NCBI GenBank assembly: GCA_016872775.1
Contig: VGZA01000019.1
Span: 1 to 64,000 of the forward strand
Direction of reading: 5' to 3'
DNA length: 64,000 nucleotides
From: Planctomycetota bacterium
Lineage (GTDB): Bacteria; Planctomycetota; Planctomycetia; Pirellulales; Pirellulaceae
A model generated the notes under the pieces. That model saw only the letters and a list, made by a program, of their open reading frames with translations, did no database searches and was not told the DNA's origin. Positions 1 to 64,000 of the stretch are shown here, one piece after another. The translations under genes were made by a program, and so were the position numbers. Numbering within the stretch: position 1 is the stretch's first letter; each line of letters opens with the position of its first letter.

Positions 1-752
1 CGGATTTCCCGAACCCGTCGCAATACTATCGCGACGTTGACCCGACAACGATCGGCTACACGATGGCGACGACATTCCGATGGTGGGGGATCGTGAACAG
101 CCAAAACGTTAGAGTGGACTTCAATCTGGCGCAGACCAAGATCAACTCGTTCCTGTGCCCGTCAACTCAACCGTACAGCAGCCAGAGCGGCACGTTCGCT
201 GCGATGCACACCTGGAATTTCAACGATCCGACCGGCCAGAGCGGCCAGTTGGTCGGCGTGATTTTCGGCGGCCAGAGTCCGCTGGGACGTACCAACTACC
301 TGCCGGTCGCCGGCGCGGTTGGCTATATCCCCAGCGACGGCACATTGCCGGTGAACTGGACCTGGACGTATTACGAAGGTATGTACACCAATCGCTCGAA
401 GAATAACATGGGCGCCATTCTGGACGGAACGTCGAACACCCTGGCATTCGGCGAAACGATTGGCGGTCGCCTGGGTAAGACCAAGCAGTTGGCCTATTCC
501 CACTGCTGGATGTCGTCACCTCCGATGCCGACCTACTGGGGCATCAAGCTGACTCCGGGCAGCTTTGATGTTAATACAACCGCGGATCGCGGTAACTGGT
601 ATCAATTCAGCAGCGAACATCCGAACGTCGTGATGTTTGCCAAGGGCGATGGTTCGGTCAGCACCGTCAACTACAATGCCGTAAATGAGCAGATCTGGCT
701 GTTCTCCGGCATTCGTGACGGTAAGCAGGTTACGGATGAAGCTGTCCAGTAG
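1..752 (+). CDS. DUF1559 family pseudopilin-like protein (5' partial)
   Basis: This is the C-terminal part of a DUF1559 protein. The reading frame is open from base 3, so the gene starts upstream of the window. The family has an N-terminal type IV pilin-like signal helix, which is outside the window here, followed by a secreted globular domain. The family hallmark H-X9-DG is visible near the C-terminus: HPNVVMFAKGDG, followed by a short tail. The aromatic-rich stretch and the segment INSFLCPS are also typical. Genes of this family occur in many copies in planctomycete genomes, often followed by a small lipoprotein gene, as here. The molecular role is not established; the pilin-like N-terminus of relatives suggests assembly at the cell envelope. 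The family call is firm and the function open. Confidence 0.93.
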   Translation, partial: DFPNPSQYYRDVDPTTIGYTMATTFRWWGIVNSQNVRVDFNLAQTKINSFLCPSTQPYSSQSGTFAAMHTWNFNDPTGQSGQLVGVIFGGQSPLGRTNYLPVAGAVGYIPSDGTLPVNWTWTYYEGMYTNRSKNNMGAILDGTSNTLAFGETIGGRLGKTKQLAYSHCWMSSPPMPTYWGIKLTPGSFDVNTTADRGNWYQFSSEHPNVVMFAKGDGSVSTVNYNAVNEQIWLFSGIRDGKQVTDEAVQ

Positions 753-795
753 GATTGCCCAGTAGGATGTCTTGACTTAAGGAAAAGGAAACCGA

Positions 796-987
796 ATGAA
801 GCGATTACTGTCATTGGTTGTGGTATCGGGCGCATTGGCACTCAGCGGCTGCGGCTCCGATTCCGGTAATAAGATAGAAATACCTACGAACCCGGCGCCG
901 CCGCCGGCTAAGGAACCCGTAGGGTCCGACTCCGAGGGATTGGAGGCACCTCCATCCCCACCGCCAATCAAGCCGGCGGGTAAATAG
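796..987 (+). CDS. small proline-rich lipoprotein
   Basis: A 63-residue protein with a clear lipoprotein signal: a Lys-Arg N-terminus, a hydrophobic stretch and the lipobox LSGC, so Cys19 should be lipidated. The mature part is about 45 residues, rich in Pro, Gly and Glu, and probably unstructured. A purine-rich ribosome-binding site (aaggaaaagg, 779-788) precedes the ATG by 7 bases. The gene lies 43 bases after the DUF1559 gene and is closed by a strong terminator, so the two form one transcript. Small lipoproteins often follow DUF1559 genes in planctomycetes. The function is unknown. Confidence 0.85.
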   Translation: MKRLLSLVVVSGALALSGCGSDSGNKIEIPTNPAPPPAKEPVGSDSEGLEAPPSPPPIKPAGK

Positions 988-1020
988 GCGAAGACTCATC
1001 CACAACGAGTCGAAGTTTCC

Positions 1021-1057
1021 AAAGGCCGAGAACAACTTGGTTGTTCCCGGCCTTTTT
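1021..1057 (+). terminator. rho-independent terminator
   Basis: A 15-base stem (1022-1036 with 1040-1054, one mismatch) closes on a 3-base loop and is followed by a T run. It ends the DUF1559-lipoprotein transcript and separates it from the deacylase gene that starts at 1075. Confidence 0.9.
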
Positions 1058-1074
1058 CGTTTCCGGAGCGCCCT

Positions 1075-2100
1075 GTGACCAGTTCGCAGATCCATTGCAC
1101 AATCGACTTGCACGGTTCGGGCCGACAGTCGGGCCATTTGATGATTCCGTATTCGCACAATCTCGCGGGATGGGCCAACCTGATGGTGCCGATTGTCTCG
1201 CTGGCAAACGGCAGTGGCCCGACAGCCCTGGTCATGGCCGGCAACCACGGCGACGAGTACCCCGGGCAGGTGGCCATCTTGCGACTCTGCCGAGAACTGC
1301 AGGCCGAACAGGTGTCGGGAAGGATCATTCTTATTCCCTGCTTGACCGTCCCGGCATCCCGCGCGATGACCCGACTCTCCCCCTTGGACGGCAAGAACTT
1401 CAACCGCTGTTTTCCCGGCCGCAACGACGGGACGGTTTCTGAAATGCTGGCCCATTATCTGTCCACGGTGTTGTTCCCGATCGCCGACATCGTGATCGAT
1501 ATTCACACCGGCGGCCGCAGCATGGATTTCGTGCCCTGTGCCCACATGCATTTAGTGCCCGACCTGGAACAGCGGCATCGAATGATCCGGGGCACCGAGG
1601 CCTGGCACAGCGAGCTGGCATTCCTGTATGCAGACATCGCAGGATCTGGCCTGTTGCCCGTGGAAGCGGAACGCCAAGGCAAAACCGTGATCACGACCGA
1701 GATGGGTGGTGGCGAAGTCGTACATCCATCGGTGCACCGACGGACCCAAAGCGGACTGAAAAATGTCCTCAGGCACTTCGGGGTCTTACAAGGGCGAGCT
1801 CGCACGCGTGAGGAACTTGGAATCCCGCCCGTGCGCTGGGTCCAGGCGTTGCATCGGGACGATTATCGATTCGCACCCGAATCGGGGCTTTTCGAAAGTC
1901 TCGTCGATCTGGGAAGTGATGTGGAGGCAGGGCAGACGGTGGGATCGATTCATTTTCTCGAACGGCCGGAACGCGAGCCGGAACCGATCGTGGCCGGGTC
2001 GGCGGGGGTCTTGATCGGCGTGCGCGGGCCGAGCGTCGTGCTGCAGGGCGACTGCGTCGCCTGCATCGCCCACGATGTCGATCCGGCGATGCTGCGTTGA
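1075..2100 (+). CDS. succinylglutamate desuccinylase/aspartoacylase-family zinc deacylase
   Basis: A 341-residue protein of the AstE/AspA family, M14-like zinc hydrolases that remove acyl groups from N-acylated amino acids or related compounds. The zinc ligands are visible: NHGDE (His58, Glu61) and DIHTGG (His144). NFNR (Asn110, Arg111) matches the substrate-carboxylate site. A later EMGGGE supplies a candidate catalytic Glu. The last 100 residues form the small beta domain of the family. The GTG start is supported by ggag at 1065-1068. The organisation resembles deacetylases of the DoeB type more than AstE, but the substrate cannot be told from sequence. No signal peptide is seen, so it is cytoplasmic. 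It stands alone after a terminator. Confidence 0.88.
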   Translation: MTSSQIHCTIDLHGSGRQSGHLMIPYSHNLAGWANLMVPIVSLANGSGPTALVMAGNHGDEYPGQVAILRLCRELQAEQVSGRIILIPCLTVPASRAMTRLSPLDGKNFNRCFPGRNDGTVSEMLAHYLSTVLFPIADIVIDIHTGGRSMDFVPCAHMHLVPDLEQRHRMIRGTEAWHSELAFLYADIAGSGLLPVEAERQGKTVITTEMGGGEVVHPSVHRRTQSGLKNVLRHFGVLQGRARTREELGIPPVRWVQALHRDDYRFAPESGLFESLVDLGSDVEAGQTVGSIHFLERPEREPEPIVAGSAGVLIGVRGPSVVLQGDCVACIAHDVDPAMLR

Positions 2101-2187
2101 AACCCGCCCGCAAGTTGTCTACCCTGGAGGCTCGCCGGTCGGACCTAAACCTCAACCTTCACGCCGCTTTTCCAGAGGACAACAACC

Positions 2188-3279
2188 ATGACGCAACCAC
2201 AAAACCATTCGACCCCAAACCGAACCGTTTCCCACCGCCGCACTTTCCTGGCGACGACAATGGCGGTTACCGCCGGTGCGGCGCTGCGTTCCCTGTCCGC
2301 ACGTGACTACGGACCGAACGCCCAACCGGTGCGGTACCCGGATCCCGACATCGTCGTACTGGACGATCGCTTCAAACAATACAAGCTCGGCAATACACCG
2401 ATCCAGCGTCTGCACACCGGCACGCTGTGGGCCGAGGGACCGGCGTGGAACGGAGTCGGCAAGTACTTGTTGTGGAGCGACATCCCCAACAACGTGCAAT
2501 ACCGCTGGCTGGAAGAAGACGGTCACGTCAGCGTCTTCCGTAACCCGGCCGGCAACAGCAACGGCAACACCTTCGATTATGAGGGCCGCCAGATTGCGTG
2601 CGAACATGGGAATCGCCGTGTGGTGCGCTACGAATACAACGGCAAGATCACGGTGCTGGCGGACAAGTGGCAAGGCAAGCCGCTCAACGCGCCCAACGAC
2701 GCCGTGGTTCATCCAGCGGACGGCGCGATCTGGTTTACCGACCCTGGTTACGGCAGCCTGATGAACTACGAAGGGAACAAAGGCGAACTGGTGATCAAGG
2801 AGGCGATTTACCGCATCGATGCCAAAACGCTGAAGCTGGAGATGGTCACGGACGAGATCTTCAAGCCGAACGGACTCTGTTTTTCCCCCGATTACAAGAA
2901 ACTGTATGTGGCGGATACCGGCGCGTCACACTATCCCCAAGCGCCGCGCAACATCAAGGTCTGGGATGTTGTCGACGGCAAGAAGCTGGCGAACGGCCGC
3001 GAATTCGCCTCGATGGAGATGGACGGCAAGGCCGGATTCGCCGATGGAATCCGGGCCGACGTCGATGGCAACGTCTGGGCCAGCGCCGGCTGGGTCGGAG
3101 ACGGATACGACGGCGTCCATATTTTCGCTCCGGACGGCAAGCGAATCGGGCTGATCCGTCTGCCCGAAATCTGCTCCAATGTCTGCTTCGGCGGCACCAA
3201 ACGCAACCGGCTGTTCATGACCGGCAGCCAGTCGCTGTATGCGGTCTACGTGGAAACGCAAGGGGCGCACATCACCTGA
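2188..3279 (+). CDS. SMP-30/gluconolactonase-family protein, Tat-exported
   Basis: A 363-residue protein with a twin-arginine signal (SHRRTFLA followed by an alanine-rich hydrophobic stretch, about residues 10-32), so it is probably exported folded. The rest is a six-bladed SMP-30 beta-propeller, the family of metal-dependent sugar lactonases. Typical pieces are LWAEGPAWNGVGKYLLWSDI, the NAPNDAVVHP segment (Asn and Asp near the metal), FTDPGYGS and FKPNGLCFSP. Relatives hydrolyse aldonolactones such as gluconolactone. AGAGG at 2174-2178 is a plausible ribosome-binding site. The 3' end overlaps a truncated integrase gene on the other strand by 8 bases, so a deletion seems to have stopped right next to this gene, which looks intact. 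Confidence 0.9.
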   Translation: MTQPQNHSTPNRTVSHRRTFLATTMAVTAGAALRSLSARDYGPNAQPVRYPDPDIVVLDDRFKQYKLGNTPIQRLHTGTLWAEGPAWNGVGKYLLWSDIPNNVQYRWLEEDGHVSVFRNPAGNSNGNTFDYEGRQIACEHGNRRVVRYEYNGKITVLADKWQGKPLNAPNDAVVHPADGAIWFTDPGYGSLMNYEGNKGELVIKEAIYRIDAKTLKLEMVTDEIFKPNGLCFSPDYKKLYVADTGASHYPQAPRNIKVWDVVDGKKLANGREFASMEMDGKAGFADGIRADVDGNVWASAGWVGDGYDGVHIFAPDGKRIGLIRLPEICSNVCFGGTKRNRLFMTGSQSLYAVYVETQGAHIT

Positions 3280-3826
3280 CACGGCAGTGGCCGCGCCGAG
3301 CCGCGAAGAAGTGGCCCGTTCCCCGAAGGGGATGTTCTGCTGCGTAGCCCAGGGTTGCCGGTATCAATTCATTTTCGGTGAGCCACCGGAACGCTCGTTT
3401 TATGCGGCCGATGCGGTCGTTGATGACATTCCTGGAAAGTCCGTCCCGAATCATACGCTCGCGGACGGCCTTCAAGGCCAGCGGGCCGAATTGGCACGTA
3501 GTGGCGTCGCCATATAGTTCCTTGACGGGTCGGAGCGCATGGGCGATGTTTTTCATTTCGCCCGATTCGCGGTAGTACGACTGCGCCCAGATCACAAACT
3601 GGGCCAGTAGTTCTTTCAGTGTCAGGTCGGATGAACTCGCCGGAGGCGGAGTTGCGGTTCTGCCGCTGGTTTCCCATTCGAGAACCTTGGCTTTGTACTC
3701 GGCCTTACTCGCAGCGGAACCATAGGTGCCGGCGAGGTAAACGCGGCGGCCGCCAAGAACGACGAACGCGACATTACGGGAGGAGTGCTTGCGATACTTG
3801 GGCAGTTTTTCGCAAAGTTTCGGCAT
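3272..3826 (-). pseudogene. truncated tyrosine-recombinase (integrase) relic
   Basis: This ORF reads like the N-terminal third of the planctomycete-type phage integrases. It begins MPKLCEKLPKYRKH (start chosen here because relatives begin this way; the frame also opens at 3859). An arm-type segment VYLAGTYGS follows, then a SAM-like core-binding helical domain that ends near LTENELIPATLGY. After that the sequence turns into about 25 unrelated residues and stops inside the 3' end of the SMP-30 gene. The whole catalytic domain with its Arg, His and Tyr residues is missing, so it cannot recombine DNA. The gene lies on the same strand as tRNA-Gly and just downstream of its 3' end, the classic place for an element integrated at a tRNA. 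It is probably what remains after deletion of a genomic island. Confidence 0.8.
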
Positions 3827-3946
3827 GATGCGGGTTTCCATTTTTTGCCAAAAGGACACGGTGTCTTTTTGGTCGCATTGGAAATCAGCCGCACTACCGA
3901 ACGTCGGTAGGTGACAACAACTTGTCTCGACAAGATTTACATTCAG

Positions 3947-4019
3947 AGCGGGCGACCGGACTCGAACCGGCGACAGCCAGCTTGGGAAGCTAGTACTCTA
4001 CCAACTGAGTTACGCCCGC
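3947..4019 (-). tRNA. tRNA-Gly(CCC)
   Basis: Read on the minus strand, a complete cloverleaf folds: acceptor stem GCGGGCG/CGCCCGC, D stem ACTC/GAGT, anticodon stem CTAGC/GCTGG around loop TTCCCAA (anticodon CCC, reading GGG), and T arm GCCGG-TTCGAGT-CCGGT. The discriminator base is U, as usual for bacterial tRNA-Gly. No CCA is encoded. It resembles the bacterial glyU type. The integrase relic lies about 120 bases past its 3' end. Confidence 0.95.
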
Positions 4020-4338
4020 GATTTGGTTCGTGTCCCTGCATATTAACGCTGGGCCGACCGGCCCGCAAGGGACGCGGCGTATGCCCGTTGCCGACCGAAG
4101 TCGGTTCGCCAGTCGATTGATACGTGGGCAAGCCCCGGCTGGTTGCTGGAAGAACACCGGAAAACCGGGGCATCAGCAACACGCGATCGGGGCGAGCCAG
4201 CCCGCCCTCGGGCCCGGGTAGCTGGCGAGATTAACCTTGAGTCGGTGGGCCGGTCGCCTGTAAACTTCACTCCAGCCGACAGACGGCCATAGGGCACGAG
4301 CGGCGTGGGCGGATTGCACGACGAAGAGGATGACTTGG
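4020..4338. other. intergenic region without recognised gene
   Basis: These 319 bases separate the tRNA-Gly gene (minus) from the peptidase gene (plus) and should carry both promoters. The small ORFs that cross it match no family I know. A GAAGAGGA ribosome-binding site lies at its right end (4323-4330). Confidence 0.5.
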
Positions 4339-5964
4339 ATGTTGGATCGGAAAGCCATCGCCGCGGCTGGAGCACTGGCCGCGCTGTTCGTTGCAATCAG
4401 CGCGGTTGGCGCGGCCCCGCCACCGGATGCGACAGTTAACGAGCCGGACACGCTGGTCGTTGGCCCGCGGCCGTTTCTGGAGGCACTGAAACCTTGGGTG
4501 GCCCATCGCGCGCAGCAAGGCCATCAGCTTGGCTTTGTCTCCAGCGAGTTCTCGGCGGACGAGATTCGAGACGCCATCCGCGAATCGGCCCGCTCCGGTA
4601 AGCTGCGAACCGTCGTGATCCTTGGCGACGCCGAACCGGTGCGCGACGCCAAAATTCGCGCCCGCTGCACCCCGACGCACCACGTCCGCGCTAAAGTCAA
4701 TGTCCAATGGGGCTCGGAACCCGAAATCGCCACCGACAACTGGTATGCCGATCTGAACGGCGACGATGTGCCCGACCTGGCGATCGGGCGAATCCCGGCT
4801 GACTCGCCCGAGGAATTGCGCACGATTGTCGGAAAGATCCTGGCCTACGAACGGTCCAACGATTTTGGAATCTGGCGTCGGCGGATCAATTTTGTCGCCG
4901 GTGTCGGCGGCTTCGGCGCGGTCACCGATGCGCTGCTGGAAACGGCCACCAAAAAGTTTCTCACCGATGGCATCCCCGCCGGCTACGCGACCACCATGAC
5001 CTACGGCAGCTGGCGGAGCCCGTATTGTCCCGATCCAAGGTACTTTCGCGAGGCATCGTTGGAACGCCTGAACGAAGGCTGCCTGTTCTGGGTCTATATC
5101 GGGCACGGCCAGAAGACAGAACTCGACCGGATCCGCGTACCAGGACGAACCTATCCGATCTTTTCCAGTAACGACATGCCGTTTGTGGCGGCTCAGGCCG
5201 GCGCGCCCGTCGCCGTGTTCCTGGCCTGCTACACCGCCGCATTCGATCAGCCTCGCGATTGTCTCGCCGAAGAACTGCTCCGCGCGCCCAAGGGTCCTGT
5301 GGCGGTCCTGGGAGGAACGCGCGTCACCATGCCTTACGCGATGTCGATCCTGGGTACGAACCTGATGAACGAGTGTTTCCAGGAACAGGTCGAAACACTG
5401 GGCGAAATGATCTTGAATGCCAAGCGTGGTTTAATTCGGCCGGATGAGAGCTTGAACCGCAAATTCATCGACCTGGCCGCCTCGTTGCTTAGCCCCTCGG
5501 GCGATCAACTGGACGCCGAGCGGATCGAGCATCTGCACCTGTTCAATCTGATCGGCGACCCGTTGCTGCGAATCCGTCCGCCGTTGCAGGTCGACGTGGC
5601 TGACGTTCCCGATACTGTGGCCGGTGCGAAGATCAACCTGCAATGCCGATCGCCGATCGCCGGCCATTGTGTCGTCGAGCTGGCTTGCCGACGCGACCGG
5701 CTGCGATTCGCCCCGCCGGAACGACTCGAATTCGTGGGGTCCGACGAGGAACTCGCAGGGTACTCGGACATCTACCAGCAGGCCAATCTGCATCGTTGGA
5801 CATCGTTGCAGTTGGACGTGCGGCAAGGCCCGTTCTCAGTGGAACTCGCCGTGCCTCCCGAGGTGTCCGGCGCGAATCATATCCGGGTTTTCGTGCAGGG
5901 CGAACACAGCCACGCGATCGGGATGACCGCGGTCGAAGTGAGAAGAGTGAAGAGTGAAGAGTGA
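4339..5964 (+). CDS. secreted peptidase C25 (gingipain-like) family protein
   Basis: A 541-residue protein with an N-terminal signal peptide (hydrophobic stretch about residues 6-25, AVGA cleavage region). The body matches the C25 caspase-like fold of gingipain-type cysteine peptidases. A beta-strand VVILGDAE and the NWYADLNGDDVPDLAIGRI calcium-loop-like segment come first. The catalytic His follows in VYIGHG (His256), then the catalytic Cys in VFLACYTAAFD (Cys297), and finally NLIGDPLLRI, typical of the domain end. The last 150 residues look like a beta-sandwich. ATG 4339 is preferred over ATG 4330 because GAAGAGGA (4323-4330) is correctly spaced only for the former. It is convergent with the amidoligase-like cluster, which ends 62 bases away. 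A link is possible but only inferred. Confidence 0.87.
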   Translation: MLDRKAIAAAGALAALFVAISAVGAAPPPDATVNEPDTLVVGPRPFLEALKPWVAHRAQQGHQLGFVSSEFSADEIRDAIRESARSGKLRTVVILGDAEPVRDAKIRARCTPTHHVRAKVNVQWGSEPEIATDNWYADLNGDDVPDLAIGRIPADSPEELRTIVGKILAYERSNDFGIWRRRINFVAGVGGFGAVTDALLETATKKFLTDGIPAGYATTMTYGSWRSPYCPDPRYFREASLERLNEGCLFWVYIGHGQKTELDRIRVPGRTYPIFSSNDMPFVAAQAGAPVAVFLACYTAAFDQPRDCLAEELLRAPKGPVAVLGGTRVTMPYAMSILGTNLMNECFQEQVETLGEMILNAKRGLIRPDESLNRKFIDLAASLLSPSGDQLDAERIEHLHLFNLIGDPLLRIRPPLQVDVADVPDTVAGAKINLQCRSPIAGHCVVELACRRDRLRFAPPERLEFVGSDEELAGYSDIYQQANLHRWTSLQLDVRQGPFSVELAVPPEVSGANHIRVFVQGEHSHAIGMTAVEVRRVKSEE

Positions 5965-6026
5965 AGAGAAGTAGGGGCGAATCGAGGCCCGGACTCCGCC
6001 CTTTCTTCCTTTCTCACTTCTCTCTT

Positions 6027-6908
6027 CTAACTTCTCTCTTCGACCGGGCGGACATCGACACTGACTTGCAGTTGGGGGCTGCTGCCGCCGATGTAAACGC
6101 CTTTCACTGGTGCGACATCGGTGTAATCGCGGCCCCAGGCCAGCGTGATATGGTCGAGTGCCGTGAATTGTCGGTTGGTCGGGTCGACATCGATCCATCC
6201 CAGCCGACCGGCGTAGACCGACAGCCAGGCGTGGGAAGCATCGGCGCCGACAAGTCGCGGCTTGCCCGGCGCTGAAATTGTCCGCAAGTAGCCGCTCACG
6301 TACCGCGCGGCCAGACCACAAGAGCGCAGCACGGAGATCATCAGGTGGGCAAAATCCTGGCAGACTCCTCGGCGCTGGCGAAAAACCTGCTCGACCGGAG
6401 TCGTCACGGTTGTGGCCTGGGCATCGTAGCGGAAGTCGCGGTGAATGCGATCCAGCAGGTCGACGAGCACGAGCCGCAACGGTCGAGCCGGTTCCAGCGA
6501 CGCTTTGCCATATTCGGCGAATTCCGCCGCGACCCGGCAGCGGGGCGATTCAAAACAGAACTCATAGGCGTCGAGCGATTCGGCGGACGCATGTTCGGCC
6601 AACTCCGAACGCAGCGATTCCCAGTTCGGTCCGGGATCCGAGGCGTCCTGGGGCGCCACCAGGCTCACTTCGTTCACGGCGGAGATCGACAGCGTGGAGT
6701 AGCCTTGATTAAAGATGAACTGCGTCACGGTGTTGCCGAAATAGTCGGTCAACGTCGTGCAGCCTGACGGCGGCGGTTCGATCTGGATCGCGTGGGACAG
6801 CACCGCCTGTCGCGCGGTGACGCGCGGCGTGAGCCTCGCTTCGTTATGCCCCACCGAAACCGGCCGTGCATTGACGTAGGTGGTCTGGTGTTCCACGCGG
6901 TACTTCAT
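6027..6908 (-). CDS. transglutaminase-like cysteine protease-fold protein
   Basis: A 293-residue cytoplasmic protein of the COG1305 type. An N-terminal beta domain (MKYRVEHQTTYVNARPVSVG) is followed by the transglutaminase core. The catalytic triad is visible: Cys183 in RRGVCQDFAH, His226 in DASHAWLSVY and Asp242 in WIDVDPTN. Such bacterial domains usually act as peptidases or amidases rather than crosslinkers. The start ATG overlaps the stop of the upstream ATP-grasp/alpha-E gene by 4 bases, so the two are translationally coupled. It is the last gene of the five-gene run and may cut or transfer amide bonds made by the ATP-grasp partners (inference). Confidence 0.9.
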   Translation of the reverse strand: MKYRVEHQTTYVNARPVSVGHNEARLTPRVTARQAVLSHAIQIEPPPSGCTTLTDYFGNTVTQFIFNQGYSTLSISAVNEVSLVAPQDASDPGPNWESLRSELAEHASAESLDAYEFCFESPRCRVAAEFAEYGKASLEPARPLRLVLVDLLDRIHRDFRYDAQATTVTTPVEQVFRQRRGVCQDFAHLMISVLRSCGLAARYVSGYLRTISAPGKPRLVGADASHAWLSVYAGRLGWIDVDPTNRQFTALDHITLAWGRDYTDVAPVKGVYIGGSSPQLQVSVDVRPVEERS

Positions 6909-9448
6909 TGCGGCAGCTCCAGTCCCGACGTGATTTGTCGCGGGATGCCTGAATGCAGCAAGTACTTTCGGGTAATCACCCGCGACAATTGCCCCATGGC
7001 GTCCTCGACATCCAACAGCAGTTCCTGCAATCCTTGCGCGGGAGGCTGCTCCAGCTGTTCTTGGGCGAGCATTCGCACCGCGTGCAGCGCCGACGTCACG
7101 ATCCGCTTTTCTTCCGTGCGCAGCAGCGATTCGCCCTCGCCAGGCAGAGCATCCACATGTTCGGCGAGCGACACCAGTTGTACCGCCAGTGACCGGGGAC
7201 AGGTCTCGTCGGTCAGGCAGAGATCGAGCACGGCGTTTTGCTGAATATTGTCGTAGTACCTGGCGCGGTAAGTCATCCTGCAGTCGATGACCTCCAGGAT
7301 CGCTTTCAACACGGGCCGTTCGATGAGGGATTCGTCGGGGGTTATGCTGCGAATCAGCAGCGCCGTATTGCGTGCGCGCTCGATGCGCCGCCCCATTTCC
7401 AACAGGCGCCATGCCGGGCCGCGTATCATGCCATCGTGAATCAGCCCGCTGACCGCCGCCAGGTCCAGGATCGTGCCGTTAATCGCTTCGAGGACGTCGA
7501 CCAGTCCGCTCCACCCGGCATCGGCCGAAGCGCGAAATGCAATCGCGGTCTCCCGCACCTTGCGCGACGTGTCCGGCGACATCCAGAGTCGTTCAAGCGA
7601 CGCGAGGCGTTCCATTTCTGAAACGGCGGCCGCCAGACCTCGCACTTCCTCCACGCTGGCGACCGTCCGCGGCAGATCCTCCGTCAACGTCGGCAACAGC
7701 GAAACGAACGAATCGATGGCAAATCCGGCTTCCACCTGCCCCTGATCGGCCAGAGCGCGAATCAGCCAGGGGAGTTCGGGGAAATCGGCCGCCGACTCGG
7801 CCGTTAACCGATCGATCACCGATCGCAGCAAGCGCGAAAGATAGTCGGCCCGGTCGAGCGACTGTCCAAACCAGAACAGGTCGTCGGCGACCCGACTCGG
7901 AAAGACCGCGCTCGTGCGACGAAGCACCACCGGCTTGGCGGCGTCGCTGAGCAACGACACCGGATGCACCGGACTGTCACCGAGAATCCAGAGATCTTTG
8001 CTGCCGTCGCCCGCGGAGATCGAAAGGACCATCGGGTCGGGAGTCGGCGCGAACCGGACGAGTCCTCCCGGCATGACGTTGTAATCCTCGCCATCCGCCA
8101 CCAGGAACGCCCGCACCGCCGCATGGCCAATCCCGATTGCGCCGTTGTGGAACACGGGTAACGCGGAGCGACAGATCAGTTCCTGGGCGACATACTGGTG
8201 CGGCTGGGCGGAGATTCGATCGCGTAATTCCCTGCGACCTGCTTCGTCCAGCTGACCGGCAAGGATTTCCTCACCGCCACTGGCCTGGAAGGCCGGTTTA
8301 ATCACCAGTTCATCCAGTCGTCGCCAGACCTCCTCCAGTTGTCGCGGGTCGCCGCACCACCAGGTCGCGATCGACGGCAACAACAGATCCTCGCCCAACA
8401 ACCGTCGGCAGAGCCGCGGCAGGAATGCCATGAAGATCGGAGACTCGATCAATCCGCTGCCTGGAACATTGGCCACGGCGACATTGCCTTGGCGAAGTAC
8501 TTTCAGCAGGCCTGGAATTCCATGCGGTTCGCCGCCGCCCAATTCCAACGGGTCGATGCCGCGCTCCACGCCGCGGGACACGATCACGTCGATCGGCACC
8601 AGTCCCGCCAGCGTTTTCAGAAACACGCGATCGTCGCGTACGGCGAGGTCCGCGCCTTCCGCCAGCGTGTAGCCGAGATAGCGTGCCAGGTAAACGTCCT
8701 CGAAATAGTACGGATAGCGGCTGCCCGGTGACAGCAGAACGACGCGGGGGTTCTCCGACAGTCGGCGTCCGAGCGACTTGAACGTGTTTTGCATCGCCAC
8801 GAAAAACGGCGCGAGGCGCTGCACCATCGGATCGTGCAGTTCCTGCGGTATGGTACGCGAAACGGCGATGCGGTTTTCCAAGGCGAACGCCTCGCCGGCC
8901 GGCGCATCCGCCCGATCCGCCATCACGCGCCATTCTCCATCCGGCGCCCGACCCAATTCGGTGGCACAAAGCACCATCGACGTGCCGCACTGGTGCAGTC
9001 CCACGAACTGCCGCAGAAACCCGGGGTTAGCGAACAGAATTTCGGGCGGCAGCGTACCGTCCCGGATCAACTCCCGCGCACCATAACAATCGGCGATAAT
9101 TCGTTCGAGCAGCCGGGCCCGCTGCCGAAGTCCGGTCGCCAGCCGCTCCCAGTCGGCAGCGTCCAGGATCAGCGGCAACAGGTCCAGACTCCAGGGACGC
9201 TGCGCCTGACGTCCCTCCTGGAAGACGTTGAACGTCACACCGTTTTCTTCGAGCAACTGTTCGGCCTGTTGCGATCGATGCGTGAGCTGTTCCGCCGAAA
9301 CGTGCCCCAGCCGCTCGACAAAATCCGACCAGGCGGGTCGAATCCGTCCGTCCGGCGAATAGACTTCGTAATAGACCGCCGGCCGAATCCGGTCCGGTAC
9401 CGACAGGTAGCGCTCCTGGGCATCGATCGCCGTCATCGATTCGAGCAT
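6905..9448 (-). CDS. circularly permuted ATP-grasp / alpha-E fusion protein
   Basis: About 847 residues joining two domains that are separate genes just upstream. Residues about 1-515 are a circularly permuted type 2 ATP-grasp (COG2308): AVYYEVYSPDG near the start, SRYPYYFEDVYLARYLGY, the GDPRQLEEVWRRL...VIKP segment and PGGLVRFA. Residues about 520-847 are an alpha-E domain (COG2307), opening with VFPSRVADDLFWFGQSLDRADY. ATP-grasp enzymes join a carboxylate to an amine through an acyl-phosphate. The role of alpha-E is unknown, but it nearly always accompanies such ligases. The frame runs open to 9736, inside the upstream gene. The start at 9448 is an estimate; 9436 or 9460 are alternatives. 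Members of this set are often found with transglutaminases, as here. Confidence 0.88.
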   Translation of the reverse strand: MLESMTAIDAQERYLSVPDRIRPAVYYEVYSPDGRIRPAWSDFVERLGHVSAEQLTHRSQQAEQLLEENGVTFNVFQEGRQAQRPWSLDLLPLILDAADWERLATGLRQRARLLERIIADCYGARELIRDGTLPPEILFANPGFLRQFVGLHQCGTSMVLCATELGRAPDGEWRVMADRADAPAGEAFALENRIAVSRTIPQELHDPMVQRLAPFFVAMQNTFKSLGRRLSENPRVVLLSPGSRYPYYFEDVYLARYLGYTLAEGADLAVRDDRVFLKTLAGLVPIDVIVSRGVERGIDPLELGGGEPHGIPGLLKVLRQGNVAVANVPGSGLIESPIFMAFLPRLCRRLLGEDLLLPSIATWWCGDPRQLEEVWRRLDELVIKPAFQASGGEEILAGQLDEAGRRELRDRISAQPHQYVAQELICRSALPVFHNGAIGIGHAAVRAFLVADGEDYNVMPGGLVRFAPTPDPMVLSISAGDGSKDLWILGDSPVHPVSLLSDAAKPVVLRRTSAVFPSRVADDLFWFGQSLDRADYLSRLLRSVIDRLTAESAADFPELPWLIRALADQGQVEAGFAIDSFVSLLPTLTEDLPRTVASVEEVRGLAAAVSEMERLASLERLWMSPDTSRKVRETAIAFRASADAGWSGLVDVLEAINGTILDLAAVSGLIHDGMIRGPAWRLLEMGRRIERARNTALLIRSITPDESLIERPVLKAILEVIDCRMTYRARYYDNIQQNAVLDLCLTDETCPRSLAVQLVSLAEHVDALPGEGESLLRTEEKRIVTSALHAVRMLAQEQLEQPPAQGLQELLLDVEDAMGQLSRVITRKYLLHSGIPRQITSGLELPQ

Positions 9449-9488
9449 CCTCTCCCACACCGCATACGGACTCGCGATTGCCGCGCGA

Positions 9489-12400
9489 CTAACTCCTCGT
9501 CTGTCGCAAATCGAGCGTCCGCAAATCGAGTGTCCAGGTCGTTTCCAGTGGCAACGATTCGTTCCGCAAAGACATCGGCCCGCCCGAGTGTCCATGGTCG
9601 ACAAAGCGCGCGGCTCGACGACATTCCGCTTCCAGTGCGTTGACTGGGAAGACCGCCGGGTTGAGTCCACCCGGATGGTCGACATGAAAGCGGCAGCCAC
9701 CAATGGAACGCTCCTGCCATAAATCCACAATATCAAATGTCAGTGGAGTGTGCACGGCCAAGGTGGGATGAAGGCAACTCGGCGGTTGCCAGGCCCGGTA
9801 TCGCACACCGCCTATCCATTGGCGCTGTTCGCCGGCAGATTGCAGCGGGACACGGCGTCCGTTGCAGTAGACGGCGTAACGCGGCGCGAGCATGCCGGAG
9901 AGTGCAACCTGCAGCCGCTCGACCGAGGAATCGACATACCGCGTCGTCCCGCCGCCGGATGGCTCCTCGCCCAACACGTACCAGGGCTCCAGCGCCACGC
10001 GCAGTTCCAATCGCACTCCATCGTGCTCGATTTCACCGATTCTCGGGCATCGGAATTCCCAGTGCGGGCGAAACCATTCGTCAGCGAAAGGAAAGTCGTT
10101 TTTTCGTAAGTCAGCCAGGACTTCGCACAGGTCGGTCCAGAGCGGGCCGGGCAGCAGCCAACGATCGTGCAAGAGCGTATTCCAGCGAATCAACGCCTGC
10201 CGGTACGGCTGCCTCCAGAACCAGGCGACCAGGGCGCGGACCAGCAGTTGCTGCGTCAGACTCATCCGGGCATGCGGCGGCATTTCGAATCCGCGCAACT
10301 CCACCAGCCCCAACCGGCCGTTCGCGTGATCGGGCGAGAACAACTTATCAATGCAGAACTCCGCACGATGCGTGTTGCCGGTAAGATCGACCAGCAGGTG
10401 ACGGAAGACACGATCGACGAGCCACGGCGCCACGGAAATTCCGTCCGGCTCAGGAATTTGACGGCAGGCAATTTCCAATTCATACAGCGCGTCGCGACGC
10501 CCCTCATCGACGCGCGGCGACTGGCTGGTCGGCCCGATGAACTGGCTGGAGAACAAGTACGACAACGACGGATGATTGTTCCAATAAGCGAGCAGGCTCC
10601 GCAGCAGGTCCGGCCGGCGCAGAAAAGGACTATCGGCCGCGGTCGGCCCGCCCAGTACCAGATGATTGCCGCCGCCCGTGCCGGTGTGTTTTCCATCGAG
10701 CTGAAACTTTTCCGTGCCCAATCTCGATTGCCGCGCGTCGTCGTAAACGCCGCAGGTGATCTCACAGAGTTCCTGCCAGTCAGCGGCCGGCTGGACATTC
10801 ACCTCGATCACGCCCGGGTCGGGGGTCACTTTCAGGATCCGCAGGCGCGGGTCCGCGGGAGGCAAATAACCTTCGATGACCACCGGCGTACGCTGCTGCT
10901 CCGCGACAGCTTCCACGGCTCCGACCAGTTCCAGGTAATCTTCCAGGCGGCTCAGTGGCGGCATGAAGACGTGCAGAATCCCATGCCGCAGCTCGACGCA
11001 GAGCGCGGTGGCGATCCAGTCACCGCTGGGAAAGCTGTCCGCCGAATCCGTAGCATCGCGAGGCGGTTTCTGGCGCCGCTCCGGCTGCGGAGTTCGCGAC
11101 CCGCCTTGCGCCTGATGCGTAATCGAGGCCTCCGGTGTAGCAATCGATCCGCGTCTGGACCGTGCCCGGAATTCGGCTTGCAGGTCCAGTGCGCGGCGAC
11201 GAATTTCCTGGTAGCCCGGCAGCGGCCGACGTTCGGCGAACGGATCGATGGGATACTGCTGTCGAAATTCGGTCGCTCCGCCGACCGGCAACGAGTCGAG
11301 CGGCAGGCGCAGACCGATCGGCGAATCGCCGGGGATCAGGAAGAGCCGTTCGGAGCGCAGCGGCCACGGTCCGCTGATCCAGCGTGGGGCCGCCTGCCAC
11401 CAGGCCTTCGTCAACGGCATCACGTAACCGACCGGGCGCGTCGCTCCCCGTTCCAGGATCGATGCCAGTCGCCGCCGGTCCTCGTCGTCGTCGGGATCGA
11501 ATTCGCGCGGATCGACGTCGACCGGCATCTTCCGCTCCTGTTCGATCGTTCTCCAGATATCTTCATACGCCGGGCGCATCCAACGTCTTTCGACCTCCAG
11601 GCGGTCGGCCAGATCGCCGAGAAATTCTTCGGCTTTCTCGATATCGCCGTGCTCAACATCGCCGCGCTCGCTTGCGCGACGCTCCCGATCGAGACCGCCG
11701 GACAGGGCGGGATCGGCCAGCAGTTCCGGGTTGGTCCAGATCGGCTGGCCGTCGACGCGCCACAAGCAGCTGTAGGCCCAGCGCGGCAGCGGTTCTCCGG
11801 GATACCATTTTCCCTGGCCATAGTGCAGTAACCCGCCGGGCGCGAATCGCTGTCGCAGTCGCCTCAACAGTTGGCCGGACAGTTGTTGTTTGTGGCTCCC
11901 GACCGCCGCCGTCGTCCATTCGGCGCCCTGCATGTCGTCGATCGAAACAAACGTCGGCTCGCCACCCATCGTCAATCGCACGTCGTCGTGATGCAAACGC
12001 TGGTCGACCGCGGCTCCCAGATCTTGAATCTCCCGCCATTGCCGATCGCTGTACGGCAACGTGACGCGCGGGTCCTCATGAATGCGCGTCACCTGCATCT
12101 CAAAGCGAAATTCCGACTCACATTGTTCCAGGGGGCCGGAGATCGGCGCGGCGGTCGACGGGGCCGGAGTCGCCGCCAGGGGCAAATGTCCTTCGCCGGT
12201 GAACAAGCCGGACGTTGGATCGAGTCCCACCCAGCCGGCGCCGGGCAGGTAGACTTCACACCAGGCATGCAGGTCGGTGAAATCGTGCTCCGGGCCTGAC
12301 GGACCATCCAGCGACTTCTGATCGGATTTCAGCTGGACCAGGTACCCGGAAACAAACCGCGCGGCCAGTCCCAGCCTACGGAGCAGCTGCACCAGCAGCC

Positions 12401-12953
12401 AGGCCGAATCGCGGCACGACCCCGAACTTGTTTCCAACGTTTCCCGGGCTGTTTGCACTCCCGGCTGCATCCGAATCACGTAACGAACGTCGCGCCACAG
12501 CCGCTGGTTCAAGTCCACCAGGAACGCCGTCGTCCGCCGCCGCCGACAATCGATCGACTTCAGGTAATTGTCAAACAACGGGCCGCACGGCTGGCATTCG
12601 AGAAACGGTTGCAGGTCCTTCGCCAATTCCGCCGGGTAGGCAAATGGAAAATCCTCGGCGTAGTCCTCGATGAAAAAGTCGAACGGATTGATCACCGTCA
12701 GATCGGCCGTCAGATTGACTTCGACACGAAACAGTTCGGTCGAGTCGGGGATGACCAGCCGGGCCAGGAAATTACCGAAAGGGTCTTGTTGCCAGTTAAG
12801 AAAATGCCGCGCGGGGAGGATTTCCAACGAGTAACTGGCGATCGGTGTACGGCAATGCGGCGCGGGCCTGAGCCGAATCACCTGCGGGCCAAGCGCCACC
12901 AAGCGGTCGTAGCGATATTCGGTCAAGTGCCGCAGCGCGACGCGAATCGTCAT
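9489..12953 (-). CDS. transglutaminase-DUF2126 protein
   Basis: A 1154-residue protein. Residues 1-90 are the N-terminal beta domain (MTIRVALRHLTEYRYDR). Then comes a transglutaminase core with Cys180 in SSGSCRDSAW, His229 in DLHAWCEVY and Asp245 in VGLDPTSG. From about residue 300 to the end is the large DUF2126 region, starting near LTMGGEPTFVSIDD, which is thought to include a glutamine-synthetase-like or related catalytic fold but has no proven activity. The frame extends to 13079 inside the alpha-E gene; the ATG at 12953 is chosen because relatives begin with MTIRVALxHxTxYxYD. It sits between the alpha-E gene (49 bases upstream) and the fusion gene (about 40 bases downstream), all on one strand. 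Confidence 0.92.
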   Translation of the reverse strand: MTIRVALRHLTEYRYDRLVALGPQVIRLRPAPHCRTPIASYSLEILPARHFLNWQQDPFGNFLARLVIPDSTELFRVEVNLTADLTVINPFDFFIEDYAEDFPFAYPAELAKDLQPFLECQPCGPLFDNYLKSIDCRRRRTTAFLVDLNQRLWRDVRYVIRMQPGVQTARETLETSSGSCRDSAWLLVQLLRRLGLAARFVSGYLVQLKSDQKSLDGPSGPEHDFTDLHAWCEVYLPGAGWVGLDPTSGLFTGEGHLPLAATPAPSTAAPISGPLEQCESEFRFEMQVTRIHEDPRVTLPYSDRQWREIQDLGAAVDQRLHHDDVRLTMGGEPTFVSIDDMQGAEWTTAAVGSHKQQLSGQLLRRLRQRFAPGGLLHYGQGKWYPGEPLPRWAYSCLWRVDGQPIWTNPELLADPALSGGLDRERRASERGDVEHGDIEKAEEFLGDLADRLEVERRWMRPAYEDIWRTIEQERKMPVDVDPREFDPDDDEDRRRLASILERGATRPVGYVMPLTKAWWQAAPRWISGPWPLRSERLFLIPGDSPIGLRLPLDSLPVGGATEFRQQYPIDPFAERRPLPGYQEIRRRALDLQAEFRARSRRGSIATPEASITHQAQGGSRTPQPERRQKPPRDATDSADSFPSGDWIATALCVELRHGILHVFMPPLSRLEDYLELVGAVEAVAEQQRTPVVIEGYLPPADPRLRILKVTPDPGVIEVNVQPAADWQELCEITCGVYDDARQSRLGTEKFQLDGKHTGTGGGNHLVLGGPTAADSPFLRRPDLLRSLLAYWNNHPSLSYLFSSQFIGPTSQSPRVDEGRRDALYELEIACRQIPEPDGISVAPWLVDRVFRHLLVDLTGNTHRAEFCIDKLFSPDHANGRLGLVELRGFEMPPHARMSLTQQLLVRALVAWFWRQPYRQALIRWNTLLHDRWLLPGPLWTDLCEVLADLRKNDFPFADEWFRPHWEFRCPRIGEIEHDGVRLELRVALEPWYVLGEEPSGGGTTRYVDSSVERLQVALSGMLAPRYAVYCNGRRVPLQSAGEQRQWIGGVRYRAWQPPSCLHPTLAVHTPLTFDIVDLWQERSIGGCRFHVDHPGGLNPAVFPVNALEAECRRAARFVDHGHSGGPMSLRNESLPLETTWTLDLRTLDLRQTRS

Positions 12954-13002
12954 CCTGGTCCTGCTCTTGGTCTGCTCTTGATCGTTGACGTTCTTTAACG
13001 GA

Positions 13003-13971
13003 TTACTGTTGATCCGATGCCGCTTCCGCCAGCGGCTGGATTTCGAAAAATCTCTGGTAGATCGCCGCGTCGAGAACATTCAGGCCGCACTGCAGTTCAT
13101 CGATGAACTCGTGCAATCCCCGCTGAATAATACTGTCGATCTTCACCGTACTCAGTTCCCCGTGCAGTTTCGCGAATTTTTCCTCGACCGGATCGAGGTT
13201 GGTGCCCAGCGGTCGGCCGGTAACGGCATGCAGTGAAATCTCGGCTTCGGCGATCGCGAAGCGCACGGCGCGTGGAAAGTGCCCGTCCAGCAACAGGAAC
13301 TCGGCTACCGAAGCGGGCGCGATTCGTCCATGCCGCCTGCGATACATATGCAGCGCGCTGGTCGACTCCAGCAAGGCGGTCCACTGGACCACGTCGAGCG
13401 CCGAACTGATGCTCGATCGGCCGCTCAGCAGAACGAAATACTTGACATCCAGGATCCGCGAGGTCTTATCGGCGCGCTCCAGCATGCGGCCGATTCTCGC
13501 GAAGTGCCAGGCCTCGTCATGCGACATCGTCGCTTCCATCACCCCGATCACTTCGTGGCTGGACCGCCGCACGCGCTCCAGAAAATCGGCGGGCAACTGC
13601 AGGATCTCATCCGGATCGCGGGCAGCGTCGCGCACACGGAGATAGAATCGGTTGATCGCTTCCCAGATCGGTACGCTGAGTACCTCGCGGATGGCGCGGG
13701 CGTTCTCCCGGGCCTTCACCAGACAGGAGAGGATCGAATTAGGATTCCGCTTGTCGAACAGCAGAAAATCCAGCACGCGTTCCGCCGTGAACTCGCCGCC
13801 CTGCAACTGATGGAATAGGGACTCGTCGCCGCTGGCATAAATCAACGGCGACCATTGCGGACTGCCGCCCAACGACAACGACTGATTCACATCGACGAAA
13901 CGCGAGACATTTTCAGCCCGTTCGAGATAACGGTTGGTCCAGAAAACGGAATCGGCGACGCGACGCAACAT
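13003..13971 (-). CDS. alpha-E domain protein (COG2307)
   Basis: A 322-residue all-helical protein beginning MLRRVADSVFWTNRYLERAEN, the usual start of stand-alone alpha-E (DUF403) proteins. The inner HFARIGRMLERADKTSRILD repeats the same RxxERA pattern, which suggests two related helical halves. No catalytic residues are known. The family occurs with circularly permuted ATP-grasp ligases and transglutaminases, and a second copy is fused to a ligase further down this cluster. It lies 49 bases after the ATP-grasp gene. It probably serves as partner or substrate platform of the ligase (inference). Confidence 0.92.
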   Translation of the reverse strand: MLRRVADSVFWTNRYLERAENVSRFVDVNQSLSLGGSPQWSPLIYASGDESLFHQLQGGEFTAERVLDFLLFDKRNPNSILSCLVKARENARAIREVLSVPIWEAINRFYLRVRDAARDPDEILQLPADFLERVRRSSHEVIGVMEATMSHDEAWHFARIGRMLERADKTSRILDVKYFVLLSGRSSISSALDVVQWTALLESTSALHMYRRRHGRIAPASVAEFLLLDGHFPRAVRFAIAEAEISLHAVTGRPLGTNLDPVEEKFAKLHGELSTVKIDSIIQRGLHEFIDELQCGLNVLDAAIYQRFFEIQPLAEAASDQQ

Positions 13972-14020
13972 GGAACGGATTTTCTCGGTTCGGGGTCAAG
14001 CTACCGGCGGGCGCCGGGGT

Positions 14021-15439
14021 TCATGAATTCACCAGCACCCAGGTGTCCTTGCTGCCGCCACCCTGCGAAGAGTTCACGATCATCGAGCCTTCGCGAAGCG
14101 CTACCCTCGTCAGACCGCCCGGCAGCACGAACAGGTCATCTCCGTAAAGGATGAACGGTCGCAGGTCGACGTGCCGGGGCGCCAGCTTCCGGTCGATCAC
14201 GGTGGGGACCGTGGACAACGTCAGCATCGGCTGAGCGATGTAGTTGCGGGGATTGTCCCGGATCTGCGCGGCGCAGTCCCGCAGTTCCTCCGCCGTCGCC
14301 TTGGGACCCATCACCAGCCCGTATCCTCCCGACTCATTCGTCGGCTTGACCACCAGTTCCGCCAGATGTTCCAGCACGTAGTTTCTCTGCCGCGGATCGG
14401 AGCATACATACGTTGGCACATTGGGGAGGATCGCCTCTTCGTTCAGATAGAAGCGGATGATTTGCGGAACCCAGGCATAGACGGCCTTATCGTCGGCGAC
14501 GCCCGTGCCGGGCGCATTGGCCAGAGTTACGCGGCCCGACCGATAGACGTCCATCAGCCCCGACACGCCCAGTGCGGAATCGGCTCGAAAACAGTTTGGA
14601 TCGAGAAAATCGTCGTCAATGCGGCGATAGATCACGTCGACGCGGCGGGAACCTTGGGTCGTCAGCATCCGAACCTGGCCATCGACGACAACCAGATCCG
14701 AACCACATACCAGTTCGATTCCCATTTGCTGGGCGAGGAAGCAATGCTCGAAGTACGCGGAATTATACATCCCGGGCGTCAGCAACACCGCGGTAGTCTT
14801 TTCGACGCAGGGCGGCGCCGTCTGCAGCAGCGTCGTCAAGAGCCGCTCGCCGTAATCCTCCACCGGCGCAATCGACGTCCCGCTGAAAACCTCCGGCAGC
14901 ACGCGCTTCATCAACTCGCGATTTTCCAGCACATACGAGACGCCCGACGGGCAACGCAGATTGTCCTCCAGAACATAAACCACACCGTCACTGTGCCGGA
15001 TCAGGTCGGTGCCGGTAACGTGTGTCCAGACTCCCTTCGGCGGCCGAAAACCGTGCATCTGCGGCCGATAGGTCTTGGCCGACAGGATGAGCTCGCGCGG
15101 CACGACGCCTTCGTTCAAGATCCGTTGTTCCCCGTAAATATCATCCAGGAATAAGTTCAAGGCTCGGATCCGTTGCTTCAAGCCGGCCTCGATGCGCGTC
15201 CACTCCTGCGACGCGATCGGCCTCGGCACCACGTCGAACGGCCAGACTTTCTCCGTGCCGTCGGCGTGTCCGTAGACGGCGAAAGTAATGCCCTTTTCCC
15301 GCAAGCGAATTTCGGCCTCGTGCTGTCGATCCGCCAGTTCCTGGGTGGAGAAATTATCGAGCCGATCGGCAAGCAGCGGATGCCTTGCGACGGGTCCGTC
15401 CTGGTATTCGTCAAATGCGGTTTTCACAAGACTGCTCAT
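14021..15439 (-). CDS. circularly permuted type 2 ATP-grasp protein (COG2308)
   Basis: A 472-residue stand-alone ligase-like protein and the first gene of the cluster. Recognisable parts are the early FDEYQDG motif, [46 protein letters not shown], the [30 protein letters not shown]-binding stretch split by the permutation, and the C-terminal [10 protein letters not shown]...[10 protein letters not shown]. The family belongs to the amidoligase branch of ATP-grasp enzymes, predicted to form amide bonds on peptides or small molecules. It is a full-length relative of the first half of the fusion at 6905-9448, so the cluster holds two diverged ligases. Confidence 0.93.
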
Positions 15440-15550
15440 CCTCTGCCCATGCGGCCAGCCGGGCGGGGTGCCCGTGCGGCCAAGCCGGCGAGGTGTCGAG
15501 ATTATAGCGCGATGCGGCCGCGATGAAAACTCCTGGACAGTTAATAGCTC

Positions 15551-16363
15551 GTGCTTTGTCAGTGCCGTCGACTTGCGCCTCGGGAGGTAGGCGGCTGCGA
15601 GGGTCTGGACGCACAGACCCCCAAGGTGATTACGAACTCCATCGGGATGGAACTGGTATTGATCCCCAACGGATCATTCTTAATGGGTTCGCCAGCCGAT
15701 GACACAGGCCGCTCGATCAAAGAAACACAGCACGAGGTGAGCATCAGCAGAGATTACTACCTTGGAGCGACGGAAGTGACCCAAGCTCAATACGCAAAAG
15801 TGATGGGAAAGAACCCGAGCTACTTTCAGGGCGAGATGATCCAAGGCGACAGTTCCAATCACCCGGTGGAGATGATCGCTTGGGAGGACGCGGTAGAGTT
15901 TTGCCGGAGGTTGTCGGAACGACCCGCAGAGAAGGCGGCTGGTCGAGTCTATCGCTTGCCGACGGAAACGGAATGGGGAATATGCCTGCCGTGCCGGAGC
16001 TAAGTCGGAGTACAGTTTTGGCGACGATCCAGAGGAATTCGAAGACTATGGCTGGTACTCGGGAAACAGCGGCCAGAAGACTCATGCGGTAGCCCAGAAA
16101 AAACGCAATCCATGGGGCCTCTATGACATGCATGGGAATGTTTGGGAGCGGTGTGCGGACTTGTATGACGATTATTCAGGTGGCCAAGTGATCGACCCGC
16201 AAGGCCCCGACCGGAGTTCGATTAACTACCGCACGGATCGTGGCGCAGTTGGAGTGATCAGGTGGCAGATTGCCGATCGGCCGTTCGATTCGGGACGCCT
16301 TTATCGAGCCCCACCAATAACCACGTGGTCCGCCTGGCACTGACTCCACCGGCGGCCCGCTAG
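15551..16363 (+). pseudogene. frameshifted formylglycine-generating-enzyme/SUMF1-like gene
   Basis: Three overlapping frames together spell one FGE-sulfatase domain. Frame 1 gives [20 protein letters not shown] through LPTETEW. An extra G in a GGGG run near 15975 moves the reading to a second frame, giving EYACRAGAKSEYSFGDD and LYDMHGNVWERCADLYDDY. A second shift near 16240-16250 moves it to a third, giving SWSDQVADCRSAVRFG and the end NNHVVRLALTPPAAR. Most domain hallmarks are kept, so decay is recent or the shifts are sequencing errors. The 5' end is also unclear: an in-frame stop lies just before 15551 and no signal peptide is seen. FGE-type enzymes oxidise a sulfatase cysteine, but many relatives are non-enzymatic. 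Confidence 0.85.
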
Positions 16364-16399
16364 TCGCCTCCCTTTTTTTCCGGTCTGTGAACGGCTTTA

Positions 16400-16416
16400 C
16401 GACCGATTTTCGGTCG
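16400..16416. terminator. hairpin between convergent genes
   Basis: A perfect 7-base stem (CGACCGA/TCGGTCG) with a TTT loop lies between the FGE pseudogene and the 3' end of the sulfotransferase gene. No strong T run follows on either strand, so its action as a terminator is uncertain. Confidence 0.35.
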
Positions 16417-16440
16417 CTATGCTTCCGCATGGTGCTGGAA

Positions 16441-17409
16441 TCACTTGGTCACGCATCTGACAGCTGGGGCAGGATGCCCCAGCCACGACTGCCGGGCCCC
16501 GATACTCGGCTGCAACCAATGGTCCAGGTTCGTTCCCATCAATCGGCCCAGGTGCAGGATGTCGTCTTCGTAATTGTCGAGGATTTCCTGCCGAATCCGC
16601 GGCTCTGGTTCCGTTGGCGGTAAGATCTTTGTATTCCAGCGCCGCAGTAACTCAAGGATTCGCCAGTTCCGGATCCCCAGAATCCGCTTGGCAGTCATCG
16701 CAGCCCGCACGAGGGTCGGAGGGGTTCGTTCCGTGAAATTGGCGATGGAATCGTTACGCTGGATCTTGCGCGGATTGATGCGCGGGAATTCCGAACGGTG
16801 ATCGTCGTCCAGCCCGAGGAACTCAACGATTTCGCGATACACGGTGGCCGTGTCCGTGACAAAATCATCGAAGGAGACGAACTTGACGCACCGATCGCCG
16901 AATTGGCGCAGCCACCGTTCGCTTTGCTCGCCCAACCGGGCTACCTCGTCATACCAGAGCACCTTGTGATCGCGGCAGTAAGCGGGGATCCGCATCCCCG
17001 CCTTGCGGAATCGCACCAGCCGCCAGGCCTTCGAAAAATCACGCTCCGACTCGTCTCGGCTGTAGACCAATTGGGAGTGATACGAAATGACCAGATCCAG
17101 CGGATTGCGCACCAGAATCAGGATGCGCGCGTTGGGCGCATAGGAACGGACTCTCCTGGCCGCCTGGCGCGAATACATGTAGAAGACGGATGCTTCGCCG
17201 ACGCGCGTCTGTTCCGGGGTGGCGGTGGCGAAGAGTCGTTCGTACTCGCGCAGCGTCTTGACATCGCGATATCCAGGAAGATCCGTGGCGAAGTAGTGAG
17301 GTTCCTTGGGTGTGGAGATAAACGCTTGCGGATGGCCGCTCAAGTAGGCGCTCAACGCGGTCGTGCCGCACTTTGGAGCGCCGACGATGAAGAAATTGGG
17401 ACTTGCCAT
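16441..17409 (-). CDS. PAPS-dependent sulfotransferase
   Basis: A 322-residue cytosolic sulfotransferase-fold protein. The 5'-phosphosulfate-binding loop is GAPKCGTTALSAYL (residues 10-23, with Lys13) and the 3'-phosphate site is RNPLDLVISYHSQ (Arg101, Ser109). The family moves sulfate from PAPS to a hydroxyl or amino group of a sugar, lipid or peptide. The start ATG (MASPNFFIVG) leaves the P-loop at the usual distance; the frame also runs open upstream to 17481. The gene begins 13 bases after the flippase stop on the same strand, which points to sulfation of an exported polysaccharide or lipid-linked sugar (inference). Confidence 0.9.
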   Translation of the reverse strand: MASPNFFIVGAPKCGTTALSAYLSGHPQAFISTPKEPHYFATDLPGYRDVKTLREYERLFATATPEQTRVGEASVFYMYSRQAARRVRSYAPNARILILVRNPLDLVISYHSQLVYSRDESERDFSKAWRLVRFRKAGMRIPAYCRDHKVLWYDEVARLGEQSERWLRQFGDRCVKFVSFDDFVTDTATVYREIVEFLGLDDDHRSEFPRINPRKIQRNDSIANFTERTPPTLVRAAMTAKRILGIRNWRILELLRRWNTKILPPTEPEPRIRQEILDNYEDDILHLGRLMGTNLDHWLQPSIGARQSWLGHPAPAVRCVTK

Positions 17410-17422
17410 CGTCCACGCCCTT

Positions 17423-18808
17423 TCAGAAAACGGTCGGGTTGATTCGCAATCGGCGCCACGCAACCGCCACCATCGCGCCATTCCAGATCGCGGTTGTCAC
17501 CGCCGTCGCCATCGCCGCTCCGGTCATCCCGAACCGCGGAATCCAGGTTCCTTGGAGTACCAGCCCTACCAACACAGAGAGAGTCAGGATCGATGCGGCG
17601 GCCCGTTCCTGACCGGTCATGGTCAAGAGAAAACCGACGGACCCGCCCAGCGAGTTGGCGGCATGTCCAGCCAGCAGTACGAGCAACGGCACGTAGCCGC
17701 CCGTGAACTCGCCGCCAAAAAGCCACAAGACCTGCCGTCCAATCGCCGCCAATGCCAAACTCGAAGCCAGGAGAAAACAGCAGACACCGCGCGCCGAGCG
17801 ACGCAAGAATCGCTGCAATGCGTCGCGGTCGCCGGTGGCGTGTAGCTCCGCAATGGTCGACGCTATCAGCATGTTGGCGGCCAGCAATCCAAACGTCGCC
17901 AGACTCGCAATTCGACTCGCCAGCGCATAGATCCCAGCCGACTCGAGATCCTTGAGCAGGCCCAGCAGGACGACGTCCATTTGCCCCAGCAGCAGGTTCA
18001 GGATCGAAATGCACAACAGGGGTATCGACGCGCGATTCCACAAGGGGCGGTCGAATCGCGCAACCACTGTATGCGCCTGGGGTGGAAGTGAGCGCCGCAA
18101 ATACGTCGCGGTGAGCGCTAACGCAAACAGTGTCGCGAGCAGACTACATGCCATCACCTGCGTTGCGCCGACGGTCGGGAGCATGCCACTGCGAGGCCAT
18201 GCGAGCGTCGCGACAAGGCAACCGAGCAACAGTTGCCTGACGATACTCTCCGGCAGGCTCGCTGCCACGATGCGCTTCAGCGAACGTAGTGCGGCCTGCT
18301 TGCAGCCCAGCAGCGCCACGATCGGCAGCGTCGCCAGCATCCACCAGAATGTGATCGATTGGCCGGCGCCGATGGTCCCCCGGAACATCCAGACCACGAA
18401 CGACGCCAGCAGCGCCACAACGAGGCTCGCGCCGAAAGCCAATGCGGCGCTATGGGTCAGCAAGCCACGCAGATGGGGCCAGTCCCCCGTCGCGGCATAG
18501 ACCGAAACGAATCGCGTCAACGACGCGTCCTGACCCGCTCGCCCGACCACGACGAGCAGATTCAGCCAGCTCAATGCATAGGCGTAAATCCCATACTCGC
18601 CGACACCCAAAGTACGGCTCAACAGCAGGTGCAGACCCATACCGAGCCCGGTTGCGAGCAACAGCAGCGCCAGAGAGACACCGACGCCGCGCGGCCACCC
18701 GACGAAGTCCGCCGCCCACGACGGGAGCCGGGAGCGATCGACGCGCAGGCGAAACCAGGTGAGTGCGCGTTCAATGCTTGGCGCGATGCGATCCATCAAA
18801 GATGCCAT
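17423..18808 (-). CDS. polysaccharide flippase (Wzx/MATE-like membrane protein)
   Basis: A protein of about 461 residues with some 12-14 predicted membrane helices, the first near residues 40-65 (VGVSLALLLLATGLGMGLHLLL), followed by the SRTLGVGEYGIYAYALSW segment typical of polysaccharide-biosynthesis flippases. Such proteins turn lipid-linked glycans across the inner membrane. The start at MASLMDRIAPS is supported by gtgggga just upstream. The stop lies 13 bases before the sulfotransferase start, so the two form an operon for a sulfated surface glycan. No glycosyltransferases are adjacent within this window. Confidence 0.85.
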   Translation of the reverse strand: MASLMDRIAPSIERALTWFRLRVDRSRLPSWAADFVGWPRGVGVSLALLLLATGLGMGLHLLLSRTLGVGEYGIYAYALSWLNLLVVVGRAGQDASLTRFVSVYAATGDWPHLRGLLTHSAALAFGASLVVALLASFVVWMFRGTIGAGQSITFWWMLATLPIVALLGCKQAALRSLKRIVAASLPESIVRQLLLGCLVATLAWPRSGMLPTVGATQVMACSLLATLFALALTATYLRRSLPPQAHTVVARFDRPLWNRASIPLLCISILNLLLGQMDVVLLGLLKDLESAGIYALASRIASLATFGLLAANMLIASTIAELHATGDRDALQRFLRRSARGVCCFLLASSLALAAIGRQVLWLFGGEFTGGYVPLLVLLAGHAANSLGGSVGFLLTMTGQERAAASILTLSVLVGLVLQGTWIPRFGMTGAAMATAVTTAIWNGAMVAVAWRRLRINPTVF

Positions 18809-18846
18809 TTCCCCACGGCGGACGGGGTATGGCGTTTGCCCGCGAC

Positions 18847-18876
18847 TTGATTCCAACGCCGATCGGCGGTTATGCT
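18847..18876 (+). promoter_or_regulatory. sigma-70-like promoter for candidate small RNA
   Basis: TTGATT (18847-18852) and TATGCT (18871-18876) are separated by 18 bases, close to a -35/-10 consensus. The predicted start near 18883 is about 80 bases before an intrinsic terminator and no gene lies between. Consensus matches alone are weak evidence in a planctomycete. Confidence 0.4.
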
Positions 18877-18882
18877 ACTTGC

Positions 18883-18963
18883 AACCATCGGACCCGGGTC
18901 TTCGGGGACGTAATTGGCCAGAACCGCCTGAAAGCCGCAATCTTTCGGGCGGTTCGATTTTTG
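18883..18963 (+). ncRNA. candidate orphan small RNA
   Basis: About 80 bases lie between a promoter-like sequence and a good intrinsic terminator. The terminator has a 13-base stem AACCGCCTGAAAG/CTTTCGGGCGGTT (18922-18934 with 18942-18954) closed by a 7-base loop and followed by a T-rich tail. The 5' half can form a small hairpin around CCCGGGTCTTCGGGG. No gene on this strand could use the terminator, and the only ORF across it shows no family likeness. It matches no RNA family that I recognise. It may be a new regulatory RNA or simply a leftover transcription unit. Confidence 0.4.
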
Positions 18964-19560
18964 GACGTGTTAATTGACGAACGAATGCAATCTATCGTTA
19001 AACCCAAGGTCGTCGCCGGAAGTTTCGCACGCTATCGTTTTTTTTTGATTTTAAACTGCTCCGATGCCGGCCACCGCGGAAATCTTTACCGCGGAGTACG
19101 CGGACAGCGCGGAGATATTTAGAGTTATAGTGAGGTCGCCAACGTCTAAGAACCCGCTTAACCACCAACACACTGCGATGATCGTCCGATGACCGACTCC
19201 ACCATGCGCCGCTATTCAACCCGTGCACGGTCGTTTGAGCTTTGGCTCAGACCATGGGGATCCGCGGTGCTGGCATAGCTGCGGGTGATTTCCAGGGGAA
19301 AATAGCTTGGCAGAAAAAGATCGATTTCGTATCGGACGAGTTCGCCTGTCGCGATATCCATATTGCGCATGATTTACCGTGGCTCAGGTAGATCGTTGCC
19401 GTCCATTGCCAAGACTCATCTCCGCCCTCGGATTGCTTCGGCATCATATCGTCGCGCGCCGGGTGCAGCAAGTAACTCGGTACTCGGACTTCGTTCCCCC
19501 GCCCTTCGCTTTCCACGATGCGATGCACGCCGTCGGCCATGCGGTGCTCGCCGCTCGCAG
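18964..19560. other. intergenic region holding gene debris
   Basis: Apart from the DUF6531 scrap at 19212-19370, I see no intact gene. 19018-19056 is T-rich and unlike its surroundings. 19371-19560 may be another decayed coding stretch on the minus strand. Confidence 0.4.
19212..19370 (-). pseudogene. Rhs-type DUF6531 N-terminal scrap
   Basis: A 52-residue reading frame carries NMDIATGELVRYEIDLFL followed by LPSYFPLEITRSYAST. This is the DUF6531 signature that opens the beta-shell of Rhs/YD-repeat proteins (normally x-D-x-x-T-G-x-L...P-L-x-x-x-R-x-Y). The match ends after ADPHGL, where intact proteins continue FGxGW and then run for over 1000 residues. So this is the entry part of an Rhs gene with nearly everything else deleted. 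The minus-strand sequence just upstream (19371-19560) has codon-like composition in another frame (DGVHRIVESEGRG) but I cannot place it. Confidence 0.6.
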
Positions 19561-20682
19561 TCACTCCGCCACGACAGCCCAGTGAATGCTCATTCGGTCT
19601 GGCGTGCCGGCGTAATGTGCGCAAAGCAGGTGACGGTCGTCGAGGCGTCGCAGCGCCGGATGGCCGAAACTCCACTTTCCCATGTCTTCCCAGAATTGTG
19701 CGTAGTCGATGTTCTCATGTCCCTGCGAAAGCCGAGCCTGCTCGCTATGCTCGTAAATCACCAGTCGCTCGGGCCACGTGCGACCGTCGTCGGGCGAACG
19801 CCAGAGTGCCATGGTGCACGGCGAGCGGCGGTCGACCACCAGCAGATTGATCCGGCCCGCATTGTCGATAACCGGGGCCGTGATCTGTCCCTCGATGGGC
19901 GTGGGACGCATCGTGAACTCCCCAGGACAATCGAGCGTTTGGCGCGACCAATGGACCGTTAAATCACACTTGCGTTCGCGATCGTGCGTCCAGTAGAACG
20001 CCAGGAACTCGCCCGATTTCGACAAAGGACATAACCTTTGATCCCAGTAATAGACTCGGTGTTCGGAATCGAGTCCGCTGGGAATAGGATCGGCGAAAGT
20101 CCGCCCAAAATCGCGCGACGACAGGATCCAGGAAGCATGGTTCGCCGGGCGGGGGTCGTCGAATTCCTTGAAACTCTCAAAGGCGAACAACAGCGTGCCG
20201 TCGGGCCAGCCGATGACGGGGCCGGTCATTGCGCAGCCCGCCAATTCGCCCGTCGAGATTTCACGCCACTCGCTCCAGGTCCGCCCGTCATCGGTCGATT
20301 CCGCCACGAGTTGTCTGGAGGCCAGGATTCCTTCCGTGACCGGATTGAACAACGGTCGGGAAGGATCCCGCCGATCGAACCATGTGGTGAAAAGCAATAA
20401 CCGGCCGGGCTGGGGTTCGATCAGTTCGGCGCCGGCCAATGAGCCGGGAATTCCGCCGATGTTGGTGCGGAATTGGTGGCCGTCCAAGGTCCAGGTTTTG
20501 GCGCCGTCGGTCGAACGGCAGACGCCGATCGTCGAATGCGGGGAGTGTTTCGCCGGACCACACTGGAATGCGCTAAGCCAGGTGCCCGACGCCAGTGGGC
20601 AGAGGCTCGTGAAGAACGCGATCTTGCGCGAATCGGGTTGTGCGGACGCATCGTAGACGAGTCCACGATCGACGAGTTTCAT
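19561..20682 (-). CDS. sialidase-fold (Asp-box) protein
   Basis: A 373-residue beta-propeller with at least four Asp-box (BNR) motifs: STDGAKTW, STDDGRTW, SSRDFGRTF and SPDDGRTW. This marks the sialidase/neuraminidase superfamily. No signal peptide is seen, so it may act inside the cell on imported sugars or bind rather than cleave. The arginine triad of true sialidases cannot be assigned with certainty, so a generic exo-sialidase-like call is safer. The start overlaps the SDR stop by 4 bases; it is the last gene of a five-gene catabolic run. Confidence 0.85.
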   Translation of the reverse strand: MKLVDRGLVYDASAQPDSRKIAFFTSLCPLASGTWLSAFQCGPAKHSPHSTIGVCRSTDGAKTWTLDGHQFRTNIGGIPGSLAGAELIEPQPGRLLLFTTWFDRRDPSRPLFNPVTEGILASRQLVAESTDDGRTWSEWREISTGELAGCAMTGPVIGWPDGTLLFAFESFKEFDDPRPANHASWILSSRDFGRTFADPIPSGLDSEHRVYYWDQRLCPLSKSGEFLAFYWTHDRERKCDLTVHWSRQTLDCPGEFTMRPTPIEGQITAPVIDNAGRINLLVVDRRSPCTMALWRSPDDGRTWPERLVIYEHSEQARLSQGHENIDYAQFWEDMGKWSFGHPALRRLDDRHLLCAHYAGTPDRMSIHWAVVAE

Positions 20683-21479
20683 TGCGACTCTCCTTGATTT
20701 GTGCCGGGACGGGTGAGCGGCTGAGTACAGCGTAACCAGAGTCCGCCATCGACGAGCAGCGAAGAGCCGGTGACATAATCGGCGTCGGGCGAGACCAGAA
20801 ATACTGCCGCGCGACCGATTTCCTCGGGGGTGCCGAGTCGGCCCCAGGGCAGTTCGCGCGCGGTTTGGGCCATCGATTCGGCGCCGAACACTTCCCGCTC
20901 CCCTGGCGTGTCGATCCAGCCGGGTTCGATCACATTGACGTTGATACGGTGCGGGAGCAATTCGGCGGCGATCGTTTTCGCCATGGCGATCAGACCGGTC
21001 TTGGCAGCGTTGTAGGCGACCGCGTCGACGTAGGGGATCCTCGCATGCAGGCTGGAAATAAAAACGATCTTGCCGCGTCGACCCGTTTCGACCATATGAC
21101 GTGCAACGAGCTGACTCACATGAAACGCGCTGGTTAACGTGCCTTGGATCGTCCGCTCAAAAACATCCGGGGCCAGTTGCAGAAAGGGAGCCCGGCGCGA
21201 GTACGCCGGATTGGAAACCAGGATATCGATTCCGCCGAGGGCGGAGACCGCTCGCCGCACGATCTGTTCGCAAGATCCACGCTGAAAAATGTCGCCTTCC
21301 ACCAGCGCGGATCGGCGCCCCATCGACTTGATTTGGGCGACGGTGCCTGCCGCTTCCTGATCCCGTCCAAAGTCATTGATCACGACGTCGGCGCCTGCCC
21401 GAGCCAATTCGATCGCGCAGCCCTTGCCGATCCCGCGCGCGGCGCCGGATACAAACGCAATTTTTCCGGCGAGTTCCAT
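20679..21479 (-). CDS. SDR-family NAD(P)-dependent oxidoreductase
   Basis: A 266-residue classical short-chain dehydrogenase. The cofactor motif is SGAARGIGKG (residues 11-20), the FabG-like N-N-A-G position reads SNPAY, and the catalytic residues are Ser142 or Ser143 with Tyr156-x3-Lys160. The end carries the usual GSSLLVDGG. The substrate is probably a sugar, sugar acid or polyol, from its neighbours. It overlaps the preceding Gfo/Idh/MocA gene by one base and the next gene by four, so the three are coupled. Confidence 0.93.
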   Translation of the reverse strand: MELAGKIAFVSGAARGIGKGCAIELARAGADVVINDFGRDQEAAGTVAQIKSMGRRSALVEGDIFQRGSCEQIVRRAVSALGGIDILVSNPAYSRRAPFLQLAPDVFERTIQGTLTSAFHVSQLVARHMVETGRRGKIVFISSLHARIPYVDAVAYNAAKTGLIAMAKTIAAELLPHRINVNVIEPGWIDTPGEREVFGAESMAQTARELPWGRLGTPEEIGRAAVFLVSPDADYVTGSSLLVDGGLWLRCTQPLTRPGTNQGESQ

Positions 21480-22489
21480 CAGGTTTCTCCGCAGTTCCGA
21501 TTACGCACGTTCGTCCAGCCAGGCGGGTCCGATTCCGCGAGGATGCCCAGGTTGACCCGCAACGTCTGCAGCCCCTGCTCCAAGGTGCAGTCGGGGATCC
21601 GGCCCAATTCGATCGCGTCCAGAAATCGATGTGCCTGGATTTCAAACAACTGATCGCGTTCCAACGCCGTGGTCATTCCCTCCTGCCATTCGCTGCCAGG
21701 TTCCCGCATCCATTGCCAGCGGTTCTGGTGAAACTCGATCCGCACCGTTCCGCGCTGGCACACCAGCGTGACGCTGGTTTCGTTGGGGGCCTGGAACTGG
21801 TTCAGCGCGTAGCAGCCCATGACGGGTCCGTGTCGAGTCAGTACGTGCACCGTATCCTCGACTTCCACGCCCGGCAGCGCCAGGTGGGCGGCGTCGGCCA
21901 GCAGGCGGTCGACCGGTCCGACCAGAAATTCCCCCAGGTTGAGCAGGTGGGTCATTGCATCCTGGATCGCGCCGCCGCCCGTTTCCCGTCGTGTGTAATA
22001 GATCTCCCGATAGGCCGGCCGATAAGTAGGAAAGTGCTGCCCGGCATTGACGACGATCTGCAGCGGGGAACCGAATCGATCGCTGATCAGCGCTTCGCGC
22101 ACCGATTGCACCAGCGGATGCGTCCGCAGCACATAGGCCACGGCGGCGACGCATCGTTCGCGTTCGACCGTTTCGCGCAAACGATCGATCCCATCCAATG
22201 TCGTTGCGAGTGGTTTCTCGATCAGCAGGTGGGTTCCACGCTCCGCGAGGCGAATCGCTTGAGGGACGTGAAAGTGCGCGGGAGTACAGACGACGGCGGC
22301 GTCCCAGCGATCGATCAGCGCCTCGTCAAGGTCCGCGAACGCCCGGGCAACTCCGTAGCGATCGCGAACCTGTTGGCGCCGGTCCGCATTCGGTTCGCAA
22401 AACGCCAGTTCCACACGGCCGGTATTGCGAAAGCAGCGCAGATGCCGTTCGCCAATCGATCCGACGCCGATCACCAGCACGCGCAACAT
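21479..22489 (-). CDS. Gfo/Idh/MocA-family oxidoreductase
   Basis: A 336-residue NAD(P)-dependent sugar dehydrogenase. The Rossmann motif VIGVGSIGERH (residues 6-16) opens the protein, followed by the TPAHFH strand and the family signature LLIEKPLAT, whose Lys takes part in catalysis. The C-terminal half is the alpha/beta substrate domain, with GGGAIQDAMTHLLNL supplying the metal/substrate histidine. It starts 3 bases after the aldolase stop and is a paralogue of the first gene of the run. Confidence 0.93.
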   Translation of the reverse strand: MLRVLVIGVGSIGERHLRCFRNTGRVELAFCEPNADRRQQVRDRYGVARAFADLDEALIDRWDAAVVCTPAHFHVPQAIRLAERGTHLLIEKPLATTLDGIDRLRETVERERCVAAVAYVLRTHPLVQSVREALISDRFGSPLQIVVNAGQHFPTYRPAYREIYYTRRETGGGAIQDAMTHLLNLGEFLVGPVDRLLADAAHLALPGVEVEDTVHVLTRHGPVMGCYALNQFQAPNETSVTLVCQRGTVRIEFHQNRWQWMREPGSEWQEGMTTALERDQLFEIQAHRFLDAIELGRIPDCTLEQGLQTLRVNLGILAESDPPGWTNVRNRNCGET

Positions 22490-22492
22490 AAG

Positions 22493-23287
22493 CTAATCCA
22501 AGCGGCGGTCGAAACGGAACCCGAGCCCCGTGAATTCCGCCTGGACTCTCTCCAGGCCTTGTTTCACGAACAGCAGATCGCAGCCATGGGCGATAAACCG
22601 GGCTCCCAATTCCAGCATTTGTCGCGCCTGATCGAGCGATCCCACTGGCAATCCCCAATGCTTGCCGGCGGCCCGAGCGGCGGCGGCGACGCGTTGGATC
22701 GCGTCCTGGATCGTCGGGTGCTGTATCTGGCCCGGGATGCCGTAAAGAATCGACAGGTCGGCGGGCCCGATGAAAAGCACGTCCACACCCGGAACCGCCG
22801 CGATCCGCTCCACCTGCTCCACCGCGCCCGGTTCCTCGATCTGCACCGCCACGAACGTCTGTTCGTTGGCGAACTTCAAGTAATCGATCATCGGCGCTTG
22901 GCAATAAGGCGAATCGGGATTGCCTCCGTCGTAGCCGCGGGTGCCGAGCGGCGCGAACTTGCTCCAGCGGACCACCTCGCGCGCCTCCTCCGCGGATTCG
23001 CAGCGCGGGTAGAGAATTCCCTGCGCGCCGGCTTCCAGCATCCGGCCCAGCCGCATGAACTCGCCTTTCGCCGGGCGAGCCATGATATCGGAAGTTCCCA
23101 CGCGGGCGGCTCGCATCAGCGTCCCGGCGGTCTCCACCGAGTAGGCGTGATGTTCCAGATCCATCCAGATCGCATCGTAGCCCATCAGGCTCGTCAGCTC
23201 ATACATCGACGGGTCGATCAGGTGCAGGCAGGTCACCAGAATCGGTTCGTTGCGGGCTAATTTCGCTCGTACCACACTGCGACGCAT
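22493..23287 (-). CDS. HpcH/HpaI-family aldolase
   Basis: A 264-residue class II pyruvate aldolase of the HpcH/HpaI family, which splits 2-keto-3-deoxy sugar acids or related compounds. Visible are YDAIWMDLEHH, the metal-binding QIEEPGAV, and GVDVLFIGPADLS near the active site. The real start is MRRSVVRAKLARNEP at 23287, backed by aaagg; the longer open frame upstream is a shadow of the dehydrogenase gene. The position between two sugar dehydrogenases suggests oxidation, dehydration and then retro-aldol cleavage of a sugar acid. The exact substrate is unknown. Confidence 0.93.
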   Translation of the reverse strand: MRRSVVRAKLARNEPILVTCLHLIDPSMYELTSLMGYDAIWMDLEHHAYSVETAGTLMRAARVGTSDIMARPAKGEFMRLGRMLEAGAQGILYPRCESAEEAREVVRWSKFAPLGTRGYDGGNPDSPYCQAPMIDYLKFANEQTFVAVQIEEPGAVEQVERIAAVPGVDVLFIGPADLSILYGIPGQIQHPTIQDAIQRVAAAARAAGKHWGLPVGSLDQARQMLELGARFIAHGCDLLFVKQGLERVQAEFTGLGFRFDRRLD

Positions 23288-23313
23288 CGATCTACCTTTC
23301 TGAATTCGCGGAC

Positions 23314-24357
23314 CTAAATTTTGACGAGTTTCCCTGACTTCACCGATTGGGTCTGGCGGTGGCAAAGCGTGATCGCGTCCCGCGCCAGGGCGCCACTGAG
23401 AGTCTCCGAGGGCTTGCCCGACTTCAGTGCGCGGACAACCTCGCTGATTTCGGCTGCGAACGCCGTGATATCGTCGCCGGCCGGCAACGTTGGAGTCAAC
23501 GTCTGTCCTTTGTGGTCGAACACCGTCAGCGGCATCAGGACTTTTCCGCTTCCCCCCGCAACCGCTAGTTCGTATTGCAGCGTCGCTTTCTCGAGGTGAA
23601 TTTCGAATCCATGCGTGAACGAGCGGCTCTGCTGGCGGATGACGCCACTGGTCGCGCTCACGACCAGCGACCGATCGGCGAAATGAAAATGCGTGTTGCA
23701 GTACTCGACCACTTCGCCGCGCATCCGGCCCTGGCTGACGACCGAAGCAGGCATTCCACACAGCAGGCGGATCAGGTGGGCATCGTGAACATGCAGGTCG
23801 ACCAGGGGTCCGCCAACTTTCGCCGGATCGTAGAAATCTTTCAACCAGAGCGGATCGGAAATGATCCGTTTGAAATTGCCGCCGATCATCCGGCCATATT
23901 TGCCGCCGGCTACGATCTTGCGTGCCTCGCTGTATTCCGGAAAGAACGGCAGCACCTGGCCGCAAAACACCTGCTTGCCCGCCTTGTCCGCGGCCGCAAC
24001 CATCCGATCACAATCCCTGGCGGTCAGTGCCATCGGCTTCTCGACCAGGACATGCTTGCCCGCGGCAAGCGCCCGCAGGGTCACATCGAGATGCAAGTCG
24101 GGCGGCAGGCAGATATCGATCAGGTCGAGTTCCGGGTCGGCAATCAGTGCATCGACGTCCGAATAGGCCCCGATCTTTCGCAAGTCGACCTGTTCGCCAC
24201 GAGGTCCAAAATTGCCTTGAATGCTCGTCCAGTCGCCAGCCAGCTTGCTCGGATCGCGCGTGCAGATCGCCGTCAGGCGGATCCCGCGCACCCGCTGGTA
24301 TGCCAGATAGTGGATCCAACCCATGAAACCAATACCGGCGATCCCCACGCGTATCAT
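23314..24357 (-). CDS. Gfo/Idh/MocA-family oxidoreductase
   Basis: A 347-residue protein and the first gene of the operon. The Rossmann motif is GIAGIGFMGWIH (residues 5-16). HVLVEKPMAL carries the catalytic Lys and GGPLVDLHVHDAHLIR the substrate-domain histidine. The start ATG at 24357 is preceded by ggag at good distance. The frame runs open to 24765, but that upstream part is an artefact overlapping the next, divergent gene. It probably oxidises a sugar or inositol-like substrate. The promoter should lie in 24358-24682. Confidence 0.93.
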   Translation of the reverse strand: MIRVGIAGIGFMGWIHYLAYQRVRGIRLTAICTRDPSKLAGDWTSIQGNFGPRGEQVDLRKIGAYSDVDALIADPELDLIDICLPPDLHLDVTLRALAAGKHVLVEKPMALTARDCDRMVAAADKAGKQVFCGQVLPFFPEYSEARKIVAGGKYGRMIGGNFKRIISDPLWLKDFYDPAKVGGPLVDLHVHDAHLIRLLCGMPASVVSQGRMRGEVVEYCNTHFHFADRSLVVSATSGVIRQQSRSFTHGFEIHLEKATLQYELAVAGGSGKVLMPLTVFDHKGQTLTPTLPAGDDITAFAAEISEVVRALKSGKPSETLSGALARDAITLCHRQTQSVKSGKLVKI

Positions 24358-24682
24358 CGCTTCGTCTCCGCGCCCACCCGACAATGTAAATCTGCGATCC
24401 CCAGTCCCAACGTCGATCCGGGGTCCCCGGGAATTCCCAAAGCCACCCATCTTAACAGTGCCGTGGTTCCAGAGAAGATGGATCAGGAAAGAAAAATGGG
24501 TGAAGCTGGGAAAAATAGGATCGGACCGCGCCGATCGTCGATAAAGTACCGGTCTGCGAATGCACGGTCGACCTTGCGACCGACATCGATTCGTGCGACA
24601 ATTTTCCCGCTCGAAAGGACTCGACGGGACGCACGAACGGGACTCGCGTGGCACGAACGGGACTCGCGTGGAAGGTACAGGG
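24358..24682. other. divergent promoter region
   Basis: These 325 bases lie between the first gene of the minus-strand sugar operon and the plus-strand TPR gene and should hold both promoters. No protein-like stretch is recognised. The right end contains a 20-bp tandem duplication. Confidence 0.5.
24631..24670. repeat. 20-bp tandem duplication
   Basis: gcacgaacgggactcgcgtg occurs twice head to tail with no mismatch, just upstream of the TPR gene start at 24683. A partial third copy (cgacgggac) precedes it. Being perfect, it is likely recent. Confidence 0.9.
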
Positions 24683-27115
24683 ATGTACTGGCGCCATCTT
24701 TGCGCAACGCCTGCATGCTCGCTGTTTTTCGCACTGGCGCTCCAGACGGCGCCGGGCGAAAGCAACGATCGAGTAACGTTGGAACGGCGGTATCAGGCGG
24801 CGGCGGACCACTATGCGGCAGGCCGATGGGAATCGGCGGCGATCGCCCTGCAGAAGGTGGCTGAAAACGCCAGTCGCGAGAATCGTCGAGCCGTCGACGC
24901 GATGTTCTTCCTTGGCGAATCGCTGCTGCGATTGAAACAGCCGGAACGAGCCTACCAATGGTTCGCGAAATCGCTGGAAGCGGAACCGAACCATGCTCAC
25001 GCTACGGCGGCCCGATTTCGACTTGGTGAATCGGCGTACCTGATGGGTGACTTTGAGCGTGCCGGCCCGGCGCTGCGCGCGTACGTCGCCGGATCATCGG
25101 ACGGTGCCTTCGTGGCGCACGCCTGTGTGTACCTTGGCGAACTGAGCCTTGCGCAACAATCGTTCGTCGATGCTCAGGACTGGTTTCAACGCGCCGTTCC
25201 GCTCATGACGGATCGGCGCTTGCTGGCGGATTGCCGGATCGGCATGGGGCGGGCCTACGAGGGAGCGTCGGCTTTCGAACCGGCCAGCGAACTGTTTCAG
25301 CAAGAATTGGAGATCACCGATTCGCCGCATCGCGGCGAGGCGCTGTATCGTCTGGCCCGCATCGCTTACCAGCGGCGGGACTTCCCGCGTGCCGCGCAAC
25401 TGTTTCAGAGAAAAGCCGCCTCGGAATTCGACGACCGGTACCGCTGGGAGTCGGCGTACTGGCACGCGATGAGTGAAGCGGGGCAGTCGCATTGGGAGCG
25501 GGCCGGCCAGCTCTTTCAGGTCGCGGCAGCCGTGGAGGATGCGCACCGCCTGGCTCCGGCGATTCATTGGGGGCTGGCGGTGTCGTTGTGGAATCAGGGC
25601 CGGGCCGACGAGGCGGCGGCGGAATACGAGCGGATCGGGGATGAATGGCCGCATAGTGCCTGGGGCGACGACAGTTTATTCGAGCGGGTGCGGATGGCGG
25701 CCGAAGCGAGCCAGCACGCGCTTACCGAATCACTGGCCGCCCGATTTCATTTCGAATATGGAGGCAGTTCCCTGCGGTCCTCCGTTGCCCAGTTCCAGGC
25801 GCGATCGCTGTTGGCGCAAGGCAAATTTGCCGCCGCCCTCGCGGCACTCGATGCATTTCCGGAAAGCGAAATTGCCGGCGGCAGTGACGAAGTACGTGGC
25901 TGGCACCAGTATTATCGTGCGCTCTCCCATGCGGGGCTGGGCGAACATGAACGGGCGGCGTCGATCCTGCGTGCGTTACTCGAGGCGGACATTTCCGACG
26001 GTTTGCGCGGCGCTGTCGATGCGGCCGTCACCCGGCAAGGCCGCGATCGCAAGCAGCTCGATCAAGCGCACGACCAATATCAACGCGGCGACGCGGCGGG
26101 TGCGCGGCAGGCTCTGCGTGCGTGGCTGGACGAGTTTCCGTCGAGCGCGTGGCGCGACGATTGCCTGGCGCGTCTGGCGATGATTGCGATCGAGTTGAAC
26201 CAGCCAAAAGAAGCGGAAGACGCCTACCGCGAATTGGCGGAGGATTTTTCGGCGAGCCCGCATTGGCTGCAGTCCGCGCACTGGCTCGCGCTCCGCGCCG
26301 GTCAGCGGCGGTCGTGGGCAACCGCGGGGCGGTGGGCGGAGAAGATCCTGGCGCGCGAATGTCCCGCGGAGATCGGTTCGCGGATGCGGCAGCTGCTGTT
26401 GCAGGCGACCGCCGCGTCTGGCAACTGGCGCGATCTGTCCGCGCTCGCGGAGGTAATGCTCGCCAGCCAGGACGCGGACGAGCTCTTAGCGGCGCGCTAC
26501 TGGTTGGGCGAATCGCAATATCAATCGGGCGAATTCGCCCAGGCGCTGACCACCTGGCGCGGCGGAGCCGATTCCCTCACCACGCTGGGACATCCACTGC
26601 ACCGCGCGATGCAGCTGCGGCAGGCGCAATGCCTGGCTCGCGTCGGACAATGGCGGCAGCTGGAGGAATTGCTCGACCGACGGGAACGGGAAGATCCGCA
26701 GCACCGCGATCAGGCCGCCGCGGGGGAATACCTTTATCTTCGCGGCCGATGCCAATTCCAGGCGAGTCGATTTCAGGAGGCGCGCCGGTCTTTCGAACGC
26801 GTCATCCGTTCGGTCGACACCAGCCGCGGCGAAACGGCCGCCCGCGCCCAGTGGATGATCGGCGAATCCTGGCTGGCCGAACAATCGTATGGTACGGCGA
26901 TCGCCGCATACCAGCGTGTTCAGTTTTACGAATTCCCGCAGTGGCAGGCCGCCGCGCTGCTGCGCGAAGGCAAGTGCCACGAACTCCTCGGCGACTGGGC
27001 GCGCAGTTTCGCGTGTTATACGCGGATCGTCGCGGAACATCCGCGAAGCAGTTCCGTCGAGGACGCCAATGATCGACTTGCGACCCTGCAGGCGCACGTT
27101 GCGCAAAGGAAGTAA
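24683..27115 (+). CDS. large secreted TPR protein, Tol-like operon
   Basis: An 810-residue protein with an N-terminal signal peptide or anchor (about residues 6-22) and TPR-type helical repeats along its whole length, for example AIALQKVAENASRENRRA, FFLGESLLRLKQPERAYQWF and FRLGESAYLMGDFERAGPAL. The layout resembles YbgF/CpoB and Tol-associated TPR proteins but is much longer. ATG 24683 follows gaagg at 24671-24675. It is the first gene of a run with ExbB, ExbD and a cyclase-fold protein, with gaps of only 1-3 bases, so it likely works in the periplasm with a proton-driven envelope motor (inference). Confidence 0.85.
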   Translation: MYWRHLCATPACSLFFALALQTAPGESNDRVTLERRYQAAADHYAAGRWESAAIALQKVAENASRENRRAVDAMFFLGESLLRLKQPERAYQWFAKSLEAEPNHAHATAARFRLGESAYLMGDFERAGPALRAYVAGSSDGAFVAHACVYLGELSLAQQSFVDAQDWFQRAVPLMTDRRLLADCRIGMGRAYEGASAFEPASELFQQELEITDSPHRGEALYRLARIAYQRRDFPRAAQLFQRKAASEFDDRYRWESAYWHAMSEAGQSHWERAGQLFQVAAAVEDAHRLAPAIHWGLAVSLWNQGRADEAAAEYERIGDEWPHSAWGDDSLFERVRMAAEASQHALTESLAARFHFEYGGSSLRSSVAQFQARSLLAQGKFAAALAALDAFPESEIAGGSDEVRGWHQYYRALSHAGLGEHERAASILRALLEADISDGLRGAVDAAVTRQGRDRKQLDQAHDQYQRGDAAGARQALRAWLDEFPSSAWRDDCLARLAMIAIELNQPKEAEDAYRELAEDFSASPHWLQSAHWLALRAGQRRSWATAGRWAEKILARECPAEIGSRMRQLLLQATAASGNWRDLSALAEVMLASQDADELLAARYWLGESQYQSGEFAQALTTWRGGADSLTTLGHPLHRAMQLRQAQCLARVGQWRQLEELLDRREREDPQHRDQAAAGEYLYLRGRCQFQASRFQEARRSFERVIRSVDTSRGETAARAQWMIGESWLAEQSYGTAIAAYQRVQFYEFPQWQAAALLREGKCHELLGDWARSFACYTRIVAEHPRSSSVEDANDRLATLQAHVAQRK

Positions 27116-27118
27116 ACG

Positions 27119-27979
27119 ATGAAGAGACTCCGAATTGTCAGCGTCGCAGTGCTGCTGCTGGCTGCCGTTGCCGCCGCCACCTGGTACTTCATGTCGCGAG
27201 GCGCCGCCAGCCGCGATTCCGCGGCAGTCGATGTCGCGACGCCGGCCACGGAGGAATCCGACACCGACCGCTCGGCGAACATCGCAACAAAGCGAACCTC
27301 CCCGCGCATCCCCACCAAGAACATGTTGCAGATGCTCAAGGATGGCGGACCGGTCATGTTTCCGATCGGAATCTGCTCGTTTCTCTTGACGATTTTCGTG
27401 ATGGAACGATCGATTGCCCTGCGTCGCAGCCGGGTGATCCCTTCACCGTGGGTGAAGCGATTCCTGAGCCAGTTGCGCGATGGTCAGTTGGAAAGAGATA
27501 CCGCGCTCGAATTGTGCGCCGACAACGGCAGCGCAGTCTCCAAGGTCTTTGCGGCCGCGGTAAAGAAATGGGGACGCCCCGCGGTCGAAGTCGAACAAGC
27601 GATCCTCGACGCGGGCGAGCGCGTTACCAATGACCTGCGACGGTACTTGCGGCTGTTCAACGGCATCTCCACCGTGACGCCACTGCTCGGCCTGCTCGGT
27701 ACCGTATTCGGAATGATCCATTCGTTCAATACGATTTCCAATTCCGACGCCATGGGCAAGTCCGAACTGCTCGCCGCCGGGATTGGCGAAGCACTGCTCT
27801 CCACGGCGGCGGGCCTGTCGGTCGCGATCCCGGCGTTGATCGTCTACCTGTATTTTGTCGGACGCGTTGACCGATTCGTGATCGACATCGACGCCGCCGG
27901 GCAGGAACTGGTCGAGTTCATTTCGGCCGAAGCCCGGGGAACACTCCGTAGCACTCGCAAGGAAAGAACCGCGGCCTGA
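27119..27979 (+). CDS. MotA/TolQ/ExbB-family proton channel subunit
   Basis: A 286-residue inner-membrane protein. An extra N-terminal membrane segment (residues 6-24) and a linker come before the ExbB core. The core has helix 1 at MFPIGICSFLLTIFVMERSIAL, a cytoplasmic loop, and then the two conserved helices with GISTVTPLLGLLGTVFGMIHSF and LSVAIPALIVYLYFVGRV. It pairs with ExbD/TolR to use the proton gradient to move envelope proteins. It starts 3 bases after the TPR gene and is followed directly by exbD. Confidence 0.93.
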   Translation: MKRLRIVSVAVLLLAAVAAATWYFMSRGAASRDSAAVDVATPATEESDTDRSANIATKRTSPRIPTKNMLQMLKDGGPVMFPIGICSFLLTIFVMERSIALRRSRVIPSPWVKRFLSQLRDGQLERDTALELCADNGSAVSKVFAAAVKKWGRPAVEVEQAILDAGERVTNDLRRYLRLFNGISTVTPLLGLLGTVFGMIHSFNTISNSDAMGKSELLAAGIGEALLSTAAGLSVAIPALIVYLYFVGRVDRFVIDIDAAGQELVEFISAEARGTLRSTRKERTAA

Positions 27980-27981
27980 CC

Positions 27982-28404
27982 ATGCCCCTGAAAACGCTCC
28001 AGGACGAACAGCCCTCGATCAACCTGACGTCGATGATCGACGTGCTGTTCCTGCTGATCATTTTTTTCATGGTCGGCACACGGTTCTCCGACATGGAGGG
28101 CAACCTGGACGTGGAATTGCCCAAGGTCAGCGAGGGCGGCCAGCCGCGGCAGACGCCCCGAGCCCACGTCGTGTCTGTCCGCCGCGATGGCTCCCTGCTG
28201 CTCGACCAGCACGAAATCGCCCTGCGCGAGCTGACGAGTGAACTGCAGCGGATGGAAAAGGAGACGCCCGGAATGGCGGTCGTCATCCGTGGTGATGGAG
28301 AAGGTACGTTTCAGCACGTGGCCGACGCGCTGGCCGCCTGCAAGAGAGCGGGGATTCAACGGCTCGACGTGGCGGTACGGGTGACCCGCCAGGAGTCCCG
28401 CTGA
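27982..28404 (+). CDS. ExbD/TolR-family protein
   Basis: A 140-residue protein with one N-terminal membrane helix. The key motif is LTSMIDVLFLLIIFFMVG, in which the membrane Asp (Asp19) carries the proton in ExbD/TolR, followed by a short periplasmic domain ending FQHVADALAACKRAGI. The stop overlaps the next start (TGATGA), so translation is coupled. Confidence 0.94.
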   Translation: MPLKTLQDEQPSINLTSMIDVLFLLIIFFMVGTRFSDMEGNLDVELPKVSEGGQPRQTPRAHVVSVRRDGSLLLDQHEIALRELTSELQRMEKETPGMAVVIRGDGEGTFQHVADALAACKRAGIQRLDVAVRVTRQESR

Positions 28405-30245
28405 TGAACTGGGACTGGGTCGCATCGGCGTTGATCTGGACCGGCCTGATCGGCACAGCGACCGGCGCGATCGCCAGTACCCGTACCCAGTGGGTTCGGT
28501 CGCGACCGCTCGGGAATTACATCGCATGGTCGGTCGTCGCGCACGTCGTCTTGCTCGCATTGGCCTATGCAACGAAGTTCAACTATGACGTCGCGGGCGT
28601 CGGCAACGGGTACGGTCCCTTGCTGGTGCGACTTTCGTCGCTGGACGAACTTGACGACGCCGAGGCTTCGGAACCTGTCGACGCGACAGCGACCGTGGAG
28701 CCAGATGTCGCAATGATGGCGGACCGGACGCCGGAAACGGTGTCACCGATACCGGATGCGTCAGGCCCTGCGGAGATGCCAGAAGGAAATACGAACGCGA
28801 GCGCCCGAGAAAACTCGTCTCCGCCCGAGGGAGCTCTGGACCTTCCAGAGACACCGCCGATCCCGCCACTGATCGATCGATCCACCATGGCGCGAAACGC
28901 CGACGAGGTGATACCGCCACCGCTGATCGCGCCACCGTCCCGGGCCAACGAATCCGCGCCCGACAAGGCTGCCAGCGAACGGGTCGCCGTCGACGACTCC
29001 GCCGCGGGTCGCCCAGGCGCTCGAACCAGCAACGAAGATCCCGCCATACCTCCTGACGCTGAAAACGACAATGCTCTTCGCAGTCGTACCCGTCCGGAGA
29101 TGTCGGCGAACCGGCACGAGTGGCAACCGCCACGACGGGAACAAACGCCGGTTCCTCGAGTCTATCAGAACCGCAGTGACGCTCAACGCGCGCTGATGGC
29201 CGTCCGCTTTGGCGGCGGCGCGGACACCGAAGCCGCCGTCGAACGCGCGCTGCGATGGCTGGCGAAACACCAGGAACAAGATGGTCGCTGGGATGCCGAC
29301 GCCTTGGGAGCCGGTCATGAAATTCGATTGCTCGGCCAGGACCGCCGAGGCGCCGGCGCCGATGCGGATACCGGAATCTCGGCCCTGGCAATCCTGTCGT
29401 TCCTCGGTTCGGGGAAGACTCACGAGCAAGGAGAATATGAAGAGGTCGTCAAGCGCGGACTGGAATTTCTGCTCGTGACGCAGCGTTCCGATGGTTCCTT
29501 CGCCGGAGATGCCAAGGTCGTCGAGGCCATGTACTGCCACGGCATCTCCCTGCTGGCGATCGCCGAAGCGTATGCCCTGACGAAAGACGAGCGACTGCGA
29601 ACCGCGTTGGAACGCGGCGTCGAATTCACCTTGCGGCGTCAACATCCGTCGTCGGGAGGGTGGCGCTATGAGCCGGGTGATCTGGGAGACACGAGTCAAT
29701 TCGGTTGGCAGGTCCTGGCGCTGAAAAGCGCGGAAGCGACGGGCCTGGCAATCCCGCAGACAGCGCGCGGAGGCATGTCGCGTTTTCTGAATTCGGTTTC
29801 GTCCGGCCGTAATCGTGGACTTGCCAGTTATCGCGCGGGGGAACGAGTCACGACCACCATGACCGCCGAAGCGTTGGTTTGCCGCGTGTTCCTGGACGAA
29901 TGCACCGAGTCACAGAGCCGCGAGGCTGTCGAGTTTCTGCGGAGCGAGATTCCGCGCAAGGGACAGGATAATCACTATTACTGGTACTACGGCACCCTGG
30001 CGATGTTCCAGATGCAGGGAGCCGAATGGCAGCAGTGGAACTCCGCGTTGAAAGAGCAGTTATTATCGAGTCAGAAGCTGCAGGGCCCCGCCGCGGGTAG
30101 CTGGGATCCCGATCGTCAATGGGGACAGTACGGTGGCCGCGTTTTCAGCACCGCGTTGGCGACACTTTGCCTGGAAGTGTATTACCGTTACCTGCCGATC
30201 TACCAGGCTGCCGAAGCGCGTGCCTCGCGGCGAACTTTGAAGTAG
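28404..30245 (+). CDS. membrane protein with terpenoid-cyclase/prenyltransferase-fold repeats
   Basis: A 613-residue protein. Two hydrophobic segments near residues 6-20 and 35-52 anchor it. Residues about 70-250 are an acidic, Pro-rich, disordered linker. The C-terminal 350 residues hold alpha-toroid repeats as in squalene cyclases: VERALRWLAKHQEQDGRW, VKRGLEFLLVTQRSDGSF and LERGVEFTLRRQHPSSGGW. The catalytic DxDD of squalene-hopene cyclases is not seen, so enzyme activity is unlikely and peptide or glycan binding is an alternative. This type of protein recurs in planctomycetes. The coupling to ExbD suggests it is the periplasmic effector of the motor (inference). Confidence 0.82.
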   Translation: MNWDWVASALIWTGLIGTATGAIASTRTQWVRSRPLGNYIAWSVVAHVVLLALAYATKFNYDVAGVGNGYGPLLVRLSSLDELDDAEASEPVDATATVEPDVAMMADRTPETVSPIPDASGPAEMPEGNTNASARENSSPPEGALDLPETPPIPPLIDRSTMARNADEVIPPPLIAPPSRANESAPDKAASERVAVDDSAAGRPGARTSNEDPAIPPDAENDNALRSRTRPEMSANRHEWQPPRREQTPVPRVYQNRSDAQRALMAVRFGGGADTEAAVERALRWLAKHQEQDGRWDADALGAGHEIRLLGQDRRGAGADADTGISALAILSFLGSGKTHEQGEYEEVVKRGLEFLLVTQRSDGSFAGDAKVVEAMYCHGISLLAIAEAYALTKDERLRTALERGVEFTLRRQHPSSGGWRYEPGDLGDTSQFGWQVLALKSAEATGLAIPQTARGGMSRFLNSVSSGRNRGLASYRAGERVTTTMTAEALVCRVFLDECTESQSREAVEFLRSEIPRKGQDNHYYWYYGTLAMFQMQGAEWQQWNSALKEQLLSSQKLQGPAAGSWDPDRQWGQYGGRVFSTALATLCLEVYYRYLPIYQAAEARASRRTLK

Positions 30246-30295
30246 CGTGCAGCGTCGACATGTTTGGCGCGACGGCTCACGAAACAAATTTTGTG

Positions 30296-31654
30296 TTACG
30301 GCGCGATGACGCTAACGGCGGGGGGAGTCTGCATCATTCGCGGGTTCGTGGCCGCGCTCGCCTGAGGCGGGAAAAAGACAAAGTGTAACCAGAACCTCAG
30401 GCGGTGGCGGGTCGCTGGCGGCGCGTCGGGCCGCGCCGCGTCATCTTGGGCAATGCCGCGCCAGATGGCCGTCCGCCCTTCCGCCGAGAAGGCAATGCTG
30501 TCGCGCCCACTCGATGCGAACTGATCGACCGACAGTGCCAGGCAACGGCGGTGGTCCATAATGTGCGCCCAGCCTTCCGGTGGTGGCGAGTTCTCCAGGA
30601 CTTGCGGTCCGGACGCGAGTGTCGTCGATTTCCCGGCCGCATACCGCACGACGGTCCAGGGGGCGGCGACGCGGTGCGCCTCGGCGGCCGGAGTTCCACC
30701 TGTAAACTCCACCGACTGTTCCGCGCCGAGCGCCGCATAGATCCAACTGGTGGCCCCGAAATCGACCAGGGTAGGCTCGTTGACACGGGGACTGTCGAGG
30801 GCCAGTTGCAGGACCGATCCGAGCGCGGCGACGCGCGCGTGGGGGTCGTCGACGGTCCAGTCGACTTCGACCCAGCTTACCGGCGACGGAAATAACAGGT
30901 CGACGGTCGAGCGGACGCCTTCGAGTTTTCCGGCGGGAGCCGTTCCTTCGAATCGTAACGCGACGGCGCGACGGCCATTGCGCGTGACGCGCCCGGTGTG
31001 GAATCCCTGGCCCAGGACATGCTGCTGACCGTCGCGATCGCGCAGGACGAGACCTGGCGAATCGGGCTTCAGGTGCTCCACGGGCGGAAAGTGAACCGAA
31101 CGCAACAAGCCCGCCAGATCCCGCGGTACTTTCCAAAATATATACGGCGCGTTGCTGACCTCGAAAGCGGCGTCCGATTCCGTCAGCAGATGCCCCGCCG
31201 TTGGTGGCGGCGCGGCGGCGACGTCGGGACCATAATGCACGGAGTAGCGCCGCACCTGCCACGGTTCGAGTTCGGCGTTGAAGTCGAGCCACCATTCCTC
31301 CGACGAATTTGGCGTCGGTCCCGCCGATTCGGTCGCGGGGGAGAACTGCGCGGGCACGAGGCTTCCTTGTGCGTCCTTCAGAGCGAAGGCGGTTCCATGA
31401 GCGATCGCGCGTGGAAGGCGCAGCTTGAATGCCACCGGCGAAGCAGCGCGGCGCAGGCCCGAGATCTCCCGCACTTCGATCGTCAACGATTCGCTTGCCG
31501 ACGCGTTGCCCGCTTGGACAACGAAGAACGGCGACGTCGTCAGGAAGTGCGTACACAAAATGGCGGCCAGGCCGGCGCGTAGGCAGCGACGTGCGAAGGT
31601 TCGCACGAGCCGCCACGCGAGGCCCAGGTTCGACGGACGCGGCGGGAAACGCAT
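30296..31654 (-). CDS. secreted protein of unknown function
   Basis: A 452-residue protein with an N-terminal signal or anchor (about residues 24-48, ending VVQAG). The rest is predominantly beta, with many Trp and His residues (EEWWLDFNAELEPWQVRRYSVHYG, VSWVEVDWTVDDPHARV). The pattern is like carbohydrate-active or carbohydrate-binding beta-sandwich proteins such as rhamnogalacturonan-lyase-like families, but I cannot identify a family. It is convergent with the cyclase-fold gene. Real coding status is supported by its length, export signal and steady composition. Confidence 0.65.
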   Translation of the reverse strand: MRFPPRPSNLGLAWRLVRTFARRCLRAGLAAILCTHFLTTSPFFVVQAGNASASESLTIEVREISGLRRAASPVAFKLRLPRAIAHGTAFALKDAQGSLVPAQFSPATESAGPTPNSSEEWWLDFNAELEPWQVRRYSVHYGPDVAAAPPPTAGHLLTESDAAFEVSNAPYIFWKVPRDLAGLLRSVHFPPVEHLKPDSPGLVLRDRDGQQHVLGQGFHTGRVTRNGRRAVALRFEGTAPAGKLEGVRSTVDLLFPSPVSWVEVDWTVDDPHARVAALGSVLQLALDSPRVNEPTLVDFGATSWIYAALGAEQSVEFTGGTPAAEAHRVAAPWTVVRYAAGKSTTLASGPQVLENSPPPEGWAHIMDHRRCLALSVDQFASSGRDSIAFSAEGRTAIWRGIAQDDAARPDAPPATRHRLRFWLHFVFFPPQASAATNPRMMQTPPAVSVIAP

Positions 31655-31746
31655 GGTGCGGAAGCTCCTGGATCCAGCGGTCGGTTTCTGGACGAACCGA
31701 CAGTTCCGCCCGTCGCCGAATACAGGGTGACCGGAACGCGGGTGGA

Positions 31747-32157
31747 TTAATCCGGAGTTCGTCGACCGTGAATATTGAGTGTGGCGATCACTTCGTCAAG
31801 GTTATGGCGGAGTCCGAAGCCGAGGCTCTGGCAGAGGTTGAGCATCATCCAGTGATCCGGGAGAATTCGCCCCGTGACCTGCTCAACTCCTTCCTTGCGT
31901 CCGATTTCGATGAGCAGTTGCAGCAGCTGGCGTCCCAGACCTCGACCTTGCCAGGAATCCCCGACGGTCACGGCGAATTCGGCGCTGCTGGAGCGCCATT
32001 CACGGCTGAGGCTTGCGACGCCGGCAATGGCGCGGCCGCCGTCCGGCCCGTTGTGCACTGCCACGAGCGCCAGTTCCCGGTCGTAATCGTTCAAACAGAC
32101 GCGGATCAGTCGCTCGTGGTCAACCCGGCGGCTGAACGCCACCAGGATGCGACTCAA
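31747..32157 (-). pseudogene. truncated GNAT acetyltransferase domain
   Basis: 136 codons encode a GNAT domain with the acetyl-CoA loop DSWQGRGLGRQLLQLLIEIG. The start VDHERLIRVCLNDYDRELALVA is typical of the GNAT part attached to the C-terminus of large NDP-forming acyl-CoA synthetases (Pat type, about 900 residues). Here the synthetase part is missing: directly upstream the sequence turns into a receiver-domain relic on the other strand. Only a TTG could serve as start. It may still be expressed as a free GNAT domain, but a broken gene is more likely. Confidence 0.65.
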
Positions 32158-32465
32158 CGCCTGGCGAGAAAATTCGTTCGACGTGGATTTGATGGATGTG
32201 CAGATGCCGCGGTCATGGATGGCCTCACCGCGGCGGCCGAAATCCGGCGATCCGAGCAGCCATTGGGCCCCGGCATCAGTACATTGTCGAGATGACAGCC
32301 CATGCGATGTCGGGCGACCGCGAAAGGTGCCTGGACGCCGGCATGGACGACTATATCAGTAAACCGGTAACTCCCCGGGCGTTGTTGGACATCCTGTCCC
32401 GGGTCCCCGTTCCTTCTGGAATAACCGTGATCGTCGCGTCCCGTCGTATTTCGAGGGTAGAATAA
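32147..32465 (+). pseudogene. response-regulator receiver relic with two frameshifts
   Basis: Three frames together give the second half of a receiver domain. The first gives [14 protein letters not shown], including the phospho-acceptor Asp region. After a shift near 32210 comes [19 protein letters not shown]. After a second shift near 32270 come [29 protein letters not shown] and TPRALLDIL, with the conserved Lys. This C-terminal style (AMTAHAM...DDYISKP) is that of hybrid histidine kinases. The N-terminal half and the rest of the gene are missing, cut at about the same point as the GNAT relic. Confidence 0.8.
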
Positions 32466-32578
32466 GTTTCACGCCAGAAACCACCATTCCGCACAATCGG
32501 CCTTCCCTCGACGCTGACGCCGGTTACCATAGAGAGAATCAACCGATCGGGGGTCGAGAGGCGTCGTACAGTTTCAGC

Positions 32579-32600
32579 CGGGTCGGGAGACCCGTCCTAC
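32579..32600 (-). repeat. GTAGGACGG-type palindromic intergenic element
   Basis: Read on the minus strand this is gtaggacgggtctcccgacc followed by cg, with a 6-base stem CGGGTC/GACCCG. It shares the first nine bases and the stem-loop layout with the element at 53033-53055. Its right edge is only 17 bases before the zinc-ribbon gene. Confidence 0.6.
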
Positions 32601-32617
32601 ACGTTGAGGTTTTTGCC

Positions 32618-32911
32618 GTGCCAACCTACGTTTATGAAGTCATCGAGGAAGATGGCAAAGGGGGGGAGAGGTTCGAGCTGTTCCAGCGGATTTCTGACGA
32701 ACCGCTGACGATCCATCCCGAGAATGGAAAGCCGGTGCGTCGAGTGATTCAGACACCGGCGATCGCGGGGAAATATGCACCCATGAATACGGAACGGGCC
32801 CTGAAGGACGACAGCAAGTTGGAACGGCTCGGTTTTACGAAATACGTCAAGTCGGATAACGGACGCTACGAAAAGGTGGTCGGAAGTGGTCCGTCGCAGA
32901 TCGGCGAGTAG
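32618..32911 (+). CDS. FmdB-like protein without zinc-ribbon cysteines
   Basis: A 97-residue protein. It starts MPTYVYEVIEEDGKGGERFE and contains LFQRISDEPLTIHP, which match FmdB/regulatory zinc-ribbon proteins (usual start MPTYEYxCxxCGxxFE, then ISDEPLTxCPxC). All four cysteines of the ribbon are replaced, and the whole protein has none. The rest, to about residue 97, fits the family's longer members. The GTG start has tgaggt at 32604-32609. It probably keeps the fold without zinc; the role of FmdB proteins is poorly known. Confidence 0.75.
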   Translation: MPTYVYEVIEEDGKGGERFELFQRISDEPLTIHPENGKPVRRVIQTPAIAGKYAPMNTERALKDDSKLERLGFTKYVKSDNGRYEKVVGSGPSQIGE

Positions 32912-33043
32912 CCCGGGTCACGGCGTAAAGGTAGGCCGCTAAACGACTTCTCTAGGTTGTTGTCTCGTGCTATATTGCGAACTGTTGCCGGTTCTCTTGC
33001 GGAACGCGGTTCGCCCGTAACAGTTTGTCTCAGAAAGTTGCCG

Positions 33044-34828
33044 ATGACCGGGAAGCGTGATCATTGGTCGGCTCTCGCCGATTTGTTAGGAACGGTGGCG
33101 GAAGGAACGACAGCGGAAGGCGCAGAGGTACCCGCTCCAGGAGTCGTCGATCCTGGAACTCCCGATGCCTCCGTTCTCGATGCAGGGACTCCTCAGGCAG
33201 GAGCGAGGAATCGATCGGCCGCGGAAATCGCGGAACCGAATGAAGCGCGTGCCCCGTGGCAGACTCAGGGCGACGCGCCGCCCGCGGCGAAAACGCGTTC
33301 CAACGAATCGCAAGCCGCACCCAGTGCCGAGCCACCAGAGCTCGTAGAGAATCCCCCACCGCCTGCCGCGGTATCGGATCCGGCGCCAACAGCAGTTGTC
33401 GCGACGCCCGCTGCGCCCAAGCCACGACGCGGCAGCCATTGGAATACGCTGGCGAATTTGCTTGGCCTTGGTGGACTCATGGGGACTGCCGAACCGGAAC
33501 CAAGTGTGGAACCGGAATCGGCACCCAGCACCACGTCGGTGCCGACAACACCCGCCGCAAAATCTCCGGCCCCGCCGCCCTCCGTCGAACGGTCCCCGGC
33601 GCCGCCCACCCCGGTGCGCGACGTACCACCCCGTTCCCACGAGCGGCGAGGTGAGCGACGAGGCGAGCAGCGCGGCGGTCGCGGCACCGATCGACGGCAT
33701 CGACCAACGGAACTGCCTGCCGATGTTGAAGCGAACGAAGAGATTTCCCGATCGACGGGGACGCCCGCAGGTCAGGAACGGGATCGAGCGGACGCTGGAG
33801 ATGGAGACGGTTACCGTCGCGGCCGTCGACGGCGACGTGGTGGTCGAGGACGGCGGGATGCGGAACGATCGGAGCGCAATCCATCCGAACGGGATCCATC
33901 CGGCGCGGGCGACCAGGCCTTCGAATCGAACGATCTCCCCGCTCGAAATGGGCTGGAAGACAGACAAGGGCTGGAAGACAGACAAGGGCTGGAAGACAGA
34001 CAAGGGCTGGAAGACAGACAAGGGCTGGAAGACAGACAAGGGCTGGAAGACACGTTTTTTGACGACGCTGATTTTGCCGCGGCCCGTTTCAATGACGAGG
34101 GAGGGGATGAGGATGCCGGACCGCAATCGGTCGACGCCGAGGGCGAACCGACCGGTGGCAGTTCCGCCTCAGAATCGTCCGAGAAAGGGGAGCGGTCGGG
34201 ACGGAGACGACGGCGGCGACGGCGGGGGAGACGCGGTCGTGGCGACGGTTCCGGCGAGCGATCGGAGGCTTCCACGGGCGAGCGTTCAAGAGACACGGGG
34301 ATGCGCGATCGAACGGAGGATGGTCGCGCGGAGTCGGTCGATGCGGAGCACTCCACGGATGAAACAGGTGTCGGGGGTGAGGCAGACGAAGGCGGTGCTC
34401 CGGGGCGTGGGGCGCAATCGGATTCCGGGGATCGCGCCGAGCGACCGGGCCGGCGTCGGCGGCGCCGACGTGGTCGCGGTCGCGGTCGCGGTCGCGAAGG
34501 CCGAGCACCGGCAGGCAGAATGTCCGAGGAGAGCGCCATTGACGACACGGAACTCGGCGACATCGACGACGCTTTTGAGGCTGTGGGCATCGAGGCCCAC
34601 GACGATGCGAGGGATGACGACGCGGGTGGCGACGAAGATTACGCGGAGGACGGCGACGGCGCGGAGGGCGGGGAAGAGTCCGCCGGCAAGCACCGCAAAA
34701 TTCCCACCTGGACCGAAACGATCGGCTGTATCATTACCGCGAATATGGAGGCTCGAGCGCGGAATCCGCAGCAGTCGTACCGAGGTCGAGGCGGCCATGG
34801 GGGGCACGGCGGGCCGAGAAATCGCTGA
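33044..34828 (+). CDS. disordered Arg/Glu/Gly-rich protein with internal repeats
   Basis: About 594 residues, mostly low complexity. Residues 4-16 contain KRDHWSALADLLG, and the related SHWNTLANLLGLGG appears near residue 130, so a short helical motif is present twice. Pro-rich segments follow, then basic RRGRRRRRGGRGRR blocks alternating with acidic ones, and six GLEDRQ units. The end, IPTWTETIGCIITANMEARARN plus an RGRGGHGG tail, looks like a conserved module. Basic RGG-type tails often bind RNA. The start is uncertain: ATG 33044 is chosen, and the frame opens at TTG 32957. I do not know a function. Confidence 0.6.
   Translation: MTGKRDHWSALADLLGTVAEGTTAEGAEVPAPGVVDPGTPDASVLDAGTPQAGARNRSAAEIAEPNEARAPWQTQGDAPPAAKTRSNESQAAPSAEPPELVENPPPPAAVSDPAPTAVVATPAAPKPRRGSHWNTLANLLGLGGLMGTAEPEPSVEPESAPSTTSVPTTPAAKSPAPPPSVERSPAPPTPVRDVPPRSHERRGERRGEQRGGRGTDRRHRPTELPADVEANEEISRSTGTPAGQERDRADAGDGDGYRRGRRRRRGGRGRRDAERSERNPSERDPSGAGDQAFESNDLPARNGLEDRQGLEDRQGLEDRQGLEDRQGLEDRQGLEDTFFDDADFAAARFNDEGGDEDAGPQSVDAEGEPTGGSSASESSEKGERSGRRRRRRRRGRRGRGDGSGERSEASTGERSRDTGMRDRTEDGRAESVDAEHSTDETGVGGEADEGGAPGRGAQSDSGDRAERPGRRRRRRRGRGRGRGREGRAPAGRMSEESAIDDTELGDIDDAFEAVGIEAHDDARDDDAGGDEDYAEDGDGAEGGEESAGKHRKIPTWTETIGCIITANMEARARNPQQSYRGRGGHGGHGGPRNR
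33951..34054 (+). repeat. 18-bp tandem repeat, five full units plus a partial
   Basis: The unit ggctggaagacagacaag is repeated without mismatch five times (33951-34040) and then breaks off after ggctggaagaca. It is in frame and adds GLEDRQ units to the disordered protein. Identity between units points to recent slippage or unequal exchange. Confidence 0.95.
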
Positions 34829-34909
34829 AGGTTGTTTTCGCATTGCCTCAAAACGGCTGGAAACCGCTGGCGTGTGATCGCTCAGCCTTCTGGCCGCGGG
34901 AGATTGTTG

Positions 34910-36487
34910 ATGCGCACCCTGCCAATTTCGGGCATCGCTTTTTTCTTGCTCTTCGCCATTCGGGCCCTGCTCCCTCTCGCCCTGTGCGCTCAAGGAGACG
35001 AACCGGAGCGGGACGCGAGCCGCGAGGAAATGCAGCGTCGCATTGCGATGCACCTCGAAGCACGCTGGACGGAAGCCGGCATCCCGCCGGCGGAACGGTG
35101 TTCGGACGAGGAATTCTGTCGGCGTTCGTCGCTCGACCTTTGCGGCGTGATTCCGCGCGTAGCCGAGGTACGGGAGTTTCTCGCGGACAATTCCGCCAAC
35201 AAACGTTCGCAATGGCTGGAGCGTTTGTTGGCGTCGCCAGCGCATGCCACGCACCTGGCTTCGACGTGGCGCAATGTCATGTTGCCCGGCGGCACCGATT
35301 TGGAACAACTCCAGAACGCCGTCGGAGTCCAGAACTGGCTCCGGGCGCAATTTGTCGATAATGTCCGTTACGACCGTATGGTGTCGGAGTTGCTGGTGGC
35401 GACGAGCGGCGCGGAGGCGGGACCGGCCCTGTTCTACACGTCGCTCGAACTGCAGCCGGAGAAACTGGCCGCCGCCACCGCGCGCATCTTTCTGGGATTG
35501 CAGATGGAATGCGCCCAATGCCACAACCACCCGTTTGATCACTGGAAGCAGGAGGACTTTTGGGGGTACGCCGCGTTCTTCGCGCGCACGCGGCAAGTTC
35601 GCGGCAATCGCATGATGGCGCGGTTGCGTCTGGAGGATCTGGACAGCGGTGACGTGAAAATCCCAAACACAGAGACGATCGTTACGCCTAAGTTCCCCAA
35701 CGGGTTGGTCGCGCCGGATGATTCGGGGACGCGTCGGGAGAGGCTTTCGATCTGGATGGCTTCGCGCGACAACCCCTATCTCGCGCGAGCGGTCGTCAAT
35801 CGCGTCTGGGCCCAGCTGTTTGGGCGCGGGATCGTTGATCCGGTCGATGATCTGGGAGTACACAATCCGCCGTCGCACCCGCAGCTGCTGGAGGAGCTTA
35901 CCCACTATTTCGTGAACTGCGGATTTGATTTGCGCGCGTTGTATCGCTTGCTGACGGGTTCGCGCGCCTACCAGCTTTCCAGTGTCTGTTCCAGCCAGCG
36001 GGAACCGCCGCCCGAACTTTTTTCACGCATGCAGCTGAAGCCGCTCAGCGCCGAGCAATTCTACGACTCGTTGGCGCGGCTGTTTCCTCCTTCCGATTCC
36101 GGTATGGCTGGAATTCCTCAGGCGACAGGACTTTTTAATCCGCGGCGTTTGTCGTTCCTCGGCCGGATGCAGAATCCCTCGAAAAATTCGCTCGACTACC
36201 AGGCGGGTATCCTCCAGGCACTCACATTGCTGAACGGCGCTGAATTACATTCCGCGAGTCACCCCGATCAGAGCAGTCTGCTGGGCGCGCTGAATTCGCC
36301 GCTGTTTACTCGGCAGGACCGAATCGAGGTGATCTACCTGGCGACCCTCGCCCGGCGACCGTCCGATGAAGAACGCCGGATCAGCTACGAATATCTGGAG
36401 GGCGGGGCGGCGGGTGACGCGCAAACCGCTTTTGCCGATCTGGTCTGGGCGATCCTCAACAGTGCCGAATTTGCCATGAACCACTAG
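34910..36487 (+). CDS. DUF1549/DUF1553 domain protein with CxxCH motif
   Basis: A 525-residue exported protein with a signal peptide (residues 6-27, LALCA). DUF1549 covers about residues 45-250. It includes SSLDLCGVIPRVAEVREFL and the conserved ECAQCHNHPFDHW, whose CAQCH could bind heme c as in planctomycete cytochromes. DUF1553 covers about 280-520: NPYLARAVVNRVWAQLFGRGIVDPVDD and FNPRRLSFLG. The pair is a planctomycete hallmark of unknown function, sometimes next to DUF1501 genes, which are absent here. It is shorter than many members because no N-terminal cytochrome domain is present. ATG 34910 has gggag at 34898-34902. The next gene starts 14 bases on. Confidence 0.9.
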   Translation: MRTLPISGIAFFLLFAIRALLPLALCAQGDEPERDASREEMQRRIAMHLEARWTEAGIPPAERCSDEEFCRRSSLDLCGVIPRVAEVREFLADNSANKRSQWLERLLASPAHATHLASTWRNVMLPGGTDLEQLQNAVGVQNWLRAQFVDNVRYDRMVSELLVATSGAEAGPALFYTSLELQPEKLAAATARIFLGLQMECAQCHNHPFDHWKQEDFWGYAAFFARTRQVRGNRMMARLRLEDLDSGDVKIPNTETIVTPKFPNGLVAPDDSGTRRERLSIWMASRDNPYLARAVVNRVWAQLFGRGIVDPVDDLGVHNPPSHPQLLEELTHYFVNCGFDLRALYRLLTGSRAYQLSSVCSSQREPPPELFSRMQLKPLSAEQFYDSLARLFPPSDSGMAGIPQATGLFNPRRLSFLGRMQNPSKNSLDYQAGILQALTLLNGAELHSASHPDQSSLLGALNSPLFTRQDRIEVIYLATLARRPSDEERRISYEYLEGGAAGDAQTAFADLVWAILNSAEFAMNH

Positions 36488-36501
36488 CCGGCGGTACGAT
36501 C

Positions 36502-38394
36502 ATGCGTAGCGTGTCGCGGATGTTCCTAGTCACGGTTGTCGCGGGACTGTTCACGGGCTGCCCCTTCAGCCGCCCCGCCCCGCCGACGAGTCCCTCCTCG
36601 GCCCCCGGCACGACGCAAACGGCAATGCAACCCGATTCGGCAGCTGCGGACAACTCGACCGCAAACGGATCGTCCGACGGTGCCCCAGCGATCTCGGCCG
36701 CCGTCGGTGAGCCAATTCGACAGCCCAACGACAAACCGGACGACCGCGCAGCGGATCCATCCGGAGGCGACAGCAATGCCGAACGACGTCCTGATGCCGA
36801 ACGACTCGCTGGCGAGGCCTCGACGGATCCATCGCGGCCCGCCGAGCGTTTCCTCTTGTTCGCACCCCAACGGCCCCTGGTTGTCGAATTGTTCGTGCGA
36901 CTGTCGGGACGCGACTTGGAGCCTCAATTTCAGGCGTACCTGGAATCCAGTCTGAAGGCCCTTGACTCCAACAGCGACGGCAGGACGAGCTGGGAGGAAC
37001 TGACGAGGCATCCGTCTTTTTCCAAAGGAGCCTTCAGCGCGCAGCCGATCACCACCGAGAAACGGCGACTCGATCTGATCGAACAAAACGATATTGATCG
37101 CGACAAATGGGTCAGCCTGCAGGAATTCGCCAGGCTATTGAGTCGGGAGGCGGCGAATTCCAGAATGGTGACACTCCGCAGTCCGAATGACGGCGGTACG
37201 GGAACGGTTCGTGATTCCATCGTCTTTCAATTGCTGGATCAGAACGGTGACGGGCAACTTTCCGGCAGCGAACTGGACCAGGCCAGCCTTCGACTACTGA
37301 GCAAAGACCTCGACGACGACGAACTTGTGGCGTTGGCCGATCTTCGCGCCGAGTCGGCCACGTTGACACCGAACGCGCCGATGGCGCGGCCCCGCGTCTG
37401 GTCAGCGGAGACGGCCGTCTCGCTTGGCTGGCACGTCGATTGGGATCGTGTCTTCGCCGACATGCAGGAGACCTACGCCCTGGGAGGTAGTCTAAGCCGT
37501 GATTGTTTCGAGAATGCCGACGCGTTCTTCGACGAACTGGACGCCGACAACAACGGTCGGATTACCCGGCGTGAATTGGAGCGGCTGTTGACCGTTGCGG
37601 CCGACTTGCGCGTCGAAATCGATTTCCATGCGACACAGGCATCACCGCCCGCCATGGAAATCGTCTCACGCGATGCCACCCTCACGCCCTCACCGTCGAT
37701 GGGCAAAGGCATCGTCACGCTATGCACGGTGCAGTTGCCCCACCTGGCGACGCGGTGGTTCTGTGCCGACCGTTCCGTCGTGGACGATTCCCAGACGCGT
37801 GCGGAACAGGCGCTCGCTCAATATGACAGTAACAACGATGGTTATCTCGAGGAAGCTGAGTTGCCGGACGAGCCGCCGCAGGTCAAGGAGCAATTCCAGG
37901 CGGCCGACGAAAACGGGGATGGCAAGATCTATCCGGGCGAAATCGCGGACTATTTTCGGCGGCAGCGTGGCATCGCCAGTTTCCAGCTGCGCATCCGTCT
38001 GGGATATCAACCCGATGTCGTGTTCGCCGAACTGGATTCCAATGCCAACGGCAGGCTTGATTTTCGTGAGATCCAGGTCGCAGGCGAGCGGTTGGCGGGT
38101 TGCGACCGCAATCAGGACGGTCGACTCAGCGCCGACGAGTTCCAGCGCGTCCTTTTGGTCAGCATCACCCGCGGCGATACGGGACCGGCATCGGCCGAAT
38201 TGGACGCCACTCCTCTGGTGATGCCACCGCAACCCGCGAGCGACGTGGCTCCCTGGTTCCGCAATATGGACAGCAATGGCGATGGAGCGATCAGTCGCCG
38301 GGAGTTCCTCGGCGATGCCGAACGTTTCCGCGAATTGGACGCGAATGCCGATGGGTTTCTGGATTGGAGTGAACTGCAACAGCTTTCGGGCTAG
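36502..38394 (+). CDS. EF-hand repeat lipoprotein
   Basis: A 630-residue lipoprotein (lipobox FTGC, Cys20). Residues about 20-110 are a disordered linker. Nine clear EF-hand loops follow, among them DSNSDGRTSWEE, DQNGDGQLSGSE, DADNNGRITRRE, DSNNDGYLEEAE, DENGDGKIYPGE, DSNANGRLDFRE, DRNQDGRLSADE, DSNGDGAISRRE and DANADGFLDWSE. Two more are degenerate (DIDRDKWVSLQE, DLDDDELVALAD). It should bind many calcium ions at the cell envelope. It lies 14 bases after the DUF1549/1553 gene, so the two are probably co-transcribed. The function is unknown. Confidence 0.88.
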   Translation: MRSVSRMFLVTVVAGLFTGCPFSRPAPPTSPSSAPGTTQTAMQPDSAAADNSTANGSSDGAPAISAAVGEPIRQPNDKPDDRAADPSGGDSNAERRPDAERLAGEASTDPSRPAERFLLFAPQRPLVVELFVRLSGRDLEPQFQAYLESSLKALDSNSDGRTSWEELTRHPSFSKGAFSAQPITTEKRRLDLIEQNDIDRDKWVSLQEFARLLSREAANSRMVTLRSPNDGGTGTVRDSIVFQLLDQNGDGQLSGSELDQASLRLLSKDLDDDELVALADLRAESATLTPNAPMARPRVWSAETAVSLGWHVDWDRVFADMQETYALGGSLSRDCFENADAFFDELDADNNGRITRRELERLLTVAADLRVEIDFHATQASPPAMEIVSRDATLTPSPSMGKGIVTLCTVQLPHLATRWFCADRSVVDDSQTRAEQALAQYDSNNDGYLEEAELPDEPPQVKEQFQAADENGDGKIYPGEIADYFRRQRGIASFQLRIRLGYQPDVVFAELDSNANGRLDFREIQVAGERLAGCDRNQDGRLSADEFQRVLLVSITRGDTGPASAELDATPLVMPPQPASDVAPWFRNMDSNGDGAISRREFLGDAERFRELDANADGFLDWSELQQLSG

Positions 38395-38444
38395 CACGGG
38401 CAGTCGCGTGCGAAGTTCGTAAGGATGTAAGGGTCAGCCCGAAG

Positions 38445-40163
38445 ATGAACACCCGGACAATCCTCGCTTTTTTCCTGCGCAACGTTCAGGAGCGTTCGGA
38501 GCATCCCGCACTTTGGACCTGGGATGGCGTCCGTTTTGTCGCCTTGTCGTGGCAAGAGTTGCGACGTGCCGTGGCGGAGATGGCAGCCTTGCTGGCGGAG
38601 TGCGGGGTGCAGCCTGGAGACCGCGTGTCCCATCTCTCCGAGAATCGGCGGGAGTGGGTGATCACCGATCTGGCGATCCAGGCGAGCGGGGCGATCCATG
38701 TGCCGTTGCATGCGCCGCTGACCGGACTGCAGGCTGCCGAGCAGTTGCTGCACTCCGGCGCCCGGGTGCTGGTGGTGTCGAACGCGGCGCAATTAGTGAA
38801 GTTGACACCGCATGCGTCCCGGCTGGGGTCGAACTTGCGGGTCGTGAGTTACGAGCCGATCGATTCGACGTCCGCGCCGTGGCCGATACGAGAGGCAGGG
38901 GGCGGGACCGGCCTACTCGACCGGCAGCGTGGCGAAGAGCTGCTCGACCGCATGTCCGAAGAGCTCGACGGCAGCGACGTCGCGACCATTCTGTACACCT
39001 CGGGAACAACTGGCGAGCCGAAGGGCGTCGTACTAACGCACGCGAATTTGAGCGGCAATGCGCAGAGCATGCTCACGATGTTTGTGCAATCCGAAACAGC
39101 GCGCTTTGAGTTTCACCGTCGCCTCAGCTTTTTGCCGATGAGCCACATCTTTGCCCGCACTTGCGACATTTATGGCTGGCTGGTGACCGGTGGCGAAATG
39201 GCGATCGCGCGATCGCGCGAAACGGTGCTGCAGGACTGTGCGCTTTCCGCGGCGACGTGGATCAACGCGGTCCCCTATTTCTACGAAAAGGTCTGGCGCG
39301 GGCTGCGCGACGCGGGAGTTGCCGATCAGCCGGGAGTGTTGCGGGCGGCGTTCGGCGGGACGATGTCGATCTGCTGTTCCGGAGGCGCGGCATTGCCGCT
39401 GCACCTGTTCGACTACTATCTGGCCCAAGGGTTACCGATCCTGGAGGGATACGGACTGAGCGAGACGTCGCCTGTCATTTCAATTTCCACGCCGGAAGTC
39501 TATCGGCGCTGCTGTGCCGGCAAACCGATTCCCACCGTCGAGGTGCGGATCGCCGAGGACGGCGAAATCTTGACGCGCGGCCCGCATGTGATGCGCGAGT
39601 ATTACCGGAATCCCGCCGCGACGGCGGAAGTGCTGCGCGACGGCTGGTTTCACACCGGAGACCTCGGAGCGATCGACGCGGACGGATATCTGAGCATTAC
39701 GGGCCGCAAGAAGGAGCTGATCGTCACATCCGGTGGCAAGAATATCGCGCCGGTACTGCTGGAATCGCTGCTGACGCAGGATCCACGCATCCTCCAGGCA
39801 ATGATCGTCGGCGATTCGCGGAATTACCTCACGGCGCTGCTGGTGCCAAACTGGGAACAGGTGGCTCGCGAGTTGGCCAGCGCGGAACTGGCCGATCCGG
39901 AAAATGTCGAACGGCAATCGGACGGACGGGTGGTCGAATTGATGCGGGAGATCGTGGCGCAACAGCTGCGGAATCTGGCCCCCTACGAGCAGGTGCGGCG
40001 ATTCACATTGTTGCAGCGGCCGTTCTCGATCGACGCCGACGAATTGACGCCCAAACTGAGCCTGCGGCGCAAAAATATCACCGCCCGCTATGGCAAGGAA
40101 ATCGCGGCGATGTACGCTGATGATCGAGCAATCCCCCGGCCTTGCGACGGAAACATGAGATGA
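38445..40163 (+). CDS. long-chain acyl-CoA synthetase (AMP-binding)
   Basis: A 572-residue adenylate-forming enzyme. Motifs in order are the P-loop TILYTSGTTGEPKGVVLTHAN (about residues 183-203), the acyl-site YGLSETSP, GDLGAIDADGYLSITGRKKELIVTSGGKNI with the hinge and catalytic segment, and a C-terminal domain with KLSLRRKNI. It activates fatty or other carboxylic acids to their CoA esters in the cytosol. The stop overlaps the start of the acyl-CoA dehydrogenase gene by 4 bases (ATGA), so products are made together and the substrate may pass straight to the dehydrogenase. Confidence 0.93.
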   Translation: MNTRTILAFFLRNVQERSEHPALWTWDGVRFVALSWQELRRAVAEMAALLAECGVQPGDRVSHLSENRREWVITDLAIQASGAIHVPLHAPLTGLQAAEQLLHSGARVLVVSNAAQLVKLTPHASRLGSNLRVVSYEPIDSTSAPWPIREAGGGTGLLDRQRGEELLDRMSEELDGSDVATILYTSGTTGEPKGVVLTHANLSGNAQSMLTMFVQSETARFEFHRRLSFLPMSHIFARTCDIYGWLVTGGEMAIARSRETVLQDCALSAATWINAVPYFYEKVWRGLRDAGVADQPGVLRAAFGGTMSICCSGGAALPLHLFDYYLAQGLPILEGYGLSETSPVISISTPEVYRRCCAGKPIPTVEVRIAEDGEILTRGPHVMREYYRNPAATAEVLRDGWFHTGDLGAIDADGYLSITGRKKELIVTSGGKNIAPVLLESLLTQDPRILQAMIVGDSRNYLTALLVPNWEQVARELASAELADPENVERQSDGRVVELMREIVAQQLRNLAPYEQVRRFTLLQRPFSIDADELTPKLSLRRKNITARYGKEIAAMYADDRAIPRPCDGNMR

Positions 40164-42103
40164 CGAAGAGCCCCAGCGAAGCGCCACCACGGTCCTCGGA
40201 ATCGTTCGCGGAGACCGCATTGCGACTCGGCGGCAAGAGCGACGACGAGGCGCGTCGGACCGGCGCCGTTGACCGCGCGGATGACCAGGTCGATCAGCTG
40301 TTCAAGAGGCAGCGTCAGACAGCCCACAGTCCGATCCATCGCGCGATCTGGAACGATACGATGGACTGGCAACTGTTCCGGGCTCCCCAACCGGTCGTCA
40401 GCGACGCGGCGCAGCGGGTAATGGACGAATCGATCCGAGTGGCGTCGGGGCATCGAACGGCCGGATCGTTGTTCGACGAGCAGCGAAAGGTCAGCCCAGC
40501 GGTATTGCGCGACCTGGCGGCCGTCGGGTACTGGGGATTGCTTGTCCAGCCGGAATACGGCGGAACGGGGGTCTCATTCCAGGCATTCGCTTCATTCCTG
40601 TCCCGGATGGCGCAGATCGACCCCACGATCTCGGGGATGGCGTCGGTCCATGGCTGTATCGGCGCCGTCGACCCGGTTCAGACGTTTGGCACGCCGGAGC
40701 AGAAGCGACGGATCCTGCCCGGTCTGGCGTCGGGCGAGCGCCTTTCCGCATTTGCGCTTACGGAGCCGGCGGCGGGGTCCGACTTGACGGCGCTGCGCAC
40801 GACGGCTCGCCGCGAAGGGGACACGTATTATGTGACCGGAGAAAAGCTGTTTATCACCAATGTCGTGCCAGGAAGGACGATCGGATTGGTCTGCCTGATC
40901 GACGGCAGGCCTGCGGTTCTGGTTTGCGATCTTCCGCAACAGGAATCGGCACAGTTCCAGTTGCGACAATACGGGCTCTATGCCCTGAAGCACACCCATA
41001 ACCAGGGAATGGTGTTTCGGGAATTTCCCGTGCCGGCGGGGAACCTGCTTGTTCCGCACGGCGGTAACGGCTTGACGATCGCGTATCACGGACTGAATCT
41101 GGGGCGGATCGCCCTTTGCGCTAACGCGGCGGGGACCATGCGACAGATGCTGGCCAGCATGCTTCCCTGGGCCCGGTTTCGGGTGACCTATGGGGAGCCG
41201 ATCGCGCGGCGGGAGCTGGTGCGGCGCCGCCTCGGTCGGCTTGCGGGTCTGATCGTCGCCTGCGACGCGCTGGTGAACTGGTGCGCGTCGTTGATCGATC
41301 AGGGATTTCGCGGTGAAATGGAGTGTATCGTGGCCAAGATCTTCGGCAGCGAGGCGTTGAAGGAGGCTGCCGTTGAATTGCTGATGAAGACCCATGGAGG
41401 GCGGTCGTTCTTACACGGGCACCTCTTTGGTGATAACGTACACGAATATCTCGCGCCGTGCATTTACGAAGGGGAAGGCGAGATGCTGGGCATGGCGTTT
41501 TTCAAGTCGCTGGTGAAGCAGCACGGTGCGACCTATTTTGAGCCGATCGGGAAGGCGATGGCGAGCGTGGGCCTGCGGCAACTGAGTCCGCTGCAGCCAG
41601 GAAAAATGATGGGCCTGTTGCCGGTGCTGACGCCCTATCTTCGCTGGTGGATTGGGCGTTCCTGGAAACCGTCCGCCCGCCCCCAATTCCCGTCTCTCCC
41701 GCCGCGTCTCCGCCGCCATGCGGAATTTGCCGCCACGGAAATGCGCCGGCAGGCGGTCGAAATCAGTGCGGTGATGCGAAAGTTCCAGTTGAAACTGGCC
41801 GACCGGCAGTGCCGGATGTCGGAATTGTCCACGCGCGTGCAGAAGCTGGCGGTGATCCTCTGTACGAGCTTCTACGCGGCCGATCAGTCGGACGAACTGG
41901 TGGCCGATGCGGCCGACCTGATCTGTCAGGAGCTGGCCCGCGAATACCGCGGACAACGCCCCGCGGACGCCTATTTCCGTGACATTACGCGACTCGGCGA
42001 ACAGCTGCTGGATCGCGGCGTTTCCTCGTTCAATCTCGGACCGGGAGAGGAAGTCCTGATGCCTTATTCCGGCCAGTCAGGCGTACCCCATGATCCGGAT
42101 TGA
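40160..42103 (+). CDS. acyl-CoA dehydrogenase family protein
   Basis: A 647-residue flavoprotein of the acyl-CoA dehydrogenase superfamily, longer than the usual 380-600. The N-terminal 60 residues are extra. The core has LVQPEYGGTGVSFQAFA, the FAD/substrate signature AFALTEPAAGSDLTALRTTA, and YYVTGEKLFITN. YEGEGEMLGMAFFK carries Glu residues at the usual catalytic-base position of long-chain enzymes. A helical extension of about 130 residues follows, as in FadE and very-long-chain members. ATG 40160 is chosen for the 4-base overlap with the synthetase stop. Confidence 0.92.
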   Translation: MTKSPSEAPPRSSESFAETALRLGGKSDDEARRTGAVDRADDQVDQLFKRQRQTAHSPIHRAIWNDTMDWQLFRAPQPVVSDAAQRVMDESIRVASGHRTAGSLFDEQRKVSPAVLRDLAAVGYWGLLVQPEYGGTGVSFQAFASFLSRMAQIDPTISGMASVHGCIGAVDPVQTFGTPEQKRRILPGLASGERLSAFALTEPAAGSDLTALRTTARREGDTYYVTGEKLFITNVVPGRTIGLVCLIDGRPAVLVCDLPQQESAQFQLRQYGLYALKHTHNQGMVFREFPVPAGNLLVPHGGNGLTIAYHGLNLGRIALCANAAGTMRQMLASMLPWARFRVTYGEPIARRELVRRRLGRLAGLIVACDALVNWCASLIDQGFRGEMECIVAKIFGSEALKEAAVELLMKTHGGRSFLHGHLFGDNVHEYLAPCIYEGEGEMLGMAFFKSLVKQHGATYFEPIGKAMASVGLRQLSPLQPGKMMGLLPVLTPYLRWWIGRSWKPSARPQFPSLPPRLRRHAEFAATEMRRQAVEISAVMRKFQLKLADRQCRMSELSTRVQKLAVILCTSFYAADQSDELVADAADLICQELAREYRGQRPADAYFRDITRLGEQLLDRGVSSFNLGPGEEVLMPYSGQSGVPHDPD

Positions 42104-42184
42104 AGAAAACGCATCTTGACGCCAATCAGTGAAACCCCAAAATAGACACCGAACTGGAATCCATCCTCCAACCCCTGCGAAACC

Positions 42185-42940
42185 GTGTCCAAATTTTCCG
42201 TGATCCTGCCGGCTGCGGGAAAGAGCAGCCGCTTTCACGACCCGTACTACAAAAAGCCATTTGTACCGCTGGAGAACCGAGCCGTTTGGCTGCACTCCGC
42301 GGAAAAATTTCTTGGCCGGAACGATGTGAAGCAGGTGATTGTGGTCGTTGCCCCCGACGACCGCGAAGAGTTTTTTTCCAAGTTCAGCGCCAACGTGGCG
42401 ATCCTCGGCGTGGAGATCGTCGACGGCGGAACCGAACGCTGGCAGTCGGTGAGGAACGCGTTGGCGCGCGTTCCCGGGGAGATCGATTTTGTCGCCGTGC
42501 ACGATGCCGCACGCCCTTGCCTGGCCGAACAGTGGATCGACGCCGTTTTTTCGGAAGCGATATCGTCCGGCGCGGCAATCCTCGCCACCCCGATCCAGGG
42601 AACCGTCAAGAGGATCGGAAAGGACCAGCGGATTGCCGAGACGGTCCCGCGAGGCGGTTTATGGGAGGCACAAACGCCTCAAGTGTTCCGTCGGCAACTT
42701 TTGCTCGACGCTTACGCTCGGATCAACGGCGCGACTGCGGACGGCGCGGCAATCACCGATGACGCGCAGGCGGTCGAACTGCTGGGACATCCTGTCGCCG
42801 TCGTCGCCGGTTCCCCCTTGAATATCAAGATTACAACCAAGGCCGATCTGCGTTTCGCGGCGGCCGCGCTGAAGGCACTGCCGAAGCCGAAACTGCTTGG
42901 GCCAGCCCATCCTTTTGCCGACGACGATCTTTGGCGATAG
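42185..42940 (+). CDS. ispD: 2-C-methyl-D-erythritol 4-phosphate cytidylyltransferase
   Basis: A 251-residue IspD, third enzyme of the MEP isoprenoid pathway, which makes CDP-methylerythritol. The CTP-binding loop is ILPAAGKSSRF (residues 7-17), followed by GTERWQSVRNAL, VAVHDAARP (Asp and Arg of the active site), ITDDAQAVE and the end NIKITTKADL. The GTG start has no good ribosome-binding site. The family usually has about 230 residues, so this is full length with a short tail. Confidence 0.95.
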   Translation: MSKFSVILPAAGKSSRFHDPYYKKPFVPLENRAVWLHSAEKFLGRNDVKQVIVVVAPDDREEFFSKFSANVAILGVEIVDGGTERWQSVRNALARVPGEIDFVAVHDAARPCLAEQWIDAVFSEAISSGAAILATPIQGTVKRIGKDQRIAETVPRGGLWEAQTPQVFRRQLLLDAYARINGATADGAAITDDAQAVELLGHPVAVVAGSPLNIKITTKADLRFAAAALKALPKPKLLGPAHPFADDDLWR

Positions 42941-42985
42941 TTTGCAGTCTTTTGAAATGTTATCCGTTGAAGGAGACTTCCAGCT

Positions 42986-43489
42986 GTGGCGGGTCAAGGT
43001 TATCTGGTCCTAATCGATCGCGAGGACGCGAAAAAACTGTTTTCTCAAAAGGAACCCGATTATATCCGCAATTTCGTGGATCAGTTGACGCAGTCGAAGC
43101 AGTACCGCGCCGCACAGAAAGTGCTCGACCTGACGGAACATTGGGACGGTATTCACCGCTGCCTGACCGATGGCTCACTCGATCCCGACGGTGGGGAACC
43201 GCCTCTGAATCACGCGATCCTGGGCGGCAAGCGGCTCGCCAACACCCAGGAATTTGTGCTGTCCTTTGTCCGGCCGGATATGACACCCTACGTGGCCGAA
43301 GCGTTGGGCGACGTGCGCTACGACGATTTTCACAAGAAGTATCAGGCAATCTCCCCGGCCGATTATGGTCGCCCGTTAGGCGAAAAGGATTTCGAGAATA
43401 TCTGGGTCGCTTTCCAACAGGTCGTGGACTTTTACGAATCCGGCGCGCAGGAACTCAGCGCCATCGCCTTTGCCGCACGCTGGAGATAA
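42986..43489 (+). CDS. DUF1877 (YfbM-like) protein
   Basis: A 167-residue protein matching DUF1877. It has VLDLTEHWDGIHRCLTDGS, then the HAILGGKRL motif, VAEALGDV and a final YDDFHKKY...VAFQQVVDFYESGA helix. The role of the family is unknown. The GTG start is backed by a strong aaggag at 42969-42974. Its stop lies two bases before the apparent tyrS start, so tyrS translation probably depends on it. Confidence 0.85.
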   Translation: MAGQGYLVLIDREDAKKLFSQKEPDYIRNFVDQLTQSKQYRAAQKVLDLTEHWDGIHRCLTDGSLDPDGGEPPLNHAILGGKRLANTQEFVLSFVRPDMTPYVAEALGDVRYDDFHKKYQAISPADYGRPLGEKDFENIWVAFQQVVDFYESGAQELSAIAFAARWR

Positions 43490-43491
43490 CT

Positions 43492-44796
43492 CTGAACGCC
43501 GATATTTTCGCGGAATTGGGCTGGCGGGGTCTGATTCACCAGACCACCGATGATGCCGGACTCGCGGTATCCCTCGCCGCGCGCAGCTGGACCGTCTACG
43601 CCGGTTTTGACCCGACGGCGGACAGTCTGCACGTCGGAAGTCTGATGCCGTTGCTCGCGCTCCGCCGCTTCCAGAAAGCGGGTCACGCTCCGATCGCGGT
43701 GCTGGGGGGCGCCACCGGCATGATCGGCGACCCCAGTGGCAAGAGCAAAGAGCGCAATCTGTTGTCGATGGAGCAGCTGCGACATAACCAGCAGGGTATC
43801 GATCGTCAGATCCGCTCGATCCTGGACGATACGGGGCCGCACGCCGCACGCGTCGTCAACAATTTCGACTGGACCGCACCCTGGAGCTATCTGGAGTTTC
43901 TCCGCGATATCGGAAAGCACTTTCCGCTCAGCCTGATGCTTGCGAAAGATTCGGTCAGCACGCGCCTGGCACGCGAGGAGAGCGGCATCAGCTATACCGA
44001 ATTCAGCTACATGCTGCTGCAAGCCTTTGATTTTGTTCATCTGCGACGGGAATACGGCTGCGAACTGCAGATCGGCGGCAGCGATCAATGGGGGAACATC
44101 ACCGCGGGAATCGAATTGGGGCGCCGGATGGATGGTCGGGCGCTGTACGGCATGACATTTCCCCTGTTGTTGACCAGCGAAGGCCAGAAAATGGGGAAAA
44201 CGGAAAAAGGCACGATCTGGCTCGCCGCGGAAAAAACCAGTCCGTACCAGTTTTACCAGTACTGGATCAACGTGGCCGACGCCGACGCGGGAATGTGCCT
44301 GCGGTTCCTTACCGAACTTGACCGCGACGAGATCGAGTCGCTGGACGGTGCCCGCCAATCGCATCCGGAACAACGCCGCAGCCAGCAGCGGCTGGCCGAG
44401 TGCCTGACGCAGACCATTCACGGATGGAGTGGCCTGTCGGCGGCCCAACAGGCGACTCAAATCCTGTTCGGCGGTGAAATCCAGGGGCTGCAGGAACGTG
44501 AACTTCTGGAAATTTTCGCCGATGTCCCCAGTCGGTCGGTGGCCCGCTCGTTGCTCGAAGGCGGTTGGGGACTGGTCGAAGCACTGGTCGAATCGGGCCT
44601 CAGTAAATCCAAAGGTGAAGCGCGCCGGACGATCGAGCAGGGCGGGGCGTACATCAACAATCGGCGCTGCGCGGACACCGCGCGCAAACTCGACAAAAAC
44701 GACCTGGCCGGCCCGACGGTCCTGGTGCTGCGCACCGGAAAGAAGAACTACGCATTGTTGCGGTTCGATGCCGGTTCACCCCCGTCCGCGTCTTGA
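43492..44796 (+). CDS. tyrS: tyrosyl-tRNA synthetase, probable CTG start
   Basis: A 434-residue class I synthetase. The N-terminus NADIFAELGWRGLIHQTTDD aligns with the usual TyrRS start. The HIGH-type motif is SLHVGSLMPL, the tyrosine site GGSDQWGNI, the KMSKS loop QKMGKTEKG, and an S4-like RNA-binding domain ends the protein (LSKSKGEARRTIEQGGAYIN). No ATG, GTG or TTG lies in frame for over 300 bases upstream of the conserved start. CTG 43492 sits 6 bases after GGAG (43482-43485), so CTG is the best start. TTG 43516 is the alternative but would remove eight conserved residues. Translation is probably coupled to the DUF1877 gene. Confidence 0.92.
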   Translation: MNADIFAELGWRGLIHQTTDDAGLAVSLAARSWTVYAGFDPTADSLHVGSLMPLLALRRFQKAGHAPIAVLGGATGMIGDPSGKSKERNLLSMEQLRHNQQGIDRQIRSILDDTGPHAARVVNNFDWTAPWSYLEFLRDIGKHFPLSLMLAKDSVSTRLAREESGISYTEFSYMLLQAFDFVHLRREYGCELQIGGSDQWGNITAGIELGRRMDGRALYGMTFPLLLTSEGQKMGKTEKGTIWLAAEKTSPYQFYQYWINVADADAGMCLRFLTELDRDEIESLDGARQSHPEQRRSQQRLAECLTQTIHGWSGLSAAQQATQILFGGEIQGLQERELLEIFADVPSRSVARSLLEGGWGLVEALVESGLSKSKGEARRTIEQGGAYINNRRCADTARKLDKNDLAGPTVLVLRTGKKNYALLRFDAGSPPSAS

Positions 44797-44873
44797 TTCG
44801 GCACGATGCTCGCCGCCTGATCCCGCAAGCGACCGGCCGACCGCTGGCATAGCCGTCACGAGGAGCATTTTTC

Positions 44874-45500
44874 ATGAGGTTAGAGATCGACCCGCACCCC
44901 TGCCTCGATGCCTGCTGGTTTGTCACGCATTTTGACCGGCCCCTCGGCGAGTGCGCGGATTCGACCGAATTGGCGGCGTTGCGCGAGCGGAGCGGTTCCG
45001 CGCCGTTTACGAGCGGCGATCCGATGCGGGAGAAAGTCCGGGATCTGCTGCGACGCGGTGGATTCAAGCCGACCGGACGTTCCAAGCCGGCGTCCGAATA
45101 TTTGTTAAAAGTAACGGAGGCAGGCCCCTTGCCGGTGATCAACCTCGCGGTGGACGTCTGCAACATCGTGTCGCTGCACAGTGGCCTGCCGATCAGTGTC
45201 ATCGACCTCGAAAAAGCCTCGCCGCCATTGCGCATCGGGCTGGCACCGGCCGGTGCCCACTATACGTTCAACGCCTCGGGGCAGACGATCGACCTGGCGG
45301 GATTGCTTTGCCTGTTCGACGCGACCGGGCCTTGCGCGAATGGCGTGAAAGATGCGCAGCGTACCAAGACCGACGCAGCAACCCGGCAGACGTTGTCGAT
45401 CGTCTGGGGGACGACCGAGTTGCCTGGACTTGCGGCAAATGTGGGCCGCTGGTATCGGGAATTGTTACAGCGGGAGGGCGCCGTCGTCCAGATCTATTGA
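44874..45500 (+). CDS. B3/B4 tRNA-binding-domain protein
   Basis: A 208-residue protein consisting of a B3/B4 domain, the editing-site module of the PheRS beta subunit also found as free proteins. Typical are PVINLAVDVCNIVSLHSGLPISVIDL and the end RQTLSIVWGTTELPG. Free B3/B4 proteins are thought to edit or bind mischarged tRNA or amino acids, but this is not proved. The gaggag before ATG 44874 is a good ribosome-binding site. Its position 77 bases after tyrS would fit a role in translation quality control (inference). Confidence 0.85.
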   Translation: MRLEIDPHPCLDACWFVTHFDRPLGECADSTELAALRERSGSAPFTSGDPMREKVRDLLRRGGFKPTGRSKPASEYLLKVTEAGPLPVINLAVDVCNIVSLHSGLPISVIDLEKASPPLRIGLAPAGAHYTFNASGQTIDLAGLLCLFDATGPCANGVKDAQRTKTDAATRQTLSIVWGTTELPGLAANVGRWYRELLQREGAVVQIY

Positions 45501-45667
45501 AATGGCGGCTTGAATCGGTCAACATTGCCACTCGCGACTCCGCCGCGGCAATTCGATCCAGACGCCGACCGGAGATGCGCATTGCGCGCGGCATGTGGCC
45601 GTAGCGACCGATGGCAAGATACCGCCACCGATTTGACTTCCGAATTATCCTCGTTGGAGACCGACTG

Positions 45668-46108
45668 ATGAGCCCCGAGCAGAATGCGATTAATCTGGGA
45701 ATCACCTTTCCCAAAAAAGACAAAGGCTACCTCAATCTCTGCGTGCGGTCCGGCAATCTGTTGCTGACCTCCGGGCACGTCAGTGACATGAAAGGCAAGC
45801 TGGGAGCCGGCCTGACGGTGGAGCAAGGGTATCAGGCTGCCCGGGAATGCGCCGTGAAAATTCTGCAGTCGGTGCACCAGACCCACGGCACGCTGGATGG
45901 GCTTCGCGTTCTGCGGCTCCTGGGCTGCGTCAATTCGACGGGCGACTTTACCGATCAGCATCTGGTCGTCAATGGAGCGTCCGATCTGCTGCACCAGATT
46001 TTCGGTAAGGATGGCGATGGCTACCATGCGCGGAGCGCGCTTGGCTATGCTTCGTTACCCACGGGAGTCGCGGTCGAGGTCGAAGCGATCCTGGAGGTGA
46101 TTACTTAG
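45668..46108 (+). CDS. RidA/YjgF-family protein
   Basis: A 146-residue member of the YjgF/YER057c/UK114 superfamily, of the shorter-lineage type with EQNAINLGITFPKK, NLLLTSGHVS, and the end ARSALGYASLPTGVAVEVEAILEV. The catalytic Arg of true RidA enamine deaminases (R-x-C-V near the end) is not evident: ARSALGYASLP occupies that region. So it belongs to a subfamily of uncertain activity. The ATG at 45668 starts the conserved part; the frame opens at 45611. It is followed by a strong terminator. Confidence 0.85.
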   Translation: MSPEQNAINLGITFPKKDKGYLNLCVRSGNLLLTSGHVSDMKGKLGAGLTVEQGYQAARECAVKILQSVHQTHGTLDGLRVLRLLGCVNSTGDFTDQHLVVNGASDLLHQIFGKDGDGYHARSALGYASLPTGVAVEVEAILEVIT

Positions 46109-46127
46109 CGTTCCGGTCGGAAAATGC

Positions 46128-46159
46128 AAAAAGCCCTCGACGTATCGTCGAGAGCTTTT
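46128..46159. terminator. bidirectional terminator
   Basis: AAAAGC-C-CTCGACG and CGTCGAG-A-GCTTTT pair around a TAT loop. The A run at the left and T run at the right make it act on both strands. It ends the RidA gene (plus) and the cysteine-rich gene (minus). Confidence 0.9.
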
Positions 46160-46230
46160 GTATGCGGGCAGATAAACCGCTGGCCGTTGCGGCGGCCAAG
46201 CGGTTTGATTGCCTGTTGGCCAAACCGCGA

Positions 46231-46764
46231 CTAGGCAGCGCAGGTCGGCTCAGCGCCGCACTTCGGAGCGCAGCCGTTCGACTTGCAGCAGCGAGGCTGA
46301 CGGCTGCATTTCTGCTTGCAGCAACGGGGCTCACGGCAGCACTTCTTGGCTTCGCAACCGCAGCTGGGAGCGGCGGCGCAAGTCGCTTCGCAACCACCGC
46401 GTTTGCCGCAATGGTTGTGGCAGCAACGATTATGATCGTGGCAGCGCTTCTCACGGCAGCAACGCGGTTCGCGGCAGCACTTCTTGGCTTCGCAACCGCA
46501 GCTCGGGGCGGCCGCTGCACAGGTCGGGGCGGCCGCTGCGTCACCACCGCATTTCGACGCGCAGCACCGCTGCTTGCAGCATCGGGGTTCGCGGCAGCAT
46601 CGAGGTTCACGGCAGCTCTTCACTTTGCAGCAGTTGGACGCGGCACCGCAGCTGGGCTCACAACCACAGCCGCCCAAAATGCCCATGGCATTGGCGCTGG
46701 TCGCACTGGCCAGATACACCAAGCCGGCAGCCAACACGGCGGTCAAAATCGTACGATTCTTCAT
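46231..46764 (-). CDS. cysteine-rich secreted repeat protein
   Basis: A 177-residue protein with a signal peptide (about residues 1-26, ending SANA). The mature part has 38 cysteines, mostly as CC pairs in repeated REPRCC units, together with CEAKKCCREPRCC and HDHNRCCHNHCG. Arg and Lys are abundant and hydrophobic residues few. This resembles metal-binding or heavily disulfide-linked envelope proteins. Planctomycete cell walls are known to contain cysteine-rich proteins, but I cannot assign it to a named family. ATG 46764 is chosen because gaggag lies upstream. It has its own terminator. Confidence 0.75.
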   Translation of the reverse strand: MKNRTILTAVLAAGLVYLASATSANAMGILGGCGCEPSCGAASNCCKVKSCREPRCCREPRCCKQRCCASKCGGDAAAAPTCAAAAPSCGCEAKKCCREPRCCREKRCHDHNRCCHNHCGKRGGCEATCAAAPSCGCEAKKCCREPRCCKQKCSRQPRCCKSNGCAPKCGAEPTCAA

Positions 46765-46779
46765 TGGAGGGCTCCTCAC

Positions 46780-47109
46780 TTCCGAAAACGCAGTTTGATG
46801 AAACTACCCATTCACCGGACCGCTGGCCCCGACCACGACTTCTGTTTGGATTTCGGCGGCTCTTGGCGGACGTCAAGTGAAACGGCCAGCAAGAAATTTG
46901 CTGACTTCAAGAACCGTTATCGTCGGCCCAGACTTCCGGCCTTCACCAGACCATTCCAATGTCGCTGAATTTCCTGGTTTACCAGTCCACCTAGGCGATC
47001 TGGCGGGAAATTGACGGCCTTACCGGCATTAAGGTTCCGGTCGTGACGACTTGGAAAGCTATCCGATCTGCATTCTGTGGCGGAGGGCGACGGGCAGGAA
47101 TCGTCCGCG
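46780..47109. other. intergenic region without recognised gene
   Basis: The 330 bases between the cysteine-rich gene and the end of the DUF1080 gene hold the promoter of the former. On the minus strand a short frame around 46917-47020 (FPPDRLGGLVNQEIQRHW) looks protein-like but matches nothing I know. Confidence 0.4.
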
Positions 47110-47826
47110 TCACCTGGATAGGTCTTTGATGCGGATTTTTCGAAAATCGACCCGATCGCCATGTCCGAGGAAGGCGACATGACCTTTGGTTCGCCGAATT
47201 CCCGGGTGATCTTGACCATCGAGAGGCTTGGGGGTGCTTGCCGCGTCAAGGTCGGCGTCGACGATCACATTGCCGTTCAGAACCACCCGAATGCGTCGAT
47301 CTTTGACCGTGACCTCCTGCGAATTCCATTCTCCCAGCGGTTTAAGAAACTCCCGGCGGGCAGGGACGACGCCATATACCGAACCGTGGTATTGGTACGG
47401 CTGCAGTTCTTTGTATTTTTCCGCCGAATTATCCAGAATCTGCAGTTCGATCCCGTCCAGGTGAAGGTTGCCCTTGGCGACATTCGGGCAGCGGATGCCG
47501 AGTCCGTTATTTGCGCCGGCGGTGAGGCGGAATTCGAAGCGGAAGACGAAATTGGAATATTCTTTTTCCGTCAGCAGGTTCCCGGCCGCGCCCGGGATGA
47601 CGCTGATCGCGCCGTCCTCGATGCGATGACTGTCCACCGCCCCGATCCAGCCTTGAAGCGTCTTTCCATCAAAAAGACTGACAAATCCTTCGTCTTCGAC
47701 GGCCGGGCAACGGTGTTCCGTCAGGGCCAGAACCAGGGCGATGGCGACTAGTGGTACCGCGCGCCGACTGTACCTGGACAGAAGGGCGACCCAATCGACG
47801 CGCGAAGTGCTTACGACGGCAGTCAT
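47110..47826 (-). CDS. DUF1080 (3-keto-disaccharide hydrolase) domain protein
   Basis: A 238-residue exported protein with a signal-like hydrophobic stretch (about residues 20-35). The DUF1080 domain begins GFVSLFDGKTLQGWIG and has the lectin-like jelly roll with FRFEFRLTAGANNGLGIRCP, GIELQILDN, a conserved WNSQEVTVKDRRIRVVLNGN and the end GHVAFLGHGDRVDFRKIRI. The family hydrolyses 3-keto-glycosides in some bacteria and is very abundant in planctomycetes. ATG 47826 has aaggag upstream. The gene stands alone on this strand. Confidence 0.92.
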   Translation of the reverse strand: MTAVVSTSRVDWVALLSRYSRRAVPLVAIALVLALTEHRCPAVEDEGFVSLFDGKTLQGWIGAVDSHRIEDGAISVIPGAAGNLLTEKEYSNFVFRFEFRLTAGANNGLGIRCPNVAKGNLHLDGIELQILDNSAEKYKELQPYQYHGSVYGVVPARREFLKPLGEWNSQEVTVKDRRIRVVLNGNVIVDADLDAASTPKPLDGQDHPGIRRTKGHVAFLGHGDRVDFRKIRIKDLSR

Positions 47827-48059
47827 GGCCGGTGGCTCCTTGAAGGGGCGTGGGAGTATCTCCCTCGAAACGGATTCCCGCAAGCAACCGCCTCGGCGGG
47901 CCTGCCTGCGGTCGCCATTCTATTCCATCCGCGTACGGCGGACAGCCCCGTTCCGGCGTGGAACCGCGTGGAACGGAGGGGCCCTGAACCGCTGGCCATT
48001 GACCTGGGTGTGGGCTTGCGTCAGACTCGCCTTTGCAGCGCGCGGCTGCCCCCTCTCCT

Positions 48060-49079
48060 ATGTTGCATCGCATGCCTTATTCCTCGCTCCGATTGCCGCT
48101 CTTGATCACGGGAATTGCGGGCGTCGCTGGTTATAACGCATTTCGCTTTTTCCGTGACCGGTTTCCCGGAGAGGTGGTAGGCACCCGGCGGGTCGACAAC
48201 TGGCCGTTGTCGGGCGACGGTATCGTTGCCTGTGACATCCACGATCGGGACGGCCTGCGTCGGCTGTTCGATCGTTATCGGTTCCGATCGGTCGTTCATG
48301 CCGAAGGGACGTGCCGCCTGAAGCACTGCGAATACGACCCGGAAATGGCCTGGCAGATCAATGTCGAGGGATTGTCGAATTTACTCGACAATCTCTCTGC
48401 CGACGCGCGGCTGGTTCACTTATCGGTCGACCTGGTTTTTTCCGGATCCGGTTCCGGAAGCCACCGGGAAGACGATCCAACCGACCCTGTGACGGTCTAT
48501 GGCCAGACCATGGTGGAAACGGAGCGGATTCTGGCTCGACGCCGGCCGGACAGCTGCATCCTGAGGATATCCCTGCCTATGGGCATCAGTTTCAATGGCC
48601 ATGCCGGGGCGATTGACTGGATTCAATCGCGGTTTCGCAAACAAAAACCGGCAACCCTCTTCCTCGACGAAGTGCGTTCGCCGACCTACACCGACTGCCT
48701 GAACCTGGTGATCGAGCGGATGCTTGGCACCGATCTTTCGGGCATCTTCCATGCCGGGGGGCCGCGGGCTCTGAGTTTGTATCAGATCGCGCAAATCGTG
48801 AACCGGATTGGCGGATACGATCCGCAACACTTGCGCGGTTGTCCTCGCGCGGAGGCCGGTCCCGTTCCGCCCCGAGCGGGCGATGTTTCGATGGATTCGA
48901 GCAAGTTACGCGACGCATTGGGTGAGCAAATCCTCGATCCATGGCCGCTCGAGGAACTGATGTTTCCGACGCACGCCGATTGGCATCGCGTTCGCGACTG
49001 CGAACCGATCGGTTCCCCGGAGTTGTTAGCGCGGGTACTCTACCGCAACCCGCGACGGGATCGGGGCGCGTTCCCGTAA
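48060..49079 (+). CDS. RmlD-like NAD-dependent sugar reductase/epimerase
   Basis: A protein of about 339 residues with an extended-SDR fold. The cofactor motif is ITGIAGVAGYNA, followed by VVHAEGTCRLKHCE, INVEGLSNLLD, LVHLSVDLVFSG and YGQTMVETERIL (Tyr-x3 region, with Met-Val in place of Ser-Lys, which is unusual). GIFHAGGPRALSLYQIAQ ends the core. It is closest in layout to dTDP-4-dehydrorhamnose reductase and to methionine adenosyltransferase beta-like proteins. The catalytic Lys of the Y-x3-K motif seems to be replaced, so activity should be checked. The start could also be ATG 48072. Confidence 0.75.
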   Translation: MLHRMPYSSLRLPLLITGIAGVAGYNAFRFFRDRFPGEVVGTRRVDNWPLSGDGIVACDIHDRDGLRRLFDRYRFRSVVHAEGTCRLKHCEYDPEMAWQINVEGLSNLLDNLSADARLVHLSVDLVFSGSGSGSHREDDPTDPVTVYGQTMVETERILARRRPDSCILRISLPMGISFNGHAGAIDWIQSRFRKQKPATLFLDEVRSPTYTDCLNLVIERMLGTDLSGIFHAGGPRALSLYQIAQIVNRIGGYDPQHLRGCPRAEAGPVPPRAGDVSMDSSKLRDALGEQILDPWPLEELMFPTHADWHRVRDCEPIGSPELLARVLYRNPRRDRGAFP

Positions 49080-49114
49080 TGGTACGGTCCCAAATCGGCG
49101 CGGCCCAAGATCGA

Positions 49115-49678
49115 TCAAACGATGACGCTCGTCAGCGCCAGGAAATGCGGGTCGTTTCTCACCGGGTCGAAATCCGATTCCACGGGCACCCGATCCCGGT
49201 AATTCGGATCGAGTTCAAACGCCTGGGCCAGGTACATTACCGCCAGTTTGACGTTGCGCGCCAGGCTCCAATAGCAGGCAAGGTTGTAGTGCACAATCGC
49301 TTCGGCCGGATCGATTTCCAGTGCCTCTTCCAGCGACTGAATCGCCTGATCGAGTCGATGGATTCGCTTGTAGCACCAGCCCAACGCGAGCCAGACATGG
49401 ATATTCTCGTGATCAAACTCCAGCGACTGTTTCAGGGGCTCGACCGCTTCCGCATAGCGTTCCATCGAACGGAAGATCTGGCCCTTGAGGTAGCAGGCCT
49501 GGGCGCGTTGGCCAGAAGCGGGCTCGAGGCGGGACAGGGCAAGCAGCGCTTTTTCACCCAGTCGATCGCGGAGAGCCTGATTCAGCGTTGCGAGGTCCGA
49601 AATACCGACCATGAGTTCGAGATAGCCTTCGGCTTCCCGCAACAATTGTTGTCGGCGTAGTCGGCTGTAGTCGGACAC
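49115..49678 (-). CDS. TPR protein
   Basis: A 187-residue cytosolic protein with TPR repeats over residues 60-160: AVEPLKQSLEFDHENIHVWLALGWCYKRIHRLDQAIQSL, EEALEIDPAEAIVHYNLACYW, and LAVMYLAQAFELDPNYRDR. The GTG start at 49678 (VSDYSRLRRQQLLREAEG) is supported by ggag eight bases upstream; the ORF runs open to 49879. The end FDPVRNDPHFLALTSVI is typical of such small planctomycete proteins. It probably mediates protein contacts; no partner is evident. Confidence 0.8.
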   Translation of the reverse strand: MSDYSRLRRQQLLREAEGYLELMVGISDLATLNQALRDRLGEKALLALSRLEPASGQRAQACYLKGQIFRSMERYAEAVEPLKQSLEFDHENIHVWLALGWCYKRIHRLDQAIQSLEEALEIDPAEAIVHYNLACYWSLARNVKLAVMYLAQAFELDPNYRDRVPVESDFDPVRNDPHFLALTSVIV

Positions 49679-50281
49679 GGCGCATCTCCACGGCAAATGC
49701 AACCTCGGTCTTCCCAGAATTCGATCCAATTCCATTCGAGGCGTCAACCCGGGCGGGCTTCTGTGGAAAGTGTATCGCCAGGAGTCGGTTGCGGCTAGTT
49801 CGCTGATGCGGACAAATCGCGAAAACAGCCGTTTCCCCGAGCTTTCGACGACTCTATTCTGGTTCGAGTCGCTGGACATTCAAGGCCCGACGCTGGAATT
49901 AATCGCGGGTCTGATCGGCTCGAATCTCGTTCCGTGTTACTTCACCAAGTGAATTCAAGCCGAGACCGGTACTTCGTCGAGGGCATGGAGTTTCTTTCGA
50001 AATCACCGGCGGAGTCTGCGTAGGGCAACTACTTAAAACCTAGACGACACTCATGGCGGGGGCAAACCGACCGATCCCCGCTTTCTTCGCTCGGCGAATC
50101 CAAATCCGCACTGCGGAAAAAAGACCTTGGTGGAAAGGCCATTCTGGCGTAGCCACGTCGCGACATCTGTTGCAAAAAAGGCACAACATTCCGGACCGAA
50201 GGTTGCTCGAAACAACAGGCCCAACAACGAGTTAGCGACTCACAGCCAGCGATGGTCCTGGAGTTGCGTTTCGCTTTTGCC
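49679..50281. other. intergenic region without recognised gene
   Basis: About 600 bases. Several short ORFs cross it on both strands, none with family features. It should contain the promoter of the TPR gene and that of the small membrane protein. Confidence 0.45.
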
Positions 50282-50575
50282 ATGAAACGGCAACACACCG
50301 AGTCGTCGCCTGGCAGCACTTCGTCTGTTGGGAAGAGGATTCTCGTCGGCCTTATTTTGCTGGCACTCGTCGGCCTCGTGCCCGGACTCTCTTGGGCTGA
50401 CGACGCGTATCGCCCAGGGCCGTCCGAATGGCGGCGAACCGTTCGAGGATGGGAGTCAACCCGCAACTGGTATCCGGCGTCGCAGGAGAGTGCATCGCCG
50501 CATCCTGCTACGGTCGCGGCCTTGATCGGACTGGCGTCGCTGGGTGCCTTGATTGGCTTCAACGATCGACGTTGA
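50282..50575 (+). CDS. small membrane/exported protein, unknown
   Basis: A 97-residue protein with a hydrophobic segment at about residues 20-38 (ILVGLILLALVGLVPGLSWA), which could be a signal peptide, and a second at about 76-90 (VAALIGLASLGALIGF). The middle is Trp- and Arg-rich. It precedes the FecR-like gene by about 95 bases on the same strand and may be its partner. I do not recognise a family. Confidence 0.5.
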   Translation: MKRQHTESSPGSTSSVGKRILVGLILLALVGLVPGLSWADDAYRPGPSEWRRTVRGWESTRNWYPASQESASPHPATVAALIGLASLGALIGFNDRR

Positions 50576-50670
50576 CCGGAATTTTTCCAAAAAATTTGCA
50601 CGGTCGAACCCTGGAAATCGCACCATTTGTCGTAGAGGCGATTGTGTTCCTCGAAGACAAGGACCGTGCG

Positions 50671-52908
50671 ATGCGACTGACGTTGCTGACCCTGCTGGCG
50701 TACCTCGACGATAACCTCGAGCCCGCGGATGCGAAGGAACTGGAGAAAAAAATCGAGGAAAGCAAGTTCGCGTCGGATCTGGTGCATCGGATTCGAATGT
50801 GCACGCGTCGGCTGCGACTGGATGCGCCGAAACTGGATGGAAAAGGGATGGGACTCGACCCCAATACGGTCGCAGAATTCCTCGATAGCACGTTACCACG
50901 CGACCGGTTCCCGGATTTTGAGAAGGTCTGTCTGGAATCGGACCGACACCTTGCGGAAGTGGCATCTTGCCATCAAATTCTGACCTTGGTCGTCGATCAG
51001 CCGGCTCAGGTATCTGTGGAGTTGCGGGAACGGATGTACCGGATTCCTACGATGCCGCTGCCCGAAACGGCGAGTCCGCAACTGCCGGAGAAGAAGAAGA
51101 AATCGAAGCATCGCCGGGGGGCGGGCGGGGACGGAACGGAACCTGTGCCTCCGCCGAAGTCGACCGTGCTCGGCAGCGAAAGTGCCCCTCCTCCGCCTCC
51201 AGCGCAGCTCGTACGATCCGCCGCGGGAGCGGCATCCGACCTGCCAGGCTACCTGCAACCTTCCGACCGGGCGCTCTGGCCACTTGCGTTGGCGTTTGCC
51301 GTGGCCTTTCTTGTCGTCGGCGCCGGATGGGTAACGATCGGCCCCGGCGGCAATCCGATCCGCTGGCTTTCCGAGAAGTTCAGCGGCACATCCACCGTCG
51401 CCCAGAGCGGCTCGTCGAACAGTCGCAACCAAGGCGATTCCGGCGCAGCCACAGGATCCCAAGGTAAGGACGACGGGGCTTCCGCGGGGAACCGTGCCGG
51501 CGCGGATGGCTCGGCTGCGAACGGCGCGAGGCCCGTCGACACCGACACGGCAACCGGCTCGAAGGATGGCGAAGTCGAGAACAACCAACCCTCAATCGAC
51601 AACGAACCACCCAATCCTGACAACGTGCCAACGGACGGCGCGGCCAAAACGGGTGAAAAAGTCCCGACGCCCGATTCCGATGCCGTCGCCGACACCGACA
51701 CGCCCAGCCGCGATCCCGTGACCGACAAGTCTCGGCCCTCGGAGCCCCGAGGAATCGTCGCCGAAAACGGCCAGGAGGTCGCCCGGCTGCTTTCCGACGA
51801 TCAGGTTCTCGCGCATGTGGATACGATGACTGGGCTCTGGCAGCGTCTGTCCAGGGGAGCAACGATCCTTTCCAACGAACGGCTCGTCGTCCTGCCGACA
51901 TTCCGACCGATCGTATCGTTATCCAACAACATTCAAATGATGCTGGATGGGGACACTGCATTTCGAATCCTGGGGGATAATGACGCCGGTGATCCGGTTG
52001 TCGCCTTTGAATATGGGCGCGCCGTGTTCAATACGGCGGGCAAGTCCGAGTTGCGCGTGCGGATCATGATTGGCGAGCATTCCGGGACGGCGACGATTCG
52101 CACCGTCGAATCGGAACTGGCTCTGGAAGTCCAGCATTTCCTGCCTCCCGCGGAACTGAACGACGAAATAGGTCGCATCACGATTGTGCGCCGGCAGGCG
52201 ACTTCGGGCACCATCGAATGGGTGACGGAGGAAGGCGAGTCGATCCTGATCGGCAAGGACCAGGTCTGTGTGGCGGCGACCGGCCAACCACCTCGGATCG
52301 TCGCCGCCGATGGCATTCCCGTATGGCTCACCCGCAAGAACCTGTCGGTGATTGATCGCCGAGCGTCGCGAGAACTTGAGTCGTACCTCCATTCCGAAAA
52401 GGCATTGACGTTGCTCCTTGAGGAACGGACCGGTTTTCGGCAGGTGGAAGTGCGTTCACTGGCGGCCCGTTGCCTGGCCAGCCTGCACGAATTTTCGCCA
52501 TTATTGCGGGAAATGGGCGACGAAAAGCAACGCGGCTATTGGAATGTCGCCGTGGAATCGCTCCGGGAAGCGATGGCCCGCAGTCCCGAATCGGCGAAGC
52601 GACTGCGCCAGGCGATCCGATCCGACATGCGCGAAAATGCTCCCGACTTGCTGCGTGCCCTGCGTGATTACGATCAAGAGCAGTTTGAACAGGGTGGAGC
52701 CAGACAGCTTATCGAATTGCTGGACAACGATTCGCTGGCGGTACGCGTCCTGGCCTTCGAGACCCTGCGGCGCCTCACCGGCTCAACCCACAACTTCAAT
52801 CCGGAAAGGCAGGCCGACGAACGTCGCAAATCGGTAATGGTCTGGAATCAGCGCCTCAAAGAAAAAGCGATTCCCTACAAATATGTCCCGCCACCTGGAC
52901 TGGAATAG
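50671..52908 (+). CDS. membrane protein with FecR-like region
   Basis: A 745-residue single-span protein. Residues 1-100 (LTLLTLLAYLDDNLEPADAKELEKKIEES) look like the cytoplasmic part of planctomycete anti-sigma-like proteins. A Pro- and Ser-rich linker runs to a membrane helix at about 201-222 (ALWPLALAFAVAFLVVGAGW). A long disordered acidic stretch follows, then a FecR-like beta region (LWQRLSRGATILSNERLVVLP). The C-terminal 170 residues are helical, HEAT-like (SLAVRVLAFETLRRLTG). aagga lies 7 bases before ATG 50671. This suggests a signal from the periplasm to a sigma factor, but no sigma gene is adjacent, so this is only an inference. Confidence 0.65.
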   Translation: MRLTLLTLLAYLDDNLEPADAKELEKKIEESKFASDLVHRIRMCTRRLRLDAPKLDGKGMGLDPNTVAEFLDSTLPRDRFPDFEKVCLESDRHLAEVASCHQILTLVVDQPAQVSVELRERMYRIPTMPLPETASPQLPEKKKKSKHRRGAGGDGTEPVPPPKSTVLGSESAPPPPPAQLVRSAAGAASDLPGYLQPSDRALWPLALAFAVAFLVVGAGWVTIGPGGNPIRWLSEKFSGTSTVAQSGSSNSRNQGDSGAATGSQGKDDGASAGNRAGADGSAANGARPVDTDTATGSKDGEVENNQPSIDNEPPNPDNVPTDGAAKTGEKVPTPDSDAVADTDTPSRDPVTDKSRPSEPRGIVAENGQEVARLLSDDQVLAHVDTMTGLWQRLSRGATILSNERLVVLPTFRPIVSLSNNIQMMLDGDTAFRILGDNDAGDPVVAFEYGRAVFNTAGKSELRVRIMIGEHSGTATIRTVESELALEVQHFLPPAELNDEIGRITIVRRQATSGTIEWVTEEGESILIGKDQVCVAATGQPPRIVAADGIPVWLTRKNLSVIDRRASRELESYLHSEKALTLLLEERTGFRQVEVRSLAARCLASLHEFSPLLREMGDEKQRGYWNVAVESLREAMARSPESAKRLRQAIRSDMRENAPDLLRALRDYDQEQFEQGGARQLIELLDNDSLAVRVLAFETLRRLTGSTHNFNPERQADERRKSVMVWNQRLKEKAIPYKYVPPPGLE

Positions 52909-52920
52909 AAACGCGGGCAG

Positions 52921-53140
52921 AGGGGCACGGGGGCACGGGGGCAGAGGGTTACGGGGAACAAGGAACAGAACGGCCTCGCCCTTGCACGCGTCAATTCCGT
53001 TAGTACGCGTCCAGAAACAAAACCGTGATTCGTAGGACGGACATCTTGTCCGTCCCATCTTGTCCGTCCCCGTAAGTACTGACTGACTTCTTTCCTGTCC
53101 TAGTTCCCCGTAACCCGTAACCCTCTGCCCCGTCGCCCCT
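52921..53140. repeat. large imperfect inverted repeat (about 45-base arms)
   Basis: The G-rich left arm (52921-52968) and C-rich right arm (53093-53140) are close reverse complements. Both contain gcagagggttacgggg and its complement, with small indels. They enclose about 125 bases that themselves hold a smaller perfect hairpin. Neither arm is in a gene. The layout resembles a MITE-like or structure-forming element; no transposase is seen. Confidence 0.75.
53033..53055 (+). repeat. GTAGGACGG-type palindromic element
   Basis: gtaggacgg is followed by a hairpin GGACGGACA-TCT-TGTCCGTCC, 9 bp perfect, and by a second copy of its right arm (cttgtccgtccc, 53058-53069). It shares its 5' end with the element at 32579-32600. 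Confidence 0.7.
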
Positions 53141-53355
53141 GGTTGTAATGTTCCAATTCGTTAAACTATTTTGCTCGCTGCCTTTTCTCGCAGGCGACGG
53201 CGCCTGATGTCGAGGGTAATGGTGATCGAGTAGAAAATGCGTTTGTTCCCGTTGGAAGCACGGGTTAGAATGTGCGGTTTGGGAGAAGCGGTACGTCGCG
53301 TCGGATAAAACGTAGTTGTTGGCTGGCATTTAAGGCTGGAGAAGGAGATTGATTC

Positions 53356-53697
53356 GTGCAGGTCAGCATTTCCGCACGCCACGGCCATTTAGCTCCCGCC
53401 ACACAGGAGAAGATTACCACGAAGGTCGAAAAACTGCGTAAGTACCACGAGCGGACCACTGCGATTCAAGTGACGGTGGACCTTGAGCACCGCGATGAAC
53501 CGACGGTGGAAGTCAAGGTATCGGTCGAGCACACGGTCGATTTTGTGGCGCGAGAACAGGCGGAAAACGTAATGGCGGCGTTGGACAGTGCGTTGCACAA
53601 GGTCGAATCCCAGTTGCGCAAGCACCGAGAGAAGCAGACGGGGCATCGGCTGCCGGGCCAAAAGCACGAAGAGGTCATACGAGACGAGGAAGAATAG
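53356..53697 (+). CDS. hpf: ribosome hibernation-promoting factor, short form
   Basis: A 113-residue HPF/RaiA-type protein. MQVSISARHGHLAPATQEKITTKVEKLRKY is the typical N-terminal strand-helix, followed by VEVKVSVEHTVDFVAREQAENVMAALDSALHKVESQLRKHREK, the conserved basic helix that contacts 16S rRNA. It stabilises inactive ribosomes in stationary phase. The C-terminal dimerisation domain of long HPF is missing, so it is the short form. GTG start with ggagaaggag at 53338-53347. It heads the hpf-ptsN-HPr-ptsI' run. Confidence 0.93.
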   Translation: MQVSISARHGHLAPATQEKITTKVEKLRKYHERTTAIQVTVDLEHRDEPTVEVKVSVEHTVDFVAREQAENVMAALDSALHKVESQLRKHREKQTGHRLPGQKHEEVIRDEEE

Positions 53698-53794
53698 CCG
53701 TCGCGTGCGGCTGCGGGTCGCGTGACGATTGTTCTGGCGGCGGCCCTGACGTCGCTTGTCGGGAACACACAGGTACAGTTCAAGGGTTATTCCA

Positions 53795-54271
53795 ATGAAA
53801 TTCGCCGATTTTGTTTGTGTGGAAGCGATCCGGGCGGAGTTAGAGTCGGTTGACAAGTCCAGTGCGATCGAGGAGTTAGTAAGCGCATTGGTTCAGGCGG
53901 GTGCGATACCGGCTGCGGAGCGCGACGGGATCGTCAAGGCGATCATGAAGCGAGAGGAGCTGGGCAGCACCGGAATTGGTCGCGGCATCGCGGTGCCGCA
54001 CACCAAGCATTCCAGCGTCGACCGTCTGATCGGCACCGTTGGAGTTTGCGGCGACGGTATCGATTTCAACAGTCTGGACGGTGAGAAGGTTCAATTGTTT
54101 TTTCTCTTGATCTCACCACCCGACCGGCCCGGTGATCATTTGCGTGCGTTGGAGAACATTTCGCGGCAGCTGCGGGACGACACGTTCTGCCGCTTCCTGA
54201 AGCGCGCCAAGACCGCGACGGACATTCAACAACTTTTGGAGGAAGCAGACAACAACCAATTTGTCTCCTGA
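53795..54271 (+). CDS. ptsN: PTS IIA-like nitrogen-regulatory protein
   Basis: A 158-residue EIIA of the fructose/nitrogen type. The phosphorylated His is His69 in GRGIAVPHTKH, and the fold signature LFFLLISPPDRPGDHLRALENISRQLRD is complete. It normally takes phosphate from HPr/NPr and regulates potassium or nitrogen metabolism, not sugar uptake; no permease genes are near. It lies between hpf and HPr, an arrangement seen in many bacteria with rpoN-hpf-ptsN. ATG 53795 is chosen because the conserved MKFADFV starts there. Confidence 0.93.
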   Translation: MKFADFVCVEAIRAELESVDKSSAIEELVSALVQAGAIPAAERDGIVKAIMKREELGSTGIGRGIAVPHTKHSSVDRLIGTVGVCGDGIDFNSLDGEKVQLFFLLISPPDRPGDHLRALENISRQLRDDTFCRFLKRAKTATDIQQLLEEADNNQFVS

Positions 54272-54333
54272 TTTCCCGTCCACCTAATCGCCCTCGAATT
54301 GCAATTCGGGGAGTCCCCGGCGAATCACTTTTC

Positions 54334-54648
54334 ATGTCCGATTCAGTTGCCGTTCGCATCGTGGTCATTGTGAATCCTCTGGGCATGCATTTGCGCCCTG
54401 CGGATCTATTTATGCGACGCGCCAACGAATTCCAGTCAAGTGTGGAAGTGATCAAAGGGAATGAACGATGTGATGGGAAGAGTGTTCTGTCGATGTTGAC
54501 TTTGGCCGCGGTGCAGGGCACCGAGCTGACGTTGCGCGTGACGGGACCGGACGCGGACAGAGCGTTGGACGCTCTTGCCGAATTGGTTGCACAGGGGTTC
54601 GGCGAAATGGAGGTAGCAGCGCCCGAACCGAGGCAAACACAGGCGTAG
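54334..54648 (+). CDS. ptsH: HPr-family phosphocarrier protein
   Basis: A 104-residue HPr/NPr protein. The phosphorylatable His19 lies in NPLGMHLRPADLF, and the HPr-kinase-type Ser50 in CDGKSVLSML. Both regulatory sites are thus kept. It should take phosphate from enzyme I and pass it to PtsN. The next gene, which should encode enzyme I, is cut to its first 90 or so residues. The ending KQTQA-like tail and length are usual for planctomycetes (family about 85-100). Confidence 0.92.
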   Translation: MSDSVAVRIVVIVNPLGMHLRPADLFMRRANEFQSSVEVIKGNERCDGKSVLSMLTLAAVQGTELTLRVTGPDADRALDALAELVAQGFGEMEVAAPEPRQTQA

Positions 54649-54814
54649 ATCGGCAATTGAATTGCCTGCGCAATTGCGATTTCCGATCGACGAGAACGGA
54701 CATTCCGCCCCGAATTGAATTCAAGAATTGTAGCGGGCAGACGGGTACGAAATGGATCGCGCCACGGCGTCAGCGCCGGGCACGCGGTCCCCGGTTGCCG
54801 CTACGGCGACAGCG

Positions 54815-55138
54815 ATGCAAATACTGCAAGGAATTGCGGTTTCGCCAGGCATTGCCATCGGCGAAGCTCGAATCATCACCAGCGATGGATATCGCATTCG
54901 TCGTCGCGGCATCTCTGCCGATGCCGTCGACGGTCAGCTCGAGCGGCTGCGGGCCGCCTGTGCCTCCGTGGCGGACGATCTTGAGCATCCGCGTGCGCGG
55001 GATGCCGCCCCCTCGGAAGAACTTTACCCTGCGATCTTGTCGGCCCACGCACCGATTCTCGCCGACCAGACATTACCTGCGCGGAGAATTCAAGAAAGCG
55101 GCGCTGGAACTTGCTGCGCCCACCAGGTTTATCCCTAG
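54815..55138 (+). pseudogene. ptsI: truncated PTS enzyme I
   Basis: About 107 codons, of which the first 85 or so match the enzyme I N-terminus: ILQGIAVSPGIAIGEARII, then helices with LERLRAACASVADDLE and AILSAHAPILADQTL, part of the HPr-binding region. Right after DQTL the match stops and 20 unrelated residues lead to a stop. The phospho-His domain (GGxxSH) and the PEP-binding TIM barrel are gone (full length about 570-590 residues). The next gene starts 16 bases later. A large internal or 3' deletion is the simplest reading; an assembly error is possible. The frame also opens at ATG 54752. Confidence 0.82.
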
Positions 55139-55154
55139 ATTGGAAAACACGCTT

Positions 55155-56768
55155 ATGAAGAAAGAAATGCTGATTAACGTATCGCAACCCGAGGAATGTC
55201 GGATCGCGGTCATCGAAGACGGATTGCTGGAGGAACTGTACGTCGAACGAGCCAGCCAGGACAACTATGTCGGCAACATCTATCGCGGCCGGATCGTCAA
55301 TCTGGAACCGAGTATTCAGGCGGCATTTGTCGACTTCGGCGTGGGCCGCAACGGGTTTTTGCATGTGAGCGACGTGGAATCGCAGTACTTCCGACAGGGC
55401 GGATACGATCCCGACCAGCCGATGGGAGGGCGGATGGCCGACATCGATTTGGGCGAGGACGAATCGGAGGGCGAGCAGGGACGGCGACGCGGCCGCGGTC
55501 CGCGCAATGGCGGGCGGCCGCGCATCAAGCCTCCGATCCAGGAGATCTTCCGCCGCGGCGACGAAGTACTCGTCCAGGTGATCAAGGAAGGCATTGGCAG
55601 TAAAGGCCCCACGCTCTCCACCTATATCAGCATCCCCGGCCGCTACCTGGTTCTGATGCCGGCTCTGGGGCGTGTCGGCGTCTCAAGAAGAATCGAGGAC
55701 GACGAGGTACGCCGATCACTCCGCGATATCATGCTCGAACTGAACCCGCCCCGAGGCCTGGGGTTCATCGTCCGCACTGCCGGGCAAGACCGCAGCCGGA
55801 AGGAACTTTCCCGCGATATGGCCTACCTGGTGCGGCTATGGAAATTGATCGCGCGGCGCGTCAAGAAGCAGACCGGACCCCAGGGAATCTATGAAGAAAG
55901 CGACATGATCATTCGCACGATTCGCGACATCTTCAGCGCCGATATCGATGCGATCCATATCGACCAGCCCGAGGCATTTGAACGGGCCCGCGAGTTCCTG
56001 CACCTGGTGATGCCGCGCTACGTCCACCGCCTCCACCATTACGAAGGACGCGAACCGCTGTTCCACAAGTACAAACTGGAATCGGAGATCGGCCGCATCC
56101 ACACCCGCCAGGTACCGCTCAAGGCGGGAGGTTCCATCGTGATCGATCAGACCGAAGCGCTGGTCGCGATCGACGTCAACAGCGGCAGCTTCCGCAAAGA
56201 CGACAACGCCGAGGAGACCGCTTACCAGTTGAATATCGCGGCGGCCAAGGAAATCGCGAGGCAACTGCGACTGCGCGACCTGGGGGGCGTCATTGTCAAT
56301 GACTTCATCGACATGCGACGTGAAAGGCATCGGCGCGGCGTCGAACGGGCCCTGCGAGACGCCATGAAACGGGATCGCGCACGCACCAAGATCCTCCGCA
56401 CCAGCCCGTTCGGATTGATTGAAATGACGCGCCAGAGGATCCGCCCCAGTATCAATCGCAGTGTCTATTCAAGCTGCCCCTGCTGTACCGGACGCGGCAT
56501 GGTCAAAACGGCCGAAAGTATGGCGATCGAAGTCGTCCGCATGCTGATGCTCGCCAGCCACCAGCCCAATATCGCGCGCGTCACCGTGCGGGTAAACCAT
56601 GAAGTCGCGACCTATCTCAATAATCGCAAACGCCGCGAACTTGCCATGCTGGAAGAGGATGGAAAAATGGCCGTCCAGATCCTCGGCGGCGACGGACTGT
56701 TTCCCGAACACCTCGAACTCGATTGCCGCGACATTGAAGGACGACAGCTGACCCTGCCAACCTCCTGA
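55155..56768 (+). CDS. rng: Rne/Rng family ribonuclease
   Basis: A 537-residue ribonuclease E/G, an endonuclease for mRNA and rRNA processing. The S1 domain is at about residues 35-150 (NYVGNIYRGRIVNLEPSIQAAFVDFG) and carries an acidic/Arg-rich insert (GEDESEGEQGRRRGRG). The catalytic Mg ligands are in VAIDVNSG and VIVNDFIDM. The zinc link is CPCC in SSCPCCTGRG. No long disordered C-terminal scaffold is present, so it is RNase G-sized. The first bases lie right next to the truncated ptsI, so its native promoter or leader may have been changed. Confidence 0.92.
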   Translation: MKKEMLINVSQPEECRIAVIEDGLLEELYVERASQDNYVGNIYRGRIVNLEPSIQAAFVDFGVGRNGFLHVSDVESQYFRQGGYDPDQPMGGRMADIDLGEDESEGEQGRRRGRGPRNGGRPRIKPPIQEIFRRGDEVLVQVIKEGIGSKGPTLSTYISIPGRYLVLMPALGRVGVSRRIEDDEVRRSLRDIMLELNPPRGLGFIVRTAGQDRSRKELSRDMAYLVRLWKLIARRVKKQTGPQGIYEESDMIIRTIRDIFSADIDAIHIDQPEAFERAREFLHLVMPRYVHRLHHYEGREPLFHKYKLESEIGRIHTRQVPLKAGGSIVIDQTEALVAIDVNSGSFRKDDNAEETAYQLNIAAAKEIARQLRLRDLGGVIVNDFIDMRRERHRRGVERALRDAMKRDRARTKILRTSPFGLIEMTRQRIRPSINRSVYSSCPCCTGRGMVKTAESMAIEVVRMLMLASHQPNIARVTVRVNHEVATYLNNRKRRELAMLEEDGKMAVQILGGDGLFPEHLELDCRDIEGRQLTLPTS

Positions 56769-56883
56769 CTTCCCCGTTCCCCGTGTACGAATCGGTCGGT
56801 TCCGCGCCACCAATCAATCGCTCAGCGGCGGCGGTGGTTGTTGCCGACGGGCGTTCTTAACTACTCGGAACAGGGAGCATCTC

Positions 56884-59094
56884 ATGGCTCGTGCTGGTCG
56901 ACTGCGCGCTCGCCGCGCCGGGAACGAACGTAACCGTCCGCGGCTGCGGAGGTTGATGATTGAAAGTCTGGAATGCCGCCGCGTCCTCGATGCGGGGGCG
57001 GGCCTGTTGGGCGGCCATCTGATCGTCCATGGCAATGGCGATGACAACAGTATCTCGGCGTTTGTCGCGGAAGAACGGCTGCATGTCGTGATTGACGACG
57101 TGTCGTTCAGTTTCCCGAATGCTCTTGTCCAGCGTATTTGCGTCTACGCCGAAGGGGGCGACGACAAGGTGGTCATCGACCCTAGCGTCCTGCAGCCGAC
57201 GCTGTTGAACGGCGGAACCGGGAATGACTTGCTCGTCGCGGGCAGCGGCCGATCGGAGATGTATGGGGGCGATGGCAACGACCGAATCCAGGGCAGTCCT
57301 CAGGATGATTTGATACGCGGTGGAATGGGAGACGATGCGGTGCGAGGTGCCGGCGGCGACGACGCGATCGCCGGCGGCGAAGGCGACGACGACTTGGCAG
57401 GCGGTGAGGGCAACGATCGCATCGACGGCGGTGTCGGCAACGATCGCATCGGTGGCGGTTCCGGCAACGATCGGATCCAGGGCGACGCCGGCGACGACAC
57501 GATCGAAGGGGGAGCGGACAACGATGGGATTAACTCGGGAGCTGGCAACGATCGCGTGGATGGCGGCGATGGCGACGACCTGATTCAAGGCCAGGAGGGA
57601 GCCGATGCGCTGTTCGGCGGAAATGGGAGCGACACGATTTTCGGCGGCACGGGCAACGATCAAATCGACGGCGGCGAAGGCAACGATCGGCTGAACGGCG
57701 ACGCGGGGAACGACACCATTCGGGGCGGCGCGGGCGACGACGCAATCCAGGGCGGCGTCGGCAGCGATCGACTGTTTGGCCACGAGGGAAATGATGAAAT
57801 TCAGGGCGACCCTACCGTCAACCTGGAGGACCTCCCAAGTGCCACCGACGAGGATGGCCCGGATTGGCGGGAGAGCGAGCCGACGGCCGACGGCGCGGAT
57901 CCGGAACGGTCGTTCAACGATCTGATCGTGGGTGGTCCCGGAAACGACTGGCTCTGCGGCCAACGCGGCAACGATCGCATCCTGGGGGGCGCCGGCGATG
58001 ACGGTATCGACGGCAACAGCGGACATGATTGGCTCGACGGCGGCGAAGGGAACGATCGAATCGAGGGTGGAACGGGAAACGATCTGGCGTTTGGCGGCGA
58101 GGGCGATGACGGACTCGCCGGCGGTCCAGGCCATGACGGGTTGGTAGGAGGTGACGGCAACGATCGGCTCGTCGGTGGTACCGGCAACGACTGGATGTTC
58201 GGCGATGCCACAAACAGCCTGCCGCGCGGCTTGACGAGCGCCTGGGGCTATGCACTCGAATACGGCGATCAGGGCCGCGGCGAGGACGCGATCGAAGGGA
58301 ACGACGGCGACGACGTCATCTTCGCGGGCAATATGAACGACCGCGCCGACGGTGGTGATGGCAACGACATCCTCGCGGGAGGATGGGGACGCGACCTGCT
58401 GGGCGGAGGTGGAGGCGATGACATCATTGTCGGCGATCCACGCGACGGGGCCGCCAGTTCCGACGAAGAGACGCCCGGACTCGATCGACTTGATCCGCGT
58501 TATCGCGAATCGCTGGGAGAACAGGCCCCCGAAAACTCGGAACTGGCTGCCAACGCCAATGATTGGATCGAGGGCGGAGACGGCAACGATATTCTGCTCG
58601 GCAAACTGGGCGACGACGAGATTCACGGCAACGAAGGGGCCGACTTTATCCGCGGCGGCGTCGGCTCGGATCGACTCGCCGGCGGCGCAGGCCGTGATGC
58701 AATTCACGGCGGTAGAGGAGACGACAAAATCGACGGCGGCGAGGGCAACGACTACCTGACCGGCGGGTTGGGCAACGATACCATTCGCGGCGGCTGGGGG
58801 GACGATACGATCGAAGGCAATGCTGGAAACGACCAGTTGTTCGGCGACGATGGCGACGACCGGATCCAAGGCAATGACGGTGACGACCAGTTGGAAGGCG
58901 GTAACGGCCATGATCGGCTCTACGGCGGCCAGGGAGACGATCGGATCGTGGGAGGTCGCGGCCGAGATTACCTGGAAGGCGGACCGGGCGCCGACAAAAT
59001 TGACGCCCGCGATCTGGCGGTCGATCTGATCTGCTCGGATGACCTGGACGCGGTTCTCTATGATCTGGAACTCGATCTCTTCGGCTGCGAATAG
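56884..59094 (+). CDS. RTX-type calcium-binding repeat protein
   Basis: A 736-residue protein. The N-terminus is Arg-rich and carries IESLECRRVLDAG, a planctomycete signature found at the start of large secreted proteins. From about residue 100 on it consists of RTX nonapeptides of the GGxGxDxUx type (GGTGNDLLV, GGDGNDRIQ, GGAGDDAIQ), interrupted by two short linkers. Such repeats fold into calcium-filled beta-rolls outside the cell. The protein ends shortly after the last repeat. No secretion genes are nearby. ggag at 56872-56875 supports ATG 56884. Confidence 0.9.
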   Translation: MARAGRLRARRAGNERNRPRLRRLMIESLECRRVLDAGAGLLGGHLIVHGNGDDNSISAFVAEERLHVVIDDVSFSFPNALVQRICVYAEGGDDKVVIDPSVLQPTLLNGGTGNDLLVAGSGRSEMYGGDGNDRIQGSPQDDLIRGGMGDDAVRGAGGDDAIAGGEGDDDLAGGEGNDRIDGGVGNDRIGGGSGNDRIQGDAGDDTIEGGADNDGINSGAGNDRVDGGDGDDLIQGQEGADALFGGNGSDTIFGGTGNDQIDGGEGNDRLNGDAGNDTIRGGAGDDAIQGGVGSDRLFGHEGNDEIQGDPTVNLEDLPSATDEDGPDWRESEPTADGADPERSFNDLIVGGPGNDWLCGQRGNDRILGGAGDDGIDGNSGHDWLDGGEGNDRIEGGTGNDLAFGGEGDDGLAGGPGHDGLVGGDGNDRLVGGTGNDWMFGDATNSLPRGLTSAWGYALEYGDQGRGEDAIEGNDGDDVIFAGNMNDRADGGDGNDILAGGWGRDLLGGGGGDDIIVGDPRDGAASSDEETPGLDRLDPRYRESLGEQAPENSELAANANDWIEGGDGNDILLGKLGDDEIHGNEGADFIRGGVGSDRLAGGAGRDAIHGGRGDDKIDGGEGNDYLTGGLGNDTIRGGWGDDTIEGNAGNDQLFGDDGDDRIQGNDGDDQLEGGNGHDRLYGGQGDDRIVGGRGRDYLEGGPGADKIDARDLAVDLICSDDLDAVLYDLELDLFGCE

Positions 59095-59128
59095 TTCCTG
59101 CATCGGGTTGCTCGCCACTTCCCAGCCC

Positions 59129-59163
59129 CAGGCCCCTCGATTCGAAAAGAGTTGAGGGGCCTG
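59129..59163 (+). terminator. terminator-like hairpin
   Basis: A perfect 10-base stem CAGGCCCCTC/GAGGGGCCTG with a 15-base loop lies 35 bases after the RTX gene. The T tail is weak (TTGCGTT). Confidence 0.6.
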
Positions 59164-59399
59164 TTGCGTTGCGGCGCGACCCGTTCCCTGCAAACGCAGG
59201 CGGTCTGGATAAGATAGGGTGGCTGTGGCGGATGCGGACCAAAATTGGTCTAGTGGATTCGCCCCCTACGAGCTAAATTACCCGGCCGAAGTGGACTGAT
59301 CCGAGGGTGGGATGCTTGGCGGCGAGGCGAGCTTGCTTACAGAGGCGGCTCGGATCGTTGGGCTCCTGGCCTTGAGGTCTCAAGCGCACGGAGGTGCTT

Positions 59400-60623
59400 A
59401 TGTCGGGGGAACTTGTTCGATTCATTCATGCCAGCGATTTCCATCTCGAGCAGCCGGTTCACGGTCTCAATTCGATCCCCGATTCACTGCGGGATACTGT
59501 GTTGGAGGCGCCGTATCTAGCGGCGAGCCGCGTTTTTGACGGGGCGATCCTGGAGCATGTCGATTTTGTCGCGATCAGTGGCGATCTTTATGATCCCGCC
59601 AGTAGTAGTCCTCGCGCGATCGCGTTTCTGCTGGAGCAATTTGAGCGGCTCGAGGCCCAATCGATTTCCGTTTACTGGAGCATTGGCGCTGCGGAGGGTG
59701 CGAATCCCTGGCCGGCGGCGGTTCCGTTGCCGAGCAATGTTCACTTGTTCCTGCCGGGCAAAGTGGACGAACTCATTCATATGCGGGAGAACCAGGCTCC
59801 AATTACGCTGTGTGGCGTGGGCTGGAATGAACGGCATCGGATTTCCCCCTCCGAGTTTCGATCGGAGTCGATGAACACGTGTCGGATTGCGATCGTCTAC
59901 GGTTCGTACGATGCCCACGCTCTGCAGAAGCAGTACGTGCACTATTGGGCGCTGGGTGGGGAGCACCAGCGGCGGACATTGTTTTCAGCACCGCACACCG
60001 CCCACTTTGCCGGTAGTCCCCAGGGACGCTCGCCCTTCGAGGTCGGTCCGCACGGATGCACTCTCGTCAGCATCGATTCGGACGGGAAGATCCGCACGCA
60101 GCTTGTGGCCACCGACAGTCTGCGGTTTTATCAGGAGCGTCTGACGTTGACGGAGGCGATGACGCGCGGTGACCTGCAGCGGCAGTTGCGGGATCGTTCC
60201 CAGGCGATTGGGACGGAGATCGGGGACCGCACGGCACTCGTCTCCTGGCGGGTGGAAGGGGCGAATCGGCTGGCGAGTTCGCTACGGCAGGGCGGGATGG
60301 CGACGGAAATCCTCACGGAATTGCGCAACGAATTCGGCCAGCGTCGAAACGCGGTCTGGGCGGAATCGCTGGAGGTGGAAGCACCGTCCGAAATGCCGGC
60401 GGCCTGGTATGAGGAGGATTCGATCTTAGGTGATTTCCTGCGAGCGGTGCGCGATCGCGAACAATCGTCATCGGACGCGCTGGAGATCTCTCAATTCTTA
60501 TCTGTGGATCAGTTTCGTGGCGAGCTGGGAGCATCGCTGGATGTGACGCACCCCGAAACTCGCCAGCGCGTGCTGCGCGAAGTTGCACTGTTAGGCGTAG
60601 ACCTGTTGCGCGGCAACGATTGA
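59400..60623 (+). CDS. SbcD/YhaO-like metallophosphoesterase with altered metal site
   Basis: A 407-residue protein with the layout of YhaO/SbcD-type nuclease subunits. The first metal motifs are intact: ASDFHL (Asp13, His15) and SGDLYD (61-65). The GNHD motif expected after VYWS reads IGAAEG (95-100), the next His is Tyr167 in IVYGSYD, and the GHxH motif reads ALGGEHQ (187-190), with only one His. So the metal centre is probably incomplete. The C-terminal half has the accessory domains. ATG 59400 follows ggagg (59390-59394). It precedes the YhaN-like gene by 23 bases; the two normally form a complex. A structural rather than nuclease role is possible. Confidence 0.8.
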   Translation: MSGELVRFIHASDFHLEQPVHGLNSIPDSLRDTVLEAPYLAASRVFDGAILEHVDFVAISGDLYDPASSSPRAIAFLLEQFERLEAQSISVYWSIGAAEGANPWPAAVPLPSNVHLFLPGKVDELIHMRENQAPITLCGVGWNERHRISPSEFRSESMNTCRIAIVYGSYDAHALQKQYVHYWALGGEHQRRTLFSAPHTAHFAGSPQGRSPFEVGPHGCTLVSIDSDGKIRTQLVATDSLRFYQERLTLTEAMTRGDLQRQLRDRSQAIGTEIGDRTALVSWRVEGANRLASSLRQGGMATEILTELRNEFGQRRNAVWAESLEVEAPSEMPAAWYEEDSILGDFLRAVRDREQSSSDALEISQFLSVDQFRGELGASLDVTHPETRQRVLREVALLGVDLLRGND

Positions 60624-60646
60624 TTCGGCGTTCGGGAGGATGGAAC

Positions 60647-63600
60647 GTGAAGATACATGATGTAAAGATCTGCGGCTTCGGTGTCTGGACCGATATGAGC
60701 GTCGAGCGTCTGGCGAACGACGTCACCGTTTTTTACGGGCCGAATGAGGCTGGCAAGACGACCCTGATGCAGTTCATGCGCACGGTGTTGTACGGTTTCA
60801 CGCGCGAACGACGAGCGAGGTACCTGCCGCCCGTGCACGGAGGTCAGCCTGGCGGAACTCTGCGGGTCGAGGGACCTCGCGGTACATTCGAGATTCATCG
60901 GCGCGCGGGGACGCACGACCTGCCCGACGCTCCGGGCGAAATCACGGTGCTGGATGCCGCGGGTGCCGTGCAGGGCGCCCCGCAGCTTCCGGCGCTGCTG
61001 GGGGGACTCGACGAGACCATCTTCAGCAACGTTTTCGCGATCGGTTTGCGCGAGATGCAGGAGCTGGGAACGCTGAACGACTCCGCGGCCGCGGATCAAC
61101 TCTACAAGCTGACCAGCGGGCTCGATCGGGTTTCGCTGATCGATGTGATGCGCGAGCTTGCCGAGGCCCGCGAGCAGATTCTGGCGCCCGACGATTCCAC
61201 CTGCCAGCTCAGCCATCTTCTTGACCGGCACGACCGCCTGCGCAGGGAAGTCGATGAATTGGCGATTCGCGGCCGTCGCTGGCCGCAGTTGGCGGCACAG
61301 CGCGCGACGATGGTCAAGGAGATCGAGGATCTGGAGAAGCTGGTCCAGGAAGTGCAGATCGAGCTGCAGCGTTACGATTTGGTGCTGCAGGTCCGCGATA
61401 AGTGGTGGCAACGGCGGAGCGTTGAAGAACAGCTTGCGGCGATGGGACCTCCCTTGGACGTCGTACCGGACGCGCTCGACCAGCTCGAGCAGATGCGGGG
61501 CCGCCTGGGAAAACTCCGTCGCAAGATCTCGCAGGCGAAGAAACAAGGCCAGCAGTTACGCCAGGAACGCGACCGTCACCAGGTCAATCGGTCCCTCTTG
61601 TCGCAGGCTACACGCATCCAGGCGCTGACGGAGCATGGCCCCTGGATTGGTTCGCTGGAGTCGGAGGTGCAGCGCCTGCGGGGCGAGGTTACCGCGCTGG
61701 AACGCGAGCTCGAAGCTCGCCGGCCCCAGATTGAAATGCCGGCGAGTCAGCCGAAAGGAAAGCTGTCGGAAATCTCCGGCAAGTCGCTGGCGTTGTTACG
61801 CGCGCCGGCCGCGAAGCTGAACCATCTCAATAAACTCGTGGAAAGGACGCAACGCGACGCGCAGGCGGTCAAGGTCCGCACCGACCAGGCCTTGCAGCGC
61901 GTTTCGTCGGAGCTTGCCGAATTGGACGAATCGAGTCTGAGTGCCGCCCTGGAAAAGGCGACGACGCGCGTGGCGCTGCTGCGCCGGCGGATCCAGATCG
62001 AAGAACGGCTGGATGAACTTGCCAGCCAGAGGAAATCGCTGGAAGACCAGGGGCATCTGCTGTTCGATGGCCAGGTCATGCCGTTCGAAAAAATGGCCTG
62101 GCAGTTCGCGGGCTTCGTGGTCGCGGTACTTTTGATCTTCACCGGATTCTTTGGCGGATGGCTGTGGGGCTTCGACGGTTTCCTCGGCTTCGTGATCTCG
62201 ATGTTCGGCTTCGTGATGCTGGGCGTTTCCGTGTTCTCCAAGTTGGAATGGGATCGGGAAGCGCGAATGAAACTGGAAAACTGCGAGCGGCAACGGGCGT
62301 TGCTGGACAAGCAGTTGCAGGAAACCGAGGCCGAGAGAGAAGAGCTCGACGAACAACTGCCCGCGGGCGGTGGTCCGCTTGATGCGCGACTCGAACAAGC
62401 CGAGAAAAACCTGCAGCACCTCGAACAGTTGACGCCGATGGACGCGGTCCGGCACGAATCGGGGCAGCATGTCGAGGTGGCGGAACAGCGAGCCACGCGA
62501 GCGGGGGAGGAGCTCAAAGAAGCGCGCAAGAACTGGCAGCACGCACTGCGCAGCGCGAATCTGCCCGATCACCTGATGCCCAACGACATCCGGCATCTGA
62601 TGAAAGGCTTCCGCCAGCTGTCGCAGGTCAAGCGGCAACTCGATCAGCGGCGTGACGAGCTCGAATCGCGACGTCGGGAACTGGCTTCCCTGGCGGGAAG
62701 AATCACCGAACTGTTTACCGAGGTGGGGATCAAGACGGACGAGGAGAGTCCGCAGTCTCAGTTAAAGCAGCTCGCGGTCGCACTGCTCGACCAGCAGCAG
62801 ATACTGCAGCGCCGCGAAGGCGCGGGGCAGTTGTACCGTAAGGCCCGGGCTCGCTGGGCAGCGTTACGGAAGCGACACGACAGTGTAACCCGGGCGCGCG
62901 GCTCGCTGCTGGCCCGAGCCAACGCCCGCGACGAGGACGAATTGCGAGCCATGCTCACGCGCCAGCAGCAGGTTGCCGCGTTGCGGGCGCAGCGGGAGAC
63001 GCTCTCCCAGGAAATTCGGCTGGTCGTAAGTGACCAATGGTCGGACGAAGCGTTGGCGCGGGAACTTTTGAACCGCGAGGAGGACGCGCCGGAAAAACGC
63101 CGTCAACGGCTGCAAACGCGGCTGCATGAATCGAAATCGAAAGTCGCGCAATTCCACGAAAAGCGCGGGCAGCTTGCCGCCGAAATGAAAGCGCTGGCCG
63201 ACGATCGCCGCCTGATGGAGGCCAAGTTGGAACTGGGCTGCGTCGCGCGCCAAATGCGCAAGGCCGCGGAACGATGGCAGATTTTCGCGGTGATCGGGCT
63301 GATTCTGGAGTCGGTCCGCGGCACCTACGAGACGACGAGACAGCCCGAGACGCTGCGCGAGGCATCCCAGTTCCTCGAGAAGCTGACCCAGGGGCAGTAC
63401 CTGCGGATCTGGACTCCGATCGAGGAAAAGGTGCTGCGGATTGACGATTGCAACGGGCAGACGCTCTCGCTGGAAAAGTTAAGTCGCGGCACGCGCGAAG
63501 CGGTGTTTTTGAGCTTACGGCTGGCGCTGGTGGCAGGTTATGCGCGCCGCGGAATTGTGCTGCCGTTGATCCTTGACGACGTGCTTGTCAATTTTGATAC

Positions 63601-64000
63601 GGGACGCGTGCGCTCGTCGGCTCGCCTGCTCCGCGAATTCGCGACCCACGGTCATCAATTACTGTTCTTTACCTGCCACGAGCATGTGATGCGGATCTTC
63701 AAGGCCGAGAACGCCGATATCCGCGTTCTGCCAGGACGTGCCGTTTCGGGGAAACTTGAACCGCTGCAGGAACCCCGGCCGATCGTCGCGCCGGCTCGAT
63801 CCCTAGCGACCCCGATCGCAATGGTTGCCCCGACGGCAACGGTCCCCGCCTCGGGACAAGTCGCGCCGGCACCCGCCGCCGCTCTCCGAGTCGATTCGCC
63901 CTCTGTTGAGGAGTCGATACCGGCACGGGAGACTCGACCGCGGCGACGTCGATCGACCACTCCAAATCGGCCGGCCGATACCGAGTCGCAGGTGATCCCC
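60647..64000 (+). CDS. YhaN/SbcC-like AAA ATPase, membrane-spanning (3' partial)
   Basis: At least 1118 codons, running past the window end. It is an SMC/Rad50-like ATPase: Walker A GPNEAGKTT (residues 31-39), long coiled coils (about 200-450 and 540-900), the signature LSRGTRE (945-951) and Walker B LPLILDDVLVNFD (972-984). In the middle, about 487-535, are two adjacent hydrophobic helices (FVVAVLLIFTGFFGGWLWG and GFVISMFGFVMLGVSVF), which mark the YhaN type and place the coiled coil at the membrane. After the ATPase head comes a Pro/Ala-rich, then Arg-rich tail. GTG start with gggagga at 60634-60640. It pairs with the upstream phosphoesterase. Confidence 0.9.
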   Translation, partial: MKIHDVKICGFGVWTDMSVERLANDVTVFYGPNEAGKTTLMQFMRTVLYGFTRERRARYLPPVHGGQPGGTLRVEGPRGTFEIHRRAGTHDLPDAPGEITVLDAAGAVQGAPQLPALLGGLDETIFSNVFAIGLREMQELGTLNDSAAADQLYKLTSGLDRVSLIDVMRELAEAREQILAPDDSTCQLSHLLDRHDRLRREVDELAIRGRRWPQLAAQRATMVKEIEDLEKLVQEVQIELQRYDLVLQVRDKWWQRRSVEEQLAAMGPPLDVVPDALDQLEQMRGRLGKLRRKISQAKKQGQQLRQERDRHQVNRSLLSQATRIQALTEHGPWIGSLESEVQRLRGEVTALERELEARRPQIEMPASQPKGKLSEISGKSLALLRAPAAKLNHLNKLVERTQRDAQAVKVRTDQALQRVSSELAELDESSLSAALEKATTRVALLRRRIQIEERLDELASQRKSLEDQGHLLFDGQVMPFEKMAWQFAGFVVAVLLIFTGFFGGWLWGFDGFLGFVISMFGFVMLGVSVFSKLEWDREARMKLENCERQRALLDKQLQETEAEREELDEQLPAGGGPLDARLEQAEKNLQHLEQLTPMDAVRHESGQHVEVAEQRATRAGEELKEARKNWQHALRSANLPDHLMPNDIRHLMKGFRQLSQVKRQLDQRRDELESRRRELASLAGRITELFTEVGIKTDEESPQSQLKQLAVALLDQQQILQRREGAGQLYRKARARWAALRKRHDSVTRARGSLLARANARDEDELRAMLTRQQQVAALRAQRETLSQEIRLVVSDQWSDEALARELLNREEDAPEKRRQRLQTRLHESKSKVAQFHEKRGQLAAEMKALADDRRLMEAKLELGCVARQMRKAAERWQIFAVIGLILESVRGTYETTRQPETLREASQFLEKLTQGQYLRIWTPIEEKVLRIDDCNGQTLSLEKLSRGTREAVFLSLRLALVAGYARRGIVLPLILDDVLVNFDTGRVRSSARLLREFATHGHQLLFFTCHEHVMRIFKAENADIRVLPGRAVSGKLEPLQEPRPIVAPARSLATPIAMVAPTATVPASGQVAPAPAAALRVDSPSVEESIPARETRPRRRRSTTPNRPADTESQVIP

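Follow-up and report, generated by a model that had tools for sequence, protein, structure and literature searches.

The window, as the whole analysed stretch of 64,000 nucleotides (contig VGZA01000019.1, assembly GCA_016872775.1, a planctomycete of the Pirellulaceae) is called here, contains a gene for a phosphoesterase of the Mre11/SbcD/YhaO type in which several metal ligands are missing, and this gene is directly followed by one encoding an ATPase. The question raised by this locus is what such a protein does beside its partner. The initial annotation of this DNA offered two answers, a phosphoesterase turned structural or a different active site, in both cases within a membrane-spanning complex of the YhaN/YhaO type. 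Both answers were studied by comparing the pair with its homologues, with predicted structures and with known systems.

The phosphoesterase gene and its active site

The open reading frame runs on the forward strand from an ATG at position 59400 to a stop codon at 60623, with a GTG at 59394 as alternative in-frame start, and encodes a protein of 407 aa. Its direct readout agreed with the motifs as first described, that is, DxH and GDxxD are present and GNHD, the following His and GHxH are changed. Motif I (13-DFH-15; 59436–59444) conserves the metal-1 ligands D13 and H15, and the bridging ligand D62 of GDxxD (61-GDLYD-65) is retained at 59583–59585. GNHD is replaced by G96-A97-A98-E99 (59685–59696), with both the metal-2 Asn and the catalytic His gone; Y167, in a VYG at the end of predicted strand 161–167 (59898–59900), occupies the place of a metal-2 His; and G186-G187-E188-H189 (59955–59966) replaces GHxH, so that the first His, of metal 2, is gone and the last one, of metal 1, is present. 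Metal 1 reads therefore D, H, D, H, and the positions of the Asn, the proton donor, the fourth His and the first GHxH His read A, A, Y and G, so that four of the eight compared active-site residues are missing. The protein retains four of the seven metal ligands and falls short of the full SbcD/Mre11 set, which comprises the seven ligands and the proton-donor His. The literature searched gave no direct ligand numbering for Mre11, and the roles of the ligands were taken from LpxH and transferred by motif order; in LpxH numbering, Mn1 of the metallophosphoesterase superfamily is held by Asp8, His10, Asp41 and His197, and Mn2 by Asp41, Asn79, His114 and His195, as described in PMC5016852.

The protein scored under the cut-off of both domain models considered, with 16.8 bits for Pfam Metallophos PF00149 (cut-off 21.5) and 21.6 bits for the SbcD model TIGR00619 of NCBIfam (cut-off 77.65). 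An AlphaFold2 model built from 62 sequences reached a pLDDT of 91.3 and a pTM of 0.86. Foldseek matched this model to 3av0_A (E 1.9e-15), and VIA-align, which covers only the candidates of Foldseek and in which the absence of a family is thus uninformative, gave a Z of 25.8 to 4tug_C (rmsd 3.4, 284 residues aligned). Both searches on the predicted model point to an Mre11-type fold with its capping region.

Other genes of the window were also noted. Positions 56884–59094 encode a 736-aa protein of RTX calcium-binding repeats, with 18 HemolysinCabind stretches, and a 778-aa antisense open frame overlapping it (56857–59193, minus strand) is probably a mirror of the repeat. A Ribonuclease E/G family protein is encoded at 54657–56768; its domain match, at residue 325, is a long way downstream of the listed TTG start, and for this reason the true start is probably later.

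Loss of the site across the family

The homologue set, from which open reading frames under 60 bits were excluded, consisted of 205 rows representing 188 distinct proteins, 151 degenerate and 37 intact. This assignment was made by profile score (A1 against A2), and both trees described below agree with it. The degenerate proteins, which belong to the Pirellulales and to another family of the same class (f21), were split into 131 core and 20 divergent members, and one of the 151 is a partial row (L055) without the N-terminal part. The alignment of homologues suggested in the initial annotation indicated that the loss is lineage-wide: the site is incomplete in all 151 distinct degenerate proteins, and all 37 intact relatives keep the ten positions examined. 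A sequencing or frame error was consequently rejected.

Among the 151 degenerate proteins the Asp and His of motif I are retained in 131 and 109, respectively, and the Asp of GDxxD in 108. At GNHD, the Asn is found in 2, the proton-donor His in 3 and the following Asp in 136. The fourth His persists in 59, with Tyr in 46; the first His of GHxH appears in a single protein, with Gly in 135, and the last one in 97. All four metal-1 ligands are found together in 91 of the 131 core members and in none of the 20 divergent ones (91/151 overall, the window protein included), and the three private metal-2 ligands are not found together in any of the 151. Mapped onto the roles known from LpxH, these counts indicate that the metal-1 set tends to survive and the metal-2 set is lost, and by sequence the site is a half-dismantled one, a pattern overlooked in the initial annotation. 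Most metal-1 ligands are gone as well in the 20 divergent members, where the alignment of the motifs is uncertain. In three proteins (L058, L065 and L068), encoded by genomes that belong to the same family or order, few or almost none of the ligands remain.

Position 187 is the sole one conserved in both groups with a different residue (Gly at 0.97 in the 131 core members, His at 1.00 in the intact proteins). Positions conserved in the core degenerate members alone include W93, with a frequency of 1.00, W104, P105, F117, W283, R348 and G399. The comparison of the 131 core members with the intact proteins did not identify any newly conserved Asp, Glu, His, Asn or Cys at or near the lost positions. 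D55 was the lone possible ligand among the degenerate-specific conserved positions and, since Asp is also what the intact proteins most often have there (0.51), there appears to be no conserved replacement ligand. The possibility that neighbouring residues complete a normal two-metal site thus finds no support in the alignment or in the predicted structure. The C-terminal region is conserved at 0.448 in the degenerate and at 0.381 in the intact proteins, but the two sets differ in diversity and no conclusion was drawn from this gap.

These data bear on a remodelled enzyme, in which the metal-1 site (D13, H15, D62 and H189) would bind one ion and act on another substrate or as a slow nuclease. 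The four metal-1 ligands coincide in 91 of the 131 core members, where about 60 would be expected under independent losses (single-site frequencies multiplied and kinship ignored). In addition, the catalytic His is replaceable, LpxH being described as active despite its change to Arg (PMC5016852), so losing this His alone is no proof of inactivity. Metal binding and some chemistry may therefore persist in degenerate proteins, given the joint survival of the metal-1 ligands in 91 of 151 and of the fourth His in 59. However, at least one metal-1 ligand is absent in 40 of the 131 core and in all 20 divergent members (one of them a partial row) and the gene has been retained, there is no new conserved catalytic residue, and the Asn and the first GHxH His are gone in nearly all degenerate homologues. 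We consider this explanation unlikely. The different active site of the initial annotation is weakened, yet it keeps some probability because the four metal-1 ligands persist in 91 of 151.

The adjacent ATPase

The ATPase gene starts with GTG at position 60647 on the forward strand and runs beyond the end of the window at 64000; in a longer stretch (L153) it encodes 1201 aa. Its product scored 64.6 bits for Pfam AAA_27 (cut-off 22). Walker A (GPNEAGKT) is encoded at 60737–60760, and the ABC signature LSRGT and Walker B (LPLILDDV, with LILDD as its core) at 63479–63583, in near-invariant columns of alignment A4. Reading of the full 1201-aa sequence upheld the first description of a partner with the three motifs intact, and together with the AAA_27 score it allows classifying the protein as YhaN/Rad50-like. 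Two hydrophobic segments by Kyte-Doolittle (residues 480–498 and 512–530; 62084–62236) form a putative transmembrane hairpin in the middle of the coiled coil. The predicted model (pLDDT 80.3) has a pTM of 0.41, which makes the overall arrangement weak, and presents a long helical region with helices at 480–506 and 511–570. SMC, MukB, Jet and Rad50 proteins were its best structural matches, and by sequence these were mainly Rad50. Residues ~1045–1201 constitute a long Pro/Ala-rich tail, probably disordered, C-terminal to the head.

The surroundings of the gene were compared at 80 named loci, the best 80 among the matches listed, all with planctomycete titles. The ATPase gene lies directly 3' in 78 of them, the adjacency typical of YhaO/YhaN, and the other two (L090 and L107) end with the contig. 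No other conserved neighbour that might hint at a process was seen at these loci, the remaining clusters being, as judged by position, apparent antisense or other-frame overlaps with the two genes themselves or limited to few loci. Every one of the 70 full-length named partners (>900 aa) has a hydrophobic mid-protein segment predicted to be transmembrane, and 53 have two. Walker A is likewise present in 70/70, and all three motifs were recovered by strict pattern in 66, the remaining four showing the near-variants LSRGA, LSNAA or LIWDD. The script used for this scoring did not detect an ATPase in L209, L228 and L234; an annotated one exists in L209.

Partners from family f21 were of two sorts, ten with a hydrophobic segment and six without it at the threshold used. 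Five of the six have the signature and Walker B and one (L193) showed neither by pattern, and all six end in domains resembling those that Pfam assigns to DUF4332 in the two scanned, L198 and L199. Neither membrane anchoring nor an intact ATPase is therefore universal. These six loci (L193, L198, L199, L201, L203 and L204) carry a second degenerate Mre11-like kind, whose ATPase lacks the membrane segment and bears tandem DUF4332/helix-hairpin-helix-like domains at its C-terminus. Among the 28 intact pairs scored, 20 ATPases are without a segment and eight are of the membrane type (L191 twice, L210, L229, L230, L231, L235 and L236), so a membrane ATPase is not tied to the loss of the nuclease, and an intact pair of the membrane type probably preceded this loss. 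L191 (genome G093) contains two intact YhaO-like genes, 1098–2471 and 11164–12525, about 10 kb apart and each with its own membrane-type ATPase.

Genome distribution and the intact paralogue

A search of 60 genomes, including that of the window, gave a match in 57, and profile score and motifs assigned the degenerate type to 56 of them. The other matching genome, G041, carries the intact type alone. No match came from G005, G030 or G043 in this search; G043 gave a weak one (E 6.4e-6) in a wider scan of class and phylum, in which matches were classified where DNA was retrieved. A further scan related to f21 covered 20 stretches with 21 scored open reading frames, 16 degenerate and five intact; 19 of the 21 came from f21 and two intact ones from G093, of family f50. 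No close relatives were found in viral contigs, using single-protein patterns sensitive to close relatives only.

This distribution is relevant to a membrane-anchored device for defence or plasmid control, akin to SMC-type Lamassu and Wadjet, with the degenerate subunit as sensor. In a PADLOC scan of the two proteins of the pair, the ATPase gave a weak match to LmuB (E 3.8e-10, best stretch 134–466), and its model resembles JetABC of Wadjet and Lamassu chains, among condensin, MukB, Smc5/6 and Rad50; the phosphoesterase had no match to LmuA. However, coiled coils inflate such matches, the gene is near-universal (56/60 genomes) rather than patchy, and the ATPase is, as judged by position, the sole conserved neighbour family at the loci. 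A role in defence or plasmid control is improbable.

The genome of the window contains a second pair, also overlooked in the initial annotation, which consists of an intact phosphoesterase (L002) and its ATPase (L154) on contig C5. The motifs of L002 are DIH, GDLYD, GNHD, LHT and GHIH, and it scored 47.9 bits for PF00149, above the cut-off, and 59.3 bits for TIGR00619, under it. No canonical SbcD above the curated cut-off was found in this genome, the intact paralogue included. A weak match on contig C3 was considered as a third YhaN-like gene and discarded, as by sequence reading it is an SMC protein; the AAA_27 search also matched the control genome. The paralogue was found at >470 bits in 30 of the 60 genomes, that of the window among them, and weaker matches of this search were other relatives, e.g. 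in G002, G033, G036 and G037.

The degenerate subunit could regulate, or heterodimerise with, an intact paralogue of the SbcD/YhaO type whose gene lies at another site of the genome, as both kinds coexist in 29 of the 60 genomes. However, the degenerate gene is alone in 27 and the reverse occurs in G041, so it is not merely a helper of the intact paralogue, and a dependence on it was rejected. Furthermore, a separate ATPase gene adjoins each kind, and the ATPases of one kind group apart from those of the other. Such a partnership has very little probability in its favour.

Evolutionary history and selection

A phosphoesterase tree of 80 rows, which takes 38 of the 151 degenerate rows and in which odd composition and long branches (among them L058, L065, L068 and L203) were flagged, placed the 38 degenerate proteins on one side of a single branch with a support of 100/96. 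A second tree was built from 42 ATPase heads, with L094 and L138 left out because the script did not detect a signature and a subsequent Walker B in them. Here the ATPases paired with degenerate proteins, 21 in all, grouped with a support of 100/99 and 14 soluble ones with 100/100. Both trees were midpoint-rooted. The simplest reading of these sequences would be one loss, with the partner co-evolving.

For 35 close pairs (>72% identity) from 28 chosen genes, the 20 unsaturated ones gave dN/dS values of 0.013–0.137, and the degenerate gene is under purifying selection. A decaying pseudogene without function, to which the free variation of the lost positions could be ascribed, was therefore rejected as extremely improbable, W93 being invariant in the core members and the gene being kept in 56 of the 60 genomes.

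Comparison with known systems

In the Mre11-Rad50 complex, where the heads of Rad50 are held by a dimer of Mre11, ATP drives the change from one clamp state to another, and the coiled coil of Rad50 bears a zinc hook. The window pair shares with SbcCD/Mre11-Rad50 the Mre11 fold with its capping region and a Rad50-type ATPase with Walker A, signature and Walker B. Unlike it, the window phosphoesterase is without the metal-2 ligands and the proton-donor His and lies under the SbcD cut-off, and its ATPase has a putative membrane hairpin in mid coiled coil where Rad50 has the zinc hook.

The YhaO/YhaN pair is also known as SbcEF, and in pairs of this type a phosphoesterase likewise adjoins an AAA_27 ATPase. 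Mid-coil hydrophobic segments are also present in the eight membrane-type intact pairs, including one from a Deinococcus plasmid, but these retain GNHD and GHxH, and the intervening His was read in all but L210. SbcEF is described as poorly characterised in PMC6452273 and is listed among SMC-like systems in PMC12748557. The intact pair L002/L154 of the same genome resembles that of the window in its phosphoesterase, 29% identical, and in having an ATPase alongside; unlike the window pair, it has every active-site residue and an ATPase without a transmembrane segment.

To our knowledge, the B subunits of eukaryotic DNA polymerases have no Rad50-like ATPase as partner, and they belong to a different complex. 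The likeness lies in that they would derive from DP1 of PolD as Mre11-like phosphoesterases inactivated and kept as structural subunits (PMC2669801, PMC4996933), and PMC2669801 presents these small subunits as inactivated relatives of the PolD exonuclease. Point mutants also offer a comparison. The nuclease-deficient H84Q change in SbcCD is reported to cost only ~15% of the ATPase activity (PMC6265447), and in human Mre11/MRN H129N is described as nuclease-dead but still able to bind DNA and to activate ATM, whereas D130V fails (PMC3642328). D130 is taken here as the Asp of GNHD, from the "adjacent aspartate" of PMC3642328. In the degenerate homologues the Asn and His of GNHD are lost but the Asp is kept in the 136 proteins mentioned above (the window protein has Glu99), which by analogy with H129N versus D130V would fit a selection for conformation and DNA binding and not for cutting. 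Our literature search, which covered few subscription papers, found no description of the degenerate family.

Proposed role and significance

The reading that we favour, with a probability of about 0.65, is that the protein is dead as a nuclease and serves as a structural or regulatory subunit in a clamp of the Mre11-Rad50 type anchored in the membrane; from the data above we infer its absence of nuclease, membrane insertion, dimerisation and DNA tethering. The second metal site and the proton-donor His would have been lost, by the simplest account in a single event, in an ancestor shared by the Pirellulales and at least family f21 of the same class, and since then the protein would have been retained as a subunit of its Rad50/SMC-like ATPase. 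The ATPase heads would bind and hydrolyse ATP, and the Mre11-like dimer would bridge them and gate or sense DNA. The coiled coil would end in a membrane hairpin and not in a zinc hook, so that the complex could clamp or tether DNA at the membrane and leave it uncut. With the putative hairpin near the midpoint of the coiled coil, an ATP-driven clamp or tether of DNA at the membrane would be the most likely role. With respect to the initial annotation, its idea of a phosphoesterase that became structural, paired with an intact ATPase that apparently spans the membrane, is favoured by the lineage-wide loss, its position on one branch, the selection on the gene and the lack of a replacement ligand.

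More tentatively, and with somewhat less than even chances, members of the class may have a widespread, nuclease-free and membrane-anchored SMC-like tether or clamp of the Mre11-Rad50 type, with the hairpin at the apex of the coiled coil and the former nuclease acting only as gate or sensor, the second degenerate version of f21 having exchanged the hairpin for tandem DUF4332 (helix-hairpin-helix-like) domains.

The roles of Mre11 as a nuclease and as an organiser of Rad50 have so far been addressed with point mutants. A natural and widespread family that has lost the nuclease site but retained fold, partner and ATPase under selection would constitute a natural separation-of-function system, and it is a candidate for the attachment of planctomycete DNA to membranes.
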